A stretch of DNA of 64,000 nt. Source: Flavobacteriaceae bacterium (GTDB taxonomy: Bacteria; Bacteroidota; Bacteroidia; Flavobacteriales; Flavobacteriaceae). Below, piece after piece: positions 1-64,000 of this stretch (position 1 is its first letter; every line of letters begins with the position of its first letter). The position numbers were made by a program, and so were the translations under genes. The stretch lies in NCBI GenBank assembly GCA_013003555.1, contig JABDIV010000060.1, positions 62,001 through 126,000 on the forward strand, in the 5' to 3' direction. The notes under the pieces were generated by a model that saw only the letters and a program-made list of their open reading frames with translations, searched no databases and was not told where the DNA came from.

Positions 1-453
1 CTTTTTATTAATAATATTATTCACAAAAAACCTTTACCGGTTTATGGAGATGGAAATTATACCAGAGACTGGCTTTATGTAATTGATCATGCCGGAGCAA
101 TTGATCTGATTTTTCATGAAGGAAAAGATGGAGAAACTTATAATATTGGAGGACTCAATGAATGGAAGAATATCGACCTGGTTAAACTGCTTTGTCAACA
201 AATGGATGATAAATTAGGCCGTGAACGAGGAGAGTCTGAGAAACTTATCACCTTTGTTAAGGACAGACCTGGACATGATTTAAGATATGCGATTGATGCT
301 TCAAAAATCAATAAAGAACTGGGATGGAAACCGTCGGTTACCTTCGAACAAGGATTGAAGCTTACAATTGATTGGTACCTGGGTAATCGAGAATGGTTAG
401 ACCACGTAACAAGCGGCGACTATCAAAACTATTATCAAAAACAATATAGTTAA
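1..453 (+). CDS. rfbB: dTDP-glucose 4,6-dehydratase, C-terminal part (cut by window start)
   Basis: The frame is open from base 1 to a TAA at 451-453, giving the last 150 residues of the cytoplasmic enzyme that converts dTDP-glucose to dTDP-4-keto-6-deoxyglucose. The N-terminal Rossmann half with the YxxxK site lies outside the window. What remains carries the family pattern VYGDGNYTRDWLYVIDH, then YNIGG, then RPGHDLRYAID near the end, the usual substrate-side signature of RmlB. It is followed 15 bases later by rfbA, as in most rhamnose operons. An in-frame ATG at 202 is internal and not a real start. Identification is close to certain; only the true start is unknown. Confidence 0.95.
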   Translation, partial: LFINNIIHKKPLPVYGDGNYTRDWLYVIDHAGAIDLIFHEGKDGETYNIGGLNEWKNIDLVKLLCQQMDDKLGRERGESEKLITFVKDRPGHDLRYAIDASKINKELGWKPSVTFEQGLKLTIDWYLGNREWLDHVTSGDYQNYYQKQYS

Positions 454-468
454 TACCCAGATCTGAAA

Positions 469-1344
469 ATGAAAGGGATAATATTAGCAGGCGGATCGGG
501 CACAAGGTTGCATCCGATTACACGTACAATCAGCAAGCAACTCATGCCGGTTTATGACAAGCCCATGATCTATTACCCATTGTCAACCTTGATTTATTCG
601 GGAATAAATGAAATCTTGATTATATCAACGCCAAAGGATTTACCATTGTTTAAAGACTTATTGGGCGATGGATCAGATTATGGTTGCACCTTCGAATATG
701 CTGCGCAAGAAAATCCAAATGGCCTTGCCGAAGCATTTATAATAGGAGAATCATTTATAGGCGATGATAAGGTGGCATTGATTTTGGGTGATAATATTTT
801 TTATGGCTCAGGACTTGCGAAACTCCTGCAAAGCAATAATGATCCAGACGGAGGAATTATTTATGCCTACTGGGTACATGATCCGGAACGATATGGCGTT
901 GTTGAATTTGATGATAATGGAAATGCTATATCTATTGAAGAAAAACCCCTAAAGCCTAAATCTCATTTTGCGGTTCCGGGAATTTACTTTTATGACAATG
1001 ATGTTGTCCAAATTGCCAAAAACATTGAACCCAGCCATAGAGGAGAGCTTGAAATTACCGACGTCAATAAGGCGTATTTGAAACAAGGAAAGCTTAAAGT
1101 CAGCATACTCGATCGTGGAACTGCCTGGTTAGATACCGGAACTTTTCAATCATTGATGCAGGCAGCGCAGTTTGTTGAAGTTATTGAGGAGCGACAAGGC
1201 CTTAAAATAGGCTCTATTGAGACAGCTGCTTATGAAATGGGCTTTATTTCCAGAAAACAGTTTATAAAGTTGGCAGAACCACTTATTAAAAGTGGTTATG
1301 GTAAGAACTTACTCGGACTTCTTAATGATTATGAAGGCAATTGA
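469..1344 (+). CDS. rfbA: Glucose-1-phosphate thymidylyltransferase RmlA
   Basis: This cytoplasmic enzyme joins glucose-1-phosphate and dTTP to make dTDP-glucose, the first step of dTDP-L-rhamnose synthesis. The protein has 291 residues, the normal length. The nucleotide-binding signature [11 protein letters not shown] lies at residues 6-16 and is followed by [30 protein letters not shown] and the C-terminal AWLDTGT are also present. It starts at an ATG 15 bases after rfbB and its end overlaps the likely rfbC start by 14 bases, so rfbB-A-C-D are translated from one message. Confidence 0.97.
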
Positions 1345-1876
1345 AACCGGTTTAGACGGATGTATGATTCTAGAACCTCAAGTTTTTGAGGACCAAAGAG
1401 GTTATTTCATTGAAAGCTACAATAAAGAAACCATCGAACAATTATTGGGGGATAAAGTGAATTTTGTCCAGGATAATGAATCCAGCTCCAAGTATGGGGT
1501 TTTGCGAGGCTTGCATTATCAAAGAGGTGAATTTGCTCAGGCTAAATTGGTCAGGGTTGTTCAAGGAATAGTGCTGGATGTCGCAGTGGATATAAGACCT
1601 GATTCAAAAACTTTTGGTCAATATGTCGCTTGTGAGCTTTCCGGTGAGAACAAAAAACAGTTGTTTGTACCAAGGGGATTTGCTCACGGATTTATCGTTA
1701 TGAGCGAAAACGCTATCTTTTCTTACAAATGCGATAATTTTTATAATAAAGAAGCCGAGGGTGGAATTATTTTTAATGACCCTAAACTAAATATTGATTG
1801 GATCCTATCCGAATCAGAATTTATTATTTCTGAAAAAGACCTACTTTTGCCAAAACTTGTGAACGCTAAATTATGA
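1331..1876 (+). CDS. rfbC: dTDP-4-dehydrorhamnose 3,5-epimerase RmlC
   Basis: RmlC epimerises dTDP-4-keto-6-deoxyglucose at C3 and C5. I place the start at ATG 1331 because the family begins with a short strand before the motif [12 protein letters not shown]. The frame is open back to 1292, but that adds 13 residues with no family counterpart; ATG 1325 is the other choice. From 1331 the protein has 181 residues, the usual size. The cupin core has LRGLHYQ, with the likely catalytic His62, RVVQG, and PRGFAHGF with Tyr132 further on. The stop overlaps the next gene by four bases. Confidence 0.95.
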
Positions 1877-3522
1877 CGAATGTTTTGGTTACGGGAGCGG
1901 ATGGCCAACTTTCGAGCTGTTTTGAAGACTTGTCACACTCTTGTCCCGATCTTAATTTTGTATATAAGACCATCGACCAACTCGATATAACCAATACCGA
2001 TGAGATCGAGAATGTGTTTTCAGAAATCTCCTATTCGTTTTGCGTAAATTGTGCAGCTTATACGGCTGTAGATCTTGCAGAATCCAATGAAGAGTTAGCG
2101 ATGAGTGTAAACGCTGATGGAGCAGCTAATCTTGCCAGACAGTGCAAAAAAACAGGCACGATCCTTATTCATATTTCAACCGATTTTGTTTTTGACGGCA
2201 ACCAGCATCAACCCTACACTGAACATGATCAACCCAATCCGGTGGGTGTCTATGGTGCCAGTAAATTAAAAGGCGAATACGAAGTTCAAGATATTCTTGA
2301 TGAACATTACATCATCAGAACCTCTTGGTTGTATTCTGAACATGGTAATAATTTTATGAAGACTATGCTTAGGTTAGGAGTGGAAAGGGATGAATTGAGC
2401 ATAGTAAATGACCAAATCGGCATACCTACTTACGCAAGAGATCTGGCCGAAGCGATAATCAAAATCATTCTGTCCGGGAAAAATGCATTCGGACTTTATA
2501 ATTTCAGCAATTCAGGAGAAACAACATGGTTTGATTTTGCCAGGGCTATTTTCGATAAATCGGATACGGATATTGCGCTGAAACCAATCTCCTCACGTGA
2601 GTATATTACAGCGGCAAAACGGCCATCATTCAGTGTTCTGAATAATGATAAAATCAAACAAACATTCCCGGGAATTAAAATTAAACCCTGGCAAGAAAGC
2701 CTGAATCAAGCACTAATCAATATAAATATGAATACACTTCTTCAAACAGCTGTGACGGCATCTATCGAAGCCGGAAAGGCCATCATGGAGGTATATGATG
2801 GCGAGTTTGCAGTTGAATATAAAGATGACAAATCTCCGCTCACTCTTGCCGACAAAAACGCCAATACTATAATTAACCGGCATCTTGTCACTACCGACAT
2901 TCCGATTATAAGTGAAGAGAACAAACAGATAGATTACAGCACCAGAAAATTATGGGATATATGTTGGGTTGTTGACCCTGTTGATGGAACAAAAGAATTC
3001 ATAAAACGAAATGGCGAGTTTACCGTAAATATTGCACTGGTAAAAAATGGAAAACCTCAATTGGGCGTGATCTATGTTCCTGCAACCATGGAATTGTATT
3101 ACGCCAACACCAGAGAACAGAAAGCATTTAAGGTAAAGCTCCATGATCATCAGGTAGAGATAGATTATATTTTGAAGCATGGCAAACCTCTAAATCCGAA
3201 AGATAAAAACCAGTTAACACAAGTGGTGGGCAGCAGGTCACATATGAATGAAGAAACCCAGCAATTTATTAAAGAACTTGAATCAAAGGGTGATAAGGTA
3301 GAAATAGTAAGTAAAGGTAGTTCGTTGAAATTTTGCCTTGTTGCCGAAGGGAAAGCCGATGTTTACCCAAGGTTTGCCCCAACCATGGAATGGGATACTG
3401 CAGCTGGCCAGGCTATTTGTAATGCCGTAGGCATCGATGTTATTAACCAGGAAACCAATAGCCCGTTAGAGTACAATAAGGAAAATTTGCTCAATCCCTG
3501 GTTTCTGGTAACAAAGCAATAG
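1873..3522 (+). CDS. rfbD: RmlD-CysQ fusion: dTDP-4-dehydrorhamnose reductase joined to 3'(2'),5'-bisphosphate nucleotidase
   Basis: One uninterrupted frame of 549 codons encodes two complete enzymes. Residues 1-285 are RmlD, which reduces dTDP-4-keto-rhamnose to dTDP-L-rhamnose: GADGQL at 8-13, STDFVFDG at 102-109, and Tyr127/Lys131 in YGASK. Residues 286-549 are CysQ, which removes the 3'-phosphate of PAP, the by-product of sulfotransfer: SEEN, DPVDGT at 368-373, and WDTAA at 507-511, the metal-binding motifs of the inositol monophosphatase superfamily. The CysQ half begins with an in-frame ATG at 2728, where a stand-alone cysQ would start, and there is no linker. The fusion may be real, or free CysQ may also be made from 2728. 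A one-base error near 2700 in the assembly would also hide a stop, since the next frame has TAA just before 2728. cysC, cysD and cysN lie downstream. Confidence 0.9.
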   Translation: MTNVLVTGADGQLSSCFEDLSHSCPDLNFVYKTIDQLDITNTDEIENVFSEISYSFCVNCAAYTAVDLAESNEELAMSVNADGAANLARQCKKTGTILIHISTDFVFDGNQHQPYTEHDQPNPVGVYGASKLKGEYEVQDILDEHYIIRTSWLYSEHGNNFMKTMLRLGVERDELSIVNDQIGIPTYARDLAEAIIKIILSGKNAFGLYNFSNSGETTWFDFARAIFDKSDTDIALKPISSREYITAAKRPSFSVLNNDKIKQTFPGIKIKPWQESLNQALININMNTLLQTAVTASIEAGKAIMEVYDGEFAVEYKDDKSPLTLADKNANTIINRHLVTTDIPIISEENKQIDYSTRKLWDICWVVDPVDGTKEFIKRNGEFTVNIALVKNGKPQLGVIYVPATMELYYANTREQKAFKVKLHDHQVEIDYILKHGKPLNPKDKNQLTQVVGSRSHMNEETQQFIKELESKGDKVEIVSKGSSLKFCLVAEGKADVYPRFAPTMEWDTAAGQAICNAVGIDVINQETNSPLEYNKENLLNPWFLVTKQ

Positions 3523-3527
3523 CATCA

Positions 3528-3983
3528 TTGGCCCAATATAAAACCGAATCTCATTTTAGAAGCCTTGCCAAGGGGATATCCTGGCGAATTATCGCGACAG
3601 CAGATACAATTCTTGTCGTTCTTTTCGTCACTTGCCTTAGTGGTGGATGTAGTTTGGAAAACGCCATTAAAATCGGCCTTTTTGAATTCTTGATTAAATT
3701 GGGGATATATTATGTTCATGAGAGGATCTGGCAAAGAGCCTATACCGATGGGGTGGTAACAAAACGAGAATCTCTATATAAATCATTGACCTGGCGTCTT
3801 GTGGCAACCACCACCACCTTTATAATATCGGGAGCAGTGCTGGAGCGATTTGATGAAATTGCACTCTATATTGCCCTTACCGAATTATTCACGAAATTTG
3901 TTTTATTCTATTTTCATGAGCGCTTATGGCTCAGGATTCCATTAGGAAAAATTAGAAGGCTATTCATTAAAAAGCAGCTTTAA
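3528..3983 (+). CDS. DUF2061 membrane protein with two tandem copies of the domain
   Basis: A 151-residue membrane protein starting at TTG 3528, five bases after the previous stop; no ATG lies near. It is built from two similar halves. Each starts with a SLxKxxxWRxxAT pattern (residues about 12-24 and 85-97), continues with a hydrophobic helix, and ends in a charged helix with HERIWQR or HERLWLR. That is the DUF2061 repeat, giving about four membrane segments in the inner membrane. The function is unknown. It sits between cysQ and cysC and overlaps the cysC start codon by one base, so a role in handling sulfate, PAPS or PAP is a reasonable guess from position only. Confidence 0.85.
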   Translation: MAQYKTESHFRSLAKGISWRIIATADTILVVLFVTCLSGGCSLENAIKIGLFEFLIKLGIYYVHERIWQRAYTDGVVTKRESLYKSLTWRLVATTTTFIISGAVLERFDEIALYIALTELFTKFVLFYFHERLWLRIPLGKIRRLFIKKQL

Positions 3984-4577
3984 TGTCAAAAAACATTCGA
4001 CCACATAATTATAAGATATCTGTAGAAGACAGACGAAATCTAAATAACCATAATTCATTTTTGCTTTGGTTTACCGGCTTATCAGGATCAGGCAAGTCAA
4101 CCATCGCCAATAGGGTTGAGGAAGAGTTGAACCGGGAAAATGTACACACCTACTCACTTGATGGTGACAATATCAGGGAGGGAATTAATAATGATCTTGG
4201 TTTTTCTCCTGAAGATCGCACCGAAAATATCAGGCGCATTGCTGAGGTCGCAAATCTTATGGTAGATGCCGGTTTAGTTGTTTTAGCCGCCTTTGTTTCT
4301 CCTTATAAAAAAGATCGGGATAACATTCGACATATCGTTAAAGATGTTAACTTTGTCGAAATATACGTCAATACCAGCCTGGAAGAGTGTGAACGACGCG
4401 ATGTTAAAGGGCTTTATAGAAAAGCTCGAGCCGGTGAGATCAAAAATATGACAGGAATTTCAGCTCCTTATGAAGAACCTGGAAATCCCGATATAGAGAT
4501 TAAAACCGAAATTGAAAGCATTGAACAGGCTGTTGCAAAGATTTTAGCGCGTATAAAACCCAAATTGCATCATAAAA

Positions 4578-4585
<8 letters not shown>
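3983..4585 (+). CDS. cysC: Adenylyl-sulfate kinase CysC
   Basis: CysC phosphorylates adenosine 5'-phosphosulfate (APS) at the 3' position to give PAPS, the sulfate donor for sulfotransferases. The 200-residue protein has the P-loop GLSGSGKS at 32-39, then DGDNIREGIN and the APS-binding FSPEDRTENIRR, SPYKKDRD, and KGLYRKARAGEIKNMTGI. The start ATG shares a base with the previous stop, and the end overlaps cysD by eight bases. No cysH (PAPS reductase) gene is visible here, so this copy is better explained by sulfation than by sulfate reduction. Confidence 0.97.
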
Positions 4586-5483
<898 letters not shown>

Positions 5484-5506
5484 AAGGCCAAAACTTAACT
5501 TAAATC

Positions 5507-6760
5507 ATGTTTGATAATAATCAATTACTTCGTTTTACTACTGCAGGAAGTGTAGATGACGGTAAAAGCACCCTCATCGGTAGGCTGCTTTATGATTCTA
5601 AATCTATATTTGAGGATCAACTGCTTGCAGTGGAAAACACCAGCAAGAAAAAAGGCCATAACGGTGTGGATCTGGCCTTGTTTACCGATGGATTAAGAGA
5701 TGAGCGCGAACAAGGTATCACAATTGATGTTGCCTATAGATATTTCACTACACCGAAACGAAAGTTCATAATAGCCGATACTCCTGGCCATATTCAGTAC
5801 ACGAGAAACATGGTAACCGGCGCTTCTACTGCCAACGCAGCAATTATCCTTGTAGATTCAAGGGCTGGTGTGATCGAACAAACCAGGCGCCATGCTTTTA
5901 TTGCATCACTTCTTCAGATCCCGCATATTATAGTCTGCATAAATAAAATGGATCTGGTTGATTTCAGTCAGGACGCTTATTTAAATGTTATAGAACAGTT
6001 TGAAGAATTCTCTTCAAAACTATTAGTGCGTGACATACGTTTCATCCCTATTAGTGCGCTAGAAGGAGATAATGTCGTAAACCGCTCTGTAAAAATGGAT
6101 TGGTATAAAGGAGCACCATTGCTGGACACATTGGAAACCATGCATATCAGTAGTGATATCAATAAGATTGACGGAAGATTTCCGGTTCAGACCGTATTGA
6201 GGCCGCAAAATGATTCTCATCGCGATTATAGGGGTTATGCAGGTAGAATTGCCAGTGGAATATTCAGGGTTGGTGACGAAGTTACAGCGATGCCTTCAGG
6301 CTTTACCTCCAGGATAAAATCTATCGATACCTTTGATGAAAGCCTAAGTGAAGCATATGCACCTATGTCGATTTCCATGACCTTGAAAGATAACATCGAT
6401 GTTGGCAGAGGCGATATGATTGTGCGTTCAAATAATAAGCCTGAAGCCACACAAGATCTTGAAATGATGATGTGTTGGTTAAATGACAAACCCGCAAAGC
6501 CACGGGGGAAGTATATCATTCGTCATACATCCAATGAACAAACTGCAATGATTAAGCAGGTCATATATAAATTCAATATTAATACCTTTCAACGCGATAC
6601 TGAAGATAAGGAATTGCGAATGAACGATATTTGTAAGGTGAGATTAAGAACCACCCAGCCCCTGATGATCGATTCATACAGAGACAATCGGGCTACAGGC
6701 AGCGTTGTATTAATTGATCAGGACACTAACGAAACTGTGGCAGCAGGGATGATAGTATGA
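5507..6760 (+). CDS. cysN: Sulfate adenylyltransferase subunit 1 CysN (GTPase)
   Basis: CysN hydrolyses GTP to drive APS formation by CysD. The 417-residue protein is a translation-factor type GTPase: G1 GSVDDGKS at 14-21, the switch sequence REQGITIDVAYRYF, G3 DTPGH, and G4 NKMD. Beta-barrel domains follow in the C-terminal 200 residues. It lacks the C-terminal APS kinase domain found in fused CysNC proteins, which fits with a separate cysC upstream. The ATG at 5507 gives GRFTT-like family alignment directly (LLRFTTAGSVDDGKS). Confidence 0.96.
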   Translation: MFDNNQLLRFTTAGSVDDGKSTLIGRLLYDSKSIFEDQLLAVENTSKKKGHNGVDLALFTDGLRDEREQGITIDVAYRYFTTPKRKFIIADTPGHIQYTRNMVTGASTANAAIILVDSRAGVIEQTRRHAFIASLLQIPHIIVCINKMDLVDFSQDAYLNVIEQFEEFSSKLLVRDIRFIPISALEGDNVVNRSVKMDWYKGAPLLDTLETMHISSDINKIDGRFPVQTVLRPQNDSHRDYRGYAGRIASGIFRVGDEVTAMPSGFTSRIKSIDTFDESLSEAYAPMSISMTLKDNIDVGRGDMIVRSNNKPEATQDLEMMMCWLNDKPAKPRGKYIIRHTSNEQTAMIKQVIYKFNINTFQRDTEDKELRMNDICKVRLRTTQPLMIDSYRDNRATGSVVLIDQDTNETVAAGMIV

Positions 6761-6776
6761 TCTAAAATTTAACAAA

Positions 6777-7343
6777 ATGAAAAAATTATTATTTTTTAGC
6801 CTTTTTTTAAGCGTTATTATTTATTCATGTAAGAATGGTTCAAAATCTGAAGCGAGCGAAACAGATCAAATTACTGAAGAGGGCCAGACAACCCAATCAA
6901 ATGAAGAAGACACCTCCAGTTTTTTCACCTTGACTATCAATGCTCTTGTAGAATTAGATGACGAATTTATTCTATACTATTTGGAAGAAGGCCAGAAGGA
7001 TATTAAAAAAGAAAACTCAGTAGCAGTTAAGCTATCTGGCTCCCCTTCAATTCAGCAGCTTGAATTTAAATTGAAAGATGATACTCTTCCAACAAATCTG
7101 ATTCTCAGGTTTGCCCAAGAGACCCCAGAACAAAAGGTTACTTTTATGAATTCGGTGATTACTTATGGATCCAGCGAATTTATCATTGACGCACCGCGTT
7201 TCTTCCAGTTTTTTAATCCTAATGAGTGTATCAATTTTAACAAGGAGGAGAATTCTGCTACAGTGAAGGAGGTAAACGGACGATTAAATCCATCTTTTAA
7301 TTCCAGAGAAGTTCTAAATCAAAGATTGGACCTTTTATTATGA
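6777..7343 (+). CDS. Predicted lipoprotein of unknown function in the sulfation gene block
   Basis: I do not recognise this 188-residue protein. It begins with a lipoprotein signal peptide, MKKLLFFSLFLSVIIYSC, with Cys18 as the likely lipidated residue, followed by a Ser/Glu/Thr-rich stretch to about residue 45. The rest looks like a single beta-rich domain with no motif I can name. It starts 16 bases after cysN and ends 10 bases before the flippase gene, so it belongs to the same transcript. It should be anchored in the inner or outer membrane, outside the cytoplasm. Confidence 0.75.
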   Translation: MKKLLFFSLFLSVIIYSCKNGSKSEASETDQITEEGQTTQSNEEDTSSFFTLTINALVELDDEFILYYLEEGQKDIKKENSVAVKLSGSPSIQQLEFKLKDDTLPTNLILRFAQETPEQKVTFMNSVITYGSSEFIIDAPRFFQFFNPNECINFNKEENSATVKEVNGRLNPSFNSREVLNQRLDLLL

Positions 7344-7353
7344 TATTGATGTA

Positions 7354-8649
7354 ATGTCTTTATACGGAAGAAATAAAAGGATCAACCTTAGTCCATTATT
7401 TAAGAAAAGCGGCTCTGTATTTATTCTGAGAATAACGGGAATGGTTCTGACCTATGTAGGCATTCTTTTTATCACCAATGTCTATGGTGCAGAAGTATAT
7501 GGACGATTCTCCCTTGTTCAGACTCTTTTACAGTTAATAATCTTATTATTTTCAATGGGCCTTGGTACAGCAATTATCAAGCTAACCTCAGATCAGAATT
7601 TCTTTTCAGGTACACGACCCATTAACACCTATCTAAAAAATGCCATTGGACTAATTCTGATTTCATCCATGGTTTGCTCGGCCTTGCTGGTGGTCTTAAA
7701 ATCGGTATTAGCGGTGAAAATATTTAATGACCCGGGATTAATTCCCTATCTAAAATATTTGTCGTATTTCGTTTTCTTCGGAATTTATCATGCTTTTATA
7801 ATGGGATTCATTCAGGCAAAGGGAAAATTTGTCAAGTTTGGATTAAACATGTACGTCACCCCATATCTTTTATTCTTAGGTGCCCTTATAGCCGGAACTT
7901 TTTTTAAACATTCAGAAGAGTTGATCATATTTTTTTTTATCCTCTCTTTTACAGTTGTCAGCTTATTTATGACAACTGAGATTCCATGGAGATCTTTAAA
8001 TGTCAGAAAAAAAATCCCCCTAAAAAACCTTTTGGATCTTTCAATTCCAATGATGTTTAGTGCCGCATTCATTTTTATTGCGAATTGGACAGATGTTTTC
8101 ATGTTAGGCGCCATGGTAAACAAGACCGATCTTGGTGTTTATAATGCCGCGTACAAACTCGCAATTATTGCCGTTGTAGTGATTAATGCTGTCAATACTG
8201 TATTGGGGCCAAAAATTTCCCAATTATATGGTCAAAACAACATAGATCAAATTAAGGTTGAAGTGAAACAGGCAACAAAATTAATCACTTATCTAACCAT
8301 CCCGATCGTTTTGGTTTTAATTCTTTATAGAAAACCGCTGCTCGGGTTTTTTGGGCCAGAATTTATAGCTGCTGAGTCAGCTTTGGTCATTATATCAATG
8401 GGGTTATTATTTAATGCACTGTCAGGAAGTGTGGGACAAGTCCTTAATATGACGAACCATCAGAAGGCACTGAGAAATATTACGATTATCGGAGCTTCAA
8501 GTAACGTTTTACTCAATTATGTGCTCATTAAAAAAATGGGAATTGAAGGTGCAGCCATTGCCAGTTTGATAACCAATGTTCTTATAAATATCATTTGCTT
8601 GATCTATATTAAGATTAAATTCAATTTTTTTGCTTTCTTTAATCCATGA
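7354..8649 (+). CDS. Polysaccharide flippase of the Wzx/oligosaccharide-flippase family
   Basis: A 431-residue protein with about 12 hydrophobic segments spread over its whole length, starting SLYGRNKRINLSPLFKKSG and followed by the first helix. The pattern of a conserved N-terminal ITGMVLTYVGILFITNVYGAEVYGRF block, and a second, similar half, is typical of Wzx proteins that move polyprenol-linked repeat units across the inner membrane. The neighbours, glycosyltransferases and two polymerase-like proteins, fit a Wzx/Wzy pathway. The stop overlaps the acyltransferase gene by four bases. Confidence 0.88.
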   Translation: MSLYGRNKRINLSPLFKKSGSVFILRITGMVLTYVGILFITNVYGAEVYGRFSLVQTLLQLIILLFSMGLGTAIIKLTSDQNFFSGTRPINTYLKNAIGLILISSMVCSALLVVLKSVLAVKIFNDPGLIPYLKYLSYFVFFGIYHAFIMGFIQAKGKFVKFGLNMYVTPYLLFLGALIAGTFFKHSEELIIFFFILSFTVVSLFMTTEIPWRSLNVRKKIPLKNLLDLSIPMMFSAAFIFIANWTDVFMLGAMVNKTDLGVYNAAYKLAIIAVVVINAVNTVLGPKISQLYGQNNIDQIKVEVKQATKLITYLTIPIVLVLILYRKPLLGFFGPEFIAAESALVIISMGLLFNALSGSVGQVLNMTNHQKALRNITIIGASSNVLLNYVLIKKMGIEGAAIASLITNVLINIICLIYIKIKFNFFAFFNP

Positions 8650-9218
8650 ACGTGTTTTTGCTCCTGTTTAGAATTAGAAAAAGGCTCAGAAGATTATGGG
8701 CCTCTTGGTGGTTTAAAACCATAAACAAATACTTTGTTAAAACCGGTCGCTCTGTAAATATCGGAAACCGAGTTTCTGTTGTTCCAATTTTGAGCGATAA
8801 TTTCAGCCTTAACATCTTTCTTGATGACAATAGTTACGTAAGAGACGACGTAGTCTTTCAGGGTGCTGGTAAGGTCTATTTGGGAAAACGGTCCTACATT
8901 GGATCTTTTTCGGTCATAGGCGCTAATGAATCTGTCCATATTGGATGTGATGTTATGATAGCAGATGGAGTTTCAATTAGGGATACGGATCATGAATTTG
9001 CTAATCTTGAGGAACCTATGATTACTCAAGGCATTACAACGGCGCCCGTTCGCATTGAAGATAATGTATGGATCGGATATGGGGCTGTAATTACCAAAGG
9101 AGTGACTATTGGCTCTGGATCAATAATCGCGGCCAATGCCGTAGTGACAAAAAGTTTTGGCCCCAATTCAATCGTTGGTGGTGTTCCTGCTAAGTTAATT
9201 CGAAATCGACATGACTAA
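8646..9218 (+). CDS. Hexapeptide-repeat acyltransferase
   Basis: A 190-residue left-handed beta-helix protein of the acetyltransferase type. Hexapeptide repeats run from about residue 75 to 180 (GKRSYIGSFSVIG, VHIGCDVMIADGVSI, VWIGYGAVITKGVTIGSGSIIAA), and the conserved ending GGVPAKLIR is present. The DTDHEF motif holds the likely catalytic His. The probable role is O-acetylation of a sugar of the polymer, or of a lipid-linked intermediate; the substrate cannot be read from sequence. It overlaps the flippase by four bases and the sulfotransferase by eight. Confidence 0.9.
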   Translation: MNVFLLLFRIRKRLRRLWASWWFKTINKYFVKTGRSVNIGNRVSVVPILSDNFSLNIFLDDNSYVRDDVVFQGAGKVYLGKRSYIGSFSVIGANESVHIGCDVMIADGVSIRDTDHEFANLEEPMITQGITTAPVRIEDNVWIGYGAVITKGVTIGSGSIIAANAVVTKSFGPNSIVGGVPAKLIRNRHD

Positions 9219-10095
9219 AAAGGTTGGATTTATCTGTGTTGGTGTCCAAAAGGCTGGAACATCTACCCTCCATGACATTCTTAAACAACATCCTGACATA
9301 AATCTCCCTGACCTTAAAGAGACCCATTTTTTTCGTGATGAGGACAAATTTAAGCTGGGTCTGGATCATTACTTTAAATTTTATTTCACGGATTTTACTG
9401 GTACGGTTTCAGGCGAGATCGATCCCGAATATTCATTTTTTGAATCCTGTGCAAGCCGACTCAAAGAGAGTTTTAGTGAACTCAAGGTTATATTTATTTT
9501 AAGGAATCCGGTGGACAGGGCTTATTCCCATTATATGATGACCCGGAGACGCGGACTGGAAGATCTCACTTTTAATGAGGCAGTGAAAAAGGAATCAAAA
9601 CGATTGATCGATAATTATTCGAAAATACATTTCAGCTATATAGCCAGAGGACAATATCTTCAACAGATCGAACGATTCGAAGAATTATTTGGCAAGAAAA
9701 ACATGAGAATATATCTTTTTGAGGACCTGGTAAACGAAACCGATAAAACAATTCAGGATCTAACTGAATTTATTGGCCTTTGTAAATACAAATATGACTT
9801 CGACATTCAAAGCAATCCAGCTTCCGAAGTAAGAAGTAAGATATTAAGGGATTTCATTTATCGTCCGAACCGCTTGAAGAAATCAGTTGGAAGTATCATA
9901 CCCTCGAAAAAGTTAAAGGATAAGATTATGATCTATCTCGATCAAAAAAATCTTAAGCAAGAGCAGACACCTCCTCTTGAATCCTCTACCAAAGCAGAAG
10001 TTTACACCCGATTTTTTAAAGGGATGATTCCAAAATTAGAACAGAAATTAGATCGTGATCTATCATCCTGGAAATACAAAGCCGAAGATTCCTAA
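9211..10095 (+). CDS. PAPS-dependent carbohydrate sulfotransferase (first of two)
   Basis: A 294-residue cytoplasmic sulfotransferase. The 5'-phosphosulfate loop is VQKAGTSTLH at about 12-21 and the 3'-phosphate site is LRNPVDRAYSHYMM at 97-110, both standard for the Sulfotransfer_1 fold that uses PAPS. There is no signal peptide or membrane helix, so it must act on the cytoplasmic side, on nucleotide-linked or lipid-linked sugars before flipping. It shares its whole layout with the protein at 12247-13107 but the two are clearly diverged, which suggests different acceptor positions. PAPS would come from the cys genes about 4 kb upstream. Confidence 0.93.
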   Translation: MTKKVGFICVGVQKAGTSTLHDILKQHPDINLPDLKETHFFRDEDKFKLGLDHYFKFYFTDFTGTVSGEIDPEYSFFESCASRLKESFSELKVIFILRNPVDRAYSHYMMTRRRGLEDLTFNEAVKKESKRLIDNYSKIHFSYIARGQYLQQIERFEELFGKKNMRIYLFEDLVNETDKTIQDLTEFIGLCKYKYDFDIQSNPASEVRSKILRDFIYRPNRLKKSVGSIIPSKKLKDKIMIYLDQKNLKQEQTPPLESSTKAEVYTRFFKGMIPKLEQKLDRDLSSWKYKAEDS

Positions 10096-10190
10096 ATAAA
10101 AAAAGCAAATGAACAAATATTGTAAGGTATTAATAGTGGTATGTTGGCATAAATAGGTATTTCTTTATTAATTTTACCATACTTTTTGTT

Positions 10191-11195
10191 ATGGAGAAAG
10201 GCCTTAGAGATACTATGCGACAACCACGTGTGAACATTGTTATTGTTAATTATAACAGTTATTCTTATACAGCAGCTTGCCTCTCAAGTCTTTTTAAATC
10301 CACTTATGATAATTACAGGATTTTAATTGTTGATAACCATTCCTCTGATAACAGTATTGAAGAATTGAGTGCATGGCTGGATGAACAAAATCTAAATTAT
10401 GGGATCTGTAAGCCTGAAGAACATGAAGTAACCAAACAAATTGAGAAGCCAGAGGTTAGGGTCATTCTAATACGAAACAATAGAAATTCAGGATTCGGCG
10501 CTGGCAATAATCGAGCTTTAAAACCATTAATAAAATCCAGTTCAGAAGATTACATTTGGCTACTTAACCCGGATACAGAGGTTGAACCCGAGGTGATGAA
10601 TGATCTCGTATTGGCCACAGGGAATGGAGAGAAAATCATTACGGGAAACTCCATCTATGAGTTTATAAATCGCGATAAAATTATTTATTGTGGGGGATTT
10701 AAAGTGCATAAGAATTATCATGGCATGACCGACATTGTTGATCCAAAGGCGATTGGCCATATAGATGCTATAGCAGGAGCGTCATTATTTACACCTGCAA
10801 CTACATTTATTGATTTGGGATTATTTCCAGAGCATTATTTTATGTATTGGGAGGAGACCGATTTTTGTACCCTCGCAAAAAAAAAGGGATATACCTTTAA
10901 AATTAATCATAGATCCAAAATATACGATCACGTAGGTGCCACAGCAAAGGGAAATTTTCTTAGGGAATATTTATATCTTTTAAACGGTTTGCGGTATCAT
11001 AAAAAATACAACTACTGGCGCATACCGTTTATTCTACTTTCAACTTCAATCAAATTATTGAAAGCCATGCTTATTGAGGACAAAATTAAACGCAAAGCAC
11101 TATATTATGCACATGTCGATTTTTTCAAGCTAATTTGGAATGGAAATATAAATATTAAAAACAGGTTGAATCAAAATCGAATAGATGCGAACTAA
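10191..11195 (+). CDS. Glycosyltransferase family 2, rhamnosyltransferase-like
   Basis: A 334-residue GT-A glycosyltransferase. VNIVIVNYNSYSYTAACL opens the nucleotide-sugar domain, ILIVDNHSSDNS follows, the DxD-type motif is LNPDTEVEP, and YFMYWEETDFC is the usual C-terminal acceptor-side motif of WbbL-like rhamnosyltransferases. Together with the rfb genes this makes dTDP-rhamnose a plausible donor. Codon 1 is ATG 10191, but ATG 10215 gives the more typical start (RQPRVNIVIVNYN). The 95 bases upstream are AT-rich with no clear promoter. It overlaps the deacetylase by 11 bases. Confidence 0.9.
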   Translation: MEKGLRDTMRQPRVNIVIVNYNSYSYTAACLSSLFKSTYDNYRILIVDNHSSDNSIEELSAWLDEQNLNYGICKPEEHEVTKQIEKPEVRVILIRNNRNSGFGAGNNRALKPLIKSSSEDYIWLLNPDTEVEPEVMNDLVLATGNGEKIITGNSIYEFINRDKIIYCGGFKVHKNYHGMTDIVDPKAIGHIDAIAGASLFTPATTFIDLGLFPEHYFMYWEETDFCTLAKKKGYTFKINHRSKIYDHVGATAKGNFLREYLYLLNGLRYHKKYNYWRIPFILLSTSIKLLKAMLIEDKIKRKALYYAHVDFFKLIWNGNINIKNRLNQNRIDAN

Positions 11196-12237
11196 ACGGC
11201 AAACGGTCTTTAAGCTGCTAAAAAAGACCCCAATGAAGTATCCCTTCAAGCCATTTTTCGGGGGAATTGGCAGCATCCTCTTCATGCATAAAGTAGTAGA
11301 AGATAAGACAGATGAACCGAGGATTGAACTGATGAAGGCGAATGAAATAAGTGTTAGATTTTTAGAGGAAATGATCCTTAGCTTGAAAAATCAGTATGAT
11401 CTGATTTCTCTCGACCAAGTGGAGGCGCGTTTAAAAAATCCGGAAGCACATCAGAAAAAATTCATCGTTTTTACATTTGATGATGGCTACAGGGATAATT
11501 TAGCATTGGCCTATCCTATTTTCAAAAAGCATCAGGTTCCGTTTACTATTTATATAACTAATTGCTTCCCAAATAAAACCGCAAAACTTTGGTGGTACAT
11601 GTTGGAAGATATTATTCTGGAAAATCCTTCACTAATAATTAATCAGTCAAAGGCAACGATGAAATTTAAGATTAAGACCTTCATCGAAAAAGAGCGGGCC
11701 TTTATGTCGGTGAGGACATTGTTAATACAAAAATCACTTGCAGAAAGAAATGAAATTCTTTTCCAATTGCAGGAACAATATGATAAAAATCTGAGTGACT
11801 ATATTGAAAATGAGACCCTGAGCTGGGATGATATTAAGGAATTATCTCATGACGAACTGGTGACCATTGGTTGTCATAGCATGAATCATTTAGCTTTAAA
11901 CACCTTGTCCGTTGAAGAAATTAAAAAAGAGGTGCTTCAATCTAAAGAACAGCTTGAAAAAAATATCGGAAAGCCCGTAATTCATTTTGCATATCCATAT
12001 GGAACAAAACATGAAGTAGCCGAACGAGAGATCAATTTGTTTGAGTCGATGAATTGGTTTAATACAGCCACCACAAGCCGTCTGGGTAATATTCAACCCG
12101 GTCATCATTCCGCATTAAATCATCTTCCAAGAATTCAGATTTTAGGCGATGAACAGGATTTAGAAATATTAGACCTTTATCTTTACGGGATGATACCAGC
12201 AATGAAAAACGGATTTAAACCAGTTGTCAAGATTTGA
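11185..12237 (+). CDS. Polysaccharide deacetylase (NodB family), cytoplasmic
   Basis: A 350-residue protein with the NodB metal-dependent deacetylase motifs: FTFDDGY with Asp99-Asp100 and the zinc pair His231/His235 in HSMNHLAL, then FAYPYG. It should remove an N- or O-acetyl group from a sugar. No signal peptide or membrane helix is visible at the N-terminus (many Lys and Pro residues), so it probably works in the cytoplasm, where PAPS is also available. It overlaps the GT2 gene upstream and is followed nine bases later by a sulfotransferase gene, an order that suggests deacetylation followed by sulfation. Confidence 0.9.
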   Translation: MRTKRQTVFKLLKKTPMKYPFKPFFGGIGSILFMHKVVEDKTDEPRIELMKANEISVRFLEEMILSLKNQYDLISLDQVEARLKNPEAHQKKFIVFTFDDGYRDNLALAYPIFKKHQVPFTIYITNCFPNKTAKLWWYMLEDIILENPSLIINQSKATMKFKIKTFIEKERAFMSVRTLLIQKSLAERNEILFQLQEQYDKNLSDYIENETLSWDDIKELSHDELVTIGCHSMNHLALNTLSVEEIKKEVLQSKEQLEKNIGKPVIHFAYPYGTKHEVAEREINLFESMNWFNTATTSRLGNIQPGHHSALNHLPRIQILGDEQDLEILDLYLYGMIPAMKNGFKPVVKI

Positions 12238-12246
12238 AAGTTCTCT

Positions 12247-13107
12247 ATGAATCACCCTAATTTTTTTGTAATTGGAACGCCTAAAGGTGGAACAACTTCA
12301 CTTTTCCATTATTTAGAAGAACATCCTGAAATTTTCATTCCAAAGATCAAAGAACCTCACTATTTTACGCATCAGGAGGTAGCCAAATCTTATTATCGCC
12401 CAAGAATTATAACAAGTCAGAACGAATATTTAGATCTTTATAAAGACGTTACCAATGAAACTGCGATAGGTGATTTGAGTAGTTCATATCTCTATCATTT
12501 CAAGAGCGCCAACAGGATTAAAAATTATAACTCCGAAAGTCGAATTATTGTAGTTTTACGCAACCCTGTTGATCGTGCAATATCTCATTATATGATGGAT
12601 ATTTCTTTGGGTTTTGTTAAGGCGTCATTAATGGATATTATAGATAAAAAGGAGAATTTTTCACAACACTACAATCAATATGTTGAAGTTGGGCAATACA
12701 GTGAGGGACTAGCAGCTTATTACGAGGTGTTCAATGAAAATCGGATTAAAATAATTTTAAGCGATGACCTTTTTCTAAATACAACAGAAACCATGAATGA
12801 ATTATTTGATTTTCTTGAAGTGAAGGATTTACAAAACTTGAAATTTGAAAGGAAGTTTAACCAGTATAAGGAACCCAGATATGATTTCGTCAAACGCTTG
12901 CACAGGAATAAAATAATGGAAAAATTAAAGGATTTAATTTCGCCGGAAATCAAAGATAAATTGAAGGGATTTTTGTTCAGGACTACGGCGATAAAACCAG
13001 AATTTATAGAAGAAAGAGCTGCATTGTTTAACCTTTTGAAAGAAGATATTATTTTTACAGAAAAACTAATAGGAAGAGATCTGTCTGGTTGGAAATCAAA
13101 ACTTTAA
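12247..13107 (+). CDS. PAPS-dependent carbohydrate sulfotransferase (second of two)
   Basis: A 286-residue soluble sulfotransferase. The phosphosulfate-binding loop is TPKGGTTSLFHYLEEHP (11-27) and the 3'-phosphate site is LRNPVDRAISHYMM (104-117). The order and spacing match the protein at 9211-10095 and the heparan-type bacterial and animal enzymes. It follows the deacetylase by nine bases, so N-sulfation of the freed amine is possible, but O-sulfation cannot be excluded from motifs. Its donor would be the PAPS made by CysC, CysD and CysN, and the PAP released would be cleared by the CysQ part of the fusion. Confidence 0.93.
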   Translation: MNHPNFFVIGTPKGGTTSLFHYLEEHPEIFIPKIKEPHYFTHQEVAKSYYRPRIITSQNEYLDLYKDVTNETAIGDLSSSYLYHFKSANRIKNYNSESRIIVVLRNPVDRAISHYMMDISLGFVKASLMDIIDKKENFSQHYNQYVEVGQYSEGLAAYYEVFNENRIKIILSDDLFLNTTETMNELFDFLEVKDLQNLKFERKFNQYKEPRYDFVKRLHRNKIMEKLKDLISPEIKDKLKGFLFRTTAIKPEFIEERAALFNLLKEDIIFTEKLIGRDLSGWKSKL

Positions 13108-13117
13108 ATTATTTCGA

Positions 13118-14212
13118 GTGAAGATTATAATGATTGGCAGGGCAACCCTTTTCACCCATCCAGGTGGAGACACGATGCAATTGGTTAAAACTGCAGAATA
13201 TCTTAATAAACTTGATGATATAGAAGTAGAGGTGTCTTCTGCAGACCAGGAGATTGATTTCAACTCCTATGATTTACTTCATTTATTCAATATTTCAAGG
13301 CCCTCTGATCATCTTGGATTTATCAAGAGATGTCCAAAGCCTTATGTAATTTCTACGGTCTTTGTTGATTTTTCCGAAGCTGAAAAAAATCACTTTCAGT
13401 TTAAGCGACGATTGCTTTATCAATGTTTGAGTGCGAACCAACTTGAATACATCAAAGCGCTTGGGCGGATAATTAAAGGACAAGACAAAATGACTGATTT
13501 CAGGTATTTATTAAAGGGACACCGACGTTCAATTCGCTTTATTCTAAAAAAGGCGGATATGCTTCTACCTAATTCAAAGAATGAATACCATAGATTGGTT
13601 AAAGCCTATGGTATTAAACAGCGCTATGCTGTTATCCCTAACGCCATCGATCTGAATACGTTTCAAATAAATGAAGGGCAAGTTCCGAACGAATATGAGA
13701 AATTCAACAATGCTGTAATTTCGGTAGGCCAAATAACTCCGGTTAAAAATCAACTCGGGCTGATTAAAGCACTGTCGGGGTCGGAATTCAAAGTTTTCAT
13801 AATAGGATCACCTTCTTCAAATGCACTGGCTTATTTTGAAAGATGCAGAGCTGTGGCTGGAGATAATATTAATTTTGTTTCCCACCTGACACAAGAGGAA
13901 CTAGCATTTGTTTATTTCAAGGCAAAAGTGCATGCTCTAGCAAGCTGGTTTGAAACAACCGGATTAGTATCACTTGAAGCAGCATTCCTGGGTTGTAATA
14001 TTGTGATTTCCAATCGAGGAGATCAGAAGGAATACTTCCGTAATGATGCTTATTATTGCGATCCCGACCATGAAACTACTATCCTGGATGCCGTAAGAGC
14101 CGCCTTTGCTGCGGAATTCAATCAGGCCTTTAAAGCAAGGATAAAAAACGAACATAGCTGGGAAGTTACGGCTCAAAAAACGTATTTTGCGTATAAGCAA
14201 ATAATCGATTAA
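13118..14212 (+). CDS. Glycosyltransferase family 4 (GT-B)
   Basis: A 364-residue GT-B glycosyltransferase starting at GTG 13118 (ATG 13130 is a later option). The first domain begins KIIMIGRATLFTHPGGDTMQ, with the glycine-rich loop. In the second domain VISVGQITPVKNQ is the usual donor-domain opening, and the retaining EX7E site lies in ASWFETTGLVSLEAAFLG. The enzyme would transfer a sugar from a nucleotide donor to the growing lipid-linked unit. The sugar cannot be predicted. Gene spacing is 10 bases from the sulfotransferase and 14 to the next gene. Confidence 0.9.
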   Translation: MKIIMIGRATLFTHPGGDTMQLVKTAEYLNKLDDIEVEVSSADQEIDFNSYDLLHLFNISRPSDHLGFIKRCPKPYVISTVFVDFSEAEKNHFQFKRRLLYQCLSANQLEYIKALGRIIKGQDKMTDFRYLLKGHRRSIRFILKKADMLLPNSKNEYHRLVKAYGIKQRYAVIPNAIDLNTFQINEGQVPNEYEKFNNAVISVGQITPVKNQLGLIKALSGSEFKVFIIGSPSSNALAYFERCRAVAGDNINFVSHLTQEELAFVYFKAKVHALASWFETTGLVSLEAAFLGCNIVISNRGDQKEYFRNDAYYCDPDHETTILDAVRAAFAAEFNQAFKARIKNEHSWEVTAQKTYFAYKQIID

Positions 14213-14226
14213 TCTCATCTAATCCA

Positions 14227-15489
14227 GTGAAATTAAGGGCGGATTTTATATACAAATTGATGCTAACCGTTTTGTTATTCATTCCGGTAGCAATGGGAGC
14301 CCCCGAACTGATTATTCTATATGCTCTTTTTATATCGATTTTCGCCTTCTTTGATGTTGGTTTAAAATTATCAGGAAAGGCTTTAAATGCCATTTTTCCA
14401 TTGGTCATCATCTTCTTTGAAGGCCTTATAATCAGTTTGTTTTATAAGAACTCCATGTATGATTTTGCCAAGGACTTATTCTTTTTCCTCAAACCGATAC
14501 TATTTATATTCCTCGGATATTATCTGGTTACCAGAATAAAGGACAAAGATTTCATTTTCAAACTGATAATAAATTTAGCGTTGCTTTTCGCACTTTGGCA
14601 TATACTCACCATTCTGACCTATGTTTGGGATAATCCATTCAATATAAACAAGATAAGATTTTTTGGTGGTAAGGCTAACTATATCGAATTAATGGCATTG
14701 ATTCTCCTATTGATCAGGAACCGACAAATATTAACTGGAATCACCATTAAAAGAGTCCGTCTAGTGAAGATGATCATACTTATCTCTTGTATTCTTTATT
14801 TTTCAAGAACTATGATAATCGGCTTTATCCTATTGTATTTCTCATATATAGGATATTTTAAGATCTCTAAAAAGGGAGTTTCATATATTTTTAGCTTCAT
14901 CACCCTTGTTGGCATGCTCTATCTCGTATTGAGCTTTATAGACATTGATCGTGATAGTACAGGAATTATCGGATTCCTTTATAAGATTAAGATTGCACCT
15001 TCGGAAATTTTCACCACAGATATTGACCTAGACACTCACTCTTTTCTCTGGGACCATTGGCGTGGTTATGAAGCCGCAAAGGCTTTTGAACAATTGGGCG
15101 ACACGCCCTATAATGTTGGATTTGTATTCGGAAAGGGATTTGGCGCCCTTGTGGATCTTGGGTTTTTAGCACCATTAAGTGAAACAGGCGAACAATTTAT
15201 TCCGACACTTCATAATGGTTATGCTTATATTATATTCAAAACAGGTTTTTTTGGCCTATTTTTCTTTCTGCTGTTTTTAATTTATGTCTATTTCCAGGCC
15301 TACTCGAAAAGCGGAGTGTTAAGAGTTAGAGCAATATCAAATTTAATTGGTGGGATAGCTTTATTTTATGCATTCACGGCGCTAATTATCGGTGGTATTT
15401 ATAATCATGGTGACATTATTACAGTACTATTGGGCGCTATGTTTGCCCTGAAACATTTTTTCGTCTTTAAACTGTATAAATCAACATGA
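14227..15489 (+). CDS. Polymerase/ligase-like integral membrane protein (Wzy or WaaL type), copy 1
   Basis: A 420-residue protein with 10 to 12 hydrophobic segments starting at GTG 14227. A larger polar loop lies at about residues 255-330 and is followed by the LHNGYAYIIFKTGFFGLFFF stretch, which is the HNxY...GxxG feature of O-antigen polymerase and ligase proteins. It may polymerise the repeat unit in the periplasm. A second protein of the same type lies at 16558-17823, so one may be a ligase. The stop overlaps the next gene by four bases. Confidence 0.75.
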   Translation: MKLRADFIYKLMLTVLLFIPVAMGAPELIILYALFISIFAFFDVGLKLSGKALNAIFPLVIIFFEGLIISLFYKNSMYDFAKDLFFFLKPILFIFLGYYLVTRIKDKDFIFKLIINLALLFALWHILTILTYVWDNPFNINKIRFFGGKANYIELMALILLLIRNRQILTGITIKRVRLVKMIILISCILYFSRTMIIGFILLYFSYIGYFKISKKGVSYIFSFITLVGMLYLVLSFIDIDRDSTGIIGFLYKIKIAPSEIFTTDIDLDTHSFLWDHWRGYEAAKAFEQLGDTPYNVGFVFGKGFGALVDLGFLAPLSETGEQFIPTLHNGYAYIIFKTGFFGLFFFLLFLIYVYFQAYSKSGVLRVRAISNLIGGIALFYAFTALIIGGIYNHGDIITVLLGAMFALKHFFVFKLYKST

Positions 15490-16583
15490 AAATCGGAATA
15501 TTGGGCACTAGAGGAATTCCGAATCACCATGGAGGATTCGAACAATTTGCAGAATTTTTTGCAGTTTATCTTGTCGAAAAAGGGCATAAAGTGGCAGTTT
15601 ATAATTCGAGCTGTCATCCCTTTCAAGAAAGTAGTTTTCAAGGAGTAGAGATTATCCATTGTTATGATCCGGAGGATCGAATCGGGACGGCAGGTCAATT
15701 CATTTATGATTTTAACTGCATTATGAACTCCAGAAAGCGCAAATTCGACATCTTACTTCAACTAGGCTATACCAGTAGTTCTGTTTGGAGCAATCTTCTG
15801 CCAAAGGGTTCATTGATACTTACCAATATGGATGGACTGGAATGGAAGCGCTCTAAATATTCAAAACCAGTTCGGCGATTTTTAAAATATGCTGAACGAC
15901 AAGCAGTTAAAAAAAGCGATTTTCTTATTGCTGATTCATTAGGTATTCAAGATTACCTATTGTCAACTTATAATGCCCCATCTGAATATATTGCATATGG
16001 TGCAACCTTGTTTGATTCTGCTGATCCTTCAATTATAGCTGATTATGGAGTAGAGAAAGGTAATTATAATATGCTTATAGCTAGGCTTGAGCCAGAAAAC
16101 AATATCGAAGTTATACTCGATGGAGCATTGGCTTCAGAAAACCAAACCCCGTTCCTTGTAGTCGGTAAAAATGATGTCAATTCTTTCGGGAAATATCTTA
16201 CCAACAAGTATAAGAAGACTCACATTAGGTTTTGCGGTGGAATTTATAATCTGAAACATTTGAATAACCTTCGATATTTTTCCAACCTATATTTCCATGG
16301 GCATTCAGTTGGAGGGACTAATCCTTCACTATTAGAGGCTATGGCGTCCAACGCGCTAATTGTAGCTCATGAAAACCCGTTTAATCAATCGGTACTGAAG
16401 GATGGCGCATTTTATTTCCAAACCCCAGAACAGATCGGATTCTTTATCGATAATGTAAATAAAGAGGACCACATGGAAAAACTCAAAAGAAGTAAACATA
16501 TAATAGCCAATCATTTTAACTGGAATTTAATCAATAACAAGTATCTCGAATTCTTTAATGAGTGTATTACAGAACATAGATAA
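15486..16583 (+). CDS. Glycosyltransferase family 4 with DUF1972 N-terminal domain
   Basis: A 365-residue glycosyltransferase beginning KIGILGTRGIPNHHGGFEQF, the hallmark of the DUF1972 domain (about 1-180) that forms the acceptor half of a group of rhamnosyl- and related transferases. The donor half contains HSVGGTNPSLLEAMAS, the EX7E-type site with Gly-Gly before it. Rhamnose transfer is plausible given the locus, but is not shown by the motif. The 26-base overlap with the next gene suggests coupled translation. Confidence 0.9.
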   Translation: MKIGILGTRGIPNHHGGFEQFAEFFAVYLVEKGHKVAVYNSSCHPFQESSFQGVEIIHCYDPEDRIGTAGQFIYDFNCIMNSRKRKFDILLQLGYTSSSVWSNLLPKGSLILTNMDGLEWKRSKYSKPVRRFLKYAERQAVKKSDFLIADSLGIQDYLLSTYNAPSEYIAYGATLFDSADPSIIADYGVEKGNYNMLIARLEPENNIEVILDGALASENQTPFLVVGKNDVNSFGKYLTNKYKKTHIRFCGGIYNLKHLNNLRYFSNLYFHGHSVGGTNPSLLEAMASNALIVAHENPFNQSVLKDGAFYFQTPEQIGFFIDNVNKEDHMEKLKRSKHIIANHFNWNLINNKYLEFFNECITEHR

Positions 16584-17823
16584 ACTGATAAGTAATTCAT
16601 GGTTTTTCCCATCGGGAATAGCTGTGGTCTTATCTACCCTTTACATTGGATATGCGCCTACCAGCATTGGACTTGGAGCCTTGGGATTCTTCATATTGTG
16701 GTATAGGCTCAGACTTGATAAAAACATAAATTTTCATTTTGCCTTAGTTTTACCATTTTTGATATATGGACTAATGCTAATCAGTTATTTCTGGAGTATT
16801 GATCAGCCGCTTTCATTAAAAGGTTTAGGGCGACTATCAAATTTTGTCATTATTCCTGCTATGTTTATCCTAATGCCCAGATTTGATGTTAAAGCCACTA
16901 ACAGGGTATTGATGTTATTCACCTACTCCAATTGTGCCTTCGCTGTTGTTTTTCTAATAATTGCTGTTTTACGGTTCATAAAATCAAATGACACTGCGGT
17001 CTTTGCGTATCATGAATTGGTAAGTGGATTAGAACTCAATGCCATTTATGTGTCTATCTTTTTTCTTAGCAGCTATTTTTATTTGCTTAACAAAAAGGGA
17101 AAATCCATTCTAGATAAAGTTGCTGTTCCATTTTTAGCTGTGGTAATCATTCTATTGTCTTCCAAAATGGCACTAATAATATTGACCTTGGGCACACTCA
17201 TTTATTTCTTTGGTTTCAAGGGATGGGGCTTCCTTAGGAATTTGAAAATCTTAATTTTAGTGCTGGCGAGCCTTGTGGCCGTTGTTTTTATATCAAGGCA
17301 AATGACTAATCGCTTTTTAGAGGAGAAAAGATCCAATATTGAGGAGATCTTGAAGAAAAAGCAATTCGGAAGGATTTATCTCTGGACGGGGACAACAATT
17401 AGAGTATTTCACCTCAGGCTACTTAAGGAACAAATGGAAGATGATAAAATCTTTTGGAATGGATATGGGGTTTTTGCTTCTCGGATAGATCTTAAAGAAC
17501 GACACAAAAAGTATGATACCTACAAAGGGTTTCATGATTACAATTACCATAATCAATATGCACAAATAATGGCTGAACTCGGGATAGCCGGCCTCCTATT
17601 TTTAATCGGGATGTTGATTCTGATGGCTCGATCCGGTATTGCTAGGAGCGATTATTTTACCCTGGTTTTTGCTTTGATGATGATTTTTATTTTTACTTCG
17701 GAGTCCTTTCTTTGGGTACAAAGAGGCCTTGTATTTTTCATGATCTTCTATGGGCTGCTTGCAAGATTAGACATAGCGCCAAAAAAGACGACCTTCAAGG
17801 CTAAGAATCTGCTAAAATCTTAA
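16558..17823 (+). CDS. Polymerase/ligase-like integral membrane protein (Wzy or WaaL type), copy 2
   Basis: A 421-residue membrane protein with at least ten hydrophobic segments. The periplasmic loop before the last helices reads YHNQYAQIMAELGIAGLLF, the most typical form of the O-antigen ligase/polymerase family signature. Being two such genes in one locus, one could polymerise repeat units and the other could attach the chain, or each could act on a different polymer. The ATG at 16558 lies inside the 3' end of the DUF1972 transferase gene. I cannot tell Wzy from WaaL by eye. Confidence 0.82.
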   Translation: MSVLQNIDKLISNSWFFPSGIAVVLSTLYIGYAPTSIGLGALGFFILWYRLRLDKNINFHFALVLPFLIYGLMLISYFWSIDQPLSLKGLGRLSNFVIIPAMFILMPRFDVKATNRVLMLFTYSNCAFAVVFLIIAVLRFIKSNDTAVFAYHELVSGLELNAIYVSIFFLSSYFYLLNKKGKSILDKVAVPFLAVVIILLSSKMALIILTLGTLIYFFGFKGWGFLRNLKILILVLASLVAVVFISRQMTNRFLEEKRSNIEEILKKKQFGRIYLWTGTTIRVFHLRLLKEQMEDDKIFWNGYGVFASRIDLKERHKKYDTYKGFHDYNYHNQYAQIMAELGIAGLLFLIGMLILMARSGIARSDYFTLVFALMMIFIFTSESFLWVQRGLVFFMIFYGLLARLDIAPKKTTFKAKNLLKS

Positions 17824-17890
17824 TATGTTTACCCTTTGAAACAGAGTGTTACAATTCGAACCGAATGTATCATACTTTAATCTTTTTGAT

Positions 17891-19201
17891 ATGAAAATAA
17901 CCGTAGTTGGTACAGGATATGTCGGCCTTGTGACAGGCACTTGTTTGGCAGAGACAGGTAATGATGTTCTTTGCATTGATATCGATCAGGAAAAGGTTAA
18001 CATTATGAAGTTGGGAGAAGTCCCGATTTATGAACCTCATCTTGATATCCTGTTCGAAAGGAACATAAAAGCAAACCGTCTTAACTTTTCTACATCTTTA
18101 AAGGATGGGCTCGATCATGGCTCAATTGTATTCTTGGCCTTACCAACTCCGGAAGATGAAGATGGCTCAGCCGATTTATCCTATGTGCTTGGGGTGGCAA
18201 ATGATATTGGTGAAATGCTTTCTGACTACAAAGTTATAGTAGATAAAAGTACTGTGCCGGTTGGGACAGCTGAAAAGGTTAGTGAGGCAATTGCCTCGAA
18301 AACGGATGTGGAATTCGATGTTGTATCTAATCCCGAATTTTTGAGGGAAGGCTTTGCTGTTGATGATTTTCTGAAGCCAGAACGCATTATTGTTGGGTCG
18401 ACCTCTAAAAGGGCAATCGAACTCATGAAAAAACTTTACAGGCCATTTGTTCGATCGGGAAATCCAATTATAATTATGGACGAACGTTCAGCAGAATTGA
18501 CAAAATATGCCGCCAACGCCTTCCTGGCTACAAAGATTACCTTCATGAATGAAATTGCCAATTACTGTGAAAAGGTGGGTGCTGATGTTGATAAGGTGCG
18601 CGCGGGCATGGGAACGGATTCGAGAATTGGCAAGCGGTTTTTGTTTCCCGGAATTGGTTATGGAGGATCTTGTTTCCCAAAAGATGTGAAAGCGCTTCAT
18701 AAATCGGGAAAAGATGTTGGCTATCATTTCAACATCCTCGATTCGGTAATCGATGTGAATAATAATCAAAAGCGAATTCTAATTCCCAGAATAAAAGACT
18801 ATTTTAAAAACGATTTAAACGGGAAAACCATCGCGGTTTGGGGCCTAGCCTTTAAACCTGAGACCGATGATATTAGAGAAGCACCAGCCTTGTATATGAT
18901 TCAAGATCTTATTGAATTAGGCGCCAATATTAAGGTTTTCGATCCTGAAGCCATGGATAATGTCAGATATAAATTTGGAGATACTCTCGAATACTCCTCA
19001 TCGATGTATAAGGTAGCAGAAGGAGCTGATTCTCTGATAATTTGTACCGAATGGAGTATATTCAGAACACCTGATTTTCAAAAATTGAAATCATGTTTAA
19101 AATCGGCTGTTATTTTTGACGGTAGAAACCTATATGATTTAGAGGAAATGGAAAAGGAAGGATTTTATTACAGTTCAATAGGCCGAAAACTAATTAAATA
19201 A
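17891..19201 (+). CDS. ugd: UDP-glucose 6-dehydrogenase
   Basis: The enzyme oxidises UDP-glucose to UDP-glucuronate with two NAD. I start at ATG 17891 because [15 protein letters not shown], the NAD-binding Rossmann motif, follows directly; the frame is open to a GTG at 17846, but those 15 residues fit no family member. From 17891 the protein has 436 residues, the usual length. The catalytic Cys261 lies in [14 protein letters not shown], and [15 protein letters not shown] is the C-terminal signature. UDP-glucuronate feeds the next gene, two bases downstream. A GDP-mannose dehydrogenase is the nearest alternative but fits less well. Confidence 0.93.
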
Positions 19202-19202
19202 A

Positions 19203-20192
19203 ATGGCTAAACGAATTCTTATTACAGGAGCAGCAGGATTCTTAGGATCCCACCTTTGTGATCGATTTGTAAACGAAGGTTTTCATGTTATTGGGATGGA
19301 TAATTTCATAACCGGAGACGAGATAAATATTGAACATCTTGTGGGTTTACCAAACTTCGAATTTATTAAACATGATGTTACCGAATTCGTTAAGATAGAG
19401 GGCGACCTTCATTACATTCTTCATTTTGCCTCACCGGCAAGTCCAATTGACTATCTTAAAATCCCGATTCAAACATTAAAGGTTGGCTCACTGGGGACTC
19501 ATAATCTTCTCGGACTGGCTAAAGCAAAAGATGCACGCATTTTAATCGCGTCGACCTCCGAGGTTTATGGGGATCCATTAGTGCACCCACAAACGGAGGA
19601 TTATTATGGAAATGTAAATACCATTGGACCAAGAGGGGTTTACGATGAAGCAAAGCGCTTTCAGGAATCTATCACTATGGCATATCACAGGTTCCACGGA
19701 CTGGAAACAAGAATTGCACGAATTTTCAATACCTATGGACCAAGAATGAGGTTAAATGATGGTAGAGTAATTCCGGCCTTTATGGGTCAGGCATTGCGCG
19801 GTGAAAATTTGACAGTTTTTGGAGATGGAAGCCAAACAAGATCTTTTTGTTATGTTGATGATGAGGTTGAAGGTATATACAGATTGCTATTCAGCGATTA
19901 TGTTTACCCGGTAAATATTGGCAATCCGGATGAGATTTCTATCCTAGATTTCGCGAAGGAGATCATAAGTATGACAAATACAGATCAGAAGATCATATTT
20001 AAAGACTTACCAGTTAACGACCCGATTCAAAGACAGCCTGACATTACTTTAGCCAAAAAATTATTAGATTGGGAACCAAAGATTGGTCGAACTGAAGGCA
20101 TGAGAATTACATTTAATTATTTTAAATCCCTTCCAAGGGAAAGGTTATATAAAAAAGAACATAAAGATTTTTCAACGCATATAAAGCGCTAG
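19203..20192 (+). CDS. uxs: UDP-glucuronate decarboxylase (UDP-xylose synthase)
   Basis: A 329-residue short-chain epimerase/dehydratase family enzyme that decarboxylates UDP-glucuronate to UDP-xylose. NAD binding: [12 protein letters not shown] at 7-18. The UXS-type sequence [11 protein letters not shown] at 74-84 distinguishes it from plain epimerases. The catalytic set is Thr/Ser118-120, Tyr147 and Lys151 (GVYDEAKR), and [14 protein letters not shown] and [12 protein letters not shown] are also family features. Being immediately behind ugd it supplies UDP-xylose, and possibly part of the UDP-glucuronate is left for direct use. Confidence 0.92.
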
Positions 20193-21550
20193 TGAGTTTA
20201 TTTAAACATGGACGATATTCAGGGTATCTGAGACCCATTTCATACTTGATTGATTTGGGTATTGTAAATGGACTGGCAATCTTATACTTTTTTGAGAATA
20301 TCAATCCTATAGTTTACGTAATCTTTATGTCGGTGTCCTGGATCATGATGTCGGTCGTCTCTAAATTTTATGAGGTCTACAGGTATACAAGAGAGGTGAC
20401 TATTTTGGCTCTTATTTTAAGGCAACTCGTCTTATTCACCCTCTTAATTTTTGCTTTTAATGGGTATTATCATGAATTGAACATCAGACCGAATGCAATA
20501 ATTAAATATGTGTTGTCGGTCTTTTTATTGATCAGCATTTTCAAATTCACGATATATTATTTACTTCAGAAATACCGGTCCGAATTTGGCGGGAATTATC
20601 GAACCACGGTTATCCTGGGGCGAAACAAAAACACCAGGGCATTAGAGTCATTCTTTAAAAAGAATCCTGAGTACGGCTACATGCATAAAAAAAGCTTTGA
20701 TTTTAAAAGTCAATCAAAGCATTCCCTCGAAGAGTGCTTTAAATATATAAATCAGGAAAATATCGATGAGATCTATTGTTCGATTTCAGAACTGTCATCT
20801 GATGAAATATCAGAGGTGGTTGACTTTGCCGATAACAACTTAAAACTAGTGAAGTTTCTTCCCGATAATAAAGAGATTTATGCGAAGAAATTAAAGTATG
20901 AATATTACGAATATATTCCCATTCTCTCTTTGAGAAACATCCCATTACAGGATAACATCAATCAAGTGATAAAGAGAGGATTCGACATCCTCTTTGCGTC
21001 AGGGGTCATTATTTTTATATTGTCATGGTTAACACCATTGGTTGCGATTATGATCAAGCTGGAGTCCAGGGGTCCGGTATTTTTTAAACAATCGAGAAAC
21101 GGTTTTAATTATAAAGAATTCGACTGCTATAAATTCAGATCGATGACACCCAATATAAATGCGCACCTCTACCAGGCGACACGTGACGATAACCGAGTGA
21201 CGAAAGTGGGTCGTTTTATACGGAAAACAAGTATCGATGAACTACCACAATTTTTTAATGTGCTCTTTGGCGATATGTCGGTTGTTGGACCAAGACCCCA
21301 TATGGTTAGCCATACAAATATGTACGCCAAAAAGATCGATAAGTTTATGGTTCGTCATTTCGTAAAACCTGGTATAACAGGGCTTGCTCAGGTGAGCGGA
21401 TACAGGGGTGAGGTCGAATCAGATAAAGACATTATTGGGCGGGTAAAATATGACATTTTTTATATTGAAAATTGGTCGATCTTACTGGACATAAAGATCA
21501 TTTCCCAAACTTTCCTCAATGCGGTAAAAGGCGAGGAAAAAGCATATTAA
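20192..21550 (+). CDS. Polyprenyl-phosphate sugar-1-phosphate transferase (WcaJ/WbaP type)
   Basis: A 452-residue inner-membrane enzyme that starts repeat-unit assembly by moving a sugar-1-phosphate to undecaprenyl phosphate. The GTG start shares a base with the previous stop. The N-terminal half has about four or five helices and a CoA-binding-like domain; the C-terminal catalytic half has a further helix, KFRSMTPN, KTSIDELPQFFNVL and GDMSVVGPRPHM, and KPGITGLAQVSGYRGE. The sugar is most often glucose or galactose in this family. Its stop codon directly abuts the stop of the next gene, which reads the other way, so no terminator fits between them. Confidence 0.93.
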   Translation: MSLFKHGRYSGYLRPISYLIDLGIVNGLAILYFFENINPIVYVIFMSVSWIMMSVVSKFYEVYRYTREVTILALILRQLVLFTLLIFAFNGYYHELNIRPNAIIKYVLSVFLLISIFKFTIYYLLQKYRSEFGGNYRTTVILGRNKNTRALESFFKKNPEYGYMHKKSFDFKSQSKHSLEECFKYINQENIDEIYCSISELSSDEISEVVDFADNNLKLVKFLPDNKEIYAKKLKYEYYEYIPILSLRNIPLQDNINQVIKRGFDILFASGVIIFILSWLTPLVAIMIKLESRGPVFFKQSRNGFNYKEFDCYKFRSMTPNINAHLYQATRDDNRVTKVGRFIRKTSIDELPQFFNVLFGDMSVVGPRPHMVSHTNMYAKKIDKFMVRHFVKPGITGLAQVSGYRGEVESDKDIIGRVKYDIFYIENWSILLDIKIISQTFLNAVKGEEKAY

Positions 21551-22717
21551 TCAGTTTTCAAGAAACTTGATGAGTTTATCCAATTGCTGGTTAAAATCAA
21601 AATTTACATCAGCAGTTGCTCTTATAGTTTTACGCCTGGCACTGCTAAGTTCATCAGGTGATATTTGATTCAAAACCTTGTTCAGATCTTCATAATCGCC
21701 GGCTTTTGCAACCCAACCCAATTCATGCCTATTCACAATACCCTCACCTTCCCCTCCTCCGAAATAAAGTATCGGTAGGCCCAGCTTTGCCAATTCAAAG
21801 ATCTTCGAGGGTACCGAACCATAAATTCGGTTGAGTAAAGGAATGATAGCCACGTCAAAGCTTACTAATTCTTTATGTAAAATCGATCGCTCAAGTTCAC
21901 CGTGATAGTATAATGGAAGTTCTGGATTTGAGGTGATAAACTTTTCGATTTCATTTTTTTCGGCACCCTGACCGTATATATGAAACTCGTAACCCTTGTA
22001 ATTTAATCGCTCACAGAGATTAAAGATCCCTTGAGCGACACCAAGTAAACCGGCATAAACCAATTTAATTTTTTCAGAAGGATCATGTTCGATATTTAAA
22101 TTGAATTTTATATCTGGATAGTTTCTATATAACATCACTTTTTTATCCGGGCAGGTTAAGCGCACATGCTCTAGAATTTCTTCACTTTGACCCATAATTA
22201 AGTCGGCTTTTTTATAATTAGCACGCTCAATTCGCTCAAGTGCAGAATACATAAATCCATGTTTAAATGCGCCGAGTTTTAAACCGGCGAGAGGCCAGAG
22301 ATCACTAACATTCAAAACCATTTTACGCGATTTTGATTTTAAAAACCATAGAGCTGTATGGGCGACCAATAAAGGCGGAGATTGAATGATAACGGTTTCA
22401 GGTATTTTATTAAAAAGAAAGTACCAGCATAAACTGAAGCTGAAGGACAACATTGCGACCAGTCTGATGATTTTATTTTTCGAGTTGCTGGCTAATACCC
22501 ATAGCCTGTGAATCTTTATGCCGTCTTCGTTTCGGCTCACCCTGAAATGACCTCTATAATCCTCAAATATTTTTCCGCGTGGATAATTTGGAAGCGGAGC
22601 CAGAACCGTTAGGCTAAATCCTCTGGAATGTAATCCATGGGCAAGATGATAAATTCGGTTTGAAGCAGCTCCGGTTTCAGGGGGATAATAATTGGTAATG
22701 ACAAGGATTTCCCCCAT
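21551..22717 (-). CDS. Glycosyltransferase family 4, WcaI/WbuB-like
   Basis: A 388-residue GT-B glycosyltransferase on the complementary strand. The N-terminus has ILVITNYYPPETGAASNR and LAPLPNYPRGKIF, usual for the WcaI/WbuB branch. The donor domain has KLVYAGLLGVAQG and the site VPSKIFELAKLGLPILYF. A sugar donor of UDP-hexosamine type is common in the branch. The gene starts two bases after wecB ends, so wecB and this gene are transcribed together, and UDP-ManNAc or a derivative is a candidate substrate. Confidence 0.9.
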   Translation of the reverse strand: MGEILVITNYYPPETGAASNRIYHLAHGLHSRGFSLTVLAPLPNYPRGKIFEDYRGHFRVSRNEDGIKIHRLWVLASNSKNKIIRLVAMLSFSFSLCWYFLFNKIPETVIIQSPPLLVAHTALWFLKSKSRKMVLNVSDLWPLAGLKLGAFKHGFMYSALERIERANYKKADLIMGQSEEILEHVRLTCPDKKVMLYRNYPDIKFNLNIEHDPSEKIKLVYAGLLGVAQGIFNLCERLNYKGYEFHIYGQGAEKNEIEKFITSNPELPLYYHGELERSILHKELVSFDVAIIPLLNRIYGSVPSKIFELAKLGLPILYFGGGEGEGIVNRHELGWVAKAGDYEDLNKVLNQISPDELSSARRKTIRATADVNFDFNQQLDKLIKFLEN

Positions 22718-22719
22718 TG

Positions 22720-23811
22720 TTAATTATATATTTTGATTAGATGACGCACAATTCTTTCGGCAGCATGACCATCCCACAGTTCAGGAATTTCACCATTCGG
22801 CCATGACCCGTTAAAAAGTGCTTCAAGGGCGGCGGTGAGTTGATTCGCGTCTTGACCAACCAGTCGATTGGTACCGATCTCACAGGTTTCAGGCCGTTCT
22901 GTATTTTCGCGTAGTGTTATACAGGGAACATGCATAACCGTTGTTTCTTCGGTTATGCCTCCTGAATCTGTAAGAACACCTAAGGCATGTTCAACCAAAT
23001 AGTTAAATTCTAAATAACCAAGCGGGTCAACATAATGTAAGTTCGAATGTTGAATATCTAGTTTTTCCAGCACTTTCCTGGTTCTCGGATGAACGGGAAA
23101 TATTATTGGATAATTTCTACTGTTTGAAACAATTACTGAAATTAAGGCTTTTAGTTTTGTTTCTTCGTCAACGTTGCTTGGACGATGAAGGGTCATGACC
23201 AGGTAAGACTTACTTTGCAGGTCAAGCTCTGACCAAATAGTCGGGGGAGTGAATCGATGCTTGTGCTTTAAAAGGGTATCGATCATCACATTACCCACAA
23301 AGAAGATTTTACTTAAATCATTGCCCAATGCCTCCAAATTTTTATTGGCATGATGCGAAGTAGTAAAGAAATAATCGGTGAGACTGTCGGTTACAATACG
23401 GTTGATTTCTTCAGGCATATCCATATCTCCTGAACGTATTCCTGCTTCAACATGTGCAACGTCAACCCCTGCCTTTTTAGCAACTATTGTACAGGCCAAT
23501 GTCGAGGTGACATCGCCCACCACCATGACGAGATCGGTTTGATGAATGCAAAGATCTTTCTCAAACCCAATCATAATTGCTGCTGTTTGTTCGGCCTGCG
23601 TACCGCTTTTTACATCCAGGTTGATATGGGGCATCGGAATGCCAAGGTCTTTAAAAAAAGCGTCACTCAAATTGGCATCGTAATGTTGCCCCGTATGTAC
23701 CAGTCGATAGTTGATGTCATGGCCCTGGTCTCTCTTGGCGTGCAATGCAGCAATAATAGGAGCGATTTTCATGAAATTTGGCCGAGCACCAGCTACGATG
23801 GTTATTTTCAT
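22720..23811 (-). CDS. wecB: UDP-N-acetylglucosamine 2-epimerase, non-hydrolysing
   Basis: WecB interconverts UDP-GlcNAc and UDP-ManNAc in the cytoplasm. The 363-residue protein has the opening GARPNFMKIAPI (8-19), HTGQHYD, HVEAGIRSGD and the nucleotide-contacting DSGGITEE, and FPVHPRTR in the second domain. Length and motifs agree with the family. It overlaps the CapK-like gene by four bases. No wecC-type dehydrogenase for ManNAcA is nearby unless the ugd-like gene on the other strand does that job, so the product may be used directly. Confidence 0.95.
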   Translation of the reverse strand: MKITIVAGARPNFMKIAPIIAALHAKRDQGHDINYRLVHTGQHYDANLSDAFFKDLGIPMPHINLDVKSGTQAEQTAAIMIGFEKDLCIHQTDLVMVVGDVTSTLACTIVAKKAGVDVAHVEAGIRSGDMDMPEEINRIVTDSLTDYFFTTSHHANKNLEALGNDLSKIFFVGNVMIDTLLKHKHRFTPPTIWSELDLQSKSYLVMTLHRPSNVDEETKLKALISVIVSNSRNYPIIFPVHPRTRKVLEKLDIQHSNLHYVDPLGYLEFNYLVEHALGVLTDSGGITEETTVMHVPCITLRENTERPETCEIGTNRLVGQDANQLTAALEALFNGSWPNGEIPELWDGHAAERIVRHLIKIYN

Positions 23812-25127
23812 ACCGACTGATTTATATAGGAAATGAACTGTTTTAGTTTACCGCTTTTGGTCCGTTTGAGATTTGATAATCGCTCAAATTCAATTCGAAT
23901 CCCGTCTTCGAGGTAATTTACCATTTCTTTAGAAATTTTATCTTCTTTTTTCTGAGATAAGGGCTCTTCACTCACATAACTCACTTTAAAAAAATCTGGT
24001 TCGAATTGTTCAATGATGAATTCCTTTACATTACCATCGTCCTCAATGATGCTTTTTGTGATATAGTAAAAAGTTAGCCCTGCGGCCCGTTTTCCACTGG
24101 GAAGTATTGCCATATCATTTGTTCGACCGATTAACTTCTTTAAGATGGGTGTTTTTATGGTGCCTGCCCCCGATAATACTCCAACATCGCCGATGTCATA
24201 ACGAATGAAAGGGTGAGCTGTATTATAAAGCGATGTAATAACAACACGACCTTCCTGGCCTGTAGACACTGGAATTCCCTCATCATTTACTAATTCAACA
24301 AATAATGTTTCGCTGTTAAGCTGCCATTGATCATCGGGGTTTTGAAAAGCGATCAAATCGAGCTCTGACGCCCCATACTCATTTACTACGGGTATCCCAA
24401 ACACCCGCTCCATCAGGGCTTTATCATCATCAAACAACATTTCTGAGGTCACCATACAAACTTTCAGGCTATTGCATACCGTTTTGAGATTAACACCCTT
24501 GCGATCGAGAAACTTGGCAAACTGGACGATCGGACTCGTATATCCGTTGATATAATCGAATGGCCTCTTAGAAAATTGTTTTAAGCAAAAATCCATAGCA
24601 GCATCACTCAAATCGAAAACAGTAAACCGATATCGATGACTAAAATAGTCTTTTATCCGCTCCTTATAATACCCGAAATGATCAAGAGGAATACCATAGA
24701 AACGGGCTTGCCATGAATGATTAAAATCGATATCATACCATGAAAATCTGTTCATAATAACAGCCCATGTTAAAGCGTGACTCCATTTATCTTTTGCAAA
24801 AACGAATGGATCCCCCGATGAACCTGAGGTTTTATTTACATAAACATCTTTGGGTTTCAATCCTTGGGATAATCGATTTTTAAGCGGTTGCTGAAGATCA
24901 CGTTTGGTCATTATGGGGACATTCTCCCATTTTGAGTAACTATCCTGAAGACCAATAGACCTGTAAAATGAATTATTCTTAAGATGATAGCTGACTATGG
25001 CCCTTCGTTTTTCATCTATATAGGCAGAATAATCATCTTTTTTAATCTTCTGAATTTGAGTCAGTGCTTGCTTGGCTTTATCGATTGGATAGCCATTTAA
25101 GCGTAAGGAAAAATCGAATAATTTCAA
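23808..25127 (-). CDS. CapK/phenylacetate-CoA ligase-like adenylate-forming enzyme
   Basis: A 439-residue protein of the ANL superfamily, in the CapK branch often found in capsule loci. The ATP-binding loop is KTSGSSGDPF, then NEYGASELD and RYDIGDVG are the later adenylation motifs. The C-terminal lid ends with LKRTKSGKLKQFI, with the lysine typical of these enzymes. The start is TTG 25127; no ATG lies just upstream. The enzyme should activate a carboxylic acid as an acyl-adenylate, and perhaps pass it to CoA or a sugar amine. The acid cannot be predicted. Confidence 0.85.
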   Translation of the reverse strand: MKLFDFSLRLNGYPIDKAKQALTQIQKIKKDDYSAYIDEKRRAIVSYHLKNNSFYRSIGLQDSYSKWENVPIMTKRDLQQPLKNRLSQGLKPKDVYVNKTSGSSGDPFVFAKDKWSHALTWAVIMNRFSWYDIDFNHSWQARFYGIPLDHFGYYKERIKDYFSHRYRFTVFDLSDAAMDFCLKQFSKRPFDYINGYTSPIVQFAKFLDRKGVNLKTVCNSLKVCMVTSEMLFDDDKALMERVFGIPVVNEYGASELDLIAFQNPDDQWQLNSETLFVELVNDEGIPVSTGQEGRVVITSLYNTAHPFIRYDIGDVGVLSGAGTIKTPILKKLIGRTNDMAILPSGKRAAGLTFYYITKSIIEDDGNVKEFIIEQFEPDFFKVSYVSEEPLSQKKEDKISKEMVNYLEDGIRIEFERLSNLKRTKSGKLKQFISYINQSV

Positions 25128-25185
25128 TTGTTCAGGAGATATAAAGGTTTCTGTAAATTAATTATTTTTTGAACGTAAAAGCAAT

Positions 25186-25193
25186 TATTTTTG
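25186..25193 (+). promoter_or_regulatory. -7 element (TATTTTTG) upstream of purD
   Basis: An exact match to the Bacteroidota -7 consensus TAnnTTTG lies 20 bases before the purD ATG at 25214. A -33 TTG at the best distance is not clear, only a run of T. So I am confident of the motif and less sure of the promoter. Confidence 0.4.
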
Positions 25194-25213
25194 AGCATTA
25201 AAATTTGGGAGAA

Positions 25214-26485
25214 ATGAATGTTTTAATACTGGGATCTGGTGGAAGAGAGCACACATTTGCTTGGAAAATAGCGCAGAGCCCGCTTTGCAACACACTATAT
25301 GTGGCGCCGGGGAATTCCGGAACCCAGGCAATTGCAACGAATATCCCTTTGAAATTAAATGATTTTGAAGCCATAAAAAAGACGATTCTCGACCGCGGTA
25401 TCGACATGTTGGTGGTTGGGCCTGAGGATCCCCTTGTAAATGGCATCCATGATTTTGTAAAAAATGATCCTCAACTGAAAAGCGTGGCGGTAATCGGCCC
25501 ACGGAAAAAAGCGGCACAGTTAGAAGGCAGTAAGGAGTTTGCAAAAGCCTTTATGATGCGCCATAATATTCCGACGGCAGCGTATGAAAGTTTCACGGCT
25601 AATGATTTGGAAAAAGGTTTTGCGTTCCTTGAAACACTCAAACCTCCATATGTATTAAAAGCTGATGGACTTGCAGCGGGTAAGGGCGTGTTGATACTTG
25701 AAAACCTCGCAACGGCAAAAGATGAACTCAAGCAAATGCTGGTCGGTTCAAAATTTGGTGAAGCCAGTCGAAAGGTGGTCATCGAAGAATTTTTAGATGG
25801 TATAGAATTAAGCTGTTTTGTTCTTACCGATGGCACGGATTATAAAATATTGCCATATGCAAAGGATTACAAGCGGATTGGTGAAGGTGATACCGGATTA
25901 AATACTGGCGGCATGGGTGCTGTTTCGCCTGTTCCCTTCGCAGATGATACTTTTCTTACCAAAGTGGAAAACCAAATTGTTAAACCAACAGTTGCGGGAT
26001 TACAAAAAGACAACCTTCCGTATAAAGGCTTCATTTTTATAGGCTTGATCAGGGTGGAGGATGAACCCTTGGTTATCGAATATAATGTTAGAATGGGTGA
26101 CCCGGAAACTGAAGTGGTTTTGCCCCGATTAAAAAACGATTTAATCGAATTGTTCAAGGCTGTCGAAGATGGAACCCTGAACGAAATTGATATTGAAATA
26201 GATGAACGAGCAGTCACAACCGTTATGTTGGTTTCTGGTGGATATCCTGAATCCTACGAAAAAGGAAAAGAAATAAAAGGACTGGACCAGGTTAAGGATT
26301 CGATCGTTTTTCATGCAGGAGCTTTGGTAAAAAACAATGTTGTATGCACTTCAGGTGGGCGCGTATTGGCGATTAGTTCTTATGGGGAATCTCATATTGA
26401 GGCATTAAAAAAATCGTATCATAGCATTGCATCGATACGATTTGATAATATGTATTATAGAACGGATATCGGTTTTGACCTATAG
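25214..26485 (+). CDS. purD: Phosphoribosylamine--glycine ligase
   Basis: PurD joins phosphoribosylamine to glycine using ATP, step two of purine synthesis. I use ATG 25214, giving NVLILGSGGREH as the family's standard start; a TTG three codons earlier at 25205 is less likely. The protein has 423 residues with the N-terminal GSGGREH loop, ATP-grasp motifs LKADGLAAGKGV and NVRMGDPETEVV, and LNTGGMGAVSP. It stands alone here; its end overlaps the convergent small membrane-protein gene by six bases. Confidence 0.96.
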   Translation: MNVLILGSGGREHTFAWKIAQSPLCNTLYVAPGNSGTQAIATNIPLKLNDFEAIKKTILDRGIDMLVVGPEDPLVNGIHDFVKNDPQLKSVAVIGPRKKAAQLEGSKEFAKAFMMRHNIPTAAYESFTANDLEKGFAFLETLKPPYVLKADGLAAGKGVLILENLATAKDELKQMLVGSKFGEASRKVVIEEFLDGIELSCFVLTDGTDYKILPYAKDYKRIGEGDTGLNTGGMGAVSPVPFADDTFLTKVENQIVKPTVAGLQKDNLPYKGFIFIGLIRVEDEPLVIEYNVRMGDPETEVVLPRLKNDLIELFKAVEDGTLNEIDIEIDERAVTTVMLVSGGYPESYEKGKEIKGLDQVKDSIVFHAGALVKNNVVCTSGGRVLAISSYGESHIEALKKSYHSIASIRFDNMYYRTDIGFDL

Positions 26486-26707
26486 ATAAGAATGGGCGGT
26501 AACCGATTTATCTTCCTCATTATTATCGTTGGCTGCTTTTAATTGCCCCATCCAATACATAAAAGCAACTATGCCGGTAATTAAGAATAACCAGGACAGG
26601 ATGTTAGCTCCCCACCAATTATCGAGTTCAAGCGCCCGAAGGGCGTCAAAAGGAGCAAATAAAACATTTACAAATAAGTCCTGGATGGCATAAAAGAAAT
26701 CTTTCAT
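26480..26707 (-). CDS. Small conserved membrane protein (DUF6341-like)
   Basis: A 75-residue protein with one clear membrane helix at about 34-52 (ANILSWLFLITGIVAFMYW). It begins KDFFYAIQDLFVNVLFAPFD and ends in a short acidic/polar tail. I recall this family between purD and upp in Flavobacteriaceae (DUF6341, from memory). Function unknown. Its 3' end overlaps the purD stop region, and its start region faces the DUF6427-like gene. Confidence 0.75.
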   Translation of the reverse strand: MKDFFYAIQDLFVNVLFAPFDALRALELDNWWGANILSWLFLITGIVAFMYWMGQLKAANDNNEEDKSVTAHSYL

Positions 26708-26750
26708 GGTATAATCTTATATTTATGATGCGAATATACGAACTCTTTAG

Positions 26751-27674
26751 ATGATTACAAGATTTTTTAGTACTTCAAGACCCATTCATCTTGTGCTAAT
26801 CACCCTGGCGGTCTTATTGCTTTTCGTAGTCGCGAGAACGGTAGGATTGAATAACGAAATCGATCTTGGGTATTTACTTTTCGAATCAGGTGTTTTTTTA
26901 GTCTTGTTTGCGTCGATAGTCGTATTTTCTTTTTTTGTATCTAAAAACACCCTCACCTTAGATAACGGTTATAAACTCCTCTTTTTTGCTTTATTTCTTG
27001 CGATCGTTCCCCAAACATTAATGAACAGCAATACACTCTTAGCCAATTTATTTATCATTCTTGCGCTTAGACGATTATTTAGCCTGAAGAACAATCTTAG
27101 GGTAAAGAAAAAGTTGTTTGATGCGGGATTCTGGGTTGCTTTGGCGACATACTTTTATTTTGGAGCTGTACTGTTTTTTTTACTAATTTTTGTGGCTCTT
27201 CTGGTTTTTTCAATTTCCAGGATCAATAATTTGATCGTCCCTGTGCTTGGCTTTTTAACCGTATTGATCATATTGACCAGTTATTCCATAATTACAACCG
27301 GAAACTACGGTTCGTTTCTGGAGATCGCTCAGCTCCCCAGCTACGATTATTCGGTTTATAATGATATCGGCCTGGTAATCGGCTTAACCATTTTGATTTC
27401 TTTCGGAATTTGGGCGAGCTTTTTCTATATAAAAAGCTTTAAAGAAAAACTAAAAACCGCAAAATCAGTACACTATCTGGTTATTTTGAATGTGATGATC
27501 GCCATGATTCTTGTCGTAACGACTCCTAAAAAGGATGGTAGTGAGTTTATTTTTTTATTCACTCCCCTGGCAATAATTATGAGCAATTATCTGGAAGGTG
27601 TTTCAGAGCGATGGTTTGCCGAAGTTTTTATCTGGCTGCTTATCTTAACACCGGTTGCAAAGCTAATGCTGTAA
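26751..27674 (+). CDS. Conserved polytopic membrane protein (DUF6427-like)
   Basis: A 307-residue protein that is mostly hydrophobic, with about nine membrane segments and short basic loops (LRRLFSLKNNLRVKKK at about 102-117). The N-terminus ITRFFSTSRP is the common start of this flavobacterial family. I recall it next to upp in many genomes (DUF6427, from memory). No catalytic motif is visible. It is divergent from the 75-residue gene and overlaps the end of upp by 12 bases. Confidence 0.75.
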   Translation: MITRFFSTSRPIHLVLITLAVLLLFVVARTVGLNNEIDLGYLLFESGVFLVLFASIVVFSFFVSKNTLTLDNGYKLLFFALFLAIVPQTLMNSNTLLANLFIILALRRLFSLKNNLRVKKKLFDAGFWVALATYFYFGAVLFFLLIFVALLVFSISRINNLIVPVLGFLTVLIILTSYSIITTGNYGSFLEIAQLPSYDYSVYNDIGLVIGLTILISFGIWASFFYIKSFKEKLKTAKSVHYLVILNVMIAMILVVTTPKKDGSEFIFLFTPLAIIMSNYLEGVSERWFAEVFIWLLILTPVAKLML

Positions 27675-28325
27675 TTTAATTCCGAAGGAAAGATCTCCAG
27701 CATCTCCTAATCCCGGTACGATGTATCCGTAATCGTTAAGTTCGGGGTCGAGATCGGCCAGCCACAGATGTGTTTCTTCAGGTACTTTATTCTCCAAATA
27801 GTCCAGACCTTGCTTAGAAGCAATTACGCTCAATATGTGAAGCTGTTTTGGTTTTCCATATTTTAAGAGAGCCTCATACGCCAGCCAGCAAGATTGACCG
27901 CTTGCAAGCATCGGATCCGCCAGAATTAAAGTCTTATTGTTTAAATTCGGACAGGCGAGATATTCGATAATGATCTCAAATTTAGAGGCATCATGAATAT
28001 CGTGCTTTCTGTATGCTGAAATGAATGCGTTATCAGCCTGATCGAAGCAATTCAAAATCGTTTGATGCATGGTCAGCCCGGCTCTAAGAATGGAGCATAC
28101 AACAATATCCTGATCTGGAACTTCCGTTTTTTTTATTCCCAGTCCGGTTTGGATTTCAACCGGGTGATATTGCAGCCTCTGGCTCATTTCGTAGCAAAGA
28201 AATTGCGTTATCCTGCTGATATTCGTTCTGAAGCGAAGGCGGTCCTTTTGGATGATTTCACTACGTATTTCCTCCAAATAGGTGTTGAGTATTGATTTCT
28301 TTTTTGAAAGGATATGGATTTCCAT
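27663..28325 (-). CDS. upp: Uracil phosphoribosyltransferase
   Basis: Upp makes UMP from uracil and PRPP. The frame is open to 28442, but I start at ATG 28325 because EIHILSKKKSILNTYLEEIR is the family's beginning; the longer version would overlap the divergent gene. From there the protein has 220 residues. The PRPP loop is LADPMLASGQSC, SILRAGLTMHQTIL is the second conserved block, and PGLGDAGDLSFG closes the uracil site. Compared with the common DPMLATGGS, the loop has Ser-Gly-Gln, a form I have seen in Bacteroidota. Confidence 0.93.
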   Translation of the reverse strand: MEIHILSKKKSILNTYLEEIRSEIIQKDRLRFRTNISRITQFLCYEMSQRLQYHPVEIQTGLGIKKTEVPDQDIVVCSILRAGLTMHQTILNCFDQADNAFISAYRKHDIHDASKFEIIIEYLACPNLNNKTLILADPMLASGQSCWLAYEALLKYGKPKQLHILSVIASKQGLDYLENKVPEETHLWLADLDPELNDYGYIVPGLGDAGDLSFGIKLQH

Positions 28326-28366
28326 GGCCGAAGGTTGTCGAAGTAGTAAAGTTAATGAAATAGAAG

Positions 28367-28374
28367 TATCTTTG
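28367..28374 (+). promoter_or_regulatory. -7 element (TATCTTTG) for the DUF4254 gene
   Basis: An exact TAnnTTTG motif lies 16 bases before ATG 28390. No -33 TTG stands at the best spacing (the nearest, 28335-28337, is 29 bases away). A near match TAACTTTA reading the other way at 28347-28354 could serve upp, so this gap probably holds two divergent promoters. Confidence 0.4.
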
Positions 28375-28389
28375 TATTCAAAATGTACA

Positions 28390-29004
28390 ATGACTATGTT
28401 TTCAGATAAGGCAAATACCATTTTTAAGGAAGCCATAAACACTTATAAAGTACTCAACTCGGTCGATCAACACTTTGAAAATAAATACAACAAAGAAGAT
28501 GACCTTATCGCGCATTTATTATATAGAAAATGCTGGATCGATACGGTTCAATGGGCCTATGAAGATATCATAAGAGATCCGCAGATCGATCCGGTATCTG
28601 CTCTGGAATTAAAGCGAAAAATTGACGCATCTAACCAGGATCGCACAGATACGGTTGAGTATATAGACAGCTATTTTCTGGATAAATATAAAGACGTTCA
28701 AATTCAGCCGGGTGCCAAAATTAATTCTGAAAGTCCGGCATGGGCCATAGACCGCCTATCGATATTGGCGCTAAAGGTGTATCACATGCGTTTAGAGACC
28801 GTGCGTGAAGATGCGAACGCAACACATAAGGCCGCCTGCCAGAAAAAACTGGATGTATTACTCGAACAGCGAAAAGATCTCTCTACAGCTATTGACGACC
28901 TTCTCAATGATATAAAATCCGGACGCAAATACATGAAGGTTTATAAGCAGATGAAAATGTATAACGATGATGAGCTGAATCCGGTCTTACGCGGTCAAAA
29001 ATAG
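28390..29004 (+). CDS. DUF4254 family protein
   Basis: A soluble, helix-rich protein of about 204 residues. The frame is open to 28282, but those codons overlap upp, and the promoter-like TATCTTTG at 28367 puts the start at ATG 28390 or 28396. CWIDTVQWAYEDIIRDP and NQDRTDTVEYID are the family blocks I recognise as DUF4254. It has no known function, but it is commonly beside a GT9 glycosyltransferase gene, as here with 27 bases between them, so a role in LPS core or cell-surface sugar assembly is inferred. Confidence 0.85.
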   Translation: MTMFSDKANTIFKEAINTYKVLNSVDQHFENKYNKEDDLIAHLLYRKCWIDTVQWAYEDIIRDPQIDPVSALELKRKIDASNQDRTDTVEYIDSYFLDKYKDVQIQPGAKINSESPAWAIDRLSILALKVYHMRLETVREDANATHKAACQKKLDVLLEQRKDLSTAIDDLLNDIKSGRKYMKVYKQMKMYNDDELNPVLRGQK

Positions 29005-29031
29005 CCCAACACTTAACATGGCCTGGATCAG

Positions 29032-30066
29032 ATGAATAAGCCCGTCAAGCACATCTTAGTCATTCGATTATCTGCTTTGGGTGATGTGGCCATGCTGATC
29101 CCGGTTTTAAGGAGCGCGATTAATGCGCATCCACATCTACGATTTACGGTCCTTACCCGCCCTTTTTACCAACCTTTGTTTGAAGGATTGAACAATGTTT
29201 CAGTATATCCGACTGATCTTAAAGGCAGACACCAGGGACTATTAGGGCTTTGGAGGCTCACACGCGAAATTAAAAAAATAAATCCCGACGCCATTGCCGA
29301 CTGCCATAACGTTTTGCGGACCAATATAATCAAGTTATTCAGTAGCATTCAGGTTTTTACCCAGATCGATAAAGGACGATCAGATAAAAGAGACCTGGTC
29401 AGTGGGAAGCGTTTTGAACAACTAAAAACCACCCACCAGCGCTATGCTGATGTTTTCCGTTCTTTAGGAATTAAAGTGAATTTAGAAAATGCTGAAACCC
29501 ATCCAAAACCACAATTAACGGCATCGCTTAAATCACTTTTAGGTGATTATAGGTCACTCGTTGGCATTGCACCTTATGCAGCACATCAGGCAAAATGTTA
29601 TCCACTGATTAATATTGAAGAAATCATTAAAGTCCTGACTGCAGACCATACGATTATTCTTTTTGGCGGTGGACAGGAAGAGACTAAAGCCCTTCAAAAA
29701 TTAGCTGACCGATATGATCGTGTGATAAACATGGCCGGAAAAGTAAGTTTTAAAGAAGAGCTGGATGTCATTGGCAACCTGGATCTAATGATCGCGATGG
29801 ACTCAGGGAATGGCCATTTGGCGGCAGCTTATGGCGTGCAAACAATTTCCGTTTGGGGTGTTACACATCCATATGCAGGATTTGCTCCATTTAATCAAGA
29901 TCCTGAAAATGCTATTCTTCCGGACAGAACCAAATTTCCGTTAATTCCGACATCGATTTACGGCAACAAGGTTCCGAAAGGGTATGAAGATGCCATTGCC
30001 TCAATAAAGCCGGAAGAAATCATCTCACGGGCAGTAAAAGTACTTCGTGATCAAACATCGTCATAG
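29032..30066 (+). CDS. Glycosyltransferase family 9 (heptosyltransferase-like)
   Basis: A 344-residue GT-B protein of the ADP-heptose:LPS heptosyltransferase family. The N-terminus HILVIRLSALGDVAMLIPVL is the GT9 signature with the GD pair, and the C-terminal domain has IILFGGGQEE, NMAGKVSF, and MDSGNGHLAAAYGV (the donor-binding His in SGxxH). The family moves heptose or a similar sugar to the lipid A core from the cytoplasmic side. It pairs with the DUF4254 gene. Its end overlaps the convergent reductase gene by 16 bases. Confidence 0.92.
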   Translation: MNKPVKHILVIRLSALGDVAMLIPVLRSAINAHPHLRFTVLTRPFYQPLFEGLNNVSVYPTDLKGRHQGLLGLWRLTREIKKINPDAIADCHNVLRTNIIKLFSSIQVFTQIDKGRSDKRDLVSGKRFEQLKTTHQRYADVFRSLGIKVNLENAETHPKPQLTASLKSLLGDYRSLVGIAPYAAHQAKCYPLINIEEIIKVLTADHTIILFGGGQEETKALQKLADRYDRVINMAGKVSFKEELDVIGNLDLMIAMDSGNGHLAAAYGVQTISVWGVTHPYAGFAPFNQDPENAILPDRTKFPLIPTSIYGNKVPKGYEDAIASIKPEEIISRAVKVLRDQTSS

Positions 30067-31103
30067 TCAACGACGATTTTTGAGCTTCGCGGCTCGGCCT
30101 GGCACGTGAGGATGAATCCATCTTCAATTTCCGAATCGGTTAAAATATTATTAACACGCATTTTGACCTGACCTTCCTTGATCCGGGCGAGACAGCTGCT
30201 GCAGATACCACCTTGGCAAGAATAGGGTGCATCGATATCATGCTCAAGAGCGACTTCCAAAATAGTCTTGTCGCCAGGCATATTAAAGGAGAAGGTTTCA
30301 TCATCTACAATGACCGTAACATCGGAGTTTTTATCATCGTGATTCTGTTCAGATTTTCCCTCTATTTCGGCAGTCGTAAATAGCTCGAATTTAATAGCTG
30401 ATTTGTCAATTCCAATTTCAGTTAATGACTCAATGGCTGTATCGATCATCGGCTTTGGTCCGCATACAAAGTATTGATCTACTTCTTTATGCCCACCAAT
30501 TTTATTCAGGGCGTATCGAATGATTGATCGGTCAATTCGTCCAAAAAGCTCATCCTTGACATGGGTCTGGCTATAAATGGAGATGAGGTTGAAACGATCA
30601 GGATATTTCACGTTCACCTGATCAAGAGCTTGCTTAAAAATGGTGTCTTCAGGCGACTTATTTCCATAAAGTAAGACGAACCGGCTTTTGGGTTCATTCT
30701 CCAAAACCGAAATCAATATACTCATGATTGGGGTAATTCCACTTCCGGCCGCGATCGCCATAATAGTTCGCTCGGTATTCGGCTTTGGCATTAAGGTAAA
30801 TCGACCCAGTGGCTGCCCCACTTCTATAATATCACCTTCCTGCAATTCAGTATTGGCATAAGAGGAAAAACGCCCATTTTCAACGACTTTTACGACTACT
30901 TTCAGCTCTCCATTTTCAGGATTGGTACAAAGGGAATAATCACGTCGGAGTTCTTCCCCTTTTAACTTTAGTTTTAGAGTGATATATTGCCCTGCTTCAA
31001 AGCGGTATTCTGACTTTAGAGTTTCGGGGACTTCAAAGGAAATACTAACAGCTTGCGGTGTTTCTTTGGTTATTGATTTTATGCTAAGGGGATTAAATTG
31101 CAT
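30051..31103 (-). CDS. Ferredoxin-NADP-type reductase with C-terminal 2Fe-2S domain (PaaE-like)
   Basis: A 350-residue electron-transfer protein. I start at ATG 31103 (QFNPLSIKSITKETP); the upstream 23 residues of the longer frame have no family match. An FAD-binding barrel with RRDYSLCT is followed by an NAD(P)H domain (AAGSGITPIMSI, YFVCGPKPMI), and a plant-type ferredoxin domain with Cys296, Cys301, Cys304 and Cys334 in the C-x4-C-x2-C-x29-C pattern. This is the layout of PaaE, but no other phenylacetate genes are here. In flavobacteria it probably serves another oxygenase or desaturase. Confidence 0.88.
   Translation of the reverse strand: MQFNPLSIKSITKETPQAVSISFEVPETLKSEYRFEAGQYITLKLKLKGEELRRDYSLCTNPENGELKVVVKVVENGRFSSYANTELQEGDIIEVGQPLGRFTLMPKPNTERTIMAIAAGSGITPIMSILISVLENEPKSRFVLLYGNKSPEDTIFKQALDQVNVKYPDRFNLISIYSQTHVKDELFGRIDRSIIRYALNKIGGHKEVDQYFVCGPKPMIDTAIESLTEIGIDKSAIKFELFTTAEIEGKSEQNHDDKNSDVTVIVDDETFSFNMPGDKTILEVALEHDIDAPYSCQGGICSSCLARIKEGQVKMRVNNILTDSEIEDGFILTCQAEPRSSKIVVDYDDV
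30057..30081 (+). terminator. Weak hairpin with T-run at the end of the GT9 gene
   Basis: Arms ATCGTC (30057-30062) and GACGAT (30072-30077) enclose a nine-base loop and are followed by a short T run. The stem is only six pairs, and it lies inside the overlap of the two convergent genes, so it is a weak call. Confidence 0.3.
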
Positions 31104-31190
31104 ACCAGAAATTTTTGGCAAAAATAGTGAAGCCTTCGTCCAAAAAGGAATTTGTTTGTAACAAATTAACACTTAAGTTTACTAATGCTA

Positions 31191-31198
31191 TACATTTG
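31191..31198 (+). promoter_or_regulatory. -7 element (TACATTTG) four bases before the DUF5687 start codon
   Basis: An exact TAnnTTTG ends four bases before ATG 31203. With a transcription start a few bases after this element, the message would begin at or next to the ATG, which would make it leaderless or move translation to the second ATG at 31206. A weak -33 TTA lies 22 bases upstream. Confidence 0.5.
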
Positions 31199-31202
31199 CT
31201 AA

Positions 31203-32684
31203 ATGATGGTCAAACATTTTCTGAATCTTGAACGGAAACAGTATTTCCGATCTTCTTATTGGCAAAAGAGCCTGTTGATGAACATATTTCTGGTGTTCAT
31301 TGCCCTTTACTTTATGGCAACTTTTTTAATACTCGGGGTTGCTATGTATCCATTATTGAAAAAGCTTTATCCAGACAGCGATCCATTTTTGGTGTTTAAT
31401 GGCTTTTTGTTTTACTGGTTTATCGTCGATCTGCTCATGCGATTCTTCTTTCAAAAATTACCGGTTATGAGTGTTAAACCATTACTCGTCCTACCGGTTA
31501 AGCGGAAAACTGTCGTTAATTTTGTTTTGGGAAAATCGGCCTTATCCTTTTTTAATTTCTTGCCTCTTTTTGCGTATGTCCCATTTAGCATAATGCTTAT
31601 TGGAAATGATTATCCACCCGGGCAAATAATGGTTTGGCTTTTTGCCCTCGTCGTAATCATTCTGATCATTAACTTTCTGAATTTTATTATTGAAAGCGTC
31701 TCTTCTGAGATCGAATTACCGTTTCTTCCTGTAATTCTGATTGCCGGCGGCCTGTTTGGCTTAAATTATTTTGAGATCATATCATTTAATTCCCTGATAT
31801 CAAATGGACTGGTCTCTATTTCAACTAACCCGATTTATTTGATAATTCCGGCTCTAATCCTGTGTGTGATTTACTGGTTGAATTTTAAAGCACTTAAAAA
31901 GAAACTCTATATAGATAACTCGCTACAAGGGAAGAAAAAAGAAGTAAAAACCACCAATCTCGATTGGACAAAGAAATTTGGAGATATCGCCCCTTTTATG
32001 CAACTTGATATACGATTGATCCTGAGAAACAAACGTTCGAAATCTTCTGTATGGATGCTGCTGATCGGCTTGCTGTATGGCCTCTTCTTTTACCCGAACC
32101 CTATCTACCAGGATATGGAATGGTTTTTTGTTTTTATAGGGATTTTCGTAACGGGGATATTCCTGATCAACTTTGGTCAATTTATTCCGGCATGGGACAG
32201 TAGCTATTACAAGCTTTTAATGAGCCAAAACATAAAATATGAACGCTACCTGAAATCGAAATACTCCCTGATGATTATGAGTGTGGTGGTAATGTTTATT
32301 CTGAGTATACCATATGTGTATTTTGGGTGGAAGATATTGATCGCGCATTTCGCCGCGGCCGTTTATAATATTGGGGTCAATGCCTATGTCATTCTTTGGG
32401 GTGGCTCCTATAATAGGAAAAAGATAAATTTAGATCAGCGTGCAGCCTTTAACTTTCAGGGCACCGGAGCTGTTCAATGGCTAATCGGTATTCCACTGAT
32501 GTTAATCCCCATGGGTATTTTTGCGCTGTTCTATTTCATTCTAGGATTTGAAGTTGGTATAGGCGTTATTCTCGGCATGGGACTTATAGGAATTATGTTC
32601 CATCAAAAGATAATGCGTTTTATCAAAAGCAGATATCAGGGTTCAAAATATAATATGATCGAGGCGTTTGCCCAGGACACTTAA
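31203..32684 (+). CDS. ABC transporter permease, DUF5687 family
   Basis: A 493-residue membrane protein with about 12 hydrophobic helices. The start VKHFLNLERKQYFRSSYWQKSL is the typical opening of DUF5687, a Bacteroidota permease family. It is followed 11 bases later by an ABC ATPase gene, so the two make an exporter or efflux system. Substrate unknown. ATG 31206 is an alternative start because two ATG codons are side by side. Confidence 0.85.
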   Translation: MMVKHFLNLERKQYFRSSYWQKSLLMNIFLVFIALYFMATFLILGVAMYPLLKKLYPDSDPFLVFNGFLFYWFIVDLLMRFFFQKLPVMSVKPLLVLPVKRKTVVNFVLGKSALSFFNFLPLFAYVPFSIMLIGNDYPPGQIMVWLFALVVIILIINFLNFIIESVSSEIELPFLPVILIAGGLFGLNYFEIISFNSLISNGLVSISTNPIYLIIPALILCVIYWLNFKALKKKLYIDNSLQGKKKEVKTTNLDWTKKFGDIAPFMQLDIRLILRNKRSKSSVWMLLIGLLYGLFFYPNPIYQDMEWFFVFIGIFVTGIFLINFGQFIPAWDSSYYKLLMSQNIKYERYLKSKYSLMIMSVVVMFILSIPYVYFGWKILIAHFAAAVYNIGVNAYVILWGGSYNRKKINLDQRAAFNFQGTGAVQWLIGIPLMLIPMGIFALFYFILGFEVGIGVILGMGLIGIMFHQKIMRFIKSRYQGSKYNMIEAFAQDT

Positions 32685-32695
32685 AATTATAATCA

Positions 32696-33391
32696 ATGAT
32701 TGTAACCGAAAATCTTTCAAAAGCATATGGCGGCGTTACCGTATTAAACTTGCCAGAACTTACAATTCCAAAAGGACAATCATTTGGGTTGGTAGGAAAT
32801 AACGGCGCTGGAAAAACGACTTTCTTCAGTTTATTGCTTGACCTGATTCAACCAACCACTGGCCATCTCACCTTAAAGAATATACGGGTTAACGAAAGCG
32901 AGGACTGGAAACCGTTTACTTCGGCCTTTATCGATGAGAGTTTTTTGATCGGGTATTTAACGCCAGAGGAATACTTCTATTTTATCGGAGACCTGAGAGG
33001 ACAGAACAAGGCTGATGTCGATTCCTTTTTATCGCAATTTGAAGAACTATTTCACGGTGAAATACTTGGCAAGAAAAAATACCTGCGCGATTTAAGTAAA
33101 GGAAATCAGAAAAAAGCCGGACTTGTCGCGTCGCTAATCGGCAAGCCTGAGGTTATAATTTTAGATGAACCATTTGCCAATATCGACCCAACGACTCAAA
33201 TTCGATTAAAGCAACTTTTGAAATCCCTGACCGAAGATAGAGACATCACCGTTTTGATTTCAAGTCATGACCTCATGCATGTCACAGAAGTGTGCGAACG
33301 CATTGTAGTCTTAGAACAGGGTGAAGCAGTAAAAGACATCGTGACCAGTGAGGCGACTTTACGTGAATTGGAGCAGTATTTCGCTGGTTAG
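32696..33391 (+). CDS. ABC transporter ATP-binding protein
   Basis: A 231-residue cytoplasmic ATPase. Walker A is GNNGAGKTT at about 35-43, the signature is LSKGNQKK instead of the usual LSGGQ, Walker B is VIILDEPFANIDP, and the switch His lies in ISSHD. The LSKG form is usual in exporters of the type paired with DUF5687. With the upstream gene it would form an inner-membrane exporter, for which I cannot name the substrate. Confidence 0.93.
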   Translation: MIVTENLSKAYGGVTVLNLPELTIPKGQSFGLVGNNGAGKTTFFSLLLDLIQPTTGHLTLKNIRVNESEDWKPFTSAFIDESFLIGYLTPEEYFYFIGDLRGQNKADVDSFLSQFEELFHGEILGKKKYLRDLSKGNQKKAGLVASLIGKPEVIILDEPFANIDPTTQIRLKQLLKSLTEDRDITVLISSHDLMHVTEVCERIVVLEQGEAVKDIVTSEATLRELEQYFAG

Positions 33392-33508
33392 CGTTTCGTC
33401 TAAAATTAGGGGCAATTATTCGTTTTGTGCGAAAAGATGATTATTTTTACGACTTAGCATAATATTGTGCTGGACGTGCAGTTATTAGTTGTACCAAACA
33501 CGCCAACA

Positions 33509-36055
33509 TTGAAAAGTCACATCTCATATATCATCGGGGTTCTTGCCATTGCTCTTTTTCTATCGGGCTGTTCGAGGAAGAAAGATAGTTTCATTAACCG
33601 GAACTGGCATGCGATTGGCACCGAATATAACGTGCTTTATAATGGCAATCTGGCACTTGAAAGCGGACGACAATCTCTGAATGACGGTTATACCGATAAT
33701 TACTGGGCGATCCTACCGATAGAACGAATGCAGGTTACCGAAGAAATATCGCTTCCGGGTCAGGCCAAAAATGCCGACTTTGAGCGAGCTGAAGAAAAAG
33801 CGGTAAAGGCTATTCAGAAGCACTCCATGAATATTCAGGGCAAGGAGAAGAATCCACAAATAGATGAGGCATACCTGTTATTGGGGAAGGCAAGGTATTT
33901 TGACCAGCGCTTTGTACCCGCACTTGAGGCTTTTAACTACATCTTGTTTAAGTACCCGGCGAGCGACAAAATAAATCAGGCAAAGATATGGCGTGAAAAA
34001 ACCAACCTGCGACTTGAAAATGATGAGCTTGCCATACAAAACCTCGAACGCCTGCTGCGCCAGGAAAATATTAAAAAACAGGATCTGGCCGATGCGGCTT
34101 CTACCTTAGCACAGGCCTATATTAACTTGAAGGCCTTAGATACCGCAATCGTTAATTTAGACATGGCCGCGATCGCTACGAAAAATAATGATGAACGCGG
34201 GCGTTACCGTTTTATTCAAGGACAGCTATACAATGCTTTAGGTAAAAAAGACAGTGCCAATATGGCTTTTGATAAAGTCATTGAATTACACAGGAAAACG
34301 CCCCGCATATATTACATAAGTGCATTCATTGAAAAAGCGAAGATCTTCGATTACGAGAATCAGGATAAGTTGGGTTTTTTAGAACTGCTCACCTCCCTGG
34401 AAGAAGATCGTGAGAACCGTCCGTATTTAGATAAGATCTATCATCAGATTGCAGAATATCATCTGAAAAATACTTCAGATAGTCTGGCTACCACCTATTA
34501 CAACAAATCATTACGCACAAATTCAAATGATAACTTCTTAAATGCGAGAAATTATCAGATACTCGGAGATATGAATTTCGATCGTGCCGAATATCGTAAT
34601 GCTGGCGCATATTATGACAGTACCTTGCTGAACCTGGATAAGAATACTAAAATATTCCGAAGCATAAAACGCAAACGAGATAACCTTGACGATGTCATTT
34701 TCTATGAAGATGTTGCAATAAGGAACGATAGTATACTTGAACTGGTTAACATGAGTGAGGAAGAACGCCTTGCATACTTTACCACTTATACCGACAAACT
34801 CAAGCAGGAAGCCGAAGATGAGAAGGCGCGCTTAGAGGCGGAAGAAAAACGCAGGGAAGGAATCGCTAAAGTGGGCGATTCGAAGAACACCTTTCAAAAT
34901 ACTGGCAGAACCGAACCTCCGGGATCAAGCTTTTATTTTTATAACCCGTCAACAGTTGCTTTTGGAAAAAACGAATTTATTCAAAATTGGGGTGAACGGC
35001 AGTTAGAAGATAACTGGCGCTGGTCTAATAAGAGCCGATCTTTAAGTAGTCAGGCTGAAATAGACCCGGCCATTGCTAGCGCCACGGAAGATGAATTATT
35101 CGACCCTGAGTTTTATACTAAATTAGTTCCGATAGAAGAATCGGCGATTGATAGTTTGATCAGGGATCGGAATTTTGCCTATTATCAATTAGGGCTTATC
35201 TATAAGGATAAATTTAACGAATACTCTTTATCGAAGGACAAGCTTAGAGATTTGCTTGAATTTGGTCCGGAGGAACGTTTAATCCTTCCGGCGAAGTACA
35301 ACTTGTATAAGGTCTATGAGTTGCTCGATATGGCGGGCGAAGCTGAGATCATGAAAAATGACATCATCAACAATCATCCGGATTCAAGATATGCGACTAT
35401 ATTGCTAAATCCGAACACAATTTTAGAGGAAGATTCAAACAGTCCGGAAAATATTTATGAATCGCTTTACAGGCAATTTGAAAAACAAGAATATGCCGAT
35501 GTGATCAAAGGCTGTGATAAGTATATTAATGCATTCGATGGTGAGGCAATTGTACCCAAATTCGAATTTTTAAAAGCGGTTTCTAAGGCGAGAATTTATG
35601 GGTTTGAATCCTACAAGGAATCGATCAATTATATCGCTCTTAATTACCCGAATAGCCCTGAAGGGAAAAAAGCAGAAAACACCATACAAAGCACACTGCC
35701 CCTTCTGGAGCGTTCCGAATTTCATGATGATAACAGCTCCCGCAGTTTTAAGGTAATCTATCAATTTAAAACCCCGACTGAAGAAACCCTTGTTGAATTC
35801 AAAGAAGAACTGGATGAAGCGGTTTCCCGAGTGCGACATCTCGAATTGACTACTTCTGTTGACCGGTATGATCTTGAAACCATTTTCATCGTGGTACATA
35901 ACCTAAAGAGTTATCAGGGTGCAATGGGATTTGGTGAGATCATCAACGAATATGAAGAAATTGATATTAATAGAGAATACTTCGCGATCTCATCACCGAA
36001 TTATCAGATCGTTCAGGTTCATAAAAACTTGGAAGCTTATATAAAATCTCAATAA
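33509..36055 (+). CDS. sprE: SprE/PorW-type gliding and type IX secretion lipoprotein with TPR repeats
   Basis: A long lipoprotein with tetratricopeptide repeats, required for gliding and type IX secretion in flavobacteria. The frame is open to GTG 33467, but TTG 33509 gives a textbook lipoprotein signal (KSHISYIIGVLAIALFLSGC), so I choose it; 848 residues remain. A TAATATTG element at 33460-33467 supports transcription starting after the GTG. The mature part begins with SRKKDSFINRNWHAIGTEYNV, typical for SprE, then TPR-like helix pairs from about 80 to 390, an acidic linker with KLKQEAEDEKARLEAEEK, and further helical repeats. Confidence 0.88.
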   Translation: MKSHISYIIGVLAIALFLSGCSRKKDSFINRNWHAIGTEYNVLYNGNLALESGRQSLNDGYTDNYWAILPIERMQVTEEISLPGQAKNADFERAEEKAVKAIQKHSMNIQGKEKNPQIDEAYLLLGKARYFDQRFVPALEAFNYILFKYPASDKINQAKIWREKTNLRLENDELAIQNLERLLRQENIKKQDLADAASTLAQAYINLKALDTAIVNLDMAAIATKNNDERGRYRFIQGQLYNALGKKDSANMAFDKVIELHRKTPRIYYISAFIEKAKIFDYENQDKLGFLELLTSLEEDRENRPYLDKIYHQIAEYHLKNTSDSLATTYYNKSLRTNSNDNFLNARNYQILGDMNFDRAEYRNAGAYYDSTLLNLDKNTKIFRSIKRKRDNLDDVIFYEDVAIRNDSILELVNMSEEERLAYFTTYTDKLKQEAEDEKARLEAEEKRREGIAKVGDSKNTFQNTGRTEPPGSSFYFYNPSTVAFGKNEFIQNWGERQLEDNWRWSNKSRSLSSQAEIDPAIASATEDELFDPEFYTKLVPIEESAIDSLIRDRNFAYYQLGLIYKDKFNEYSLSKDKLRDLLEFGPEERLILPAKYNLYKVYELLDMAGEAEIMKNDIINNHPDSRYATILLNPNTILEEDSNSPENIYESLYRQFEKQEYADVIKGCDKYINAFDGEAIVPKFEFLKAVSKARIYGFESYKESINYIALNYPNSPEGKKAENTIQSTLPLLERSEFHDDNSSRSFKVIYQFKTPTEETLVEFKEELDEAVSRVRHLELTTSVDRYDLETIFIVVHNLKSYQGAMGFGEIINEYEEIDINREYFAISSPNYQIVQVHKNLEAYIKSQ

Positions 36056-36076
36056 CGATTAAAACACGATTGATAT

Positions 36077-36502
36077 ATGTTTTCAGAATCAAAAAAAGGA
36101 AAAATGGCACAGGAATCCTCCACACAGCAAAATGTTATAGCTCAGGACACTAAAATAGTGGGAGATATAATCAGTAAAGGCGCATTTAGAATTGACGGTC
36201 AGGTTGAAGGCAATATCAGAACTCAGGGGAAGGTGGTTGTCGGAAAATCAGGATTTGTAAATGGCACAATAGAAGGCACGAATGCCGATTTCGAAGGCAG
36301 CTTTTCTGGTAAATTAAAATTATCAGGCACCTTATCTCTTAAATCTACAGCGTTCATTCAAGGCGAAGTTGAGGTTGGTAAGCTTGCTGTAGAACCTGGA
36401 GCGACATTTAATGCCGTTTGCAGCATGAAAGGCGCCGTTAAAGAACTCAACAAGGGTGAACACCAGCAAAAACCAACAGAAGAAAAAGGGAAAACCGCTT
36501 AA
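36077..36502 (+). CDS. Bactofilin (polymer-forming cytoskeletal protein)
   Basis: A 141-residue protein built on a right-handed beta-helix. The core repeats run from VIAQDTKIVGDIISKGAFRI to LAVEPGATFNAVCSMKG with glycine-spaced strands, as in bactofilins, which polymerise without nucleotide at the membrane and position cell-wall enzymes. The N-terminal 20 residues and the C-terminal tail (KELNKGEHQQKPTEEKGKTA) are charged and disordered, as is usual. It lies 21 bases after sprE and overlaps atpZ by 47 bases, so it is expressed with the ATP synthase leader gene. Confidence 0.92.
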   Translation: MFSESKKGKMAQESSTQQNVIAQDTKIVGDIISKGAFRIDGQVEGNIRTQGKVVVGKSGFVNGTIEGTNADFEGSFSGKLKLSGTLSLKSTAFIQGEVEVGKLAVEPGATFNAVCSMKGAVKELNKGEHQQKPTEEKGKTA

Positions 36503-36692
36503 ACAAGTAGCTCTTCTCTCGGGCCTTGCCTTCCAAATGGCAATTATAACCGGCCTGGGAGCATACATCGGATTTAAGATTGATGAGCACTACCAAATGG
36601 AAGAACCTATTTCGACCATAATCGGGACCTTTATCGGTTTTGCAATTGCGATGTACGGGGTGGTTAAACAAGCCAATAAACTATCGAATTAA
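36456..36692 (+). CDS. atpZ: AtpZ/AtpI-type small membrane protein
   Basis: A 78-residue protein with two membrane helices (about 19-41 and 53-70) and a basic N-terminus (KNQQKKKGKPLKQ), the usual form of AtpZ/AtpI proteins that help assemble the c-ring or supply Mg2+. GTG 36456 is the start; it lies 47 bases inside the bactofilin gene. ATP synthase genes follow after the next small gene. Family membership is good, function is by analogy. Confidence 0.82.
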   Translation: MNTSKNQQKKKGKPLKQVALLSGLAFQMAIITGLGAYIGFKIDEHYQMEEPISTIIGTFIGFAIAMYGVVKQANKLSN

Positions 36693-36693
36693 A

Positions 36694-37086
36694 ATGCCTG
36701 AATTCATAAAAAGCATTTCAGCATTTCTTATCAAAGCTCTGCTGTTTGCATTGCTTCTATTCCTGATTCACAGTTACTTGATTTTTCAGTTTTTTAATGG
36801 AAAACTTTTAATTCCTGTATGGGCCATTCATTGTTTTAACATTGTTCTGGTTATTTTGGTGTATAGTGTCATGTTCCTTCAAACCAAAAAAGGCGAAAAA
36901 AAAATACTCTACCATTTCTTTGCCTTAACCATACTTAAAATGATCCTCGCGGTACTCTTTTTAACACCGCTCTTCTTTAAAGAATCAAGCCATTTGAGGC
37001 TCGAAATAATCAACTTTTTTATACCGTATTTTCTTTACCTAGGCCTTGAAATCAATGGGGTTTATAAATTCCTTATAAAAATTTAA
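36694..37086 (+). CDS. Small membrane protein in the ATP synthase locus (DUF6168-like)
   Basis: A 130-residue protein from ATG 36694 (PEFIKSISAFLIKALL); the longer frame from 36640 overlaps atpZ without need. It has four hydrophobic helices separated by short loops, resembling the AtpI/UncI type that precedes atpB in many bacteria. I recall a flavobacterial family of this kind (DUF6168, from memory). It has no motif I can read; position suggests help in membrane-sector assembly. Confidence 0.75.
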   Translation: MPEFIKSISAFLIKALLFALLLFLIHSYLIFQFFNGKLLIPVWAIHCFNIVLVILVYSVMFLQTKKGEKKILYHFFALTILKMILAVLFLTPLFFKESSHLRLEIINFFIPYFLYLGLEINGVYKFLIKI

Positions 37087-37102
37087 ACATTGATTGTTTT
37101 AG

Positions 37103-37133
37103 TTTGTTAATTAATATAATGTGTGTACATTTG
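37103..37133 (+). promoter_or_regulatory. Promoter of the atpBEFHAG operon
   Basis: A TTTG at 37103-37106 is followed by 19 bases and an exact TACATTTG at 37126-37133, the classic Bacteroidota arrangement. The atpB ATG is 41 bases further on. This is the best promoter in the window and means the ATP synthase genes are transcribed independently of the bactofilin and atpZ genes as well as by read-through. Confidence 0.8.
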
Positions 37134-37173
37134 CACCGAATTTTGAACGAGGTATTTTTAATACGATAATCCG

Positions 37174-38295
37174 ATGCAGATCAAGACGTTTAAGCTACTT
37201 TTTTTAGGCCTTTTTTTATCTTTCTCCTTGTTAGGATTTGCTAATGAAACTAAAAACAGTGAAAACGGTGACGAAGAACTTGATATCACCGAGATGATCC
37301 TGCATCACGTCAGTGATAATCATAGCTTTCATATATTAGACTGGGATGGCCATCCCGTTTCGATTCCTCTGCCTGTAATTTTATGGACTGAAGAAGGTCT
37401 TGTTACATTTATGTCATCTGAATTCGATCATGATGAGGAAGGTAAAGTTGTTGTTGAGCGTAAGGGACAACGCGTTACCTATTTCCACGGAAAGGTCTAT
37501 TATGCCAATGCCGAAGCCGATGCCGAGGGGAAATACGTCACTCTCGATGAAGAGGATCATCCTGTAAACGAACGGATGCTCGACTTTTCGATTACCAAGA
37601 ACGTATTTACCTTGTTTTTTTCGATGGCAGTATTGATGCTTATCTTTATTTTTTCGGCAAGGGCTTACAGGAAGTCTGAAGATAACGTTCCCACAGGTAT
37701 CGCTAAGTTCACCGAACCCCTCATTTTATTTGTTAAAAATGATATCGCCATTCCGAATATCGGCGAAAAAAAATATAAGAAGTTCCTGCCATACTTATTG
37801 ACCATTTTCTTTTTTATATGGATTAATAATATTTTTGGTTTGATTCCTTTCTTCCCATTTAGTGCGAACCTAAGTGGAAACATAGCATTTACATTTGCAC
37901 TTGCCACGCTGACCTTTATTATTACGAATTTGAATGGCAACAAGGATTATTGGAAACATATCTTCTGGATGCCTGGTGTGCCGATTCCGATGAAATTGTT
38001 TCTGGCACCTATAGAACTGATCGGTGTATTTACCAAGCCTGTTTCGCTGTTTATTCGTTTGTTTGCGAATATAACCGCGGGACACATTGTGATACTCGCC
38101 CTTATAAGCCTAATATTTTTCTTTAAGAACGCCTATGGTGATGTGGCAGGTTATGTTGTTGCCCCGGTTTCAGTGGCATTTGTTGTATTTATCAGTTTAA
38201 TTGAAATTTTAGTTGTGGCCATTCAGGCTTATATATTTACGATTTTATCGGCACTGTATTTTGGAATGGCAACCGCCGATCATGACGATCATTAA
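37174..38295 (+). CDS. atpB: ATP synthase F0 subunit a, with N-terminal extension
   Basis: The proton-channel subunit. The 373-residue protein is about 100 residues longer than the E. coli one. Residues 1-23 form a signal-peptide-like helix, and 24-130 form an extra domain with many His, Asp and Glu residues outside the membrane. The standard a-subunit helices follow, with the essential Arg in SLFIRLFANITAGH and the C-terminal LVVAIQAYIFTILSALYFG. The extension is usual for Bacteroidota. A strong promoter precedes the gene. Confidence 0.95.
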   Translation: MQIKTFKLLFLGLFLSFSLLGFANETKNSENGDEELDITEMILHHVSDNHSFHILDWDGHPVSIPLPVILWTEEGLVTFMSSEFDHDEEGKVVVERKGQRVTYFHGKVYYANAEADAEGKYVTLDEEDHPVNERMLDFSITKNVFTLFFSMAVLMLIFIFSARAYRKSEDNVPTGIAKFTEPLILFVKNDIAIPNIGEKKYKKFLPYLLTIFFFIWINNIFGLIPFFPFSANLSGNIAFTFALATLTFIITNLNGNKDYWKHIFWMPGVPIPMKLFLAPIELIGVFTKPVSLFIRLFANITAGHIVILALISLIFFFKNAYGDVAGYVVAPVSVAFVVFISLIEILVVAIQAYIFTILSALYFGMATADHDDH

Positions 38296-38310
38296 TTACG
38301 AACCTTTTAA

Positions 38311-38538
<228 letters not shown>

Positions 38539-38549
38539 AAACCATTCAG

Positions 38550-38578
38550 TCAAGGTGTAACGGTTGGTTGCACCTTGA
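38550..38578 (+). other. 12-pair stem-loop between atpE and atpF
   Basis: The arms TCAAGGTGTAAC (38550-38561) and GTTGCACCTTGA (38567-38578) are complementary over 12 pairs with one G-T pair, around a five-base loop. There is no run of T after the stem, so it is not a standard terminator. It sits 11 bases after the atpE stop and 21 bases before atpF. A stabilising element for the atpE message, or a partial terminator, fits the need for more c subunits. Confidence 0.7.
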
Positions 38579-38599
38579 TTGGTATTAAATTTAAAAATT

Positions 38600-39088
38600 A
38601 TGTTAACACCTGAAATAGGATTAATTTTTTGGACCACATTGGCCTTCGGGGTCTTATTCTTTGTGCTTTCAAAATATGCGTGGAAACCGATTTTAAATTC
38701 GGTCAACGAACGGGAGAATTCAATAAAGAATGCCCTTGATGAGGCTGACAAAGCGCGGCAGGAAATGGAAAATCTTCAGGCTGACAATGAGCGCATTTTA
38801 AAGGAGGCAAGAGCCGAGCGCGAATCAATGCTGAAGGAAGCCCGTGAATTGAAAAGCAAAATGATTTCCGATGCCAAGGAAGAAGCCCAGAAAGAAGCAA
38901 GTAAGATGATCAGTCAGGCACAGGCCGCGATTGAAAGTGAAAAGAAAGCCGCAATGGCCGAATTGAAAAGTCATGTAGCCGGACTTGCAGTTGATATCGC
39001 TGAAAAGGTTGTGCGGGACGAATTGACAAATAAAGACAAACAAATGCAGTTAGTTGAGTCCATGTTGGGTGATGCTAAATTAAACTAG
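38600..39088 (+). CDS. atpF: ATP synthase F0 subunit b
   Basis: The stator subunit of 162 residues. ATG 38600 gives the family start LTPEIGLIFWTTLAFGVLFF; the frame is open to a TTG at 38579 that lies inside the hairpin and has no family support. One N-terminal membrane helix is followed by a long charged coiled coil rich in Glu, Lys and Ala from about 30 to 140. Its stop is six bases from atpH. Confidence 0.94.
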   Translation: MLTPEIGLIFWTTLAFGVLFFVLSKYAWKPILNSVNERENSIKNALDEADKARQEMENLQADNERILKEARAERESMLKEARELKSKMISDAKEEAQKEASKMISQAQAAIESEKKAAMAELKSHVAGLAVDIAEKVVRDELTNKDKQMQLVESMLGDAKLN

Positions 39089-39094
39089 TGATCG

Positions 39095-39628
39095 ATGGCA
39101 GGTAGAGCAGCGATACGTTATGCAAAAGCAGTTTTAGGACTGGCCACTGAGAAAAACCTCAGCGAGGTGATAAGTGGTGATATGGTTCATATTGTAAATA
39201 CAATTGCCGAACATGACGAATTGAACGAAATGCTTAAAAGTGCAGTGATCAAATCAGATATCAAGCATAAAGTATTGAGTGAGTTGTTTGGTGATGTAAA
39301 CGGACTGACCAAAGGGTTATTCGATGTTCTGATCACCAACAAGCGCATTGATATCTTGGCTGATGTGGCTTTCAAATATGGTGAGCTTTATGATGCTCAG
39401 ATTGGAAAGGAAAAAGCCACTGTCACAACAGCGGTGCCCATGACCAGCGAAATGGAAATGAAGGTGCTTTCCAAAATAAAAGAATTAACCGATAAAGCCG
39501 TCGAATTAGAAAATGTTGTAGACGAAGGTATTTTAGGTGGATTTATTTTACGAGTTGGTGATAAACAGTATAATGCGAGTATCGCTAATCAATTGAACAG
39601 ATTAAAACGAGAATTTACCCTGAATTAA
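39095..39628 (+). CDS. atpH: ATP synthase F1 subunit delta
   Basis: A 177-residue helix-rich protein that links the alpha subunits to the b stator. The family start GRAAIRYAKAVLGLATEK is clear, and the C-terminal VDEGILGGFILRVGDKQYNASIANQL is the usual end domain. It lies between atpF and atpA in the standard order. Confidence 0.94.
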   Translation: MAGRAAIRYAKAVLGLATEKNLSEVISGDMVHIVNTIAEHDELNEMLKSAVIKSDIKHKVLSELFGDVNGLTKGLFDVLITNKRIDILADVAFKYGELYDAQIGKEKATVTTAVPMTSEMEMKVLSKIKELTDKAVELENVVDEGILGGFILRVGDKQYNASIANQLNRLKREFTLN

Positions 39629-39657
39629 GTTAAGGATAGCTTATAAAAACAAAAACA

Positions 39658-41235
39658 ATGTCAGAAGTAAAACCAGCTGAAGTATCAGCGATTTTAAAAC
39701 AGCAACTTTCAGGATTTGAAGCGAGTGCTTCATTGGATGAAGTAGGAACCGTATTGAACGTGGGAGATGGTATAGCCCGGATTTATGGATTGTCTAATGC
39801 GCAGTATGGCGAATTGGTGGAGTTTGAGAACGGACTTGAAGGAATCGTACTAAACCTGGAAGAAGATAATGTTGGTGTTGTATTATTAGGGCCCTCAAAA
39901 GAAATCAAAGAGGGTGCAACGGTAAAACGAACAGAGCGCATTGCTTCAATCAAGGTTGGAGAAAAAATGCTTGGTCGTGTTGTTGATACCTTAGGAAACC
40001 CTATCGATGGTAAAGGACCCATCGGAGGTGATTTGTATGAAATGCCATTGGAACGTAAAGCTCCAGGAGTAATTTTCCGTCAGCCGGTTAACGAACCGCT
40101 TCAAACGGGTATTAAATCGGTAGATGCGATGATACCGATAGGCCGTGGACAACGGGAGCTCGTTATCGGTGACCGCCAAACGGGAAAAACAACAGTTTGT
40201 ATCGATACCATTATTAACCAAAAGGAATTTTATGATGCAGGCGAACCGGTTTTCTGTATCTATGTTGCTATTGGACAGAAAGCATCGACCGTAGCGGGAA
40301 TTGCTAAGACATTAGAAGAAAAAGGCGCTTTAGATTATACGATCATTGTTGCAGCAAATGCTTCAGACCCAGCGCCAATGCAGGTATATGCACCTTTTGC
40401 AGGAGCTGCAATTGGAGAATACTTCCGCGACACAGGCCGTCCGGCATTGATCATCTATGATGACCTTTCAAAACAAGCGGTTGCCTATCGTGAGGTTTCC
40501 CTTTTGCTTCGACGCCCACCGGGACGTGAGGCTTATCCTGGAGACGTTTTCTACCTTCATTCAAGGTTATTAGAGCGTGCGGCTAAGGTTATCGATGATG
40601 ATAATATCGCCAAAAACATGAACGATTTACCAGAGCCGTTAAAACCTGTCGTTAAAGGTGGTGGGTCCTTAACAGCTTTACCGATTATCGAAACACAAGC
40701 GGGTGACGTTTCGGCCTATATTCCAACAAACGTTATTTCGATTACCGATGGTCAGATCTTCCTCGAAAGTGACCTGTTCAACTCAGGAGTTCGTCCGGCG
40801 ATTAATGTTGGTATCTCGGTTTCTCGTGTTGGTGGATCTGCTCAGATCAAATCGATGAAGAAGGTAGCAGGTACATTAAAATTAGACCAGGCCCAATATA
40901 GAGAACTTGAAGCTTTCGCAAAATTTGGATCTGATCTTGACGCGGCAACGCAGAATGTTATCGAAAAAGGTAAACGAAATGTTGAGATCCTGAAACAAGC
41001 GCAGAACGATCCGTTTAAAGTTGAAGATCAGGTGGCTATCATATTTGCAGGCTCAAGAAATCTTCTTAGAAATGTACCAGTGAATAAGATTAAGGAATTT
41101 GAGCGTGATTTCATCGAATTTCTAAATGCAAAACACCGCGATATACTCGATGTTATCAAGTCCGGTAAGTTGACCGACAAGGTCACAAATACCCTGACGC
41201 AAGTTTGCAAAGAGATGTCTTCTAAATACGTTTAA
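39658..41235 (+). CDS. atpA: ATP synthase F1 subunit alpha
   Basis: The 525-residue non-catalytic nucleotide-binding subunit. The P-loop is GDRQTGKT at 171-178, [35 protein letters not shown] is replaced here by its key blocks YDDLSKQA and [15 protein letters not shown], and the ending is the C-terminal helical domain. It starts 29 bases after atpH. The beta and epsilon genes are not in the window, so they must be elsewhere, as is normal in flavobacteria. Confidence 0.97.
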
Positions 41236-41249
41236 ACCACTAAGGGAGT

Positions 41250-42110
41250 ATGGCAAATCTTAAAGAAATACGAAATAGGATCAGCTCGGTTAAATCAACC
41301 ATGCAGATTACCAGTGCCATGAAAATGGTGTCGGCTGCAAAGTTGAAAAAAGCCCAGGATGCAATTACTGCTATGCGGCCCTATGCCAATAAGCTTACAG
41401 AATTACTCCAAAGTTTAAGCGCCACTCTTGATGGAGACAGTGGCAACAATTTTGCGACTCAGCGTGATGTAAATAAGGTAATGATTGTTGCAATCACCTC
41501 AAATCGCGGACTCTGCGGGGCGTTTAATTCCAATATCGTCAAGGAAAGTATTCGACTGACAAACGAGGATTTCAATGATGCCAATAATGTTCTGGTAACC
41601 ATTGGTAAAAAAGGACATGATATACTAGCAAAATCACAGGAAATTGCACTCAATGACAATAGTGTTTTTGATGAACTCACCTTTGAAAATGTTTCGAAAA
41701 TCGCCGAATATTTGATGGAACGATTTGAAAATGCTGAATGCGACAAGATCATTTTGGTTTATAATAAGTTCAAAAATGCCGGAACACAGCTAGTTCAGAC
41801 AGAACAGTTTTTACCAATTGTTCCGGTTGAGACCGATACAACGGTAAACCTTGATTATATTTTTGAGCCCTCTAAAGCTGAAATCGTTGAGGAGCTAATT
41901 CCGAAGTCATTAAAAACGCAACTATTCAAAGCCGTTAGAGATTCATTTGCCAGCGAACATGGCGCTAGAATGACAGCAATGCACAAGGCAACCGATAATG
42001 CCACCGAATTGCGCGACCAGTTGACCTTATCATACAATAAGGCACGTCAGGCTGCCATTACCGGTGAAATACTGGAAATTGTTGGAGGTGCTGAGGCATT
42101 GAATAATTAA
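41250..42110 (+). CDS. atpG: ATP synthase F1 subunit gamma
   Basis: The 286-residue central rotor. The N-terminal helix reads NLKEIRNRISSVKSTMQITSAMKMVSAAKLKKA in the family, of which the ITSAMKMVSAAKLKK block is clear. The C-terminal helix ends in LTLSYNKARQAAITGEILEIVGGAEAL. SNRGLCGAFN marks the middle domain. It is the last gene of the operon here. A small hairpin with no T run lies at 42127-42144. Confidence 0.96.
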   Translation: MANLKEIRNRISSVKSTMQITSAMKMVSAAKLKKAQDAITAMRPYANKLTELLQSLSATLDGDSGNNFATQRDVNKVMIVAITSNRGLCGAFNSNIVKESIRLTNEDFNDANNVLVTIGKKGHDILAKSQEIALNDNSVFDELTFENVSKIAEYLMERFENAECDKIILVYNKFKNAGTQLVQTEQFLPIVPVETDTTVNLDYIFEPSKAEIVEELIPKSLKTQLFKAVRDSFASEHGARMTAMHKATDNATELRDQLTLSYNKARQAAITGEILEIVGGAEALNN

Positions 42111-42126
42111 TAAGCCAAATTCCAAT

Positions 42127-42144
42127 ACCTTTTTGGTAAAAGGT
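42127..42144 (+). terminator. Weak hairpin after atpG
   Basis: Arms ACCTTTT and AAAAGGT make seven pairs around a four-base loop, 16 bases after the atpG stop. No T run follows, so this is a weak call for the end of the operon. The rest of the 261-base gap to the next gene shows no gene; TATCTTTA at 42344-42351 with TTTA 19 bases before it may be the promoter of the lipoprotein gene at 42372. Confidence 0.25.
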
Positions 42145-42371
42145 CCTTTGCAATACATTTTCGTTAACAGAATATGATTTCTTAACCCTTGTCGGGTATC
42201 GAATATCATCATATCGTATCCTAAGAGGGCCACCTCCATTGCAACCCTTCACAGTTATAGTTCAAATTTTAATAGAACATTGTAGTTGAAGGTGCTACCC
42301 AAACGCCTTTGCTAAAAAATTTTAGGAACGATTATTGATTTTGTATCTTTATTGAATCCAGAAATCAACAT

Positions 42372-42878
42372 ATGATACCATTAAAACAGATCTTAGTATC
42401 CGTATTAACCTTGATTGTTATGAGTAGCTTTTCACAGTGTTCCGACAAAAAGAAACTTGAAAAACAAGCTCCGGTAACTATCGATCAGCCCTATTTCCAA
42501 CGATGGATAGCAGGCGTTGAGGGCGGGGGATCAGGAATGAACATTCATATTCCGGTTTCGGATGTAAATATTGTTTTAGACAGTGTTTACTTCAGGGGTC
42601 GGGTAGCTCCACTGGAATTAAAAAAGGAGGCTGGTCAATATGTAGGACGCTTTTCTTCCGATTTTAACAAGAAGAAAGATATGATAATGAATGAGGACCC
42701 AAAAGAGGAGTACGGAAACACCATGCCCGAAAAACTCAAGCCCATTCCATTTGAACTTAAGGATAACGAATGTGTAATCAGTTACCGCGACGGTAAAACC
42801 GTTAAATATTTCATGCTTTCAAATGTAGTTGAGAAGCCCTTAATAGCGTATCCAAGCGCTCCTCCTATCAAGCAATAA
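42372..42878 (+). CDS. Predicted lipoprotein, conserved in flavobacteria, unknown function
   Basis: A 168-residue protein with a lipoprotein signal (KQILVSVLTLIVMSSFSQC, Cys23 lipidated). The mature part contains YFQRWIAGVEGGGSGMNIHIP and VYFRGRVAPLEL, suggesting a small beta-rich domain, and a Lys/Asp/Glu-rich C-terminal half. I do not know a function. It stands between the ATP synthase genes and a flippase gene, probably with its own promoter (TATCTTTA at 42344). Confidence 0.78.
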   Translation: MIPLKQILVSVLTLIVMSSFSQCSDKKKLEKQAPVTIDQPYFQRWIAGVEGGGSGMNIHIPVSDVNIVLDSVYFRGRVAPLELKKEAGQYVGRFSSDFNKKKDMIMNEDPKEEYGNTMPEKLKPIPFELKDNECVISYRDGKTVKYFMLSNVVEKPLIAYPSAPPIKQ

Positions 42879-42884
42879 CTATAC

Positions 42885-42916
42885 TTTGGTTAACGTTTGC
42901 TAATAACGTATTTTTA
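42885..42916 (+). promoter_or_regulatory. Probable promoter of the flippase gene at 42937
   Basis: TTTG at 42885-42888, 20 bases, then TATTTTTA at 42909-42916. The -7 element has A in place of the final G. The transcription start would be near 42922, giving a short leader before the TTG start codon at 42937. Confidence 0.45.
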
Positions 42917-42936
42917 GCAGCATAAACCACAACACA

Positions 42937-44397
42937 TTGAGCGCATTTAAAACCCTATTCAAACAAACGTTTTTTTATGGACTAGCCACGGTATTACCGA
43001 GAATGTTGAGTTTCTTGCTCGTGCCGCTTTACACCTCTCCTGGAGTTTTACCATCGGTTTCAGAATATGGTAATGTTTCTTTAATTTTTGCCTGGTTTGT
43101 CTTATTTAACGTAGTTCTGGCTTATGGAATGGAGACAGCCTTTTTCAGGTTTTTTAATAAGGAAAACCAAAAGGATGCTGTTGTAGGGACTTCGACATTG
43201 TCACTCATAGGATCTTCCGTCATATTTTTTGGATTAGCTTATTCATTTAGGGATAACCTTGCACATTTTACCAATATCAGGGTAGATTACATCGTTCTGG
43301 TTATTTGGATACTGCTCCTGGATGCCCTGGTCGTAATTCCATTTGCATGGTTGAGGGCTATGGAACGCCCCAAGACCTACACCGTTATAAAATTGGCAAA
43401 TGTATTTGTCAACATACTGTTGAATCTTTTCTTTTTATTGTGGTTAAAGCAGTTATCTGGACAAGCGGATTTGTTTGAATGGATGTGGAAGCCCAATTTT
43501 GAGATCAATTATATTTTTATCGCCAATCTTGTTGCCAGTGCTGCAACACTTATTATAATGATTCCCTACTATACGAAGGTCAGGTATAAGTTTGATGCTG
43601 TTTTATGGAAGAAGATGATGCGTTATGCACTGCCTGTTCTTATCGCCGGGATTGCATTTTCGATCAATGAAACCTTCGATCGTATTTTACTTGATCGCAT
43701 GCTTGATGTTGAGGATCCCAAACATGTGATAGGAATGTATTCGGCTTGTTATAAACTGGCCCTTTTCATGACCCTCTTTGCAGCAGCATACAGGCTTGGG
43801 ATTGAGCCTTATTTCTTCAAACACGCCAACACAAGTAATCCTCAAAAAAACTATGCCAAAATCCTTGAGTTTTTTGTCATTTTTGGCTCGGTAATATTAT
43901 TAATAGTGGTAGTCCTTGCCGATTTGATCAAGCCAATAATCATTCGTGATGAACCTTATTGGGAGGCCATGTGGATTGTGCCGGTTTTATTGATCGCATA
44001 TTTATTTCTGGGTATCTATCACAATTTATCGGTGTGGTATAAAATAACCGATCGCACAAAATTTGGAGCTTATATATCAGTTATCGGGGCATTGATTACC
44101 CTGGTTTTAAACCTTCTTTTAATCCCGATAATCAGCTACAAAGGTTCGGCCTTAGCTACCCTGGCCGCCTATGCTGTGATGGCGTTGCTATCCTTTTATT
44201 TCGGAAGAAAATATTATCCGGTACCGTATAACCTGAAAAAGATCGGTTTATACTTGATGGGTTCAATTCTTTTCTCGCTGATTTATTTTTATATGTTCCG
44301 GGAAAATTACTGGGTCGGAAGCACAATGATCCTTTTATTTTTAGGATTGATCTGGACCCTTGAAAAGAATGAAATCAAACTAATTCTAAAATCTTAA
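42937..44397 (+). CDS. Polysaccharide flippase-like membrane protein (MATE/MurJ type)
   Basis: A 486-residue membrane protein with about 14 hydrophobic helices, of the oligosaccharide flippase family. Start is TTG 42937 ([32 protein letters not shown] is the usual opening). It lies two bases before dut. The protein is separate from the polysaccharide locus and is conserved next to dut in flavobacteria, so it probably moves a core cell-envelope lipid-linked sugar. The exact substrate is unknown. Confidence 0.86.
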
Positions 44398-44398
44398 C

Positions 44399-44833
44399 AT
44401 GACAATTAAAATTAGAAATACATCGAATAATCCAGTCCCGAATTACGAGACCATTCTTTCGGCAGGCATGGATTTAAAATCTGCTTTGGATGAAGATGTT
44501 ATTTTAGAACCACTGGAGCGCACATTGATTAAAACCGGTTTATTTATTGAATTGCCTGCGGGATTTGAAGCCCAGATCAGGCCAAGAAGCGGATTGGCTC
44601 TAAAAAAAGGAATAACTGTACTGAATAGCCCGGGAACCATAGATGCTGATTACAGAGGTGAAATTGGCGTAATTCTTGTAAATCTATCGAATGAACCGGT
44701 CCGCATTAAAGCGGGCGAGCGTGTTGCTCAAATGGTTGTGGCTCGATACGAACAGGCACACTGGAAAGAAGTCGAAGTACTGACTGAAACCTCTAGAGGG
44801 GAAGGCGGATTTGGAAGCACAGGAAATGAATAA
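44399..44833 (+). CDS. dut: dUTP diphosphatase
   Basis: Dut hydrolyses dUTP to dUMP, keeping uracil out of DNA and supplying thymidylate synthesis. The 144-residue protein has all five trimeric dUTPase motifs: [34 protein letters not shown] with the catalytic Asp, GERVAQMVV, and [10 protein letters not shown] at the C-terminus. It starts two bases after the flippase stop. Confidence 0.97.
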
Positions 44834-44870
44834 CACGTTAAAATTAGATTAATTTGATCAGGAACGTCCC

Positions 44871-44878
44871 TAATTTTG
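44871..44878 (+). promoter_or_regulatory. -7 element (TAATTTTG) for the TPR/DUF4292/EnvC operon
   Basis: An exact TAnnTTTG sits 23 bases before the ATG at 44902. The best -33 is only TTA at 44849-44851, 19 bases upstream. A promoter is expected here because dut ends at 44833 and the next gene starts a new functional group. Confidence 0.45.
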
Positions 44879-44901
44879 CTAATTTAGGCTTGACTTGACT
44901 T

Positions 44902-46266
44902 ATGAAGAAGATGGTTAAAATAGCGATTAATTGTATCGCACTGATTTGGTGTAGTGGATTTCTTTGGGCTCAAATTGATTTCAATCAAACCCCGGAAGAC
45001 GACCTGGGCAATTTCGAGGATAAGTTTCAGGAATTCTTCTTTGAAGCACTTAAACAAAAAGGCATTGAAAATTATAATCGATCGATCATAGCTTTGCAAA
45101 AGTGCCTGAACCTTGACGAATCTCAATCGGTTGTATATTATGAGATCGGGAAAAACTATATCCAGTTAAAAAATTATTCGGCGGCAGAAGATGCCTTAAA
45201 AAAGGCTGTTGCTATGGAGCCTGATAACGAATGGTACCTCGACGAACTTTATGGGGTTTATATTGACACCAATGATTTTGAACGCGCTATAGCTACGGTT
45301 AAACAATTGGTGCGTTTTCATCCTGATTATAAAGAGGATCTGGCCAATCTGTATTTCAGAAATCAAAAGTATAAAGAGGCACTCGAATTATTAGATGAAC
45401 TGGATGACGCGCTCGGAGTTTCTAAATCGCGAGAGCAGCTGCGCAACGAAATATATAGCGCCACCGGGTCAGATCAGGAACGGATTGATTACCTGGAAAA
45501 ACGCCTTGTAAATAATCCGGATAATGAACAACAATACCTGCATCTGATATATCGTTATAGTGAAATCGGGAATAAGGACAAGGCCTTTAAAACGGCTGAG
45601 AAACTACTCACAAGACGACCTGAATCTCAACTGGTTCATCTTGCTCTCTATAAGTTTTATCTTGACGACAATCAGGCTTCAAAGGCAATAGAGTCTATGA
45701 AGATTGTTTTAAAAAGCGGTACAATCAAACCGGATGCCAAGGCCAAAGTGTTGAATGACTTTGTAAAATTCGTTCAATTAAATCCGCAGTACGAAACCGA
45801 GCTGCTTGAAGTTACAACTGAAGTTGTCGATGATGATTCAGGAAAATCAGACGCTGAATTAGCGCACTATTATCTTAATAACAACGATAAGGAGAAAGCC
45901 CTTCAGTATTTTATTAAAGCTCACGATAAGGACCCTTCAAATTTCAATCTTTTGAAAGACACGCTGCTTCTTTATCTTGAGTTGAAGCAATTTGAAAAGG
46001 CTGCCAGCCAGAGTGAAACAGCCCTTGAAAATTACCCGTCTCAACCAATATTATACCTGATAAATGGGGTGGCACTGAACAACTTAGGCCGGCAAAAAGC
46101 TGCAATTTCCATTCTGGAAATCGGCGTTGATTATATTATTGATGATACAACCATGGAAGCTGATTTTTATAAACAGCTGAGTCTGGCATATAAATTGAAC
46201 AATAATATTGAACGCGCTGAAGCGTTTGATAAAAAGGCCAGGGCCTTATTGAACAATAATGATTAG
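44902..46266 (+). CDS. Exported TPR-repeat protein
   Basis: A 454-residue protein with a cleavable signal peptide (KKMVKIAINCIALIWCSGFLWAQ). The whole mature part is made of tetratricopeptide helix pairs; examples are SVVYYEIGKNYIQLKNYSAAEDAL and AELAHYYLNNNDKEKALQYF, here read as blocks at about 75-95 and 320-340. It would act as a scaffold in the periplasm or at the outer membrane. It overlaps the DUF4292 gene by eight bases, which overlaps the EnvC-like gene by four. The set is conserved in flavobacteria. Confidence 0.88.
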   Translation: MKKMVKIAINCIALIWCSGFLWAQIDFNQTPEDDLGNFEDKFQEFFFEALKQKGIENYNRSIIALQKCLNLDESQSVVYYEIGKNYIQLKNYSAAEDALKKAVAMEPDNEWYLDELYGVYIDTNDFERAIATVKQLVRFHPDYKEDLANLYFRNQKYKEALELLDELDDALGVSKSREQLRNEIYSATGSDQERIDYLEKRLVNNPDNEQQYLHLIYRYSEIGNKDKAFKTAEKLLTRRPESQLVHLALYKFYLDDNQASKAIESMKIVLKSGTIKPDAKAKVLNDFVKFVQLNPQYETELLEVTTEVVDDDSGKSDAELAHYYLNNNDKEKALQYFIKAHDKDPSNFNLLKDTLLLYLELKQFEKAASQSETALENYPSQPILYLINGVALNNLGRQKAAISILEIGVDYIIDDTTMEADFYKQLSLAYKLNNNIERAEAFDKKARALLNNND

Positions 46267-47032
46267 GATATTCAAAATACTGATTCTTGCAATCGCGATT
46301 GCGTTTGCTGGATGCAAATCCGGTAAAAGTGTTGCTGGTTCTGGGGAGCTCAATAACCGAATTTCATCAGGGCAACTGATCAATGAACACAAGAAAAAAG
46401 AAGTTAACTTTAAGACACTTCAGTCAAGGTTAAAGGTTGAATATATTCAAGGGGATAAGTCTCAAACCCATTCGATTAATCTGCGAATGCAAAAAGACAG
46501 GGTTATTTGGTTAAGTTCAACTCTGGGCATTGTTCGGGCAAAAATTACACCCGAGAAAGTGAGTTATTATAATAAATTAGATAACACCTATTTCGACGGT
46601 GATTTTAGTTTGATCAGTGATTTTCTGGGAACAGATTTGAATTTTGACAATGTTCAGAATTTGCTGTTAGGGGAGGCGTTATTTAAACTCGATGATGGAC
46701 GATATGATGCTGATATTCACGAATCATCATATGTGCTTTTTCCGAAAGAACAAAACAGCCTGTACGAGATTTTCTTTTTACTGAATCCGTCACATTATAA
46801 AATGGACTCACAGCAATTGTCTCAACCGCTTGAACGGAGAATGCTCCAAATAGATTATACCAACTATCAGAAGGTAAAACGACAAACTCTGCCTGAGATG
46901 ATCAGGGTTATTGCACTTGAAGATGACGAGGAAACCATTTTGAATATGGAATTCAGATCGGTATCACTTAATAATGAATTACGATTTCCATTCCGCATTC
47001 CTTCCGGCTTTGAGGAAATAGAGATAAGATGA
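46259..47032 (+). CDS. DUF4292 lipoprotein
   Basis: A 257-residue lipoprotein with signal IRIFKILILAIAIAFAGC (Cys19). The mature part starts with a Lys-rich stretch and has the beta-rich pattern INLRMQKDRVIWLSSTLGIVRAKI, recognised as DUF4292. The shape is reminiscent of LolA/LolB-type carriers, but that is only an impression. The genes before and after overlap it, so the three proteins probably work together on the envelope. Confidence 0.85.
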   Translation: MIRIFKILILAIAIAFAGCKSGKSVAGSGELNNRISSGQLINEHKKKEVNFKTLQSRLKVEYIQGDKSQTHSINLRMQKDRVIWLSSTLGIVRAKITPEKVSYYNKLDNTYFDGDFSLISDFLGTDLNFDNVQNLLLGEALFKLDDGRYDADIHESSYVLFPKEQNSLYEIFFLLNPSHYKMDSQQLSQPLERRMLQIDYTNYQKVKRQTLPEMIRVIALEDDEETILNMEFRSVSLNNELRFPFRIPSGFEEIEIR

Positions 47033-48258
47033 AAATAACTCGCCGCCAACCATACTACATTCTTATCTGCCTGTTCCTGGGTATGTGCACACTCGTTCAC
47101 GCCCAGAGCAAAAAACAACAAGAACTTGAAGAACGACGACAAGAACTTCGTAAGGAGATCAATCAGATCAATAAACTCATGTTTAAAGATAAAAAGGAAC
47201 AGAAATCTGCTATCACCGTTGTTGAGGACCTGAGTTACAAGATGTCTGTCCGACAAAATCTGATTAATGTTACCAACCAGCAGGCAAACCTGTTAACCAG
47301 GGAGATCAATGAGAATCAGAAAACCATAACACACTATCGCGATCGTTTAAAGTTACTGAAAGATGAATATGCCAAAATGATTCAACGATCGTATAAAAGT
47401 CGATCCGATCAGAGCAAGGTGATGTTTCTGTTGTCATCAACCGATTTTCAACAAGCCTATAAGCGATTGCAATATATACGGCAATATGCCAATTATCAGA
47501 GAAAACAAAGTGAGGAGATAAAACTACAAACCGAAAGACTTCAGGAATTAAATAGATTATTGCTGGTTAAAAAAGACGATAAGGAGAAACTTATTGGAGA
47601 TAATCGTGTTGCTAAAGTTGAATTGGAAAAGGAATTAGACGAACAACGTGATTTGATCGCTTCCATAAAACGAAATTTGAGTAATTATTCCTCACAAATC
47701 AGGAAGAAAGAACGGGAAGCGGCTCAATTGGATAAGGAGATCGAAAAAATCATCAGGGAAGCAATGGCCAGTTCAAATCGCAAAGCTGGAAAATCGACCA
47801 CGTCAAGAACGTTTTCCCTTACCCCTGAAGATAAGGTTCTGGCCGCTAATTTTACATCGAATAAAGGAAAATTGCCCTGGCCTGTGGAAGAGGGCGTGAT
47901 CAAGATGCGTTATGGTAAACACCCGTCACCAATTGACCGTAACATTTCAATAAATAGCAACGGGGTACGTATTGCTACCAACAAAGGAGAAAAAGTTAGA
48001 ACGGTTTATGAAGGTGAGGTTAACTCGGTCATCGTTCCAAAAAATGGCAATATTACCATAATGATAAAGCATGGTAATTATTTTACAGTCTACAAAAACC
48101 TTTCAAAGATATATGTCAAGAAGGGAGATAAAGTTTCAACCAAGCAGGTTATCGGGGAAGTACTTACTAACAAAGCTTCGGGTGAATCTATTTTAAGCTT
48201 CCTGGTATTCAAAGAACTGCAAACCCAGAATCCGGCTCACTGGATTTACAAAATGTAA
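47029..48258 (+). CDS. EnvC-like murein hydrolase activator with degenerate M23 domain
   Basis: A 409-residue periplasmic protein. Signal peptide at 1-25, a long coiled coil rich in Glu, Lys, Arg and Gln from about 28 to 255, and a C-terminal LytM/M23-type domain from about 285. The domain lacks the zinc ligands: the usual GxHxGxD is absent, and where HLHFE is expected the sequence reads ILSFLVFKE. So it should not cut peptidoglycan, and, like EnvC, should activate amidases at the division site. Confidence 0.9.
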   Translation: MKITRRQPYYILICLFLGMCTLVHAQSKKQQELEERRQELRKEINQINKLMFKDKKEQKSAITVVEDLSYKMSVRQNLINVTNQQANLLTREINENQKTITHYRDRLKLLKDEYAKMIQRSYKSRSDQSKVMFLLSSTDFQQAYKRLQYIRQYANYQRKQSEEIKLQTERLQELNRLLLVKKDDKEKLIGDNRVAKVELEKELDEQRDLIASIKRNLSNYSSQIRKKEREAAQLDKEIEKIIREAMASSNRKAGKSTTSRTFSLTPEDKVLAANFTSNKGKLPWPVEEGVIKMRYGKHPSPIDRNISINSNGVRIATNKGEKVRTVYEGEVNSVIVPKNGNITIMIKHGNYFTVYKNLSKIYVKKGDKVSTKQVIGEVLTNKASGESILSFLVFKELQTQNPAHWIYKM

Positions 48259-48261
48259 CAT

Positions 48262-48474
48262 CTAGACTTTAACGATAACAAAGCCCCTGGTCGTTTTCTT
48301 GTAATGTCTTCCGTTCCAAAAGTAGTAGCGTTTCCCTTTCACAATAACAATCTTATGATTTTTGGGTGCTACCTTCACCACTTTTACCTGACCGGGTCGT
48401 ATGGCAACATGTGTTGCGCAGGAGGTTAAACCGAATGTAAATACTAATCCGAAAATTAATAGTCCTGTTCTCAT
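48262..48474 (-). CDS. Small predicted lipoprotein
   Basis: A 70-residue protein with a lipoprotein signal (RTGLLIFGLVFTFGLTSC, Cys19) and a short Lys/Tyr-rich mature part containing KRYYFWNGRHYKKT, a pattern of small flavobacterial envelope proteins. Function unknown. It is convergent with the EnvC-like gene, only three bases apart. Confidence 0.65.
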   Translation of the reverse strand: MRTGLLIFGLVFTFGLTSCATHVAIRPGQVKVVKVAPKNHKIVIVKGKRYYFWNGRHYKKTTRGFVIVKV

Positions 48475-48528
48475 AGTTTTGGAGTTTACTATAAGACTAT
48501 CGGGATAGGAAATGGTTTAACCGGGTAA

Positions 48529-49044
48529 TCAGTCGATCTCGAATATGGCTTTGAGCTCTGTAGCATCGGTAGGTTTCATTTTGCCGGCCAATACCAGGCT
48601 CAACTGCTTTCTCCGAAGCGCCCCTTCAAAACGCAGTTTTTCGATTTCGGTCTCCGGTTTTAGTTCAGGAATTTTTACGGGTCTTCCGGCATCATCAACA
48701 GCAACAAAGGTATAAATAGCTTCATTGGCTTTAGTGCGATTCCCAGATTCGCGATCGTCTATCCATACATCGAGGAATACTTCCATGGATGTCCGAAAGG
48801 CCCGAGACACCTTGGCTTCAACGGTGACGACGCTTCCTAATGGAACCGCATGTTTGAATGCAACATGGTTGACTGATGCTGTAACCACAATTCGCCGAGA
48901 GTGTCGCCGGGCAGCAATACTCGCAGCCCGATCCATTCTTGCCAGTAATTCACCTCCAAATAGATTATTTAATGGATTTGTTTCACTTGGAAGGACCAGA
49001 TCGGTCATTATCGTTTTAGAATCATTAGGACATTTTGGGCTCAT
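48529..49044 (-). CDS. Hotdog-fold acyl-CoA thioesterase
   Basis: A 171-residue cytoplasmic thioesterase of the YciA type. NPLNNLFGGELLARMDRAA holds the catalytic Asp and the Gly-Gly of the hotdog fold, followed by VTASVNHVAFKHAVPLGSVV. It would split acyl-CoA to fatty acid and CoA. The C-terminal acidic tail and length agree with the family. It reads away from the SPOR gene start. Confidence 0.9.
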   Translation of the reverse strand: MSPKCPNDSKTIMTDLVLPSETNPLNNLFGGELLARMDRAASIAARRHSRRIVVTASVNHVAFKHAVPLGSVVTVEAKVSRAFRTSMEVFLDVWIDDRESGNRTKANEAIYTFVAVDDAGRPVKIPELKPETEIEKLRFEGALRRKQLSLVLAGKMKPTDATELKAIFEID

Positions 49045-49097
49045 GGTAATTTAAATGTGTGGAAAAATCAAACCGATATATGGTCTGATTCAAATAA

Positions 49098-50036
49098 TTA
49101 ATCAAGTTCCTGAATCAGTAACCAGGCATCTTTATTGTGCGCTCTTCTTATTTTATATAGCTCGCGTTGGGCCTCTCGACGGCTATCATAGCTTCCGTAT
49201 ACGACCTGGTGCAAACCGTATTTGTTGATTCCGATACGATGCGCCTTATATCCAAGATCTTTTAGTTCCTGAAGTTTGCTGTTACAATTAGATTCAATTC
49301 TGAAGGCGCCGGCAACAACATGGTAATTTCCACTTTGCTTATCAACCTCAAGCGATATGGTGGGCAACGGATTTTCGATTACAAAAGTCGCCTCCTGAAT
49401 TCGTGATTCCAATTCTTTTTGTGCCTCTTCAGCTGCTAATTCATTATGACGTTCTATTTGATTCAAATAATAATTAGAGCTGATCAGCCCGCCTAATGAT
49501 AATGCTATTACCGCAACAGCAGCATATTTCAGATAGTTTCGCGTATGTCGCTTTTCGGAAGTCAATGCAATAGGAACAGCTTCCTCGATTTCTTCAACAA
49601 CAACCTTGTAGTCTTCCCTGGTTATATGAGGTGAAACAAAGGCATGTAATCCGAATGACTGCGTCAGGTAATTCAAGTCGTTCGTCGGCTCAAAACGAAT
49701 ACGCCCATTTGCAGCCAATTGCACTTCACCGATATGTTTGAATGATAGGGTTTCACCTTGAGCTAAATAAGATTTCAGAGATTTTGTTTTTCTAAGAACT
49801 TTCTTCAAAGCCAATTCATAAGGGACCTTTTCAACGCTTGCAACATAATTGGCCAGCAGTCCGTCATTATTCTTTAACTGCTCATTGAAAGAAACAATTT
49901 TAGAAGGCGGGTAAAACGTATGCGTCGACTCATCGATATGAGCCGGGACAGAGCGCGTTAAAAAAGCGCCGAAGTCAGGAATGATAACACATTCATAGCG
50001 ATAAAGAAGATCGCTTATATAGCTGTCAAACTGCAT
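49098..50036 (-). CDS. HU-CCDC81 and SPOR domain protein
   Basis: A 312-residue inner-membrane protein with two known ends. Residues about 1-145 are the CCDC81-like prokaryotic HU domain (YRYECVIIPDFGAFLTRSV), which resembles DNA-binding HU folds. One membrane helix lies at 169-188, then a helical stretch, and a SPOR domain at 235-310 (YHVVAGAFRIESN, HQVVYGSYDSRREAQREL) that binds denuded peptidoglycan. So the protein might link DNA in the cytoplasm with septal wall in the periplasm. The promoter TAACTTTG is only four bases from its ATG. Confidence 0.9.
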   Translation of the reverse strand: MQFDSYISDLLYRYECVIIPDFGAFLTRSVPAHIDESTHTFYPPSKIVSFNEQLKNNDGLLANYVASVEKVPYELALKKVLRKTKSLKSYLAQGETLSFKHIGEVQLAANGRIRFEPTNDLNYLTQSFGLHAFVSPHITREDYKVVVEEIEEAVPIALTSEKRHTRNYLKYAAVAVIALSLGGLISSNYYLNQIERHNELAAEEAQKELESRIQEATFVIENPLPTISLEVDKQSGNYHVVAGAFRIESNCNSKLQELKDLGYKAHRIGINKYGLHQVVYGSYDSRREAQRELYKIRRAHNKDAWLLIQELD

Positions 50037-50040
50037 AGAA

Positions 50041-50048
50041 CAAAGTTA
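50041..50048 (-). promoter_or_regulatory. -7 element (TAACTTTG) four bases before the HU-CCDC81/SPOR start
   Basis: Read on the complementary strand, TAACTTTG ends four bases before the ATG at 50036. A message starting just after it would be leaderless. A TTTG is present 28 bases upstream, too far for a classic -33, so the call rests on the -7 match alone. Confidence 0.5.
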
Positions 50049-50125
50049 AAAATTTTTGACTTGCTTCGCCAGCTTCCAAAAGGAGTTATTAACAGGATTT
50101 ATTCGATCAAATAGAGAAAATATTC

Positions 50126-50133
50126 TATATTTG
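50126..50133 (+). promoter_or_regulatory. -7 element (TATATTTG) for dprA
   Basis: Exact TAnnTTTG, 17 bases before the dprA ATG at 50151. A weak -33 TTC lies 21 bases upstream (50102-50104). The region between 50037 and 50150 therefore holds promoters in both directions. Confidence 0.5.
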
Positions 50134-50150
50134 AACATCATAAATAAGCG

Positions 50151-51254
50151 ATGACTGAATCGAATTTGTTAGCGACACTTGCCCTCTTGCGATCACCCAA
50201 TATCGGCGATATTCTTGCCAGGCGACTGATTCGTCATTTTGGTTCTGCAGAGGCGATTTTCAAGAGTAAAAAACGATCGATTGGTAAAATCGATGGAATC
50301 GGGGGTCAACTGCTCAACGATTTATTCAATCCGTTGAATTTCACCGATGCCGAGCAGGAATTGAGATTTATGGAGGATCAAAATATAAGTTGCAGTTATT
50401 TCCTTGAAGAATCCTATCCTGAACGACTAAAACATTGTGTTGACGGGCCGGTTTTACTATTTCAAAGAGGACGGATTAACCTGGGTGATAAGCCTATCAT
50501 CAGTATTGTTGGAACACGACAAATAACTTCTTTAGGGCGTGCGTTTTGCCGCAATTTGGTAGAAAGTCTATCGGTTTATAACCCGGTTATTATATCGGGA
50601 TTTGCCTACGGAACCGATATAATCGCTCAAAGGGCGGCGGTAGATAGCAACTTACAGACCATTGGCTGCTTGGCCCATGGATTTGAACAAATTTACCCAA
50701 AATCTCATGAGCCTTATATGAAAAGGATTATGGAGCACGGTGGATTCTTTACCGATTTTTGGAGTATCGATACATTCGAACGCACAAATTTTATTAAACG
50801 CAATCGAATAATTGCGGGATTGAGTGAAGCAACCGTAGTCATTGAATCGGCTGAAAAGGGGGGAAGCCTGATAACCGCCGATTTAGCTCGATCATATGAT
50901 CGCGAGGTTTTTGCGGTCCCGGGGCGACCTTCAAATCCTTATAGTGTCGGGTGTAACAACCTTATCAAATACCAGCAAGCTCATATGTTAACCCAGCCGG
51001 AAGACATTCCGTATATATTGAATTGGCGTTCTCCTGAAGCCATACTCCCCGCTGAAGTAAAACTTGTGCCTGAGTTAAATTCAAATGAAAAGCTTATTTA
51101 TGATCATTTGCTCATACATGACAGATCTTCCTTAGACAGCATAAGTCGGAATACCGGCTTGCCAACGAATGAAGTAGCGAGCATATTATTAAAACTAGAA
51201 TTAAGGAACCTGATCAGGCCCTTACCTGGAAAAGCCTATGAAATTCACACTTAA
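50151..51254 (+). CDS. dprA: DNA-processing protein DprA
   Basis: DprA loads RecA on incoming single-stranded DNA during transformation. The 367-residue protein has a small helical N-terminal domain (1-65) with helix-hairpin-helix features, the Rossmann fold at about 100-290 with SIVGTRQITSLG, ISGFAYGTDIIAQRAA, FERTNFIKRNRIIAGLS and ESAEKGGSLITADLA, and a winged-helix end at 305-367. Natural competence is possible but not proven. Its end overlaps the convergent trpS by four bases. Confidence 0.95.
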   Translation: MTESNLLATLALLRSPNIGDILARRLIRHFGSAEAIFKSKKRSIGKIDGIGGQLLNDLFNPLNFTDAEQELRFMEDQNISCSYFLEESYPERLKHCVDGPVLLFQRGRINLGDKPIISIVGTRQITSLGRAFCRNLVESLSVYNPVIISGFAYGTDIIAQRAAVDSNLQTIGCLAHGFEQIYPKSHEPYMKRIMEHGGFFTDFWSIDTFERTNFIKRNRIIAGLSEATVVIESAEKGGSLITADLARSYDREVFAVPGRPSNPYSVGCNNLIKYQQAHMLTQPEDIPYILNWRSPEAILPAEVKLVPELNSNEKLIYDHLLIHDRSSLDSISRNTGLPTNEVASILLKLELRNLIRPLPGKAYEIHT

Positions 51255-52219
51255 TAACCCACTTTATGACGAACACGTGACAGGACCTTATCAGCAACTC
51301 GTGCTGCTTTAACGGCCCCCTGAGATAGCACGTCATCAATACGATCGAGATTATTCATGTAGTCGTTATATAGGCTTCTTTCTTCGGAAAATTGCTTGAC
51401 GATAAGCTCGTAAAGTTCCTGTTTCGCATGGCCATAACCGTAACCGCCGCCTTCATAATTCGATTTCATGGCTTTGATCTGTTCTTGAGTTGCAAGCAGG
51501 GTGTATATTGCGAACAAATTACAGCTTTTCCAATCCTTGGGAGCTTCCAAAGGGGTGCTGTCCGTCTGGATACTCATTAACTGTTTTCGCAACTGCTTAT
51601 CAGGAAGGAAAATATTTATAATATTATTCTTGCTTTTACTCATTTTCTCACCATCAGTTCCCGGAACGTACATGGTCTCGTCTTTAAGATCGGCCTCTGG
51701 CATGACAAAAGTTTCACCCAATTGGGCATGAAACCGATTGGCAACATTCCGTGTCATTTCAATATGCTGGAGCTGATCTTTACCCACCGGAATGATATCG
51801 GCATCATAAAGCAAAATATCGGCGGCCATGAGCATGGGATAGTTAAAAAGACCGGCGTTTACATCTTCCAGGTGGTCGGCTTTATCTTTAAAACTATGCG
51901 CTAATGTGAGGCGTTGATAAGGAAAAAAGCAGCTAAGATACCAAGCCAATTCGGTAACCTGTGGCACATCGCTTTGACGGTAAAAGACGGTTTTATCGGT
52001 GTCTAGTCCGCATGCAAGCCAGGTTGCAGCGGTGGAGTATGTATTATGTCGCAATTGATTTGCATCCTTTATCTGCGTTAGGGAATGCATATCTGCAATG
52101 AATAAGAATGAATCATTAGATGGTTCATTGCTCATTTGAATAGCGGGAATAATTGCGCCAAGCAAATTCCCCAGGTGCGGGGTGCCTGTGCTCTGAACTC
52201 CGGTTAATATTCTAGCCAT
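51251..52219 (-). CDS. trpS: Tryptophanyl-tRNA synthetase
   Basis: A 322-residue class I synthetase. The HIGH-type motif is PHLGN at 14-18, and the second signature is KMSKS at 192-196. Other blocks are YPMLMAADILLYDADIIPVGKDQ. The length is normal for the bacterial type. It has a good promoter (52240-52270) with a 20-base leader. Confidence 0.96.
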   Translation of the reverse strand: MARILTGVQSTGTPHLGNLLGAIIPAIQMSNEPSNDSFLFIADMHSLTQIKDANQLRHNTYSTAATWLACGLDTDKTVFYRQSDVPQVTELAWYLSCFFPYQRLTLAHSFKDKADHLEDVNAGLFNYPMLMAADILLYDADIIPVGKDQLQHIEMTRNVANRFHAQLGETFVMPEADLKDETMYVPGTDGEKMSKSKNNIINIFLPDKQLRKQLMSIQTDSTPLEAPKDWKSCNLFAIYTLLATQEQIKAMKSNYEGGGYGYGHAKQELYELIVKQFSEERSLYNDYMNNLDRIDDVLSQGAVKAARVADKVLSRVRHKVGY

Positions 52220-52239
52220 TTGTTTTTTACTTATTGCGG

Positions 52240-52270
52240 CAAAGTTAATTTATTTGAAAGAATAGCTCAA
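52240..52270 (-). promoter_or_regulatory. Promoter of trpS
   Basis: On the complementary strand TTG (52270-52268) is followed by 20 bases and an exact TAACTTTG (52247-52240). The trpS ATG is 20 bases further. This matches the best promoters of the window. Confidence 0.7.
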
Positions 52271-52303
52271 CTGTCCCGAAATAATAAAACCGAAAAATTT
52301 ATG

Positions 52304-52311
52304 TACGTTTG
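52304..52311 (+). promoter_or_regulatory. -7 element (TACGTTTG) six bases before the plsC start
   Basis: Exact TAnnTTTG ends six bases before ATG 52318. As with the genes at 31203 and 50036, the message would begin at or close to the start codon. No -33 TTG is visible at the best distance. Confidence 0.45.
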
Positions 52312-52317
52312 AAAGGC

Positions 52318-53088
52318 ATGAAATTTATCAAATATCCATTTTGGATTTTTTACCGCATTTGGTTCTACATTTTGGTGGCATTACCAATTGTCGTTCTGCT
52401 TCCAATTCTGCTTGTGTCAATTTCACGTGAAAAATGGTATCCTTTCTTCTTTCGCCTTGCGAGATTCTGGGCTAAATTTATTTTAATAGGGATGGGTTTT
52501 CGATGGCGAATTATAAAGGAACAGCAGTTGATAAAAGGGAAAAGTTATATGCTTATCGCCAATCATACATCCATGATCGATATTATGCTCATGTTAGTGA
52601 GTATTTCCAATCATCCTTTTGTTTTTGTTGGTAAAAAGGAACTCGGCAGGATACCATTATTTGGATTCTTTTACAGGAAAACATGCATTCTCGTTGATCG
52701 CCGGGATGTCAAAAGTCGTCAGGCCGTATTCAAGCAAGCACAAAAACGACTAAATTTAGGATTGAGTATCTGCATTTTTCCGGAAGGCAAAGTTCCTGAG
52801 GAATTCGTTATTTTAGATGAATTCAAGGACGGTGCATTTCGATTGGCGATCAACCACAAGATTCCGATTGTTCCGATCACCTTTTACGACAATAAAAAGC
52901 GATTCTCCTATTCAATCTTCACTGGAGGTCCTGGCAAAATGCGTGTTCGAATTCACCCCTTTATAGAAACGCACGGGCTTGAAATAAAAGACTCGTCTAA
53001 AATAAAAGAACAAGCCAGAGCACTGATATTGGACTCTCTTGAAGCTGACATGGCCACAACAAATGAAAAAGCTGCTCAGGGCAATTAG
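52318..53088 (+). CDS. plsC: 1-acyl-sn-glycerol-3-phosphate acyltransferase
   Basis: PlsC makes phosphatidic acid from lysophosphatidic acid at the inner membrane. I use ATG 52318 rather than the TTG three codons earlier, because the -7 promoter element covers that TTG. The protein has 256 residues: a basic and hydrophobic N-terminal helix, the catalytic NHTSMID, the second motif FPEGKVP, and VPITFYDN. The last codons are part of a terminator hairpin (53067-53098). Confidence 0.93.
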   Translation: MKFIKYPFWIFYRIWFYILVALPIVVLLPILLVSISREKWYPFFFRLARFWAKFILIGMGFRWRIIKEQQLIKGKSYMLIANHTSMIDIMLMLVSISNHPFVFVGKKELGRIPLFGFFYRKTCILVDRRDVKSRQAVFKQAQKRLNLGLSICIFPEGKVPEEFVILDEFKDGAFRLAINHKIPIVPITFYDNKKRFSYSIFTGGPGKMRVRIHPFIETHGLEIKDSSKIKEQARALILDSLEADMATTNEKAAQGN

Positions 53089-53098
53089 AGCAGCTTTT
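53067..53098 (+). terminator. Bidirectional terminator overlapping the end of plsC
   Basis: Arms AAAAGCTGCTC (53067-53077) and GAGCAGCTTTT (53088-53098) pair over 11 bases around a ten-base loop, with T-rich sequence after it on both strands. The plsC stop codon lies at the loop-stem border, so the last six codons form the left arm. It can also end the transcript of the convergent beta-barrel gene. Confidence 0.8.
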
Positions 53099-53161
53099 CT
53101 TCATCATTGCTCTCCTTTTGAAGTAATTGGAGATCAATAACCAATCTAACCAACTAAAATC

Positions 53162-54697
53162 TTAAAATTTGAAACTAAACCCTGTGTAAACCCCGATAGT
53201 GTAGGGTTTAAAATTACCTGAAGTATCCTTAAAGGTATTCAACTGATACTTAAATACAGGTTCCAGATTCAAATTAATACGTTTGGAAACTTTATATTTC
53301 ATTCCCATCCCAAGATTAGCGCTAAAGCTCGTTGAGTTTATATTAGACGCCTCACCCAGTTCGTTTCGCACGCCCTGGAGGGATGAATAAACTTTATTTT
53401 CATTTAAAATAAGTGTGCTCATACCACCAATCACACTTAATCCTAATTTCTTATCGGTTATTTTATATTCCATTTCAAGAGGGATCTCGATAAAACCGAG
53501 TTGCTGATCGATTGAGGATTCGATATTGGCAGCTACTACACCAGGAACCTGTGCCACATTGAGACCATTAACGCTTAGGAAAGCTAAATCCATATTTGCT
53601 GCATTCAGGTTCACATTTCTCAATGGCTTATCATCGATCGTTGGCTGGATATTATTGTAAACAATAACGTCGTTGGTTCGATATCCTAATTTCATCTGAT
53701 TGATTCCGGCTCTTAAAGTAAATTTATCGTCGAGATCATAACTCGCCGCTATACCATAATTCATATTGATTTCGCCTGACCGGGAATTGTTAACAAATTG
53801 CTCATCAATAGCCGAACCATTGCCGAACGAATTGAAATAAACGGGAGCAACATGAGGAGCTACACCCCATCTGTTCTTTCTGGCTTCCTCCTCTTCTTCG
53901 ATTATCTCCTCCTCCTCAATTTGGGCAGCCACGGCTTCTTTAATATCATCCTTGGCCTCATCAACAGCAGCAGGATTTTCCTCGGTATTGATCAGGGGTT
54001 CTTCTTGAGATGTTTCGTCCATTTGGGCGACACGTGAATCCTTTATCTGGCCCTGTTCTTTCAACAGTTCATTGGCCTTTTGCTCTGCCTGATTAGATAA
54101 CGGGTCATCTACAATATCAGACTGTTCATTTTGATCTACGGCAACGGCGTCTTGCACAGTACCAGTCGTGTCGTTTTTCAGAAGATCATCTTTTCGATTC
54201 TGAATTACTGCTTTAACAGCATCTGAATCCTGATTTAATGTCCTTTTATTAGAACCTGACTCGTCAGTTATAACGGTATTTTGGAGATCAGACTCATTGT
54301 CTAGAGAGGTTTTATCACCCTCAGCAACAATGGTGTCATCGCGATCGGTCTTATCAAGATCAACAGGAGAAACCGGTTGATTTTGAACATTACCTGGCCT
54401 ATCACTTTCACCTGAATTATCAGGTGAGACCGGATCAAGGCCTGAATCTTGATCAACAACTTCCGGAACCGGTTGAGTTTCGGCATCAGAATTAATAAAT
54501 ATGGAGCCAATAGACACCAATATAAGAATACCGGCAGCTATTCCTGCAATTTTCCACCAGATAGGGATGGCTTTGCGCGGCTGTACGTCTTGATTAAGCT
54601 GTGTTGAAATCGAATCCCAGACCGACGCATCGGGGGAGGCTTCAAATCCCTTGAGATTTTCTTTAAACAGCTTATCGATATTATTTTTATTACTCAT
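53162..54697 (-). CDS. Single-pass membrane protein with C-terminal outer-membrane beta-barrel, co-encoded with an ECF sigma factor
   Basis: A 511-residue protein that starts at ATG 54697, one base within the sigma factor's stop. Residues 1-44 are a short cytoplasmic domain (KLFKENLKGFEASPDASVWDSI), 45-68 one membrane helix (no signal peptidase site), 69-276 a long acidic, Asp/Glu/Asn/Gln-rich linker with a run of Glu at 261-271, and 277-511 a beta-barrel ending in GFSFKF with the C-terminal Phe needed for barrel insertion. This layout would let one chain cross both membranes. The N-terminal part may act as anti-sigma factor. Such proteins next to sigma genes are common in Bacteroidota, but the mechanism is not established. 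Confidence 0.82.
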   Translation of the reverse strand: MSNKNNIDKLFKENLKGFEASPDASVWDSISTQLNQDVQPRKAIPIWWKIAGIAAGILILVSIGSIFINSDAETQPVPEVVDQDSGLDPVSPDNSGESDRPGNVQNQPVSPVDLDKTDRDDTIVAEGDKTSLDNESDLQNTVITDESGSNKRTLNQDSDAVKAVIQNRKDDLLKNDTTGTVQDAVAVDQNEQSDIVDDPLSNQAEQKANELLKEQGQIKDSRVAQMDETSQEEPLINTEENPAAVDEAKDDIKEAVAAQIEEEEIIEEEEEARKNRWGVAPHVAPVYFNSFGNGSAIDEQFVNNSRSGEINMNYGIAASYDLDDKFTLRAGINQMKLGYRTNDVIVYNNIQPTIDDKPLRNVNLNAANMDLAFLSVNGLNVAQVPGVVAANIESSIDQQLGFIEIPLEMEYKITDKKLGLSVIGGMSTLILNENKVYSSLQGVRNELGEASNINSTSFSANLGMGMKYKVSKRINLNLEPVFKYQLNTFKDTSGNFKPYTIGVYTGFSFKF

Positions 54698-55239
54698 CAC
54701 AACGATTGCAAGTTTACTTGCGATTTATAGGTTTCAATTTTGTTTTTTAAAATCATTCGGGCTCTGGCTAGATTCGATTTTGTCGTTCCGGTTGAAATTT
54801 CCAGCATATTTGCTATCTCCTTATGGGAGTAGCCATCGAGAGCATATAGATTAAAAACCAGCCTGTATCTGTCTGGTAATTCCTGAATACAATTAAGCAG
54901 GAAATCAATGCTCAAATCTTCTGTTTCAGCCTCTATGACTAAATCTTCAATTTGTCCTTCATCAACGATATTCAAGACACCCTGGCCTCGGTATCGTTGA
55001 AGAGCGGTATTTATGGTTATTCGTTTGAGCCAGCCTTCAAATGATCCTTTAAAGTTATACTGCTCGATCTTTTTGAAAATTGTAATAAAGGAATCCTGCA
55101 AGACGTCTTCAGCCTCTGCACGATTCCTCGAATACTTCAGGCAAAGGGCGAACATTTTACGGGAAAACATTTTGTAAAGTTCACTTTGCGCTTTCGTATC
55201 ATTTTGTTTGCAATTTTCTATGAGTAATTCTAAACTCAA
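54697..55239 (-). CDS. ECF-type RNA polymerase sigma factor
   Basis: A 180-residue extracytoplasmic-function sigma factor. Start is TTG 55239 (SLELLIENCKQND); an in-frame stop just upstream leaves no ATG. Region 2 contains DVLQDSFITIFKKIEQY and GWLKRITINTALQRY, and region 4 contains LPDRYRLVFNLYALDGYSH and ISTGTTKSNLARARM. Its stop and the next start overlap as TGATG, so the transmembrane/barrel gene is translationally coupled and is the likely regulator. Confidence 0.94.
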   Translation of the reverse strand: MSLELLIENCKQNDTKAQSELYKMFSRKMFALCLKYSRNRAEAEDVLQDSFITIFKKIEQYNFKGSFEGWLKRITINTALQRYRGQGVLNIVDEGQIEDLVIEAETEDLSIDFLLNCIQELPDRYRLVFNLYALDGYSHKEIANMLEISTGTTKSNLARARMILKNKIETYKSQVNLQSL

Positions 55240-55273
55240 ACGAATAGCGGTTATTCATTAAACTATTTTTCAA

Positions 55274-55696
55274 TTATTGTATTGGTACTTCATAGACCAA
55301 ATACTGATCAACTCCATTCTCATTTATACCTTGCCAAAATTTAAAGATATAAGTACCCGCATTATTCAGCACATGAAAGGTAAATGTACCCTGAATTTCT
55401 TCTTCCGGCAGTGATTCACAAATGATGGTCTCTGTTTCATTGATCACCTGACTGATTACTGCAACTGTCCTTACCTCTCCTTCAGTGAGATAATACAAAT
55501 CGTTAAACGAATGACAGGTTGTTGGTAAAACGTAGGTGTAGTGAATGGTATAAACATCATTGAAATTAACCGTTTCAGGCATATCAATAACCGATCGAAT
55601 GGGTAAGATTTCAAAAGAAATCTGATTAATCGGAGCATCATCAGTAGTGCAATTCCAAGTCACCAAAATAACGAACAATAGGATTAACTTTTTCAT
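55274..55696 (-). CDS. Predicted lipoprotein of unknown function
   Basis: A 140-residue protein with a lipoprotein signal (KKLILLFVILVTWNC, Cys16). The acidic residues directly after (TTDD) resemble the surface-export signal of Bacteroidota lipoproteins. The mature part looks like an all-beta domain (FTFHVLNNAGTYIFKFWQG). Two further Cys residues could form a disulfide. Its position before the sigma factor on the same strand (34 bases) may mean co-transcription. Confidence 0.7.
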   Translation of the reverse strand: MKKLILLFVILVTWNCTTDDAPINQISFEILPIRSVIDMPETVNFNDVYTIHYTYVLPTTCHSFNDLYYLTEGEVRTVAVISQVINETETIICESLPEEEIQGTFTFHVLNNAGTYIFKFWQGINENGVDQYLVYEVPIQ

Positions 55697-55764
55697 ATGT
55701 TCAAAAATTTGAGTCTGTCTTTGTACCTTATAAGATGCTTAAGGTATTAAAAGGTTGCGTTAAA

Positions 55765-55793
55765 AAAGAAAAAATCCCGATTTTTCGGGATTT
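55765..55793 (-). terminator. Rho-independent terminator of recA
   Basis: AAATCCCGA (55772-55780) and TCGGGATTT (55785-55793) make a nine-pair stem with a four-base loop; read on the complementary strand it is followed by a long T run. It lies six bases after the recA stop codon, the clearest terminator of the window. Confidence 0.88.
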
Positions 55794-55798
55794 CTTGA

Positions 55799-56803
55799 TC
55801 AATTTTCGGCGTTGATTAATTCTCGAATTTTGTGTTCGAGTTCATCCATCAATTCTGGATTATCCTTTATAAGAGATTTTACAGCATCACGACCTTGTCC
55901 TAATTTTGTGTCGTCATAACTAAACCAGGAGCCACTTTTCTTGATAATGTCATGTTCAACAGCAATATCCAGGATTTCTCCAACCTTTGAAATGCCTTCG
56001 CCATACATTATGTCGAATTCGGCTGTTTTAAAAGGAGGAGCCACCTTGTTTTTGACCACTTTTACCCGGGTTTTATTCCCCAAAACATTATTAGAACTGT
56101 CTTTTATTTGAGTGGAACGTCTTATGTCTAATCTTACCGAAGCGTAGAATTTTAGCGCATTTCCTCCGGTTGTGGTTTCAGGATTTCCAAACATCACTCC
56201 AATCTTTTCCCGGAGCTGATTAATAAACATTACGGTACAATTGGTCTTGCTTATCGAAGCGGTCAATTTCCGTAAAGCCTGCGACATCAATCTAGCGTGC
56301 AATCCCATTTTAGAATCCCCCATTTCGCCTTCGATTTCGCTCTTGGGGGTTAAAGCGGCGACAGAATCAATCACGACGATGTCAATCGCACCAGATCGGA
56401 TTAGATTATCAGTGATTTCCAAGGCTTGTTCCCCATGGTCGGGCTGAGAGATAATTAGATTGTCGATATCAATCCCAAGTTTTTCGGCATAAAATCGATC
56501 AAAAGCATGCTCTGCGTCGATAAACGCTGCAATTCCACCCGCCTTTTGTGCTTCAGCGATCGCATGAAGCGTAAGGGTTGTTTTACCCGATGATTCTGGT
56601 CCGTATATTTCAATGACTCGCCCTCTCGGATAACCGCCTACTCCAAGAGCAATATCCAATCCGATAGATCCTGATGAAATGGCATCGATGTCTTCCAGGG
56701 CAGCATCACTCATCTTCATCACTGTCCCTTTTCCGTATGCTTTGTCTAACTTATCTAAAGTCAGTTTTAATGCTTTTAATTTCGCTTCTTGCTCCGTGCT
56801 CAT
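55799..56803 (-). CDS. recA: Recombinase RecA
   Basis: RecA forms filaments on single-stranded DNA for strand exchange and the SOS response. The 334-residue protein has Walker A GPESSGKT at 68-75, [10 protein letters not shown], and [27 protein letters not shown] as loop L1/L2 and its surroundings (read as blocks at about 195-220). The C-terminal domain is short, as in Bacteroidota. Its promoter carries a perfect nine-base inverted repeat at 56830-56856 and its terminator is at 55765-55793. Confidence 0.98.
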
Positions 56804-56829
56804 ATATTCAAATTTTCGGTTCTACATTT

Positions 56830-56856
56830 ACGCTAAAATAATATTTCTTTTAGCGT
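56830..56856. promoter_or_regulatory. Nine-base inverted repeat (candidate operator) in the recA promoter
   Basis: ACGCTAAAA (56830-56838), nine bases, TTTTAGCGT (56848-56856). All nine pairs match. On the recA strand the arm nearer the gene covers most of the -7 element TATTTTAG (56840-56833), and the whole repeat sits between it and the -33 TTG (56863-56861). A dimeric repressor bound here would block RNA polymerase. A LexA-type SOS regulator is the obvious guess, but I know no consensus for this group. Confidence 0.5.
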
Positions 56857-56863
56857 CATACAA
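56833..56863 (-). promoter_or_regulatory. Promoter of recA
   Basis: On the complementary strand TTG (56863-56861), 20 bases, TATTTTAG (56840-56833); only one base differs from TAnnTTTG. The leader would be about 25 bases to the ATG at 56803. The spacing equals that of the trpS promoter. Confidence 0.6.
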
Positions 56864-56992
56864 TTTTATCACGCAACCTTTTTGGTCTTTTTGCATCTAT
56901 TCCTAATAACAGGGAAATATTTGCTATGAACAGGACCCTTTCAGGTTCATTTTTTGAATTGTGAATGACATTTTTTAAACGAACTTTGATAA

Positions 56993-57149
56993 ATTGAAGT
57001 CGAACAGCATCTGCGATAAGTTTTTATGGCAGATGCATATTGAACGATGACTGGCTCACCTTTTAATTCTATCGGATATTATATCTAATAAAATAAAGGA
57101 ATAACGAGTTAATCTGAAAAAGCACCTTTAGCACATAAAGGTGCTTTTT
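56993..57149 (+). ncRNA. Candidate small RNA between recA and trhO
   Basis: The 415 bases between recA and trhO have no gene of note, but the + strand carries promoter-like TTG (56959-56961), 19 bases and GAACTTTG (56981-56988, first base off consensus). Behind it come an eight-pair stem GCATCTGC/GCAGATGC (57007-57036) and a strong terminator stem with a T run (57117-57149). trhO has its own -7 element downstream of that, so the terminator must end another transcript. Only very short reading frames (13 codons at most) are present. Coordinates of the 5' end are approximate. Confidence 0.45.
57117..57149 (+). terminator. Rho-independent terminator upstream of trhO
   Basis: AAAAAGCACCTTTA and TAAAGGTGCTTTTT form a 14-pair stem around a five-base loop and run into more T residues. 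No protein gene on this strand ends before it. Either it closes a small RNA, or it is an attenuator for trhO. Confidence 0.85.
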
Positions 57150-57173
57150 TTATTATCGATTCGGAAGAAATAC

Positions 57174-57181
57174 TAACTTTG
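57174..57181 (+). promoter_or_regulatory. -7 element (TAACTTTG) of trhO
   Basis: Exact TAnnTTTG, 37 bases before the ATG at 57219; a TTA is found 18 bases before it. It lies downstream of the terminator at 57117-57149, so trhO can be transcribed separately. Confidence 0.5.
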
Positions 57182-57218
57182 CATGAATTAATTTCTTTAA
57201 CCTTAATGATAGTATAGC

Positions 57219-58289
57219 ATGCAACTGTACAACAAATTAAGCGCTAAAGAACGGGAGGAACTTATCAAAAAGGCGGGGAAAGATCGCCTTACCTTATCGT
57301 TTTATAAATATGCGCACATCCAGGACACAAAATCGTTTCGAGATCAATTATTCATGGCTTGGGATAACATGCAGGTCCTTGGTCGAATCTATGTAGCCAA
57401 TGAAGGCATTAACGCGCAATTATCTCTGCCGGCAGATCGATTTAACGATTTTAAATCGCATCTCGACAGCATCCCGTTCTTAAAGAATGTCCGTTTAAAT
57501 ATCGCCATTGAACAGGATAATTTTTCCTTTCTGAAATTAAAGATCAAGGTTCGGCATAAAATTGTGGCAGACGGACTTAAGGACAGCTCATTTGATGTTA
57601 CCGATAAGGGTATTCATGTGAATGCAGCAGAATTCAATACCCTATTGGAGAATGAGAACACCATTTGTGTAGATATGCGCAATCATTATGAGAGTGAGAT
57701 TGGTCATTTCGAAAATGCAATAACGCCTGATGTAGATACCTTTAGAGATTCGTTGCCCATAATCGAGGAGGATCTCAGCGAATTCAAAGAATATAAAAAC
57801 CTGTTGATGTACTGTACCGGAGGTATTAGATGTGAAAAGGCTAGTGCATATTTTAAACATAAAGGCTTTAAAAATGTGTACCAGTTAGAAGGCGGTATTA
57901 TAGAATATACAAGGCAGGTTGAGTCTAAGAACTTAGAAAATAAATTCATCGGTAAGAATTTCGTTTTTGACGACCGGCGAGCAGAGCGCATCAGCGATGA
58001 TATTATTGCACAATGCCATCAGTGCGGGAATTCTTGTGACACCCATACCAATTGTGCTAATGACGCCTGCCATTTGCTCTTCATCCAATGTGATGCGTGC
58101 AAGGCCGAAATGGACAATTGCTGTTCAACGAATTGCAAGGAGATCCATAATTTACCTTATGAGGAGCAGAAGGCGTTGAGAAAAGGACAAGGGAATAGCA
58201 ACGATATCTTTAAGAAAGGACGGGCCGATTACCTGCCGTATAAACAGGATTTAAGAAATATTTTTGAGGTTTTTCAAAAAAACAAGTAA
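57219..58289 (+). CDS. trhO: Oxygen-dependent tRNA uridine(34) hydroxylase TrhO (rhodanese family)
   Basis: TrhO (YceA) hydroxylates U34 of certain tRNAs with oxygen as first step to 5-methoxy- or 5-oxyacetyl-uridine. The 356-residue protein has the N-terminal acylphosphatase-like half (LSFYKYAHIQD, RIYVANEGINAQLS), a rhodanese domain with Cys199 in YCTGGIRCEKA, and a C-terminal Cys-rich part (266-306, with CHQCG, CDAC and CCSTNC) likely to bind metal. All are usual for the long TrhO form. Confidence 0.93.
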   Translation: MQLYNKLSAKEREELIKKAGKDRLTLSFYKYAHIQDTKSFRDQLFMAWDNMQVLGRIYVANEGINAQLSLPADRFNDFKSHLDSIPFLKNVRLNIAIEQDNFSFLKLKIKVRHKIVADGLKDSSFDVTDKGIHVNAAEFNTLLENENTICVDMRNHYESEIGHFENAITPDVDTFRDSLPIIEEDLSEFKEYKNLLMYCTGGIRCEKASAYFKHKGFKNVYQLEGGIIEYTRQVESKNLENKFIGKNFVFDDRRAERISDDIIAQCHQCGNSCDTHTNCANDACHLLFIQCDACKAEMDNCCSTNCKEIHNLPYEEQKALRKGQGNSNDIFKKGRADYLPYKQDLRNIFEVFQKNK

Positions 58290-59294
58290 ATGAACGTTTA
58301 CAAGCTATTACGGCTAAATCGATTTATCAAGAATCACCGCTTGAAATTCCTGGTGTTGTATTGCTTGCATAAGATGAATATGCGCTATTTGGCAGTAAAC
58401 CTTGATCCTATAATGGCTTGCAACCTAAGATGCACCATGTGTTACTTTACAGATAAGGAGTATGTGAAGAAAATGAAAGGTCAGCTCAAAATAGCGGAGG
58501 TAGAGCGTATCGCAAAAGTGTTGTTTAAAAGGGCTTTAAAACTGCAGATTGGATGTGGAACCGAACCTACACTTTACAAGCAATTACCGCAAATAGTTGC
58601 GTTAGGCAAACGTTATAAAGTCCCCTATATTTCTCTTACGACCAATGCCAATTTATTAACCCGAGAATCAATCATTGAACTGTTAGATGCCGGACTAGAT
58701 GAATTCACCATATCTCTTCATGGAGTTAGGAAAGAAACATATCAGACATTTATGCAAAAAGGCCAATACGAGGTTCTGATGAATGTGTTCAAAACTTTTG
58801 CAGATTTGAAAAGATTGCGTTCGTTCAAAGTTAGAATAAACTACACCTTTAATAAAGATAACTTCCATGAACTGATGGAATTCTTTAATTACTTTGATGG
58901 CAAAAGCTTCGATATTCTTCAGATAAGGCCTATCCGAAAACTTGGGAATACGACTTACAATGACTTCAATTTGATGCCTCTAGCAAAAGACTACCCAAAA
59001 GTTATGGATATTATACGCCGGGCCAGCTATGAAAACAGAATTATTCTTATGGCGCCTTCAGGCTTAGAGGATGGCGCTAAAGCTAACGACTCAAGCTTGA
59101 TCTTTGATTATACCTTTTGCTATGTATCTCCAGACCAGGTTTGGAAACCTGAATTTAACTGGCGCCATCAATCTTTTGAAGAGTTCAGTAAGGAAATTGG
59201 CTGGAGCAGGACATTATTCAAAAATATTTTTAAGTCAAAATCACAACTAAAAAACAGAACGAACAGGCTCAATTACGAGATAGAGTTTAATTAG
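58290..59294 (+). CDS. Radical SAM protein of unknown specificity
   Basis: A 334-residue radical SAM enzyme. The iron-sulfur motif is Cys44, Cys48, Cys51 in ACNLRCTMCYF. It begins right after the trhO stop codon. A TIM-barrel continues (GCGTEPTLYKQLP, LTTNANLLT, DEFTISLHGVRKETYQTFM), but the C-terminal auxiliary Cys cluster of SPASM proteins is not present. The reaction is not readable. Position behind a tRNA-modification gene is suggestive but weak. Confidence 0.86.
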   Translation: MNVYKLLRLNRFIKNHRLKFLVLYCLHKMNMRYLAVNLDPIMACNLRCTMCYFTDKEYVKKMKGQLKIAEVERIAKVLFKRALKLQIGCGTEPTLYKQLPQIVALGKRYKVPYISLTTNANLLTRESIIELLDAGLDEFTISLHGVRKETYQTFMQKGQYEVLMNVFKTFADLKRLRSFKVRINYTFNKDNFHELMEFFNYFDGKSFDILQIRPIRKLGNTTYNDFNLMPLAKDYPKVMDIIRRASYENRIILMAPSGLEDGAKANDSSLIFDYTFCYVSPDQVWKPEFNWRHQSFEEFSKEIGWSRTLFKNIFKSKSQLKNRTNRLNYEIEFN

Positions 59295-59301
59295 ATTGGT
59301 T

Positions 59302-59331
59302 TTTGTAGCGCCATTATTAATAGTATATTTA
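59302..59331 (+). promoter_or_regulatory. Probable promoter of ricT
   Basis: TTTG at 59302-59305, 18 bases, TATATTTA at 59324-59331 (last base A instead of G). The ricT ATG is at 59405, so the leader would be about 65 bases long. Confidence 0.5.
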
Positions 59332-59404
59332 CCTAATTAAACTAAGTATAAACTTCAATTCGCAATACGATCGTGTTGACGGATTCTATATATAATTTGC
59401 TTTC

Positions 59405-60574
59405 ATGGCTTGTAACAGTTGTTCGACCGGAGAAAACGGTCAGCCAAGGGGATGTAGGAATAATGGAACGTGTGGATCGGATGGGTGCAACAAGCTTACC
59501 GTATTTGACTGGCTTTCAAATATGTCATTGCCCGACGGACAGGATCCCTTTAACTGTGTAGAGGTACGTTTTAAAAATGGAAGAAAGCACTATTATAAAA
59601 ATCCTGATAAAATAACGTTAAGCATCGGTGATGTTGTAGCTACACAGGCCCAATTTGGCCACGATATAGGCATGGTGACTTTAACCGGTGAATTGGTGCG
59701 TATACAGATGAAACGGAAAAAGGTCGAAGAATCTGACGAAGATGCTGTAAAAAAGATTTACAGAAAGGCCTCCGAAAAAGATATTAGAATTTGGAAAGAG
59801 GTTCGCGAAAAAGAAGAACCCATGAAGGTTCGAGCCAGGCAATTTGCCATTGACCTCCATCTTCAAATGAAGATCTCCGATATCGAATTTCAGGGAGATG
59901 GCAGCAAGGCAACTTTCTTTTATACCGCTGAAGAACGCGTTGATTTTCGTGAATTGATAAAAGTTTATGCCCGCGAATTCAGGACGCGTATTGAAATGAG
60001 GCAAGTTGGGTTCCGTCAGGAGGCAGCGCGACTGGGTGGTATAGGATCTTGTGGACGAGAACTTTGTTGCTCGACCTGGTTAACCGATTTCAGATCGGTG
60101 AGCACCTCTTCTGCTCGCTACCAGCAACTGTCTTTAAACCCACTGAAACTGGCCGGTCAATGTGGCAAACTTAAATGTTGTTTAAACTACGAGTTAGATT
60201 CCTACCTGGAGGCTCTGGAAAGCTTTCCGAAGACCGATATCAAATTGTATACTGAAAAGGGAACAGCCGTTTGTCAGAAAACCGACATTTTTAAAGGTTT
60301 TATGTGGTATGCATATGAAGGGGAGTGGATGAACTGGCATAAATTAACAACCGACCAGGCCAACGAAATTATCGAATTGAATAAGCGCAAGAAGAAGGTA
60401 GCAAGCCTTGAAGAATATGCGTCGGAGCTTATCGAAGACACTAAAATAGAGTATGAAAACGTTGTAGGTCAGGACAGTTTAACACGATTTGATCGTCCGA
60501 AACGCCGTCGTAAACGTAATAATAATAGGAACCGAAGGAAAAACAACCGTAAAAAATCGTCAAATGCGAGGTAG
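59405..60574 (+). CDS. ricT: PSP1-domain protein RicT
   Basis: A 389-residue PSP1/RicT-family protein. The N-terminal 40 residues have several Cys (ACNSCSTG and a CGSDGC stretch). The PSP1 domain has FYTAEERVDFRELIK and GSCGRELCCSTWL, with the conserved Cys pairs CGKLKCCLNYE that hold an iron-sulfur cluster in the B. subtilis RicAFT complex. The C-terminal 25 residues are nearly all Arg, Lys and Asn, which suggests RNA contact. No RicA or RicF partner is visible here. The stop overlaps gldH by 11 bases. Confidence 0.9.
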   Translation: MACNSCSTGENGQPRGCRNNGTCGSDGCNKLTVFDWLSNMSLPDGQDPFNCVEVRFKNGRKHYYKNPDKITLSIGDVVATQAQFGHDIGMVTLTGELVRIQMKRKKVEESDEDAVKKIYRKASEKDIRIWKEVREKEEPMKVRARQFAIDLHLQMKISDIEFQGDGSKATFFYTAEERVDFRELIKVYAREFRTRIEMRQVGFRQEAARLGGIGSCGRELCCSTWLTDFRSVSTSSARYQQLSLNPLKLAGQCGKLKCCLNYELDSYLEALESFPKTDIKLYTEKGTAVCQKTDIFKGFMWYAYEGEWMNWHKLTTDQANEIIELNKRKKKVASLEEYASELIEDTKIEYENVVGQDSLTRFDRPKRRRKRNNNRNRRKNNRKKSSNAR

Positions 60575-61055
60575 CAGGTCTGTATTGATCGGGTTGTGTT
60601 TGATAATAATTGGATGTGATTCCAGTCAGGTTTATGACGAGTATCAAAGCTTAAATTCGAGCTGGGATAAAGACGAACTAGTTGAATTTAAGATCACGCC
60701 GCCCGACACAACCGGCGCTTATGATTTATTTGTCAATTTGAGAAATACGAGTGACTATAAATACAGCAATATATTTATCATTGTTGAGATGAATCATCCA
60801 AATGGAAAGGTTCTGAAAGATACTCTCGAATACAGGATGACTACGGCGGAAGGAGAATTCCTCGGCTCTGGTTTTTCAGATATAAAAGAAAATAAACTCT
60901 GGTATAAAGAAGGATATGTTTTCAAAGAATCAGGAGAATATATTGTTAAGATAAGCCAGGCCATGAGAGAAAACAGGAGTGTGAATGGCGTTGAAAAACT
61001 CGATGGGATTATCGATGTAGGATTTAGAATAGAAAGACCAAAAGTGTCGAATTAA
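60564..61055 (+). CDS. gldH: Gliding motility lipoprotein GldH
   Basis: GldH is a lipoprotein needed for gliding in Flavobacterium. ATG 60564 gives a lipoprotein signal (RGSRSVLIGLCLIIIGC, Cys18); the frame is open to 60489, but those codons are within ricT. The mature part, YDEYQSLNSSWDKDELVEF and further to KLDGIIDVGFRIE, matches the family pattern. It has 163 residues. It overlaps the end of ricT and lies two bases before the penicillin-binding protein gene, the usual flavobacterial order. Confidence 0.9.
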   Translation: MRGSRSVLIGLCLIIIGCDSSQVYDEYQSLNSSWDKDELVEFKITPPDTTGAYDLFVNLRNTSDYKYSNIFIIVEMNHPNGKVLKDTLEYRMTTAEGEFLGSGFSDIKENKLWYKEGYVFKESGEYIVKISQAMRENRSVNGVEKLDGIIDVGFRIERPKVSN

Positions 61056-61057
61056 AA

Positions 61058-63400
61058 ATGGCAGTAAAGAAGAAAACAACACAAGTATTAGATTTTACTA
61101 AATATGTAAGGTGGTTCTGGAAGGTATTTCTTTTGGGTGTCGCCGGAATGATGCTCCTTTTTCTGCTTGCATCATGGGGGGTATTTGGAGAAATGCCCGA
61201 CCATACCATACTTGAGAATCCTCGGACAAATCTGGCTAGTGAGATAATCTCCTCCGACGGTGTTACCCTGGGAAAATTTTATTTTAAAGATAACCGTACT
61301 CCTGTCGATTATAATGAGTTACCCCCGCATTTAATTGATGCTTTGATCGCGACTGAAGATGCCCGATACCATAAGCATGCCGGCATAGATGCCCGTGGAA
61401 CTTTACGAGCACTTGTAAAAGCCGGTCGTGGCGGTGGAGCGAGTACGATCTCTCAGCAGTTGGCCAAACAATTGTTTCATGGGGAAGGTTCAAAAAACAC
61501 CCTGGGGCGAATAACCCAGAAGATCAAGGAGTGGATAATTGCTATACGCCTTGAACGTCAATATACAAAAGAGGAGATCATAGCCATGTATTTCAACATC
61601 TATGATTTTGGAAATAATGCTGATGGTATTCGATCGGCCTCCCGAATTTATTTTGGTAAGGAGCCTGCAAAACTTGAGTTGCATGAATCAACCATGTTAG
61701 TAGGCATGTTCAAAAACTCGTCACTATACAACCCTAGACCTCATCGAAATCCGGAGGGAACCATGAATCGTAGAAATGTGGTTCTTGCCCAGATGGCTAA
61801 ATATGGTTTTATAACTGAAGCCGTAAAAGATTCGATTCAAAAAATGCCCTTGAATTTACGCTATTCACCGGAATCTCACCGAGAAGGTATGGCGACCTAT
61901 TTCAGAGAATATTTGCGCGGTTTTATGAAAGAATGGTGTGATGACAAAGCAAATCGGAAACCTGATGGCTCAAAATATAACATTAACAGCGATGGCCTAA
62001 AGATCTATACGACTATCGATTCTCGCATGCAAGCCTATGCCGAAGAAGCGGTTGAGCAGCATATGCCACGTCTTCAGTCCGAGTTTGATAACCAAAACAC
62101 ACCAAAAAGAAATCCCACTGCGCCTTTTCTAGAACTTGACCAGGAAGAAATAGACGATCTTTTGAACAAAGGGATGCGCCGATCTGAACGCTGGCGAAAA
62201 ATGAAATATGATCTGAAAAAATCAGATAAGGAGATCATTAGGTCGTTTGACGAACCGATCAAAATGACAATATTTTCATGGGATGACGAAGGAAATGAGA
62301 TCGATACGGTTATGACACCAATGGATTCCATGCGATATTATAAGTCATTTTTACTACCGGCCATGATGTCGATGGAACCGCAAACCGGGCATGTTAAGGC
62401 CTGGGTCGGAGGAATGGATTATAAGCATTTTCAATATGATATGGTTAAACAAGGAAAGCGACAAATCGGTTCAACCTTCAAGCCTTTTGTTTATGCCACA
62501 GCGATAGATCAACTTCATCTTTCTCCTTGTGATACCCTGCCAGATACACCTTTCTGTATTGAAAAAGATAAATATGGTAATCCTGAAGAGTGGTGTCCTA
62601 AAAATTCTGGAGGAAAATACGGTGGAACAAGAACTTTAAAAAATGCCTTGGGCAATTCGGTAAACACCATAACTGCCAGATTGATGGATAAGGTCGGCCC
62701 GCAACCGGTAATCGATTTAGCCAATAAACTGGGGATAGAACAGGACATTTTACCGGTGCCCTCAATTGCGTTAGGCACGCCAGATCTGAGCGTTTATGAA
62801 ATGGTAGCAGCCTATTCGACTTTTGCCAATAAAGGGGTTTATAATAAACCCGTAATGATCACACGGATTGAAGATAAGAACGGGACTATATTATACCAGT
62901 TTAGCCCGGAAACAAAAGATGTACTCAGCGCTGAAACAGCTTATGTAACCGTAAAGTTACTTGAGGGTGTTACCGAATCCGGTTCAGGCCAGAGATTACG
63001 CCACAGTTGGGCCAAAAATGTTCCGGTTTATAAAGAAGTTATAACAGGCTACCCCTATGAATTCACTAACCCAATAGCCGGGAAAACCGGAACGACGCAA
63101 AATCAAAGCGACGGCTGGTTTATGGGAATGGTTCCCAATTTGGTTACCGGTGTCTGGGTGGGCGCTGAAGATCGGGCAGCACATTTCAAAACAATTACCT
63201 ATGGGCAGGGAGCTACAATGGCTCTTCCTATTTGGGCATTGTATATGAAAAGTTGTTATGAGAATTCAGAGCTGAATATTTCCACAGTTCAATTCGATAA
63301 ACCTACAAACCTTTCAATAGAAGTCGATTGTCTGAAATTCAAAGAAGATAAGGATCGCGATAAAATGGAAGATTTCGAGGAACCTGAAATCGATTTCTAA
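61058..63400 (+). CDS. mrcA: Class A penicillin-binding protein (transglycosylase/transpeptidase)
   Basis: A 780-residue bifunctional peptidoglycan synthase anchored by one N-terminal helix (about 20-48). The GT51 domain has the catalytic Glu100 in TEDARYHKHAGID and GGASTISQQLAKQLF. The transpeptidase domain has Ser472 in GSTFK, SxN at Ser534-Asn536, and KTGT at 676-679. A weakly conserved region lies between about 330 and 440. The terminator at 63399-63419 contains its stop codon. Confidence 0.95.
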   Translation: MAVKKKTTQVLDFTKYVRWFWKVFLLGVAGMMLLFLLASWGVFGEMPDHTILENPRTNLASEIISSDGVTLGKFYFKDNRTPVDYNELPPHLIDALIATEDARYHKHAGIDARGTLRALVKAGRGGGASTISQQLAKQLFHGEGSKNTLGRITQKIKEWIIAIRLERQYTKEEIIAMYFNIYDFGNNADGIRSASRIYFGKEPAKLELHESTMLVGMFKNSSLYNPRPHRNPEGTMNRRNVVLAQMAKYGFITEAVKDSIQKMPLNLRYSPESHREGMATYFREYLRGFMKEWCDDKANRKPDGSKYNINSDGLKIYTTIDSRMQAYAEEAVEQHMPRLQSEFDNQNTPKRNPTAPFLELDQEEIDDLLNKGMRRSERWRKMKYDLKKSDKEIIRSFDEPIKMTIFSWDDEGNEIDTVMTPMDSMRYYKSFLLPAMMSMEPQTGHVKAWVGGMDYKHFQYDMVKQGKRQIGSTFKPFVYATAIDQLHLSPCDTLPDTPFCIEKDKYGNPEEWCPKNSGGKYGGTRTLKNALGNSVNTITARLMDKVGPQPVIDLANKLGIEQDILPVPSIALGTPDLSVYEMVAAYSTFANKGVYNKPVMITRIEDKNGTILYQFSPETKDVLSAETAYVTVKLLEGVTESGSGQRLRHSWAKNVPVYKEVITGYPYEFTNPIAGKTGTTQNQSDGWFMGMVPNLVTGVWVGAEDRAAHFKTITYGQGATMALPIWALYMKSCYENSELNISTVQFDKPTNLSIEVDCLKFKEDKDRDKMEDFEEPEIDF

Positions 63401-63419
63401 AAAGTAACTATTACTTTTT
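63399..63419. terminator. Bidirectional terminator between two convergent genes
   Basis: AAAAAGTAA (63399-63407), CTA, TTACTTTTT (63411-63419): nine A-T-rich pairs with a three-base loop. The end of the penicillin-binding protein stop codon and the stop codon of the gene on the other strand are both within it. The stem has only two G-C pairs, so it should be moderately strong. Confidence 0.6.
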
Positions 63420-64000
63420 GTCGATTTTGGATGCGAATTCAATAAAGAAATCGACCGACTCAGGATTGCGCATAGAATCAACGTTTATCGAACGATCTAC
63501 CGCTAACCCCATCAGAATTTTTTTTATCGGTGTTTCCATTTTTTTTCCACTTATGGTATACGGGATATCATTCACCTGAATGATTTCATCTGGCACGTGC
63601 CTAGGGGAGTTATCCTTCCTTAATTGGGTATTAATAGCTTTTTTTAAATCGTCGGTCAGCACTGCAGAACTCTTTAATTTGACGAATAAAGGCATATAGT
63701 GATTCCCTTCGTCCATTTCCAAATTGATGATAAGAGCGTCATCAATCGCATCTATTTTCCCAACTGAACGATAAATTTCACTGGTGCCTATGCGTATGCC
63801 ATGCCGATTTAAAGTAGCATCAGATCGTCCGTAAATGACTAAACCTTTTGTTTTCGAATTGATCTTAATGAAATCACCATGACGCCATTTACCCGGATAA
63901 TAATCGAAATAACTCTTCAGGTATTTTTTCTGACCAGGATCGTTCCAAAAATATATTGGCATCGATGGTAAAGGTTTATCGATTACCATTTCGCCAAGTT
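63411..64000 (-). CDS. Acetoacetyl-CoA synthetase-like, C-terminal part (cut by window end)
   Basis: The frame is open to the last base of the window, so the N-terminal two thirds are missing; the ATG at 63989 is internal. The visible part (about 196 residues) has PSMPIYFWNDPGQKKYL, WRHGDFI, YGRSDATLNRHGIRIGTSEIY and PYTISGKKMETP, which are the C-terminal ANL motifs of acetoacetate-CoA ligase, including the catalytic Lys near the end. The enzyme would activate acetoacetate to acetoacetyl-CoA for lipid or polymer metabolism. Confidence 0.9.
   Translation of the reverse strand, partial: LGEMVIDKPLPSMPIYFWNDPGQKKYLKSYFDYYPGKWRHGDFIKINSKTKGLVIYGRSDATLNRHGIRIGTSEIYRSVGKIDAIDDALIINLEMDEGNHYMPLFVKLKSSAVLTDDLKKAINTQLRKDNSPRHVPDEIIQVNDIPYTISGKKMETPIKKILMGLAVDRSINVDSMRNPESVDFFIEFASKIDKK

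Follow-up and report, generated by a model that had tools for sequence, protein, structure and literature searches.

A Dma/Reo-type anti-sigma factor predicted to span both membranes, and the putative promoter of its operon, in Flavobacteriaceae

The window analyzed here, a stretch of 64,000 nucleotides from the genome of a marine Flavobacteriaceae bacterium, contains on its minus strand the genes for an ECF sigma factor and for a partner with the features of a Dma-type anti-sigma factor. The sigma factor gene (54697-55239) encodes 180 amino acids and was identified by its ORF, the Pfam domains Sigma70_r2 and Sigma70_r4_2, alignment A2, and its position in a tree. It has a TTG start; the first start is TTG or GTG in 75 of 79 relatives, and such a non-ATG start may keep translation low. 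The partner gene (53162-54697) encodes 511 amino acids, and its ATG overlaps the stop codon of the sigma factor gene by one base (TGATG). The ORF had been listed as 53162-54700 with a GTG start, which is one codon too far upstream: because the relatives begin at the ATG, the real start is at 54697.

The partner starts with a head (residues 1-45, 54563-54697, minus strand, as for all its parts), which carries the motif IDxLF..L..FE..P...VW..I, with Pro22 and Trp27 among its conserved residues, and is presumed to be the sigma-binding part. It is the most conserved region of the protein and is common to sigma-linked partners of other architecture. In an AlphaFold2 model based on 80 sequences the head forms two helices (residues 4-13 and 24-35), which are followed by a single uncleaved membrane helix (residues 46-68, 54494-54562) with a predicted inside location of the N-terminus. 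The next segment is a disordered, acidic and presumably periplasmic linker (residues 69-251, 53945-54493), most of which, from about residue 70 onward, has a pLDDT below 50. A further helix (residues 252-276, 53870-53944; 252-272 in the model) precedes an outer-membrane barrel of eight strands, which ends in Phe (residues 277-511, 53165-53869). The barrel was modeled with a pLDDT of about 90 (residues 277-509), its match to PF13568 is above the Pfam cut-off, and Foldseek matched it to OmpA, OmpW, and NspA. No convincing solved relative of the head was found, the best structure matches covering a short basic stretch of the ribosomal protein eL39.

A scan of GTDB genome contigs with a nine-sequence subset of alignment A1, the full alignment being too divergent, yielded 384 related stretches, of which 80 were kept, many of them from named Flavobacteriaceae. 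Seventy-nine relatives have an intact partner ORF. All 79 contain exactly one predicted membrane helix, a C-terminal Phe, and a sigma factor gene directly upstream of the partner gene, and therefore this anatomy is not due to chance. K/R residues are also richer before the membrane helix, on the head side, than after it in 79/79 relatives. An earlier note on this DNA had proposed a sigma factor next to a partner with a both-membrane anatomy, that is, a cytoplasmic head, one uncleaved membrane helix, and a barrel ending in Phe; the ORFs, Pfam, AlphaFold2, and the relatives all bear this out, the topology being a prediction.

Head and barrel have mean pairwise identities of 65% and 57%, the membrane helix has 55%, and the linker has 18%. 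The partner thus consists of two constrained ends that are joined by a free tether of 143-238 residues, in which no conserved cleavage motif was found among the relatives. The proposal that the linker is long enough to cross the periplasm holds, because 183-208 amino acids would reach about 66-75 nm when fully extended (at 0.36 nm per residue), which is more than enough. The proposed acidity of a linker of 200 residues stands for the window, which has 46 D/E versus 15 K/R in 183 residues, but it is not a conserved property, as the median net charge in the relatives is -9. The gene order recA, lipoprotein, sigma factor, Dma, plsC (reversed), and trpS is intact at 72/79 loci, and most of the others are interrupted by short contigs. 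Among 120 complete Flavobacteriaceae genomes, 104 contain a relative of the partner, with weak matches in two (G050, G058). A mirror-tree analysis, from which the effect of two neighboring genes had been removed, gave correlations of 0.69 for sigma factor and barrel and 0.35 for sigma factor and head, values with too much confounding to be taken as proof of contact.

The first gene of the operon (55274-55696, minus strand) encodes a small lipoprotein, which was found in 77/79 relatives and has no detectable copy at the remaining two loci. The sequence C-T-T-D-D follows its lipobox, two cysteines are invariant (alignments A5 and A6), and the AlphaFold2 model (pLDDT 89.5) shows an Ig-like beta sandwich. 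An identity as NigD was rejected, since none of 57 members gave a Pfam match, and no PDB match was found at an E-value of 0.001 or better.

Upstream of the lipoprotein gene lies a putative ECF-type promoter of the lipoprotein-sigma-Dma operon, CGCAACCTTT-N11-GCATCT (55733-55759, minus strand), which is kept in 65/74 relatives. The gap between recA and the lipoprotein gene holds CGCAACC-N14-G[CT]ATCT at fixed spacing, while the remainder of the gap drifts. The strict core motif, defined as GCAACC-N14-G[CT]ATCT, was present in 65 of the 74 operon gaps, in none of them after shuffling, and at just one other site in the 1.5 million strand-bases of these loci. The window contains two perfect copies, compared to an expectation of 0.05. 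At the level of whole genomes, the motif was found in 91 of the 104 Flavobacteriaceae genomes with a Dma relative, and in none of the 16 genomes without one (Fisher 2e-12; 120 genomes), and a reversed-pattern control gave one match in 120 genomes. Thirteen genomes have a Dma relative and lack the strict motif. Part of this co-occurrence could reflect genome reduction, because genomes without Dma and without the promoter tend to be small, although the motif has a chance rate close to zero.

The genes that are preceded by the motif point to the cell envelope. In a sample of 21 motif-led ORFs for which a start was in reach, a signal peptide or lipobox was seen at the beginning of 16, and two more are the sigma factor gene; the genome G132, in which the number of motifs is inflated by a repeated element, was left out of the regulon count. 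In the genome of the window, the motif leads the gene of a SusD-like lipoprotein on contig C120 (L273, 655-2439, minus strand), and in G002 and G010 it leads genes with nearly identical starts. It seems that the window sigma factor reads the CGCAACC motif, and the sequences make autoregulation and an envelope regulon likely, because the motif precedes the sigma factor's own operon, mostly ORFs for secreted proteins or lipoproteins, and the SusD-like gene. In three genera (L290, L301, L302) the promoter stands before an apparent gene for a very small membrane protein (M..TFLI...GA/SLLV).

The second perfect copy of the promoter (56872-56898, plus strand) points away from recA and is found at the same place in 55/76 relatives. 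Downstream of it, the window has a stretch devoid of long ORFs and then an intrinsic terminator (57117-57151), so that a short transcript is predicted (56905-57151, plus strand). The stretch folds better than its shuffled versions (z -4.05, terminator included), and all its Rfam matches were below the gathering scores, hence no known RNA family was found. A peptide of 30 residues (MKFFKK...NCKADGG), mostly ending in CKADGG, is encoded there in 28 of 56 loci (relatives and window), and its changes show an excess at third positions (3929, versus 2444 and 2125 at the other two). It has no family match in Pfam or NCBIfam. In the window the peptide stops after ten codons, and the resulting ORF MTFFKRTLIN (56965-56997, plus strand) is apparently a short remnant of the version of the relatives.

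Dma1/Das1 of Bacteroides thetaiotaomicron is reportedly the subject of work by Pardue (2024). Dma proteins have been defined by an anti-sigma head, a membrane helix, a disordered tether, a barrel, and a neighboring ECF sigma factor, and deletion of the partner derepresses the sigma factor of Dma1/Das1 and of Dma2/Das2 (PMC13088901). Because of its anatomy, its gene coupling, and its homology, the window pair can be placed by sequence in the Dma/Reo family. A profile of its head matches most of the Dma-like proteins that were collected from the Bacteroidaceae, mostly with E-values of 1e-4 to 1e-10, and the barrels of the window group and of the Bacteroidaceae align with a hhalign probability of 99% (E 3.5e-18). 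Two Bacteroidaceae-like loci, which were reached through DUF4943 (L176, L177), have the published layout of B. thetaiotaomicron dma2, namely sigma factor, Dma, DUF4943, and, fourth, a gene at the position of DUF4858, an assignment by position only (PMC13088901). The window shares with Dma1/Das1 and Dma2/Das2 the N-terminal anti-sigma domain, the single helix, the disordered tether, the C-terminal barrel, and the adjacent ECF sigma factor; in contrast, its operon has other companions and another place (recA, lipoprotein), and its sigma factor belongs to another clade. In the tree this sigma factor is related to the Das clade of the Bacteroidaceae but lies outside of it, and therefore the function is carried across a deep split. 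No experiment on the window protein or on any Flavobacteriaceae relative was found in the literature. Cell-surface signaling of the FecR type was rejected, since Pfam revealed neither a FecR nor a TonB-receptor domain in the partner.

The EcfO-Reo pairs of Bacteroides fragilis and Phocaeicola vulgatus are similar in having an anti-sigma factor whose chain is predicted to cross the periplasm and to end in an outer-membrane barrel, and a lipoprotein gene (nigD, M0N98_03762), numbered beside the sigma factor gene and under sigma control, whereas the window lipoprotein lacks a Pfam NigD match and has a single small Ig-like domain (PMC9308784, PMC13114119). The Reo protein of P. vulgatus was predicted in 2022 to be periplasm-spanning with a barrel, and was described in 2026 as spanning five compartments (PMC9308784, PMC13114119). 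The EcfO regulon is released when transposons insert into Reo, and toxins that damage the envelope induce it as well; in P. vulgatus, both the toxin BcpT and Bd-A induce the pair, and bacteroidetocin A inhibits BamA (PMC9308784, PMC13114119). This is consistent with a protein that monitors the seating of its own barrel.

The anatomy of the partner, its coupling to a sigma factor gene, its homology, the promoter, and the co-occurrence of promoter and pair are established as far as sequence comparison goes; binding and repression of the sigma factor, the signal, and proteolysis are what we infer. As a whole, we regard it as quite probable that a Dma/Reo pair is encoded here, in which the head holds the sigma factor, barrel and tether report on the outer membrane, and the sigma factor drives the CGCAACC regulon. 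The Dma head would hold the ECF sigma factor at the inner membrane. The BAM machinery would insert the barrel into the outer membrane, and barrel and tether together would report whether this membrane is in good condition. Upon a failure of barrel seating or a loss of outer-membrane integrity, the head would free the sigma factor, probably once the unprotected linker and, subsequently, the membrane helix have been cleaved. The freed sigma factor would read CGCAACC-N14-G[CT]ATCT and thereby induce its own operon, with the surface-type lipoprotein, itself, and Dma, as well as the short recA-divergent transcript and a few envelope genes (lipoproteins, SusD-like, barrel proteins). That the state of the outer membrane might be passed on to the sigma factor, as the earlier note had suggested, is the best reading of the anatomy, the gene coupling, and the homology, because of the effects of deletions, insertions, and toxins in the Dma/Reo relatives. 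The mechanism is essentially the published Dma/Reo model, and the class was already known; new compared to it are the promoter, the regulon, the transcript on the recA side, and split systems with related heads.

Three other explanations have been considered. The adjacent lipoprotein might be the actual sensor, which would be exposed at the surface, bind the barrel from outside, and report lipopolysaccharide or envelope damage. In enterobacteria, RcsF works with OmpA-type barrels, which is a loose parallel. In nearly all relatives the operon begins with the lipoprotein gene, the protein is of a fast-evolving surface type with D/E after the lipid-bearing cysteine, and its distances track those of the sigma factor beyond two neighboring control genes (partial r 0.43). 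However, it could equally be a product of the regulon, like the NigD lipoproteins for EcfO-Reo (PMC13114119), and the two loci without a detectable copy, together with L017, where it is encoded downstream of the Dma gene, speak against a sensor role, so that we find it rather doubtful that it is the sensor. It is less probable still, and in our view unlikely, that the linker is cut in normal cells, so that anti-sigma factor and barrel would work as two separate proteins, free in the inner and the outer membrane, respectively, and the spanning chain would be a mere precursor. The linker sequence is almost unconserved, and split relatives exist, also on contig C79 of the same genome, in which a short head-TM anti-sigma factor is followed by a secreted protein, sometimes a PF13568 barrel. 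But the fused form with its terminal Phe is kept in all 79 relatives with a linker of at least 143 residues, and split and fused systems have sigma factors that are mostly found in different parts of the tree.

A porin or adhesin that is made under sigma control and does not inhibit, with the head as an unusual export or anchoring segment, would account for the common barrel fold and for the location of the partner within an operon with a conserved promoter. It is nevertheless highly improbable, as the head is the most conserved region, is joined to unrelated outer parts (barrel, no barrel, VWA/YfbK) beside related sigma factor genes, and has Bacteroidaceae homologs that are anti-sigma factors (PMC13088901, PMC9308784). 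An orphan porin was rejected because of the conservation of the head and its sharing across architectures.

The Dma/Reo reading describes a rare design, in which a dual-membrane anti-sigma factor would link the state of the outer membrane to transcription in one chain. Since in the family Flavobacteriaceae the promoter can be read from sequence alone, tests of the regulon, of its autoregulation, and of the signal become feasible in non-gut Bacteroidota. In the RpoE-RseA system of Escherichia coli, an ECF sigma factor is likewise held by an inner-membrane anti-sigma factor, and the envelope regulon of this sigma factor includes small transcripts. In contrast to the predicted reach of the window partner, RseA does not extend to the outer membrane, and the protease DegS reads the barrel signal. 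We tentatively propose, as a possibility on the lower side of even, that the Dma-controlled sigma factor of Flavobacteriaceae governs a compact regulon for envelope stress. An RNA or micropeptide arm would be part of it, in the form of the conserved short recA-divergent transcript, which in many genera encodes the 30-residue peptide (MKFFKK...NCKADGG), and a surface lipoprotein would feed back on the barrel. If true, this would parallel, in the Bacteroidota, the sigma-E response and its small RNAs and peptide.

Many Bacteroidia, as well as further families of their phylum, possess the head, which stands in at least three architectures: fused to a barrel, as a short head-TM protein with a separate secreted protein, and together with VWA/YfbK. 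Among the separate secreted proteins, those of L123 and L140 match PF13568 and that of L144 does so weakly, while in L020, L152, and L168 a signal peptide and the C-terminus suggest a barrel. In a quick tree, the sigma factors beside head-bearing partners form a common group, mostly separate from the remaining ECF factors of the window genome (support 94); two background ECF factors fall just outside this group, with L163. Fused and split forms require at least three changes in this tree, which has few firmly supported branches. The coexistence of both versions, even in one genome, offers a natural route to ask what the physical link adds. At the split locus of the window genome (L168, C79:95000-100500), a sigma factor gene precedes the gene of a head-bearing anti-sigma factor of 264 amino acids, and a separate, predicted secreted protein of 376 amino acids is encoded downstream. 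In L156 (67-2787, minus strand) the same kind of head is fused to carboxypeptidase-regulatory, VWA, and YfbK_C domains, and there is no barrel. Dma3 of B. thetaiotaomicron shares the idea of tether and barrel, but there the sigma factor itself continues into the membrane helix and a head was not detected, whereas the window encodes two proteins (PMC13088901). Such a form is present in the Bacteroidaceae locus L208 (1498-3201, minus strand), where an ECF sigma factor is fused with a membrane helix and a weakly matching barrel, no head being detected. The ORF of 557 amino acids in L216, also from the Bacteroidaceae (2277-3950, plus strand), is likewise Dma3-like, an ECF sigma factor fused with a membrane helix and without a detected head.
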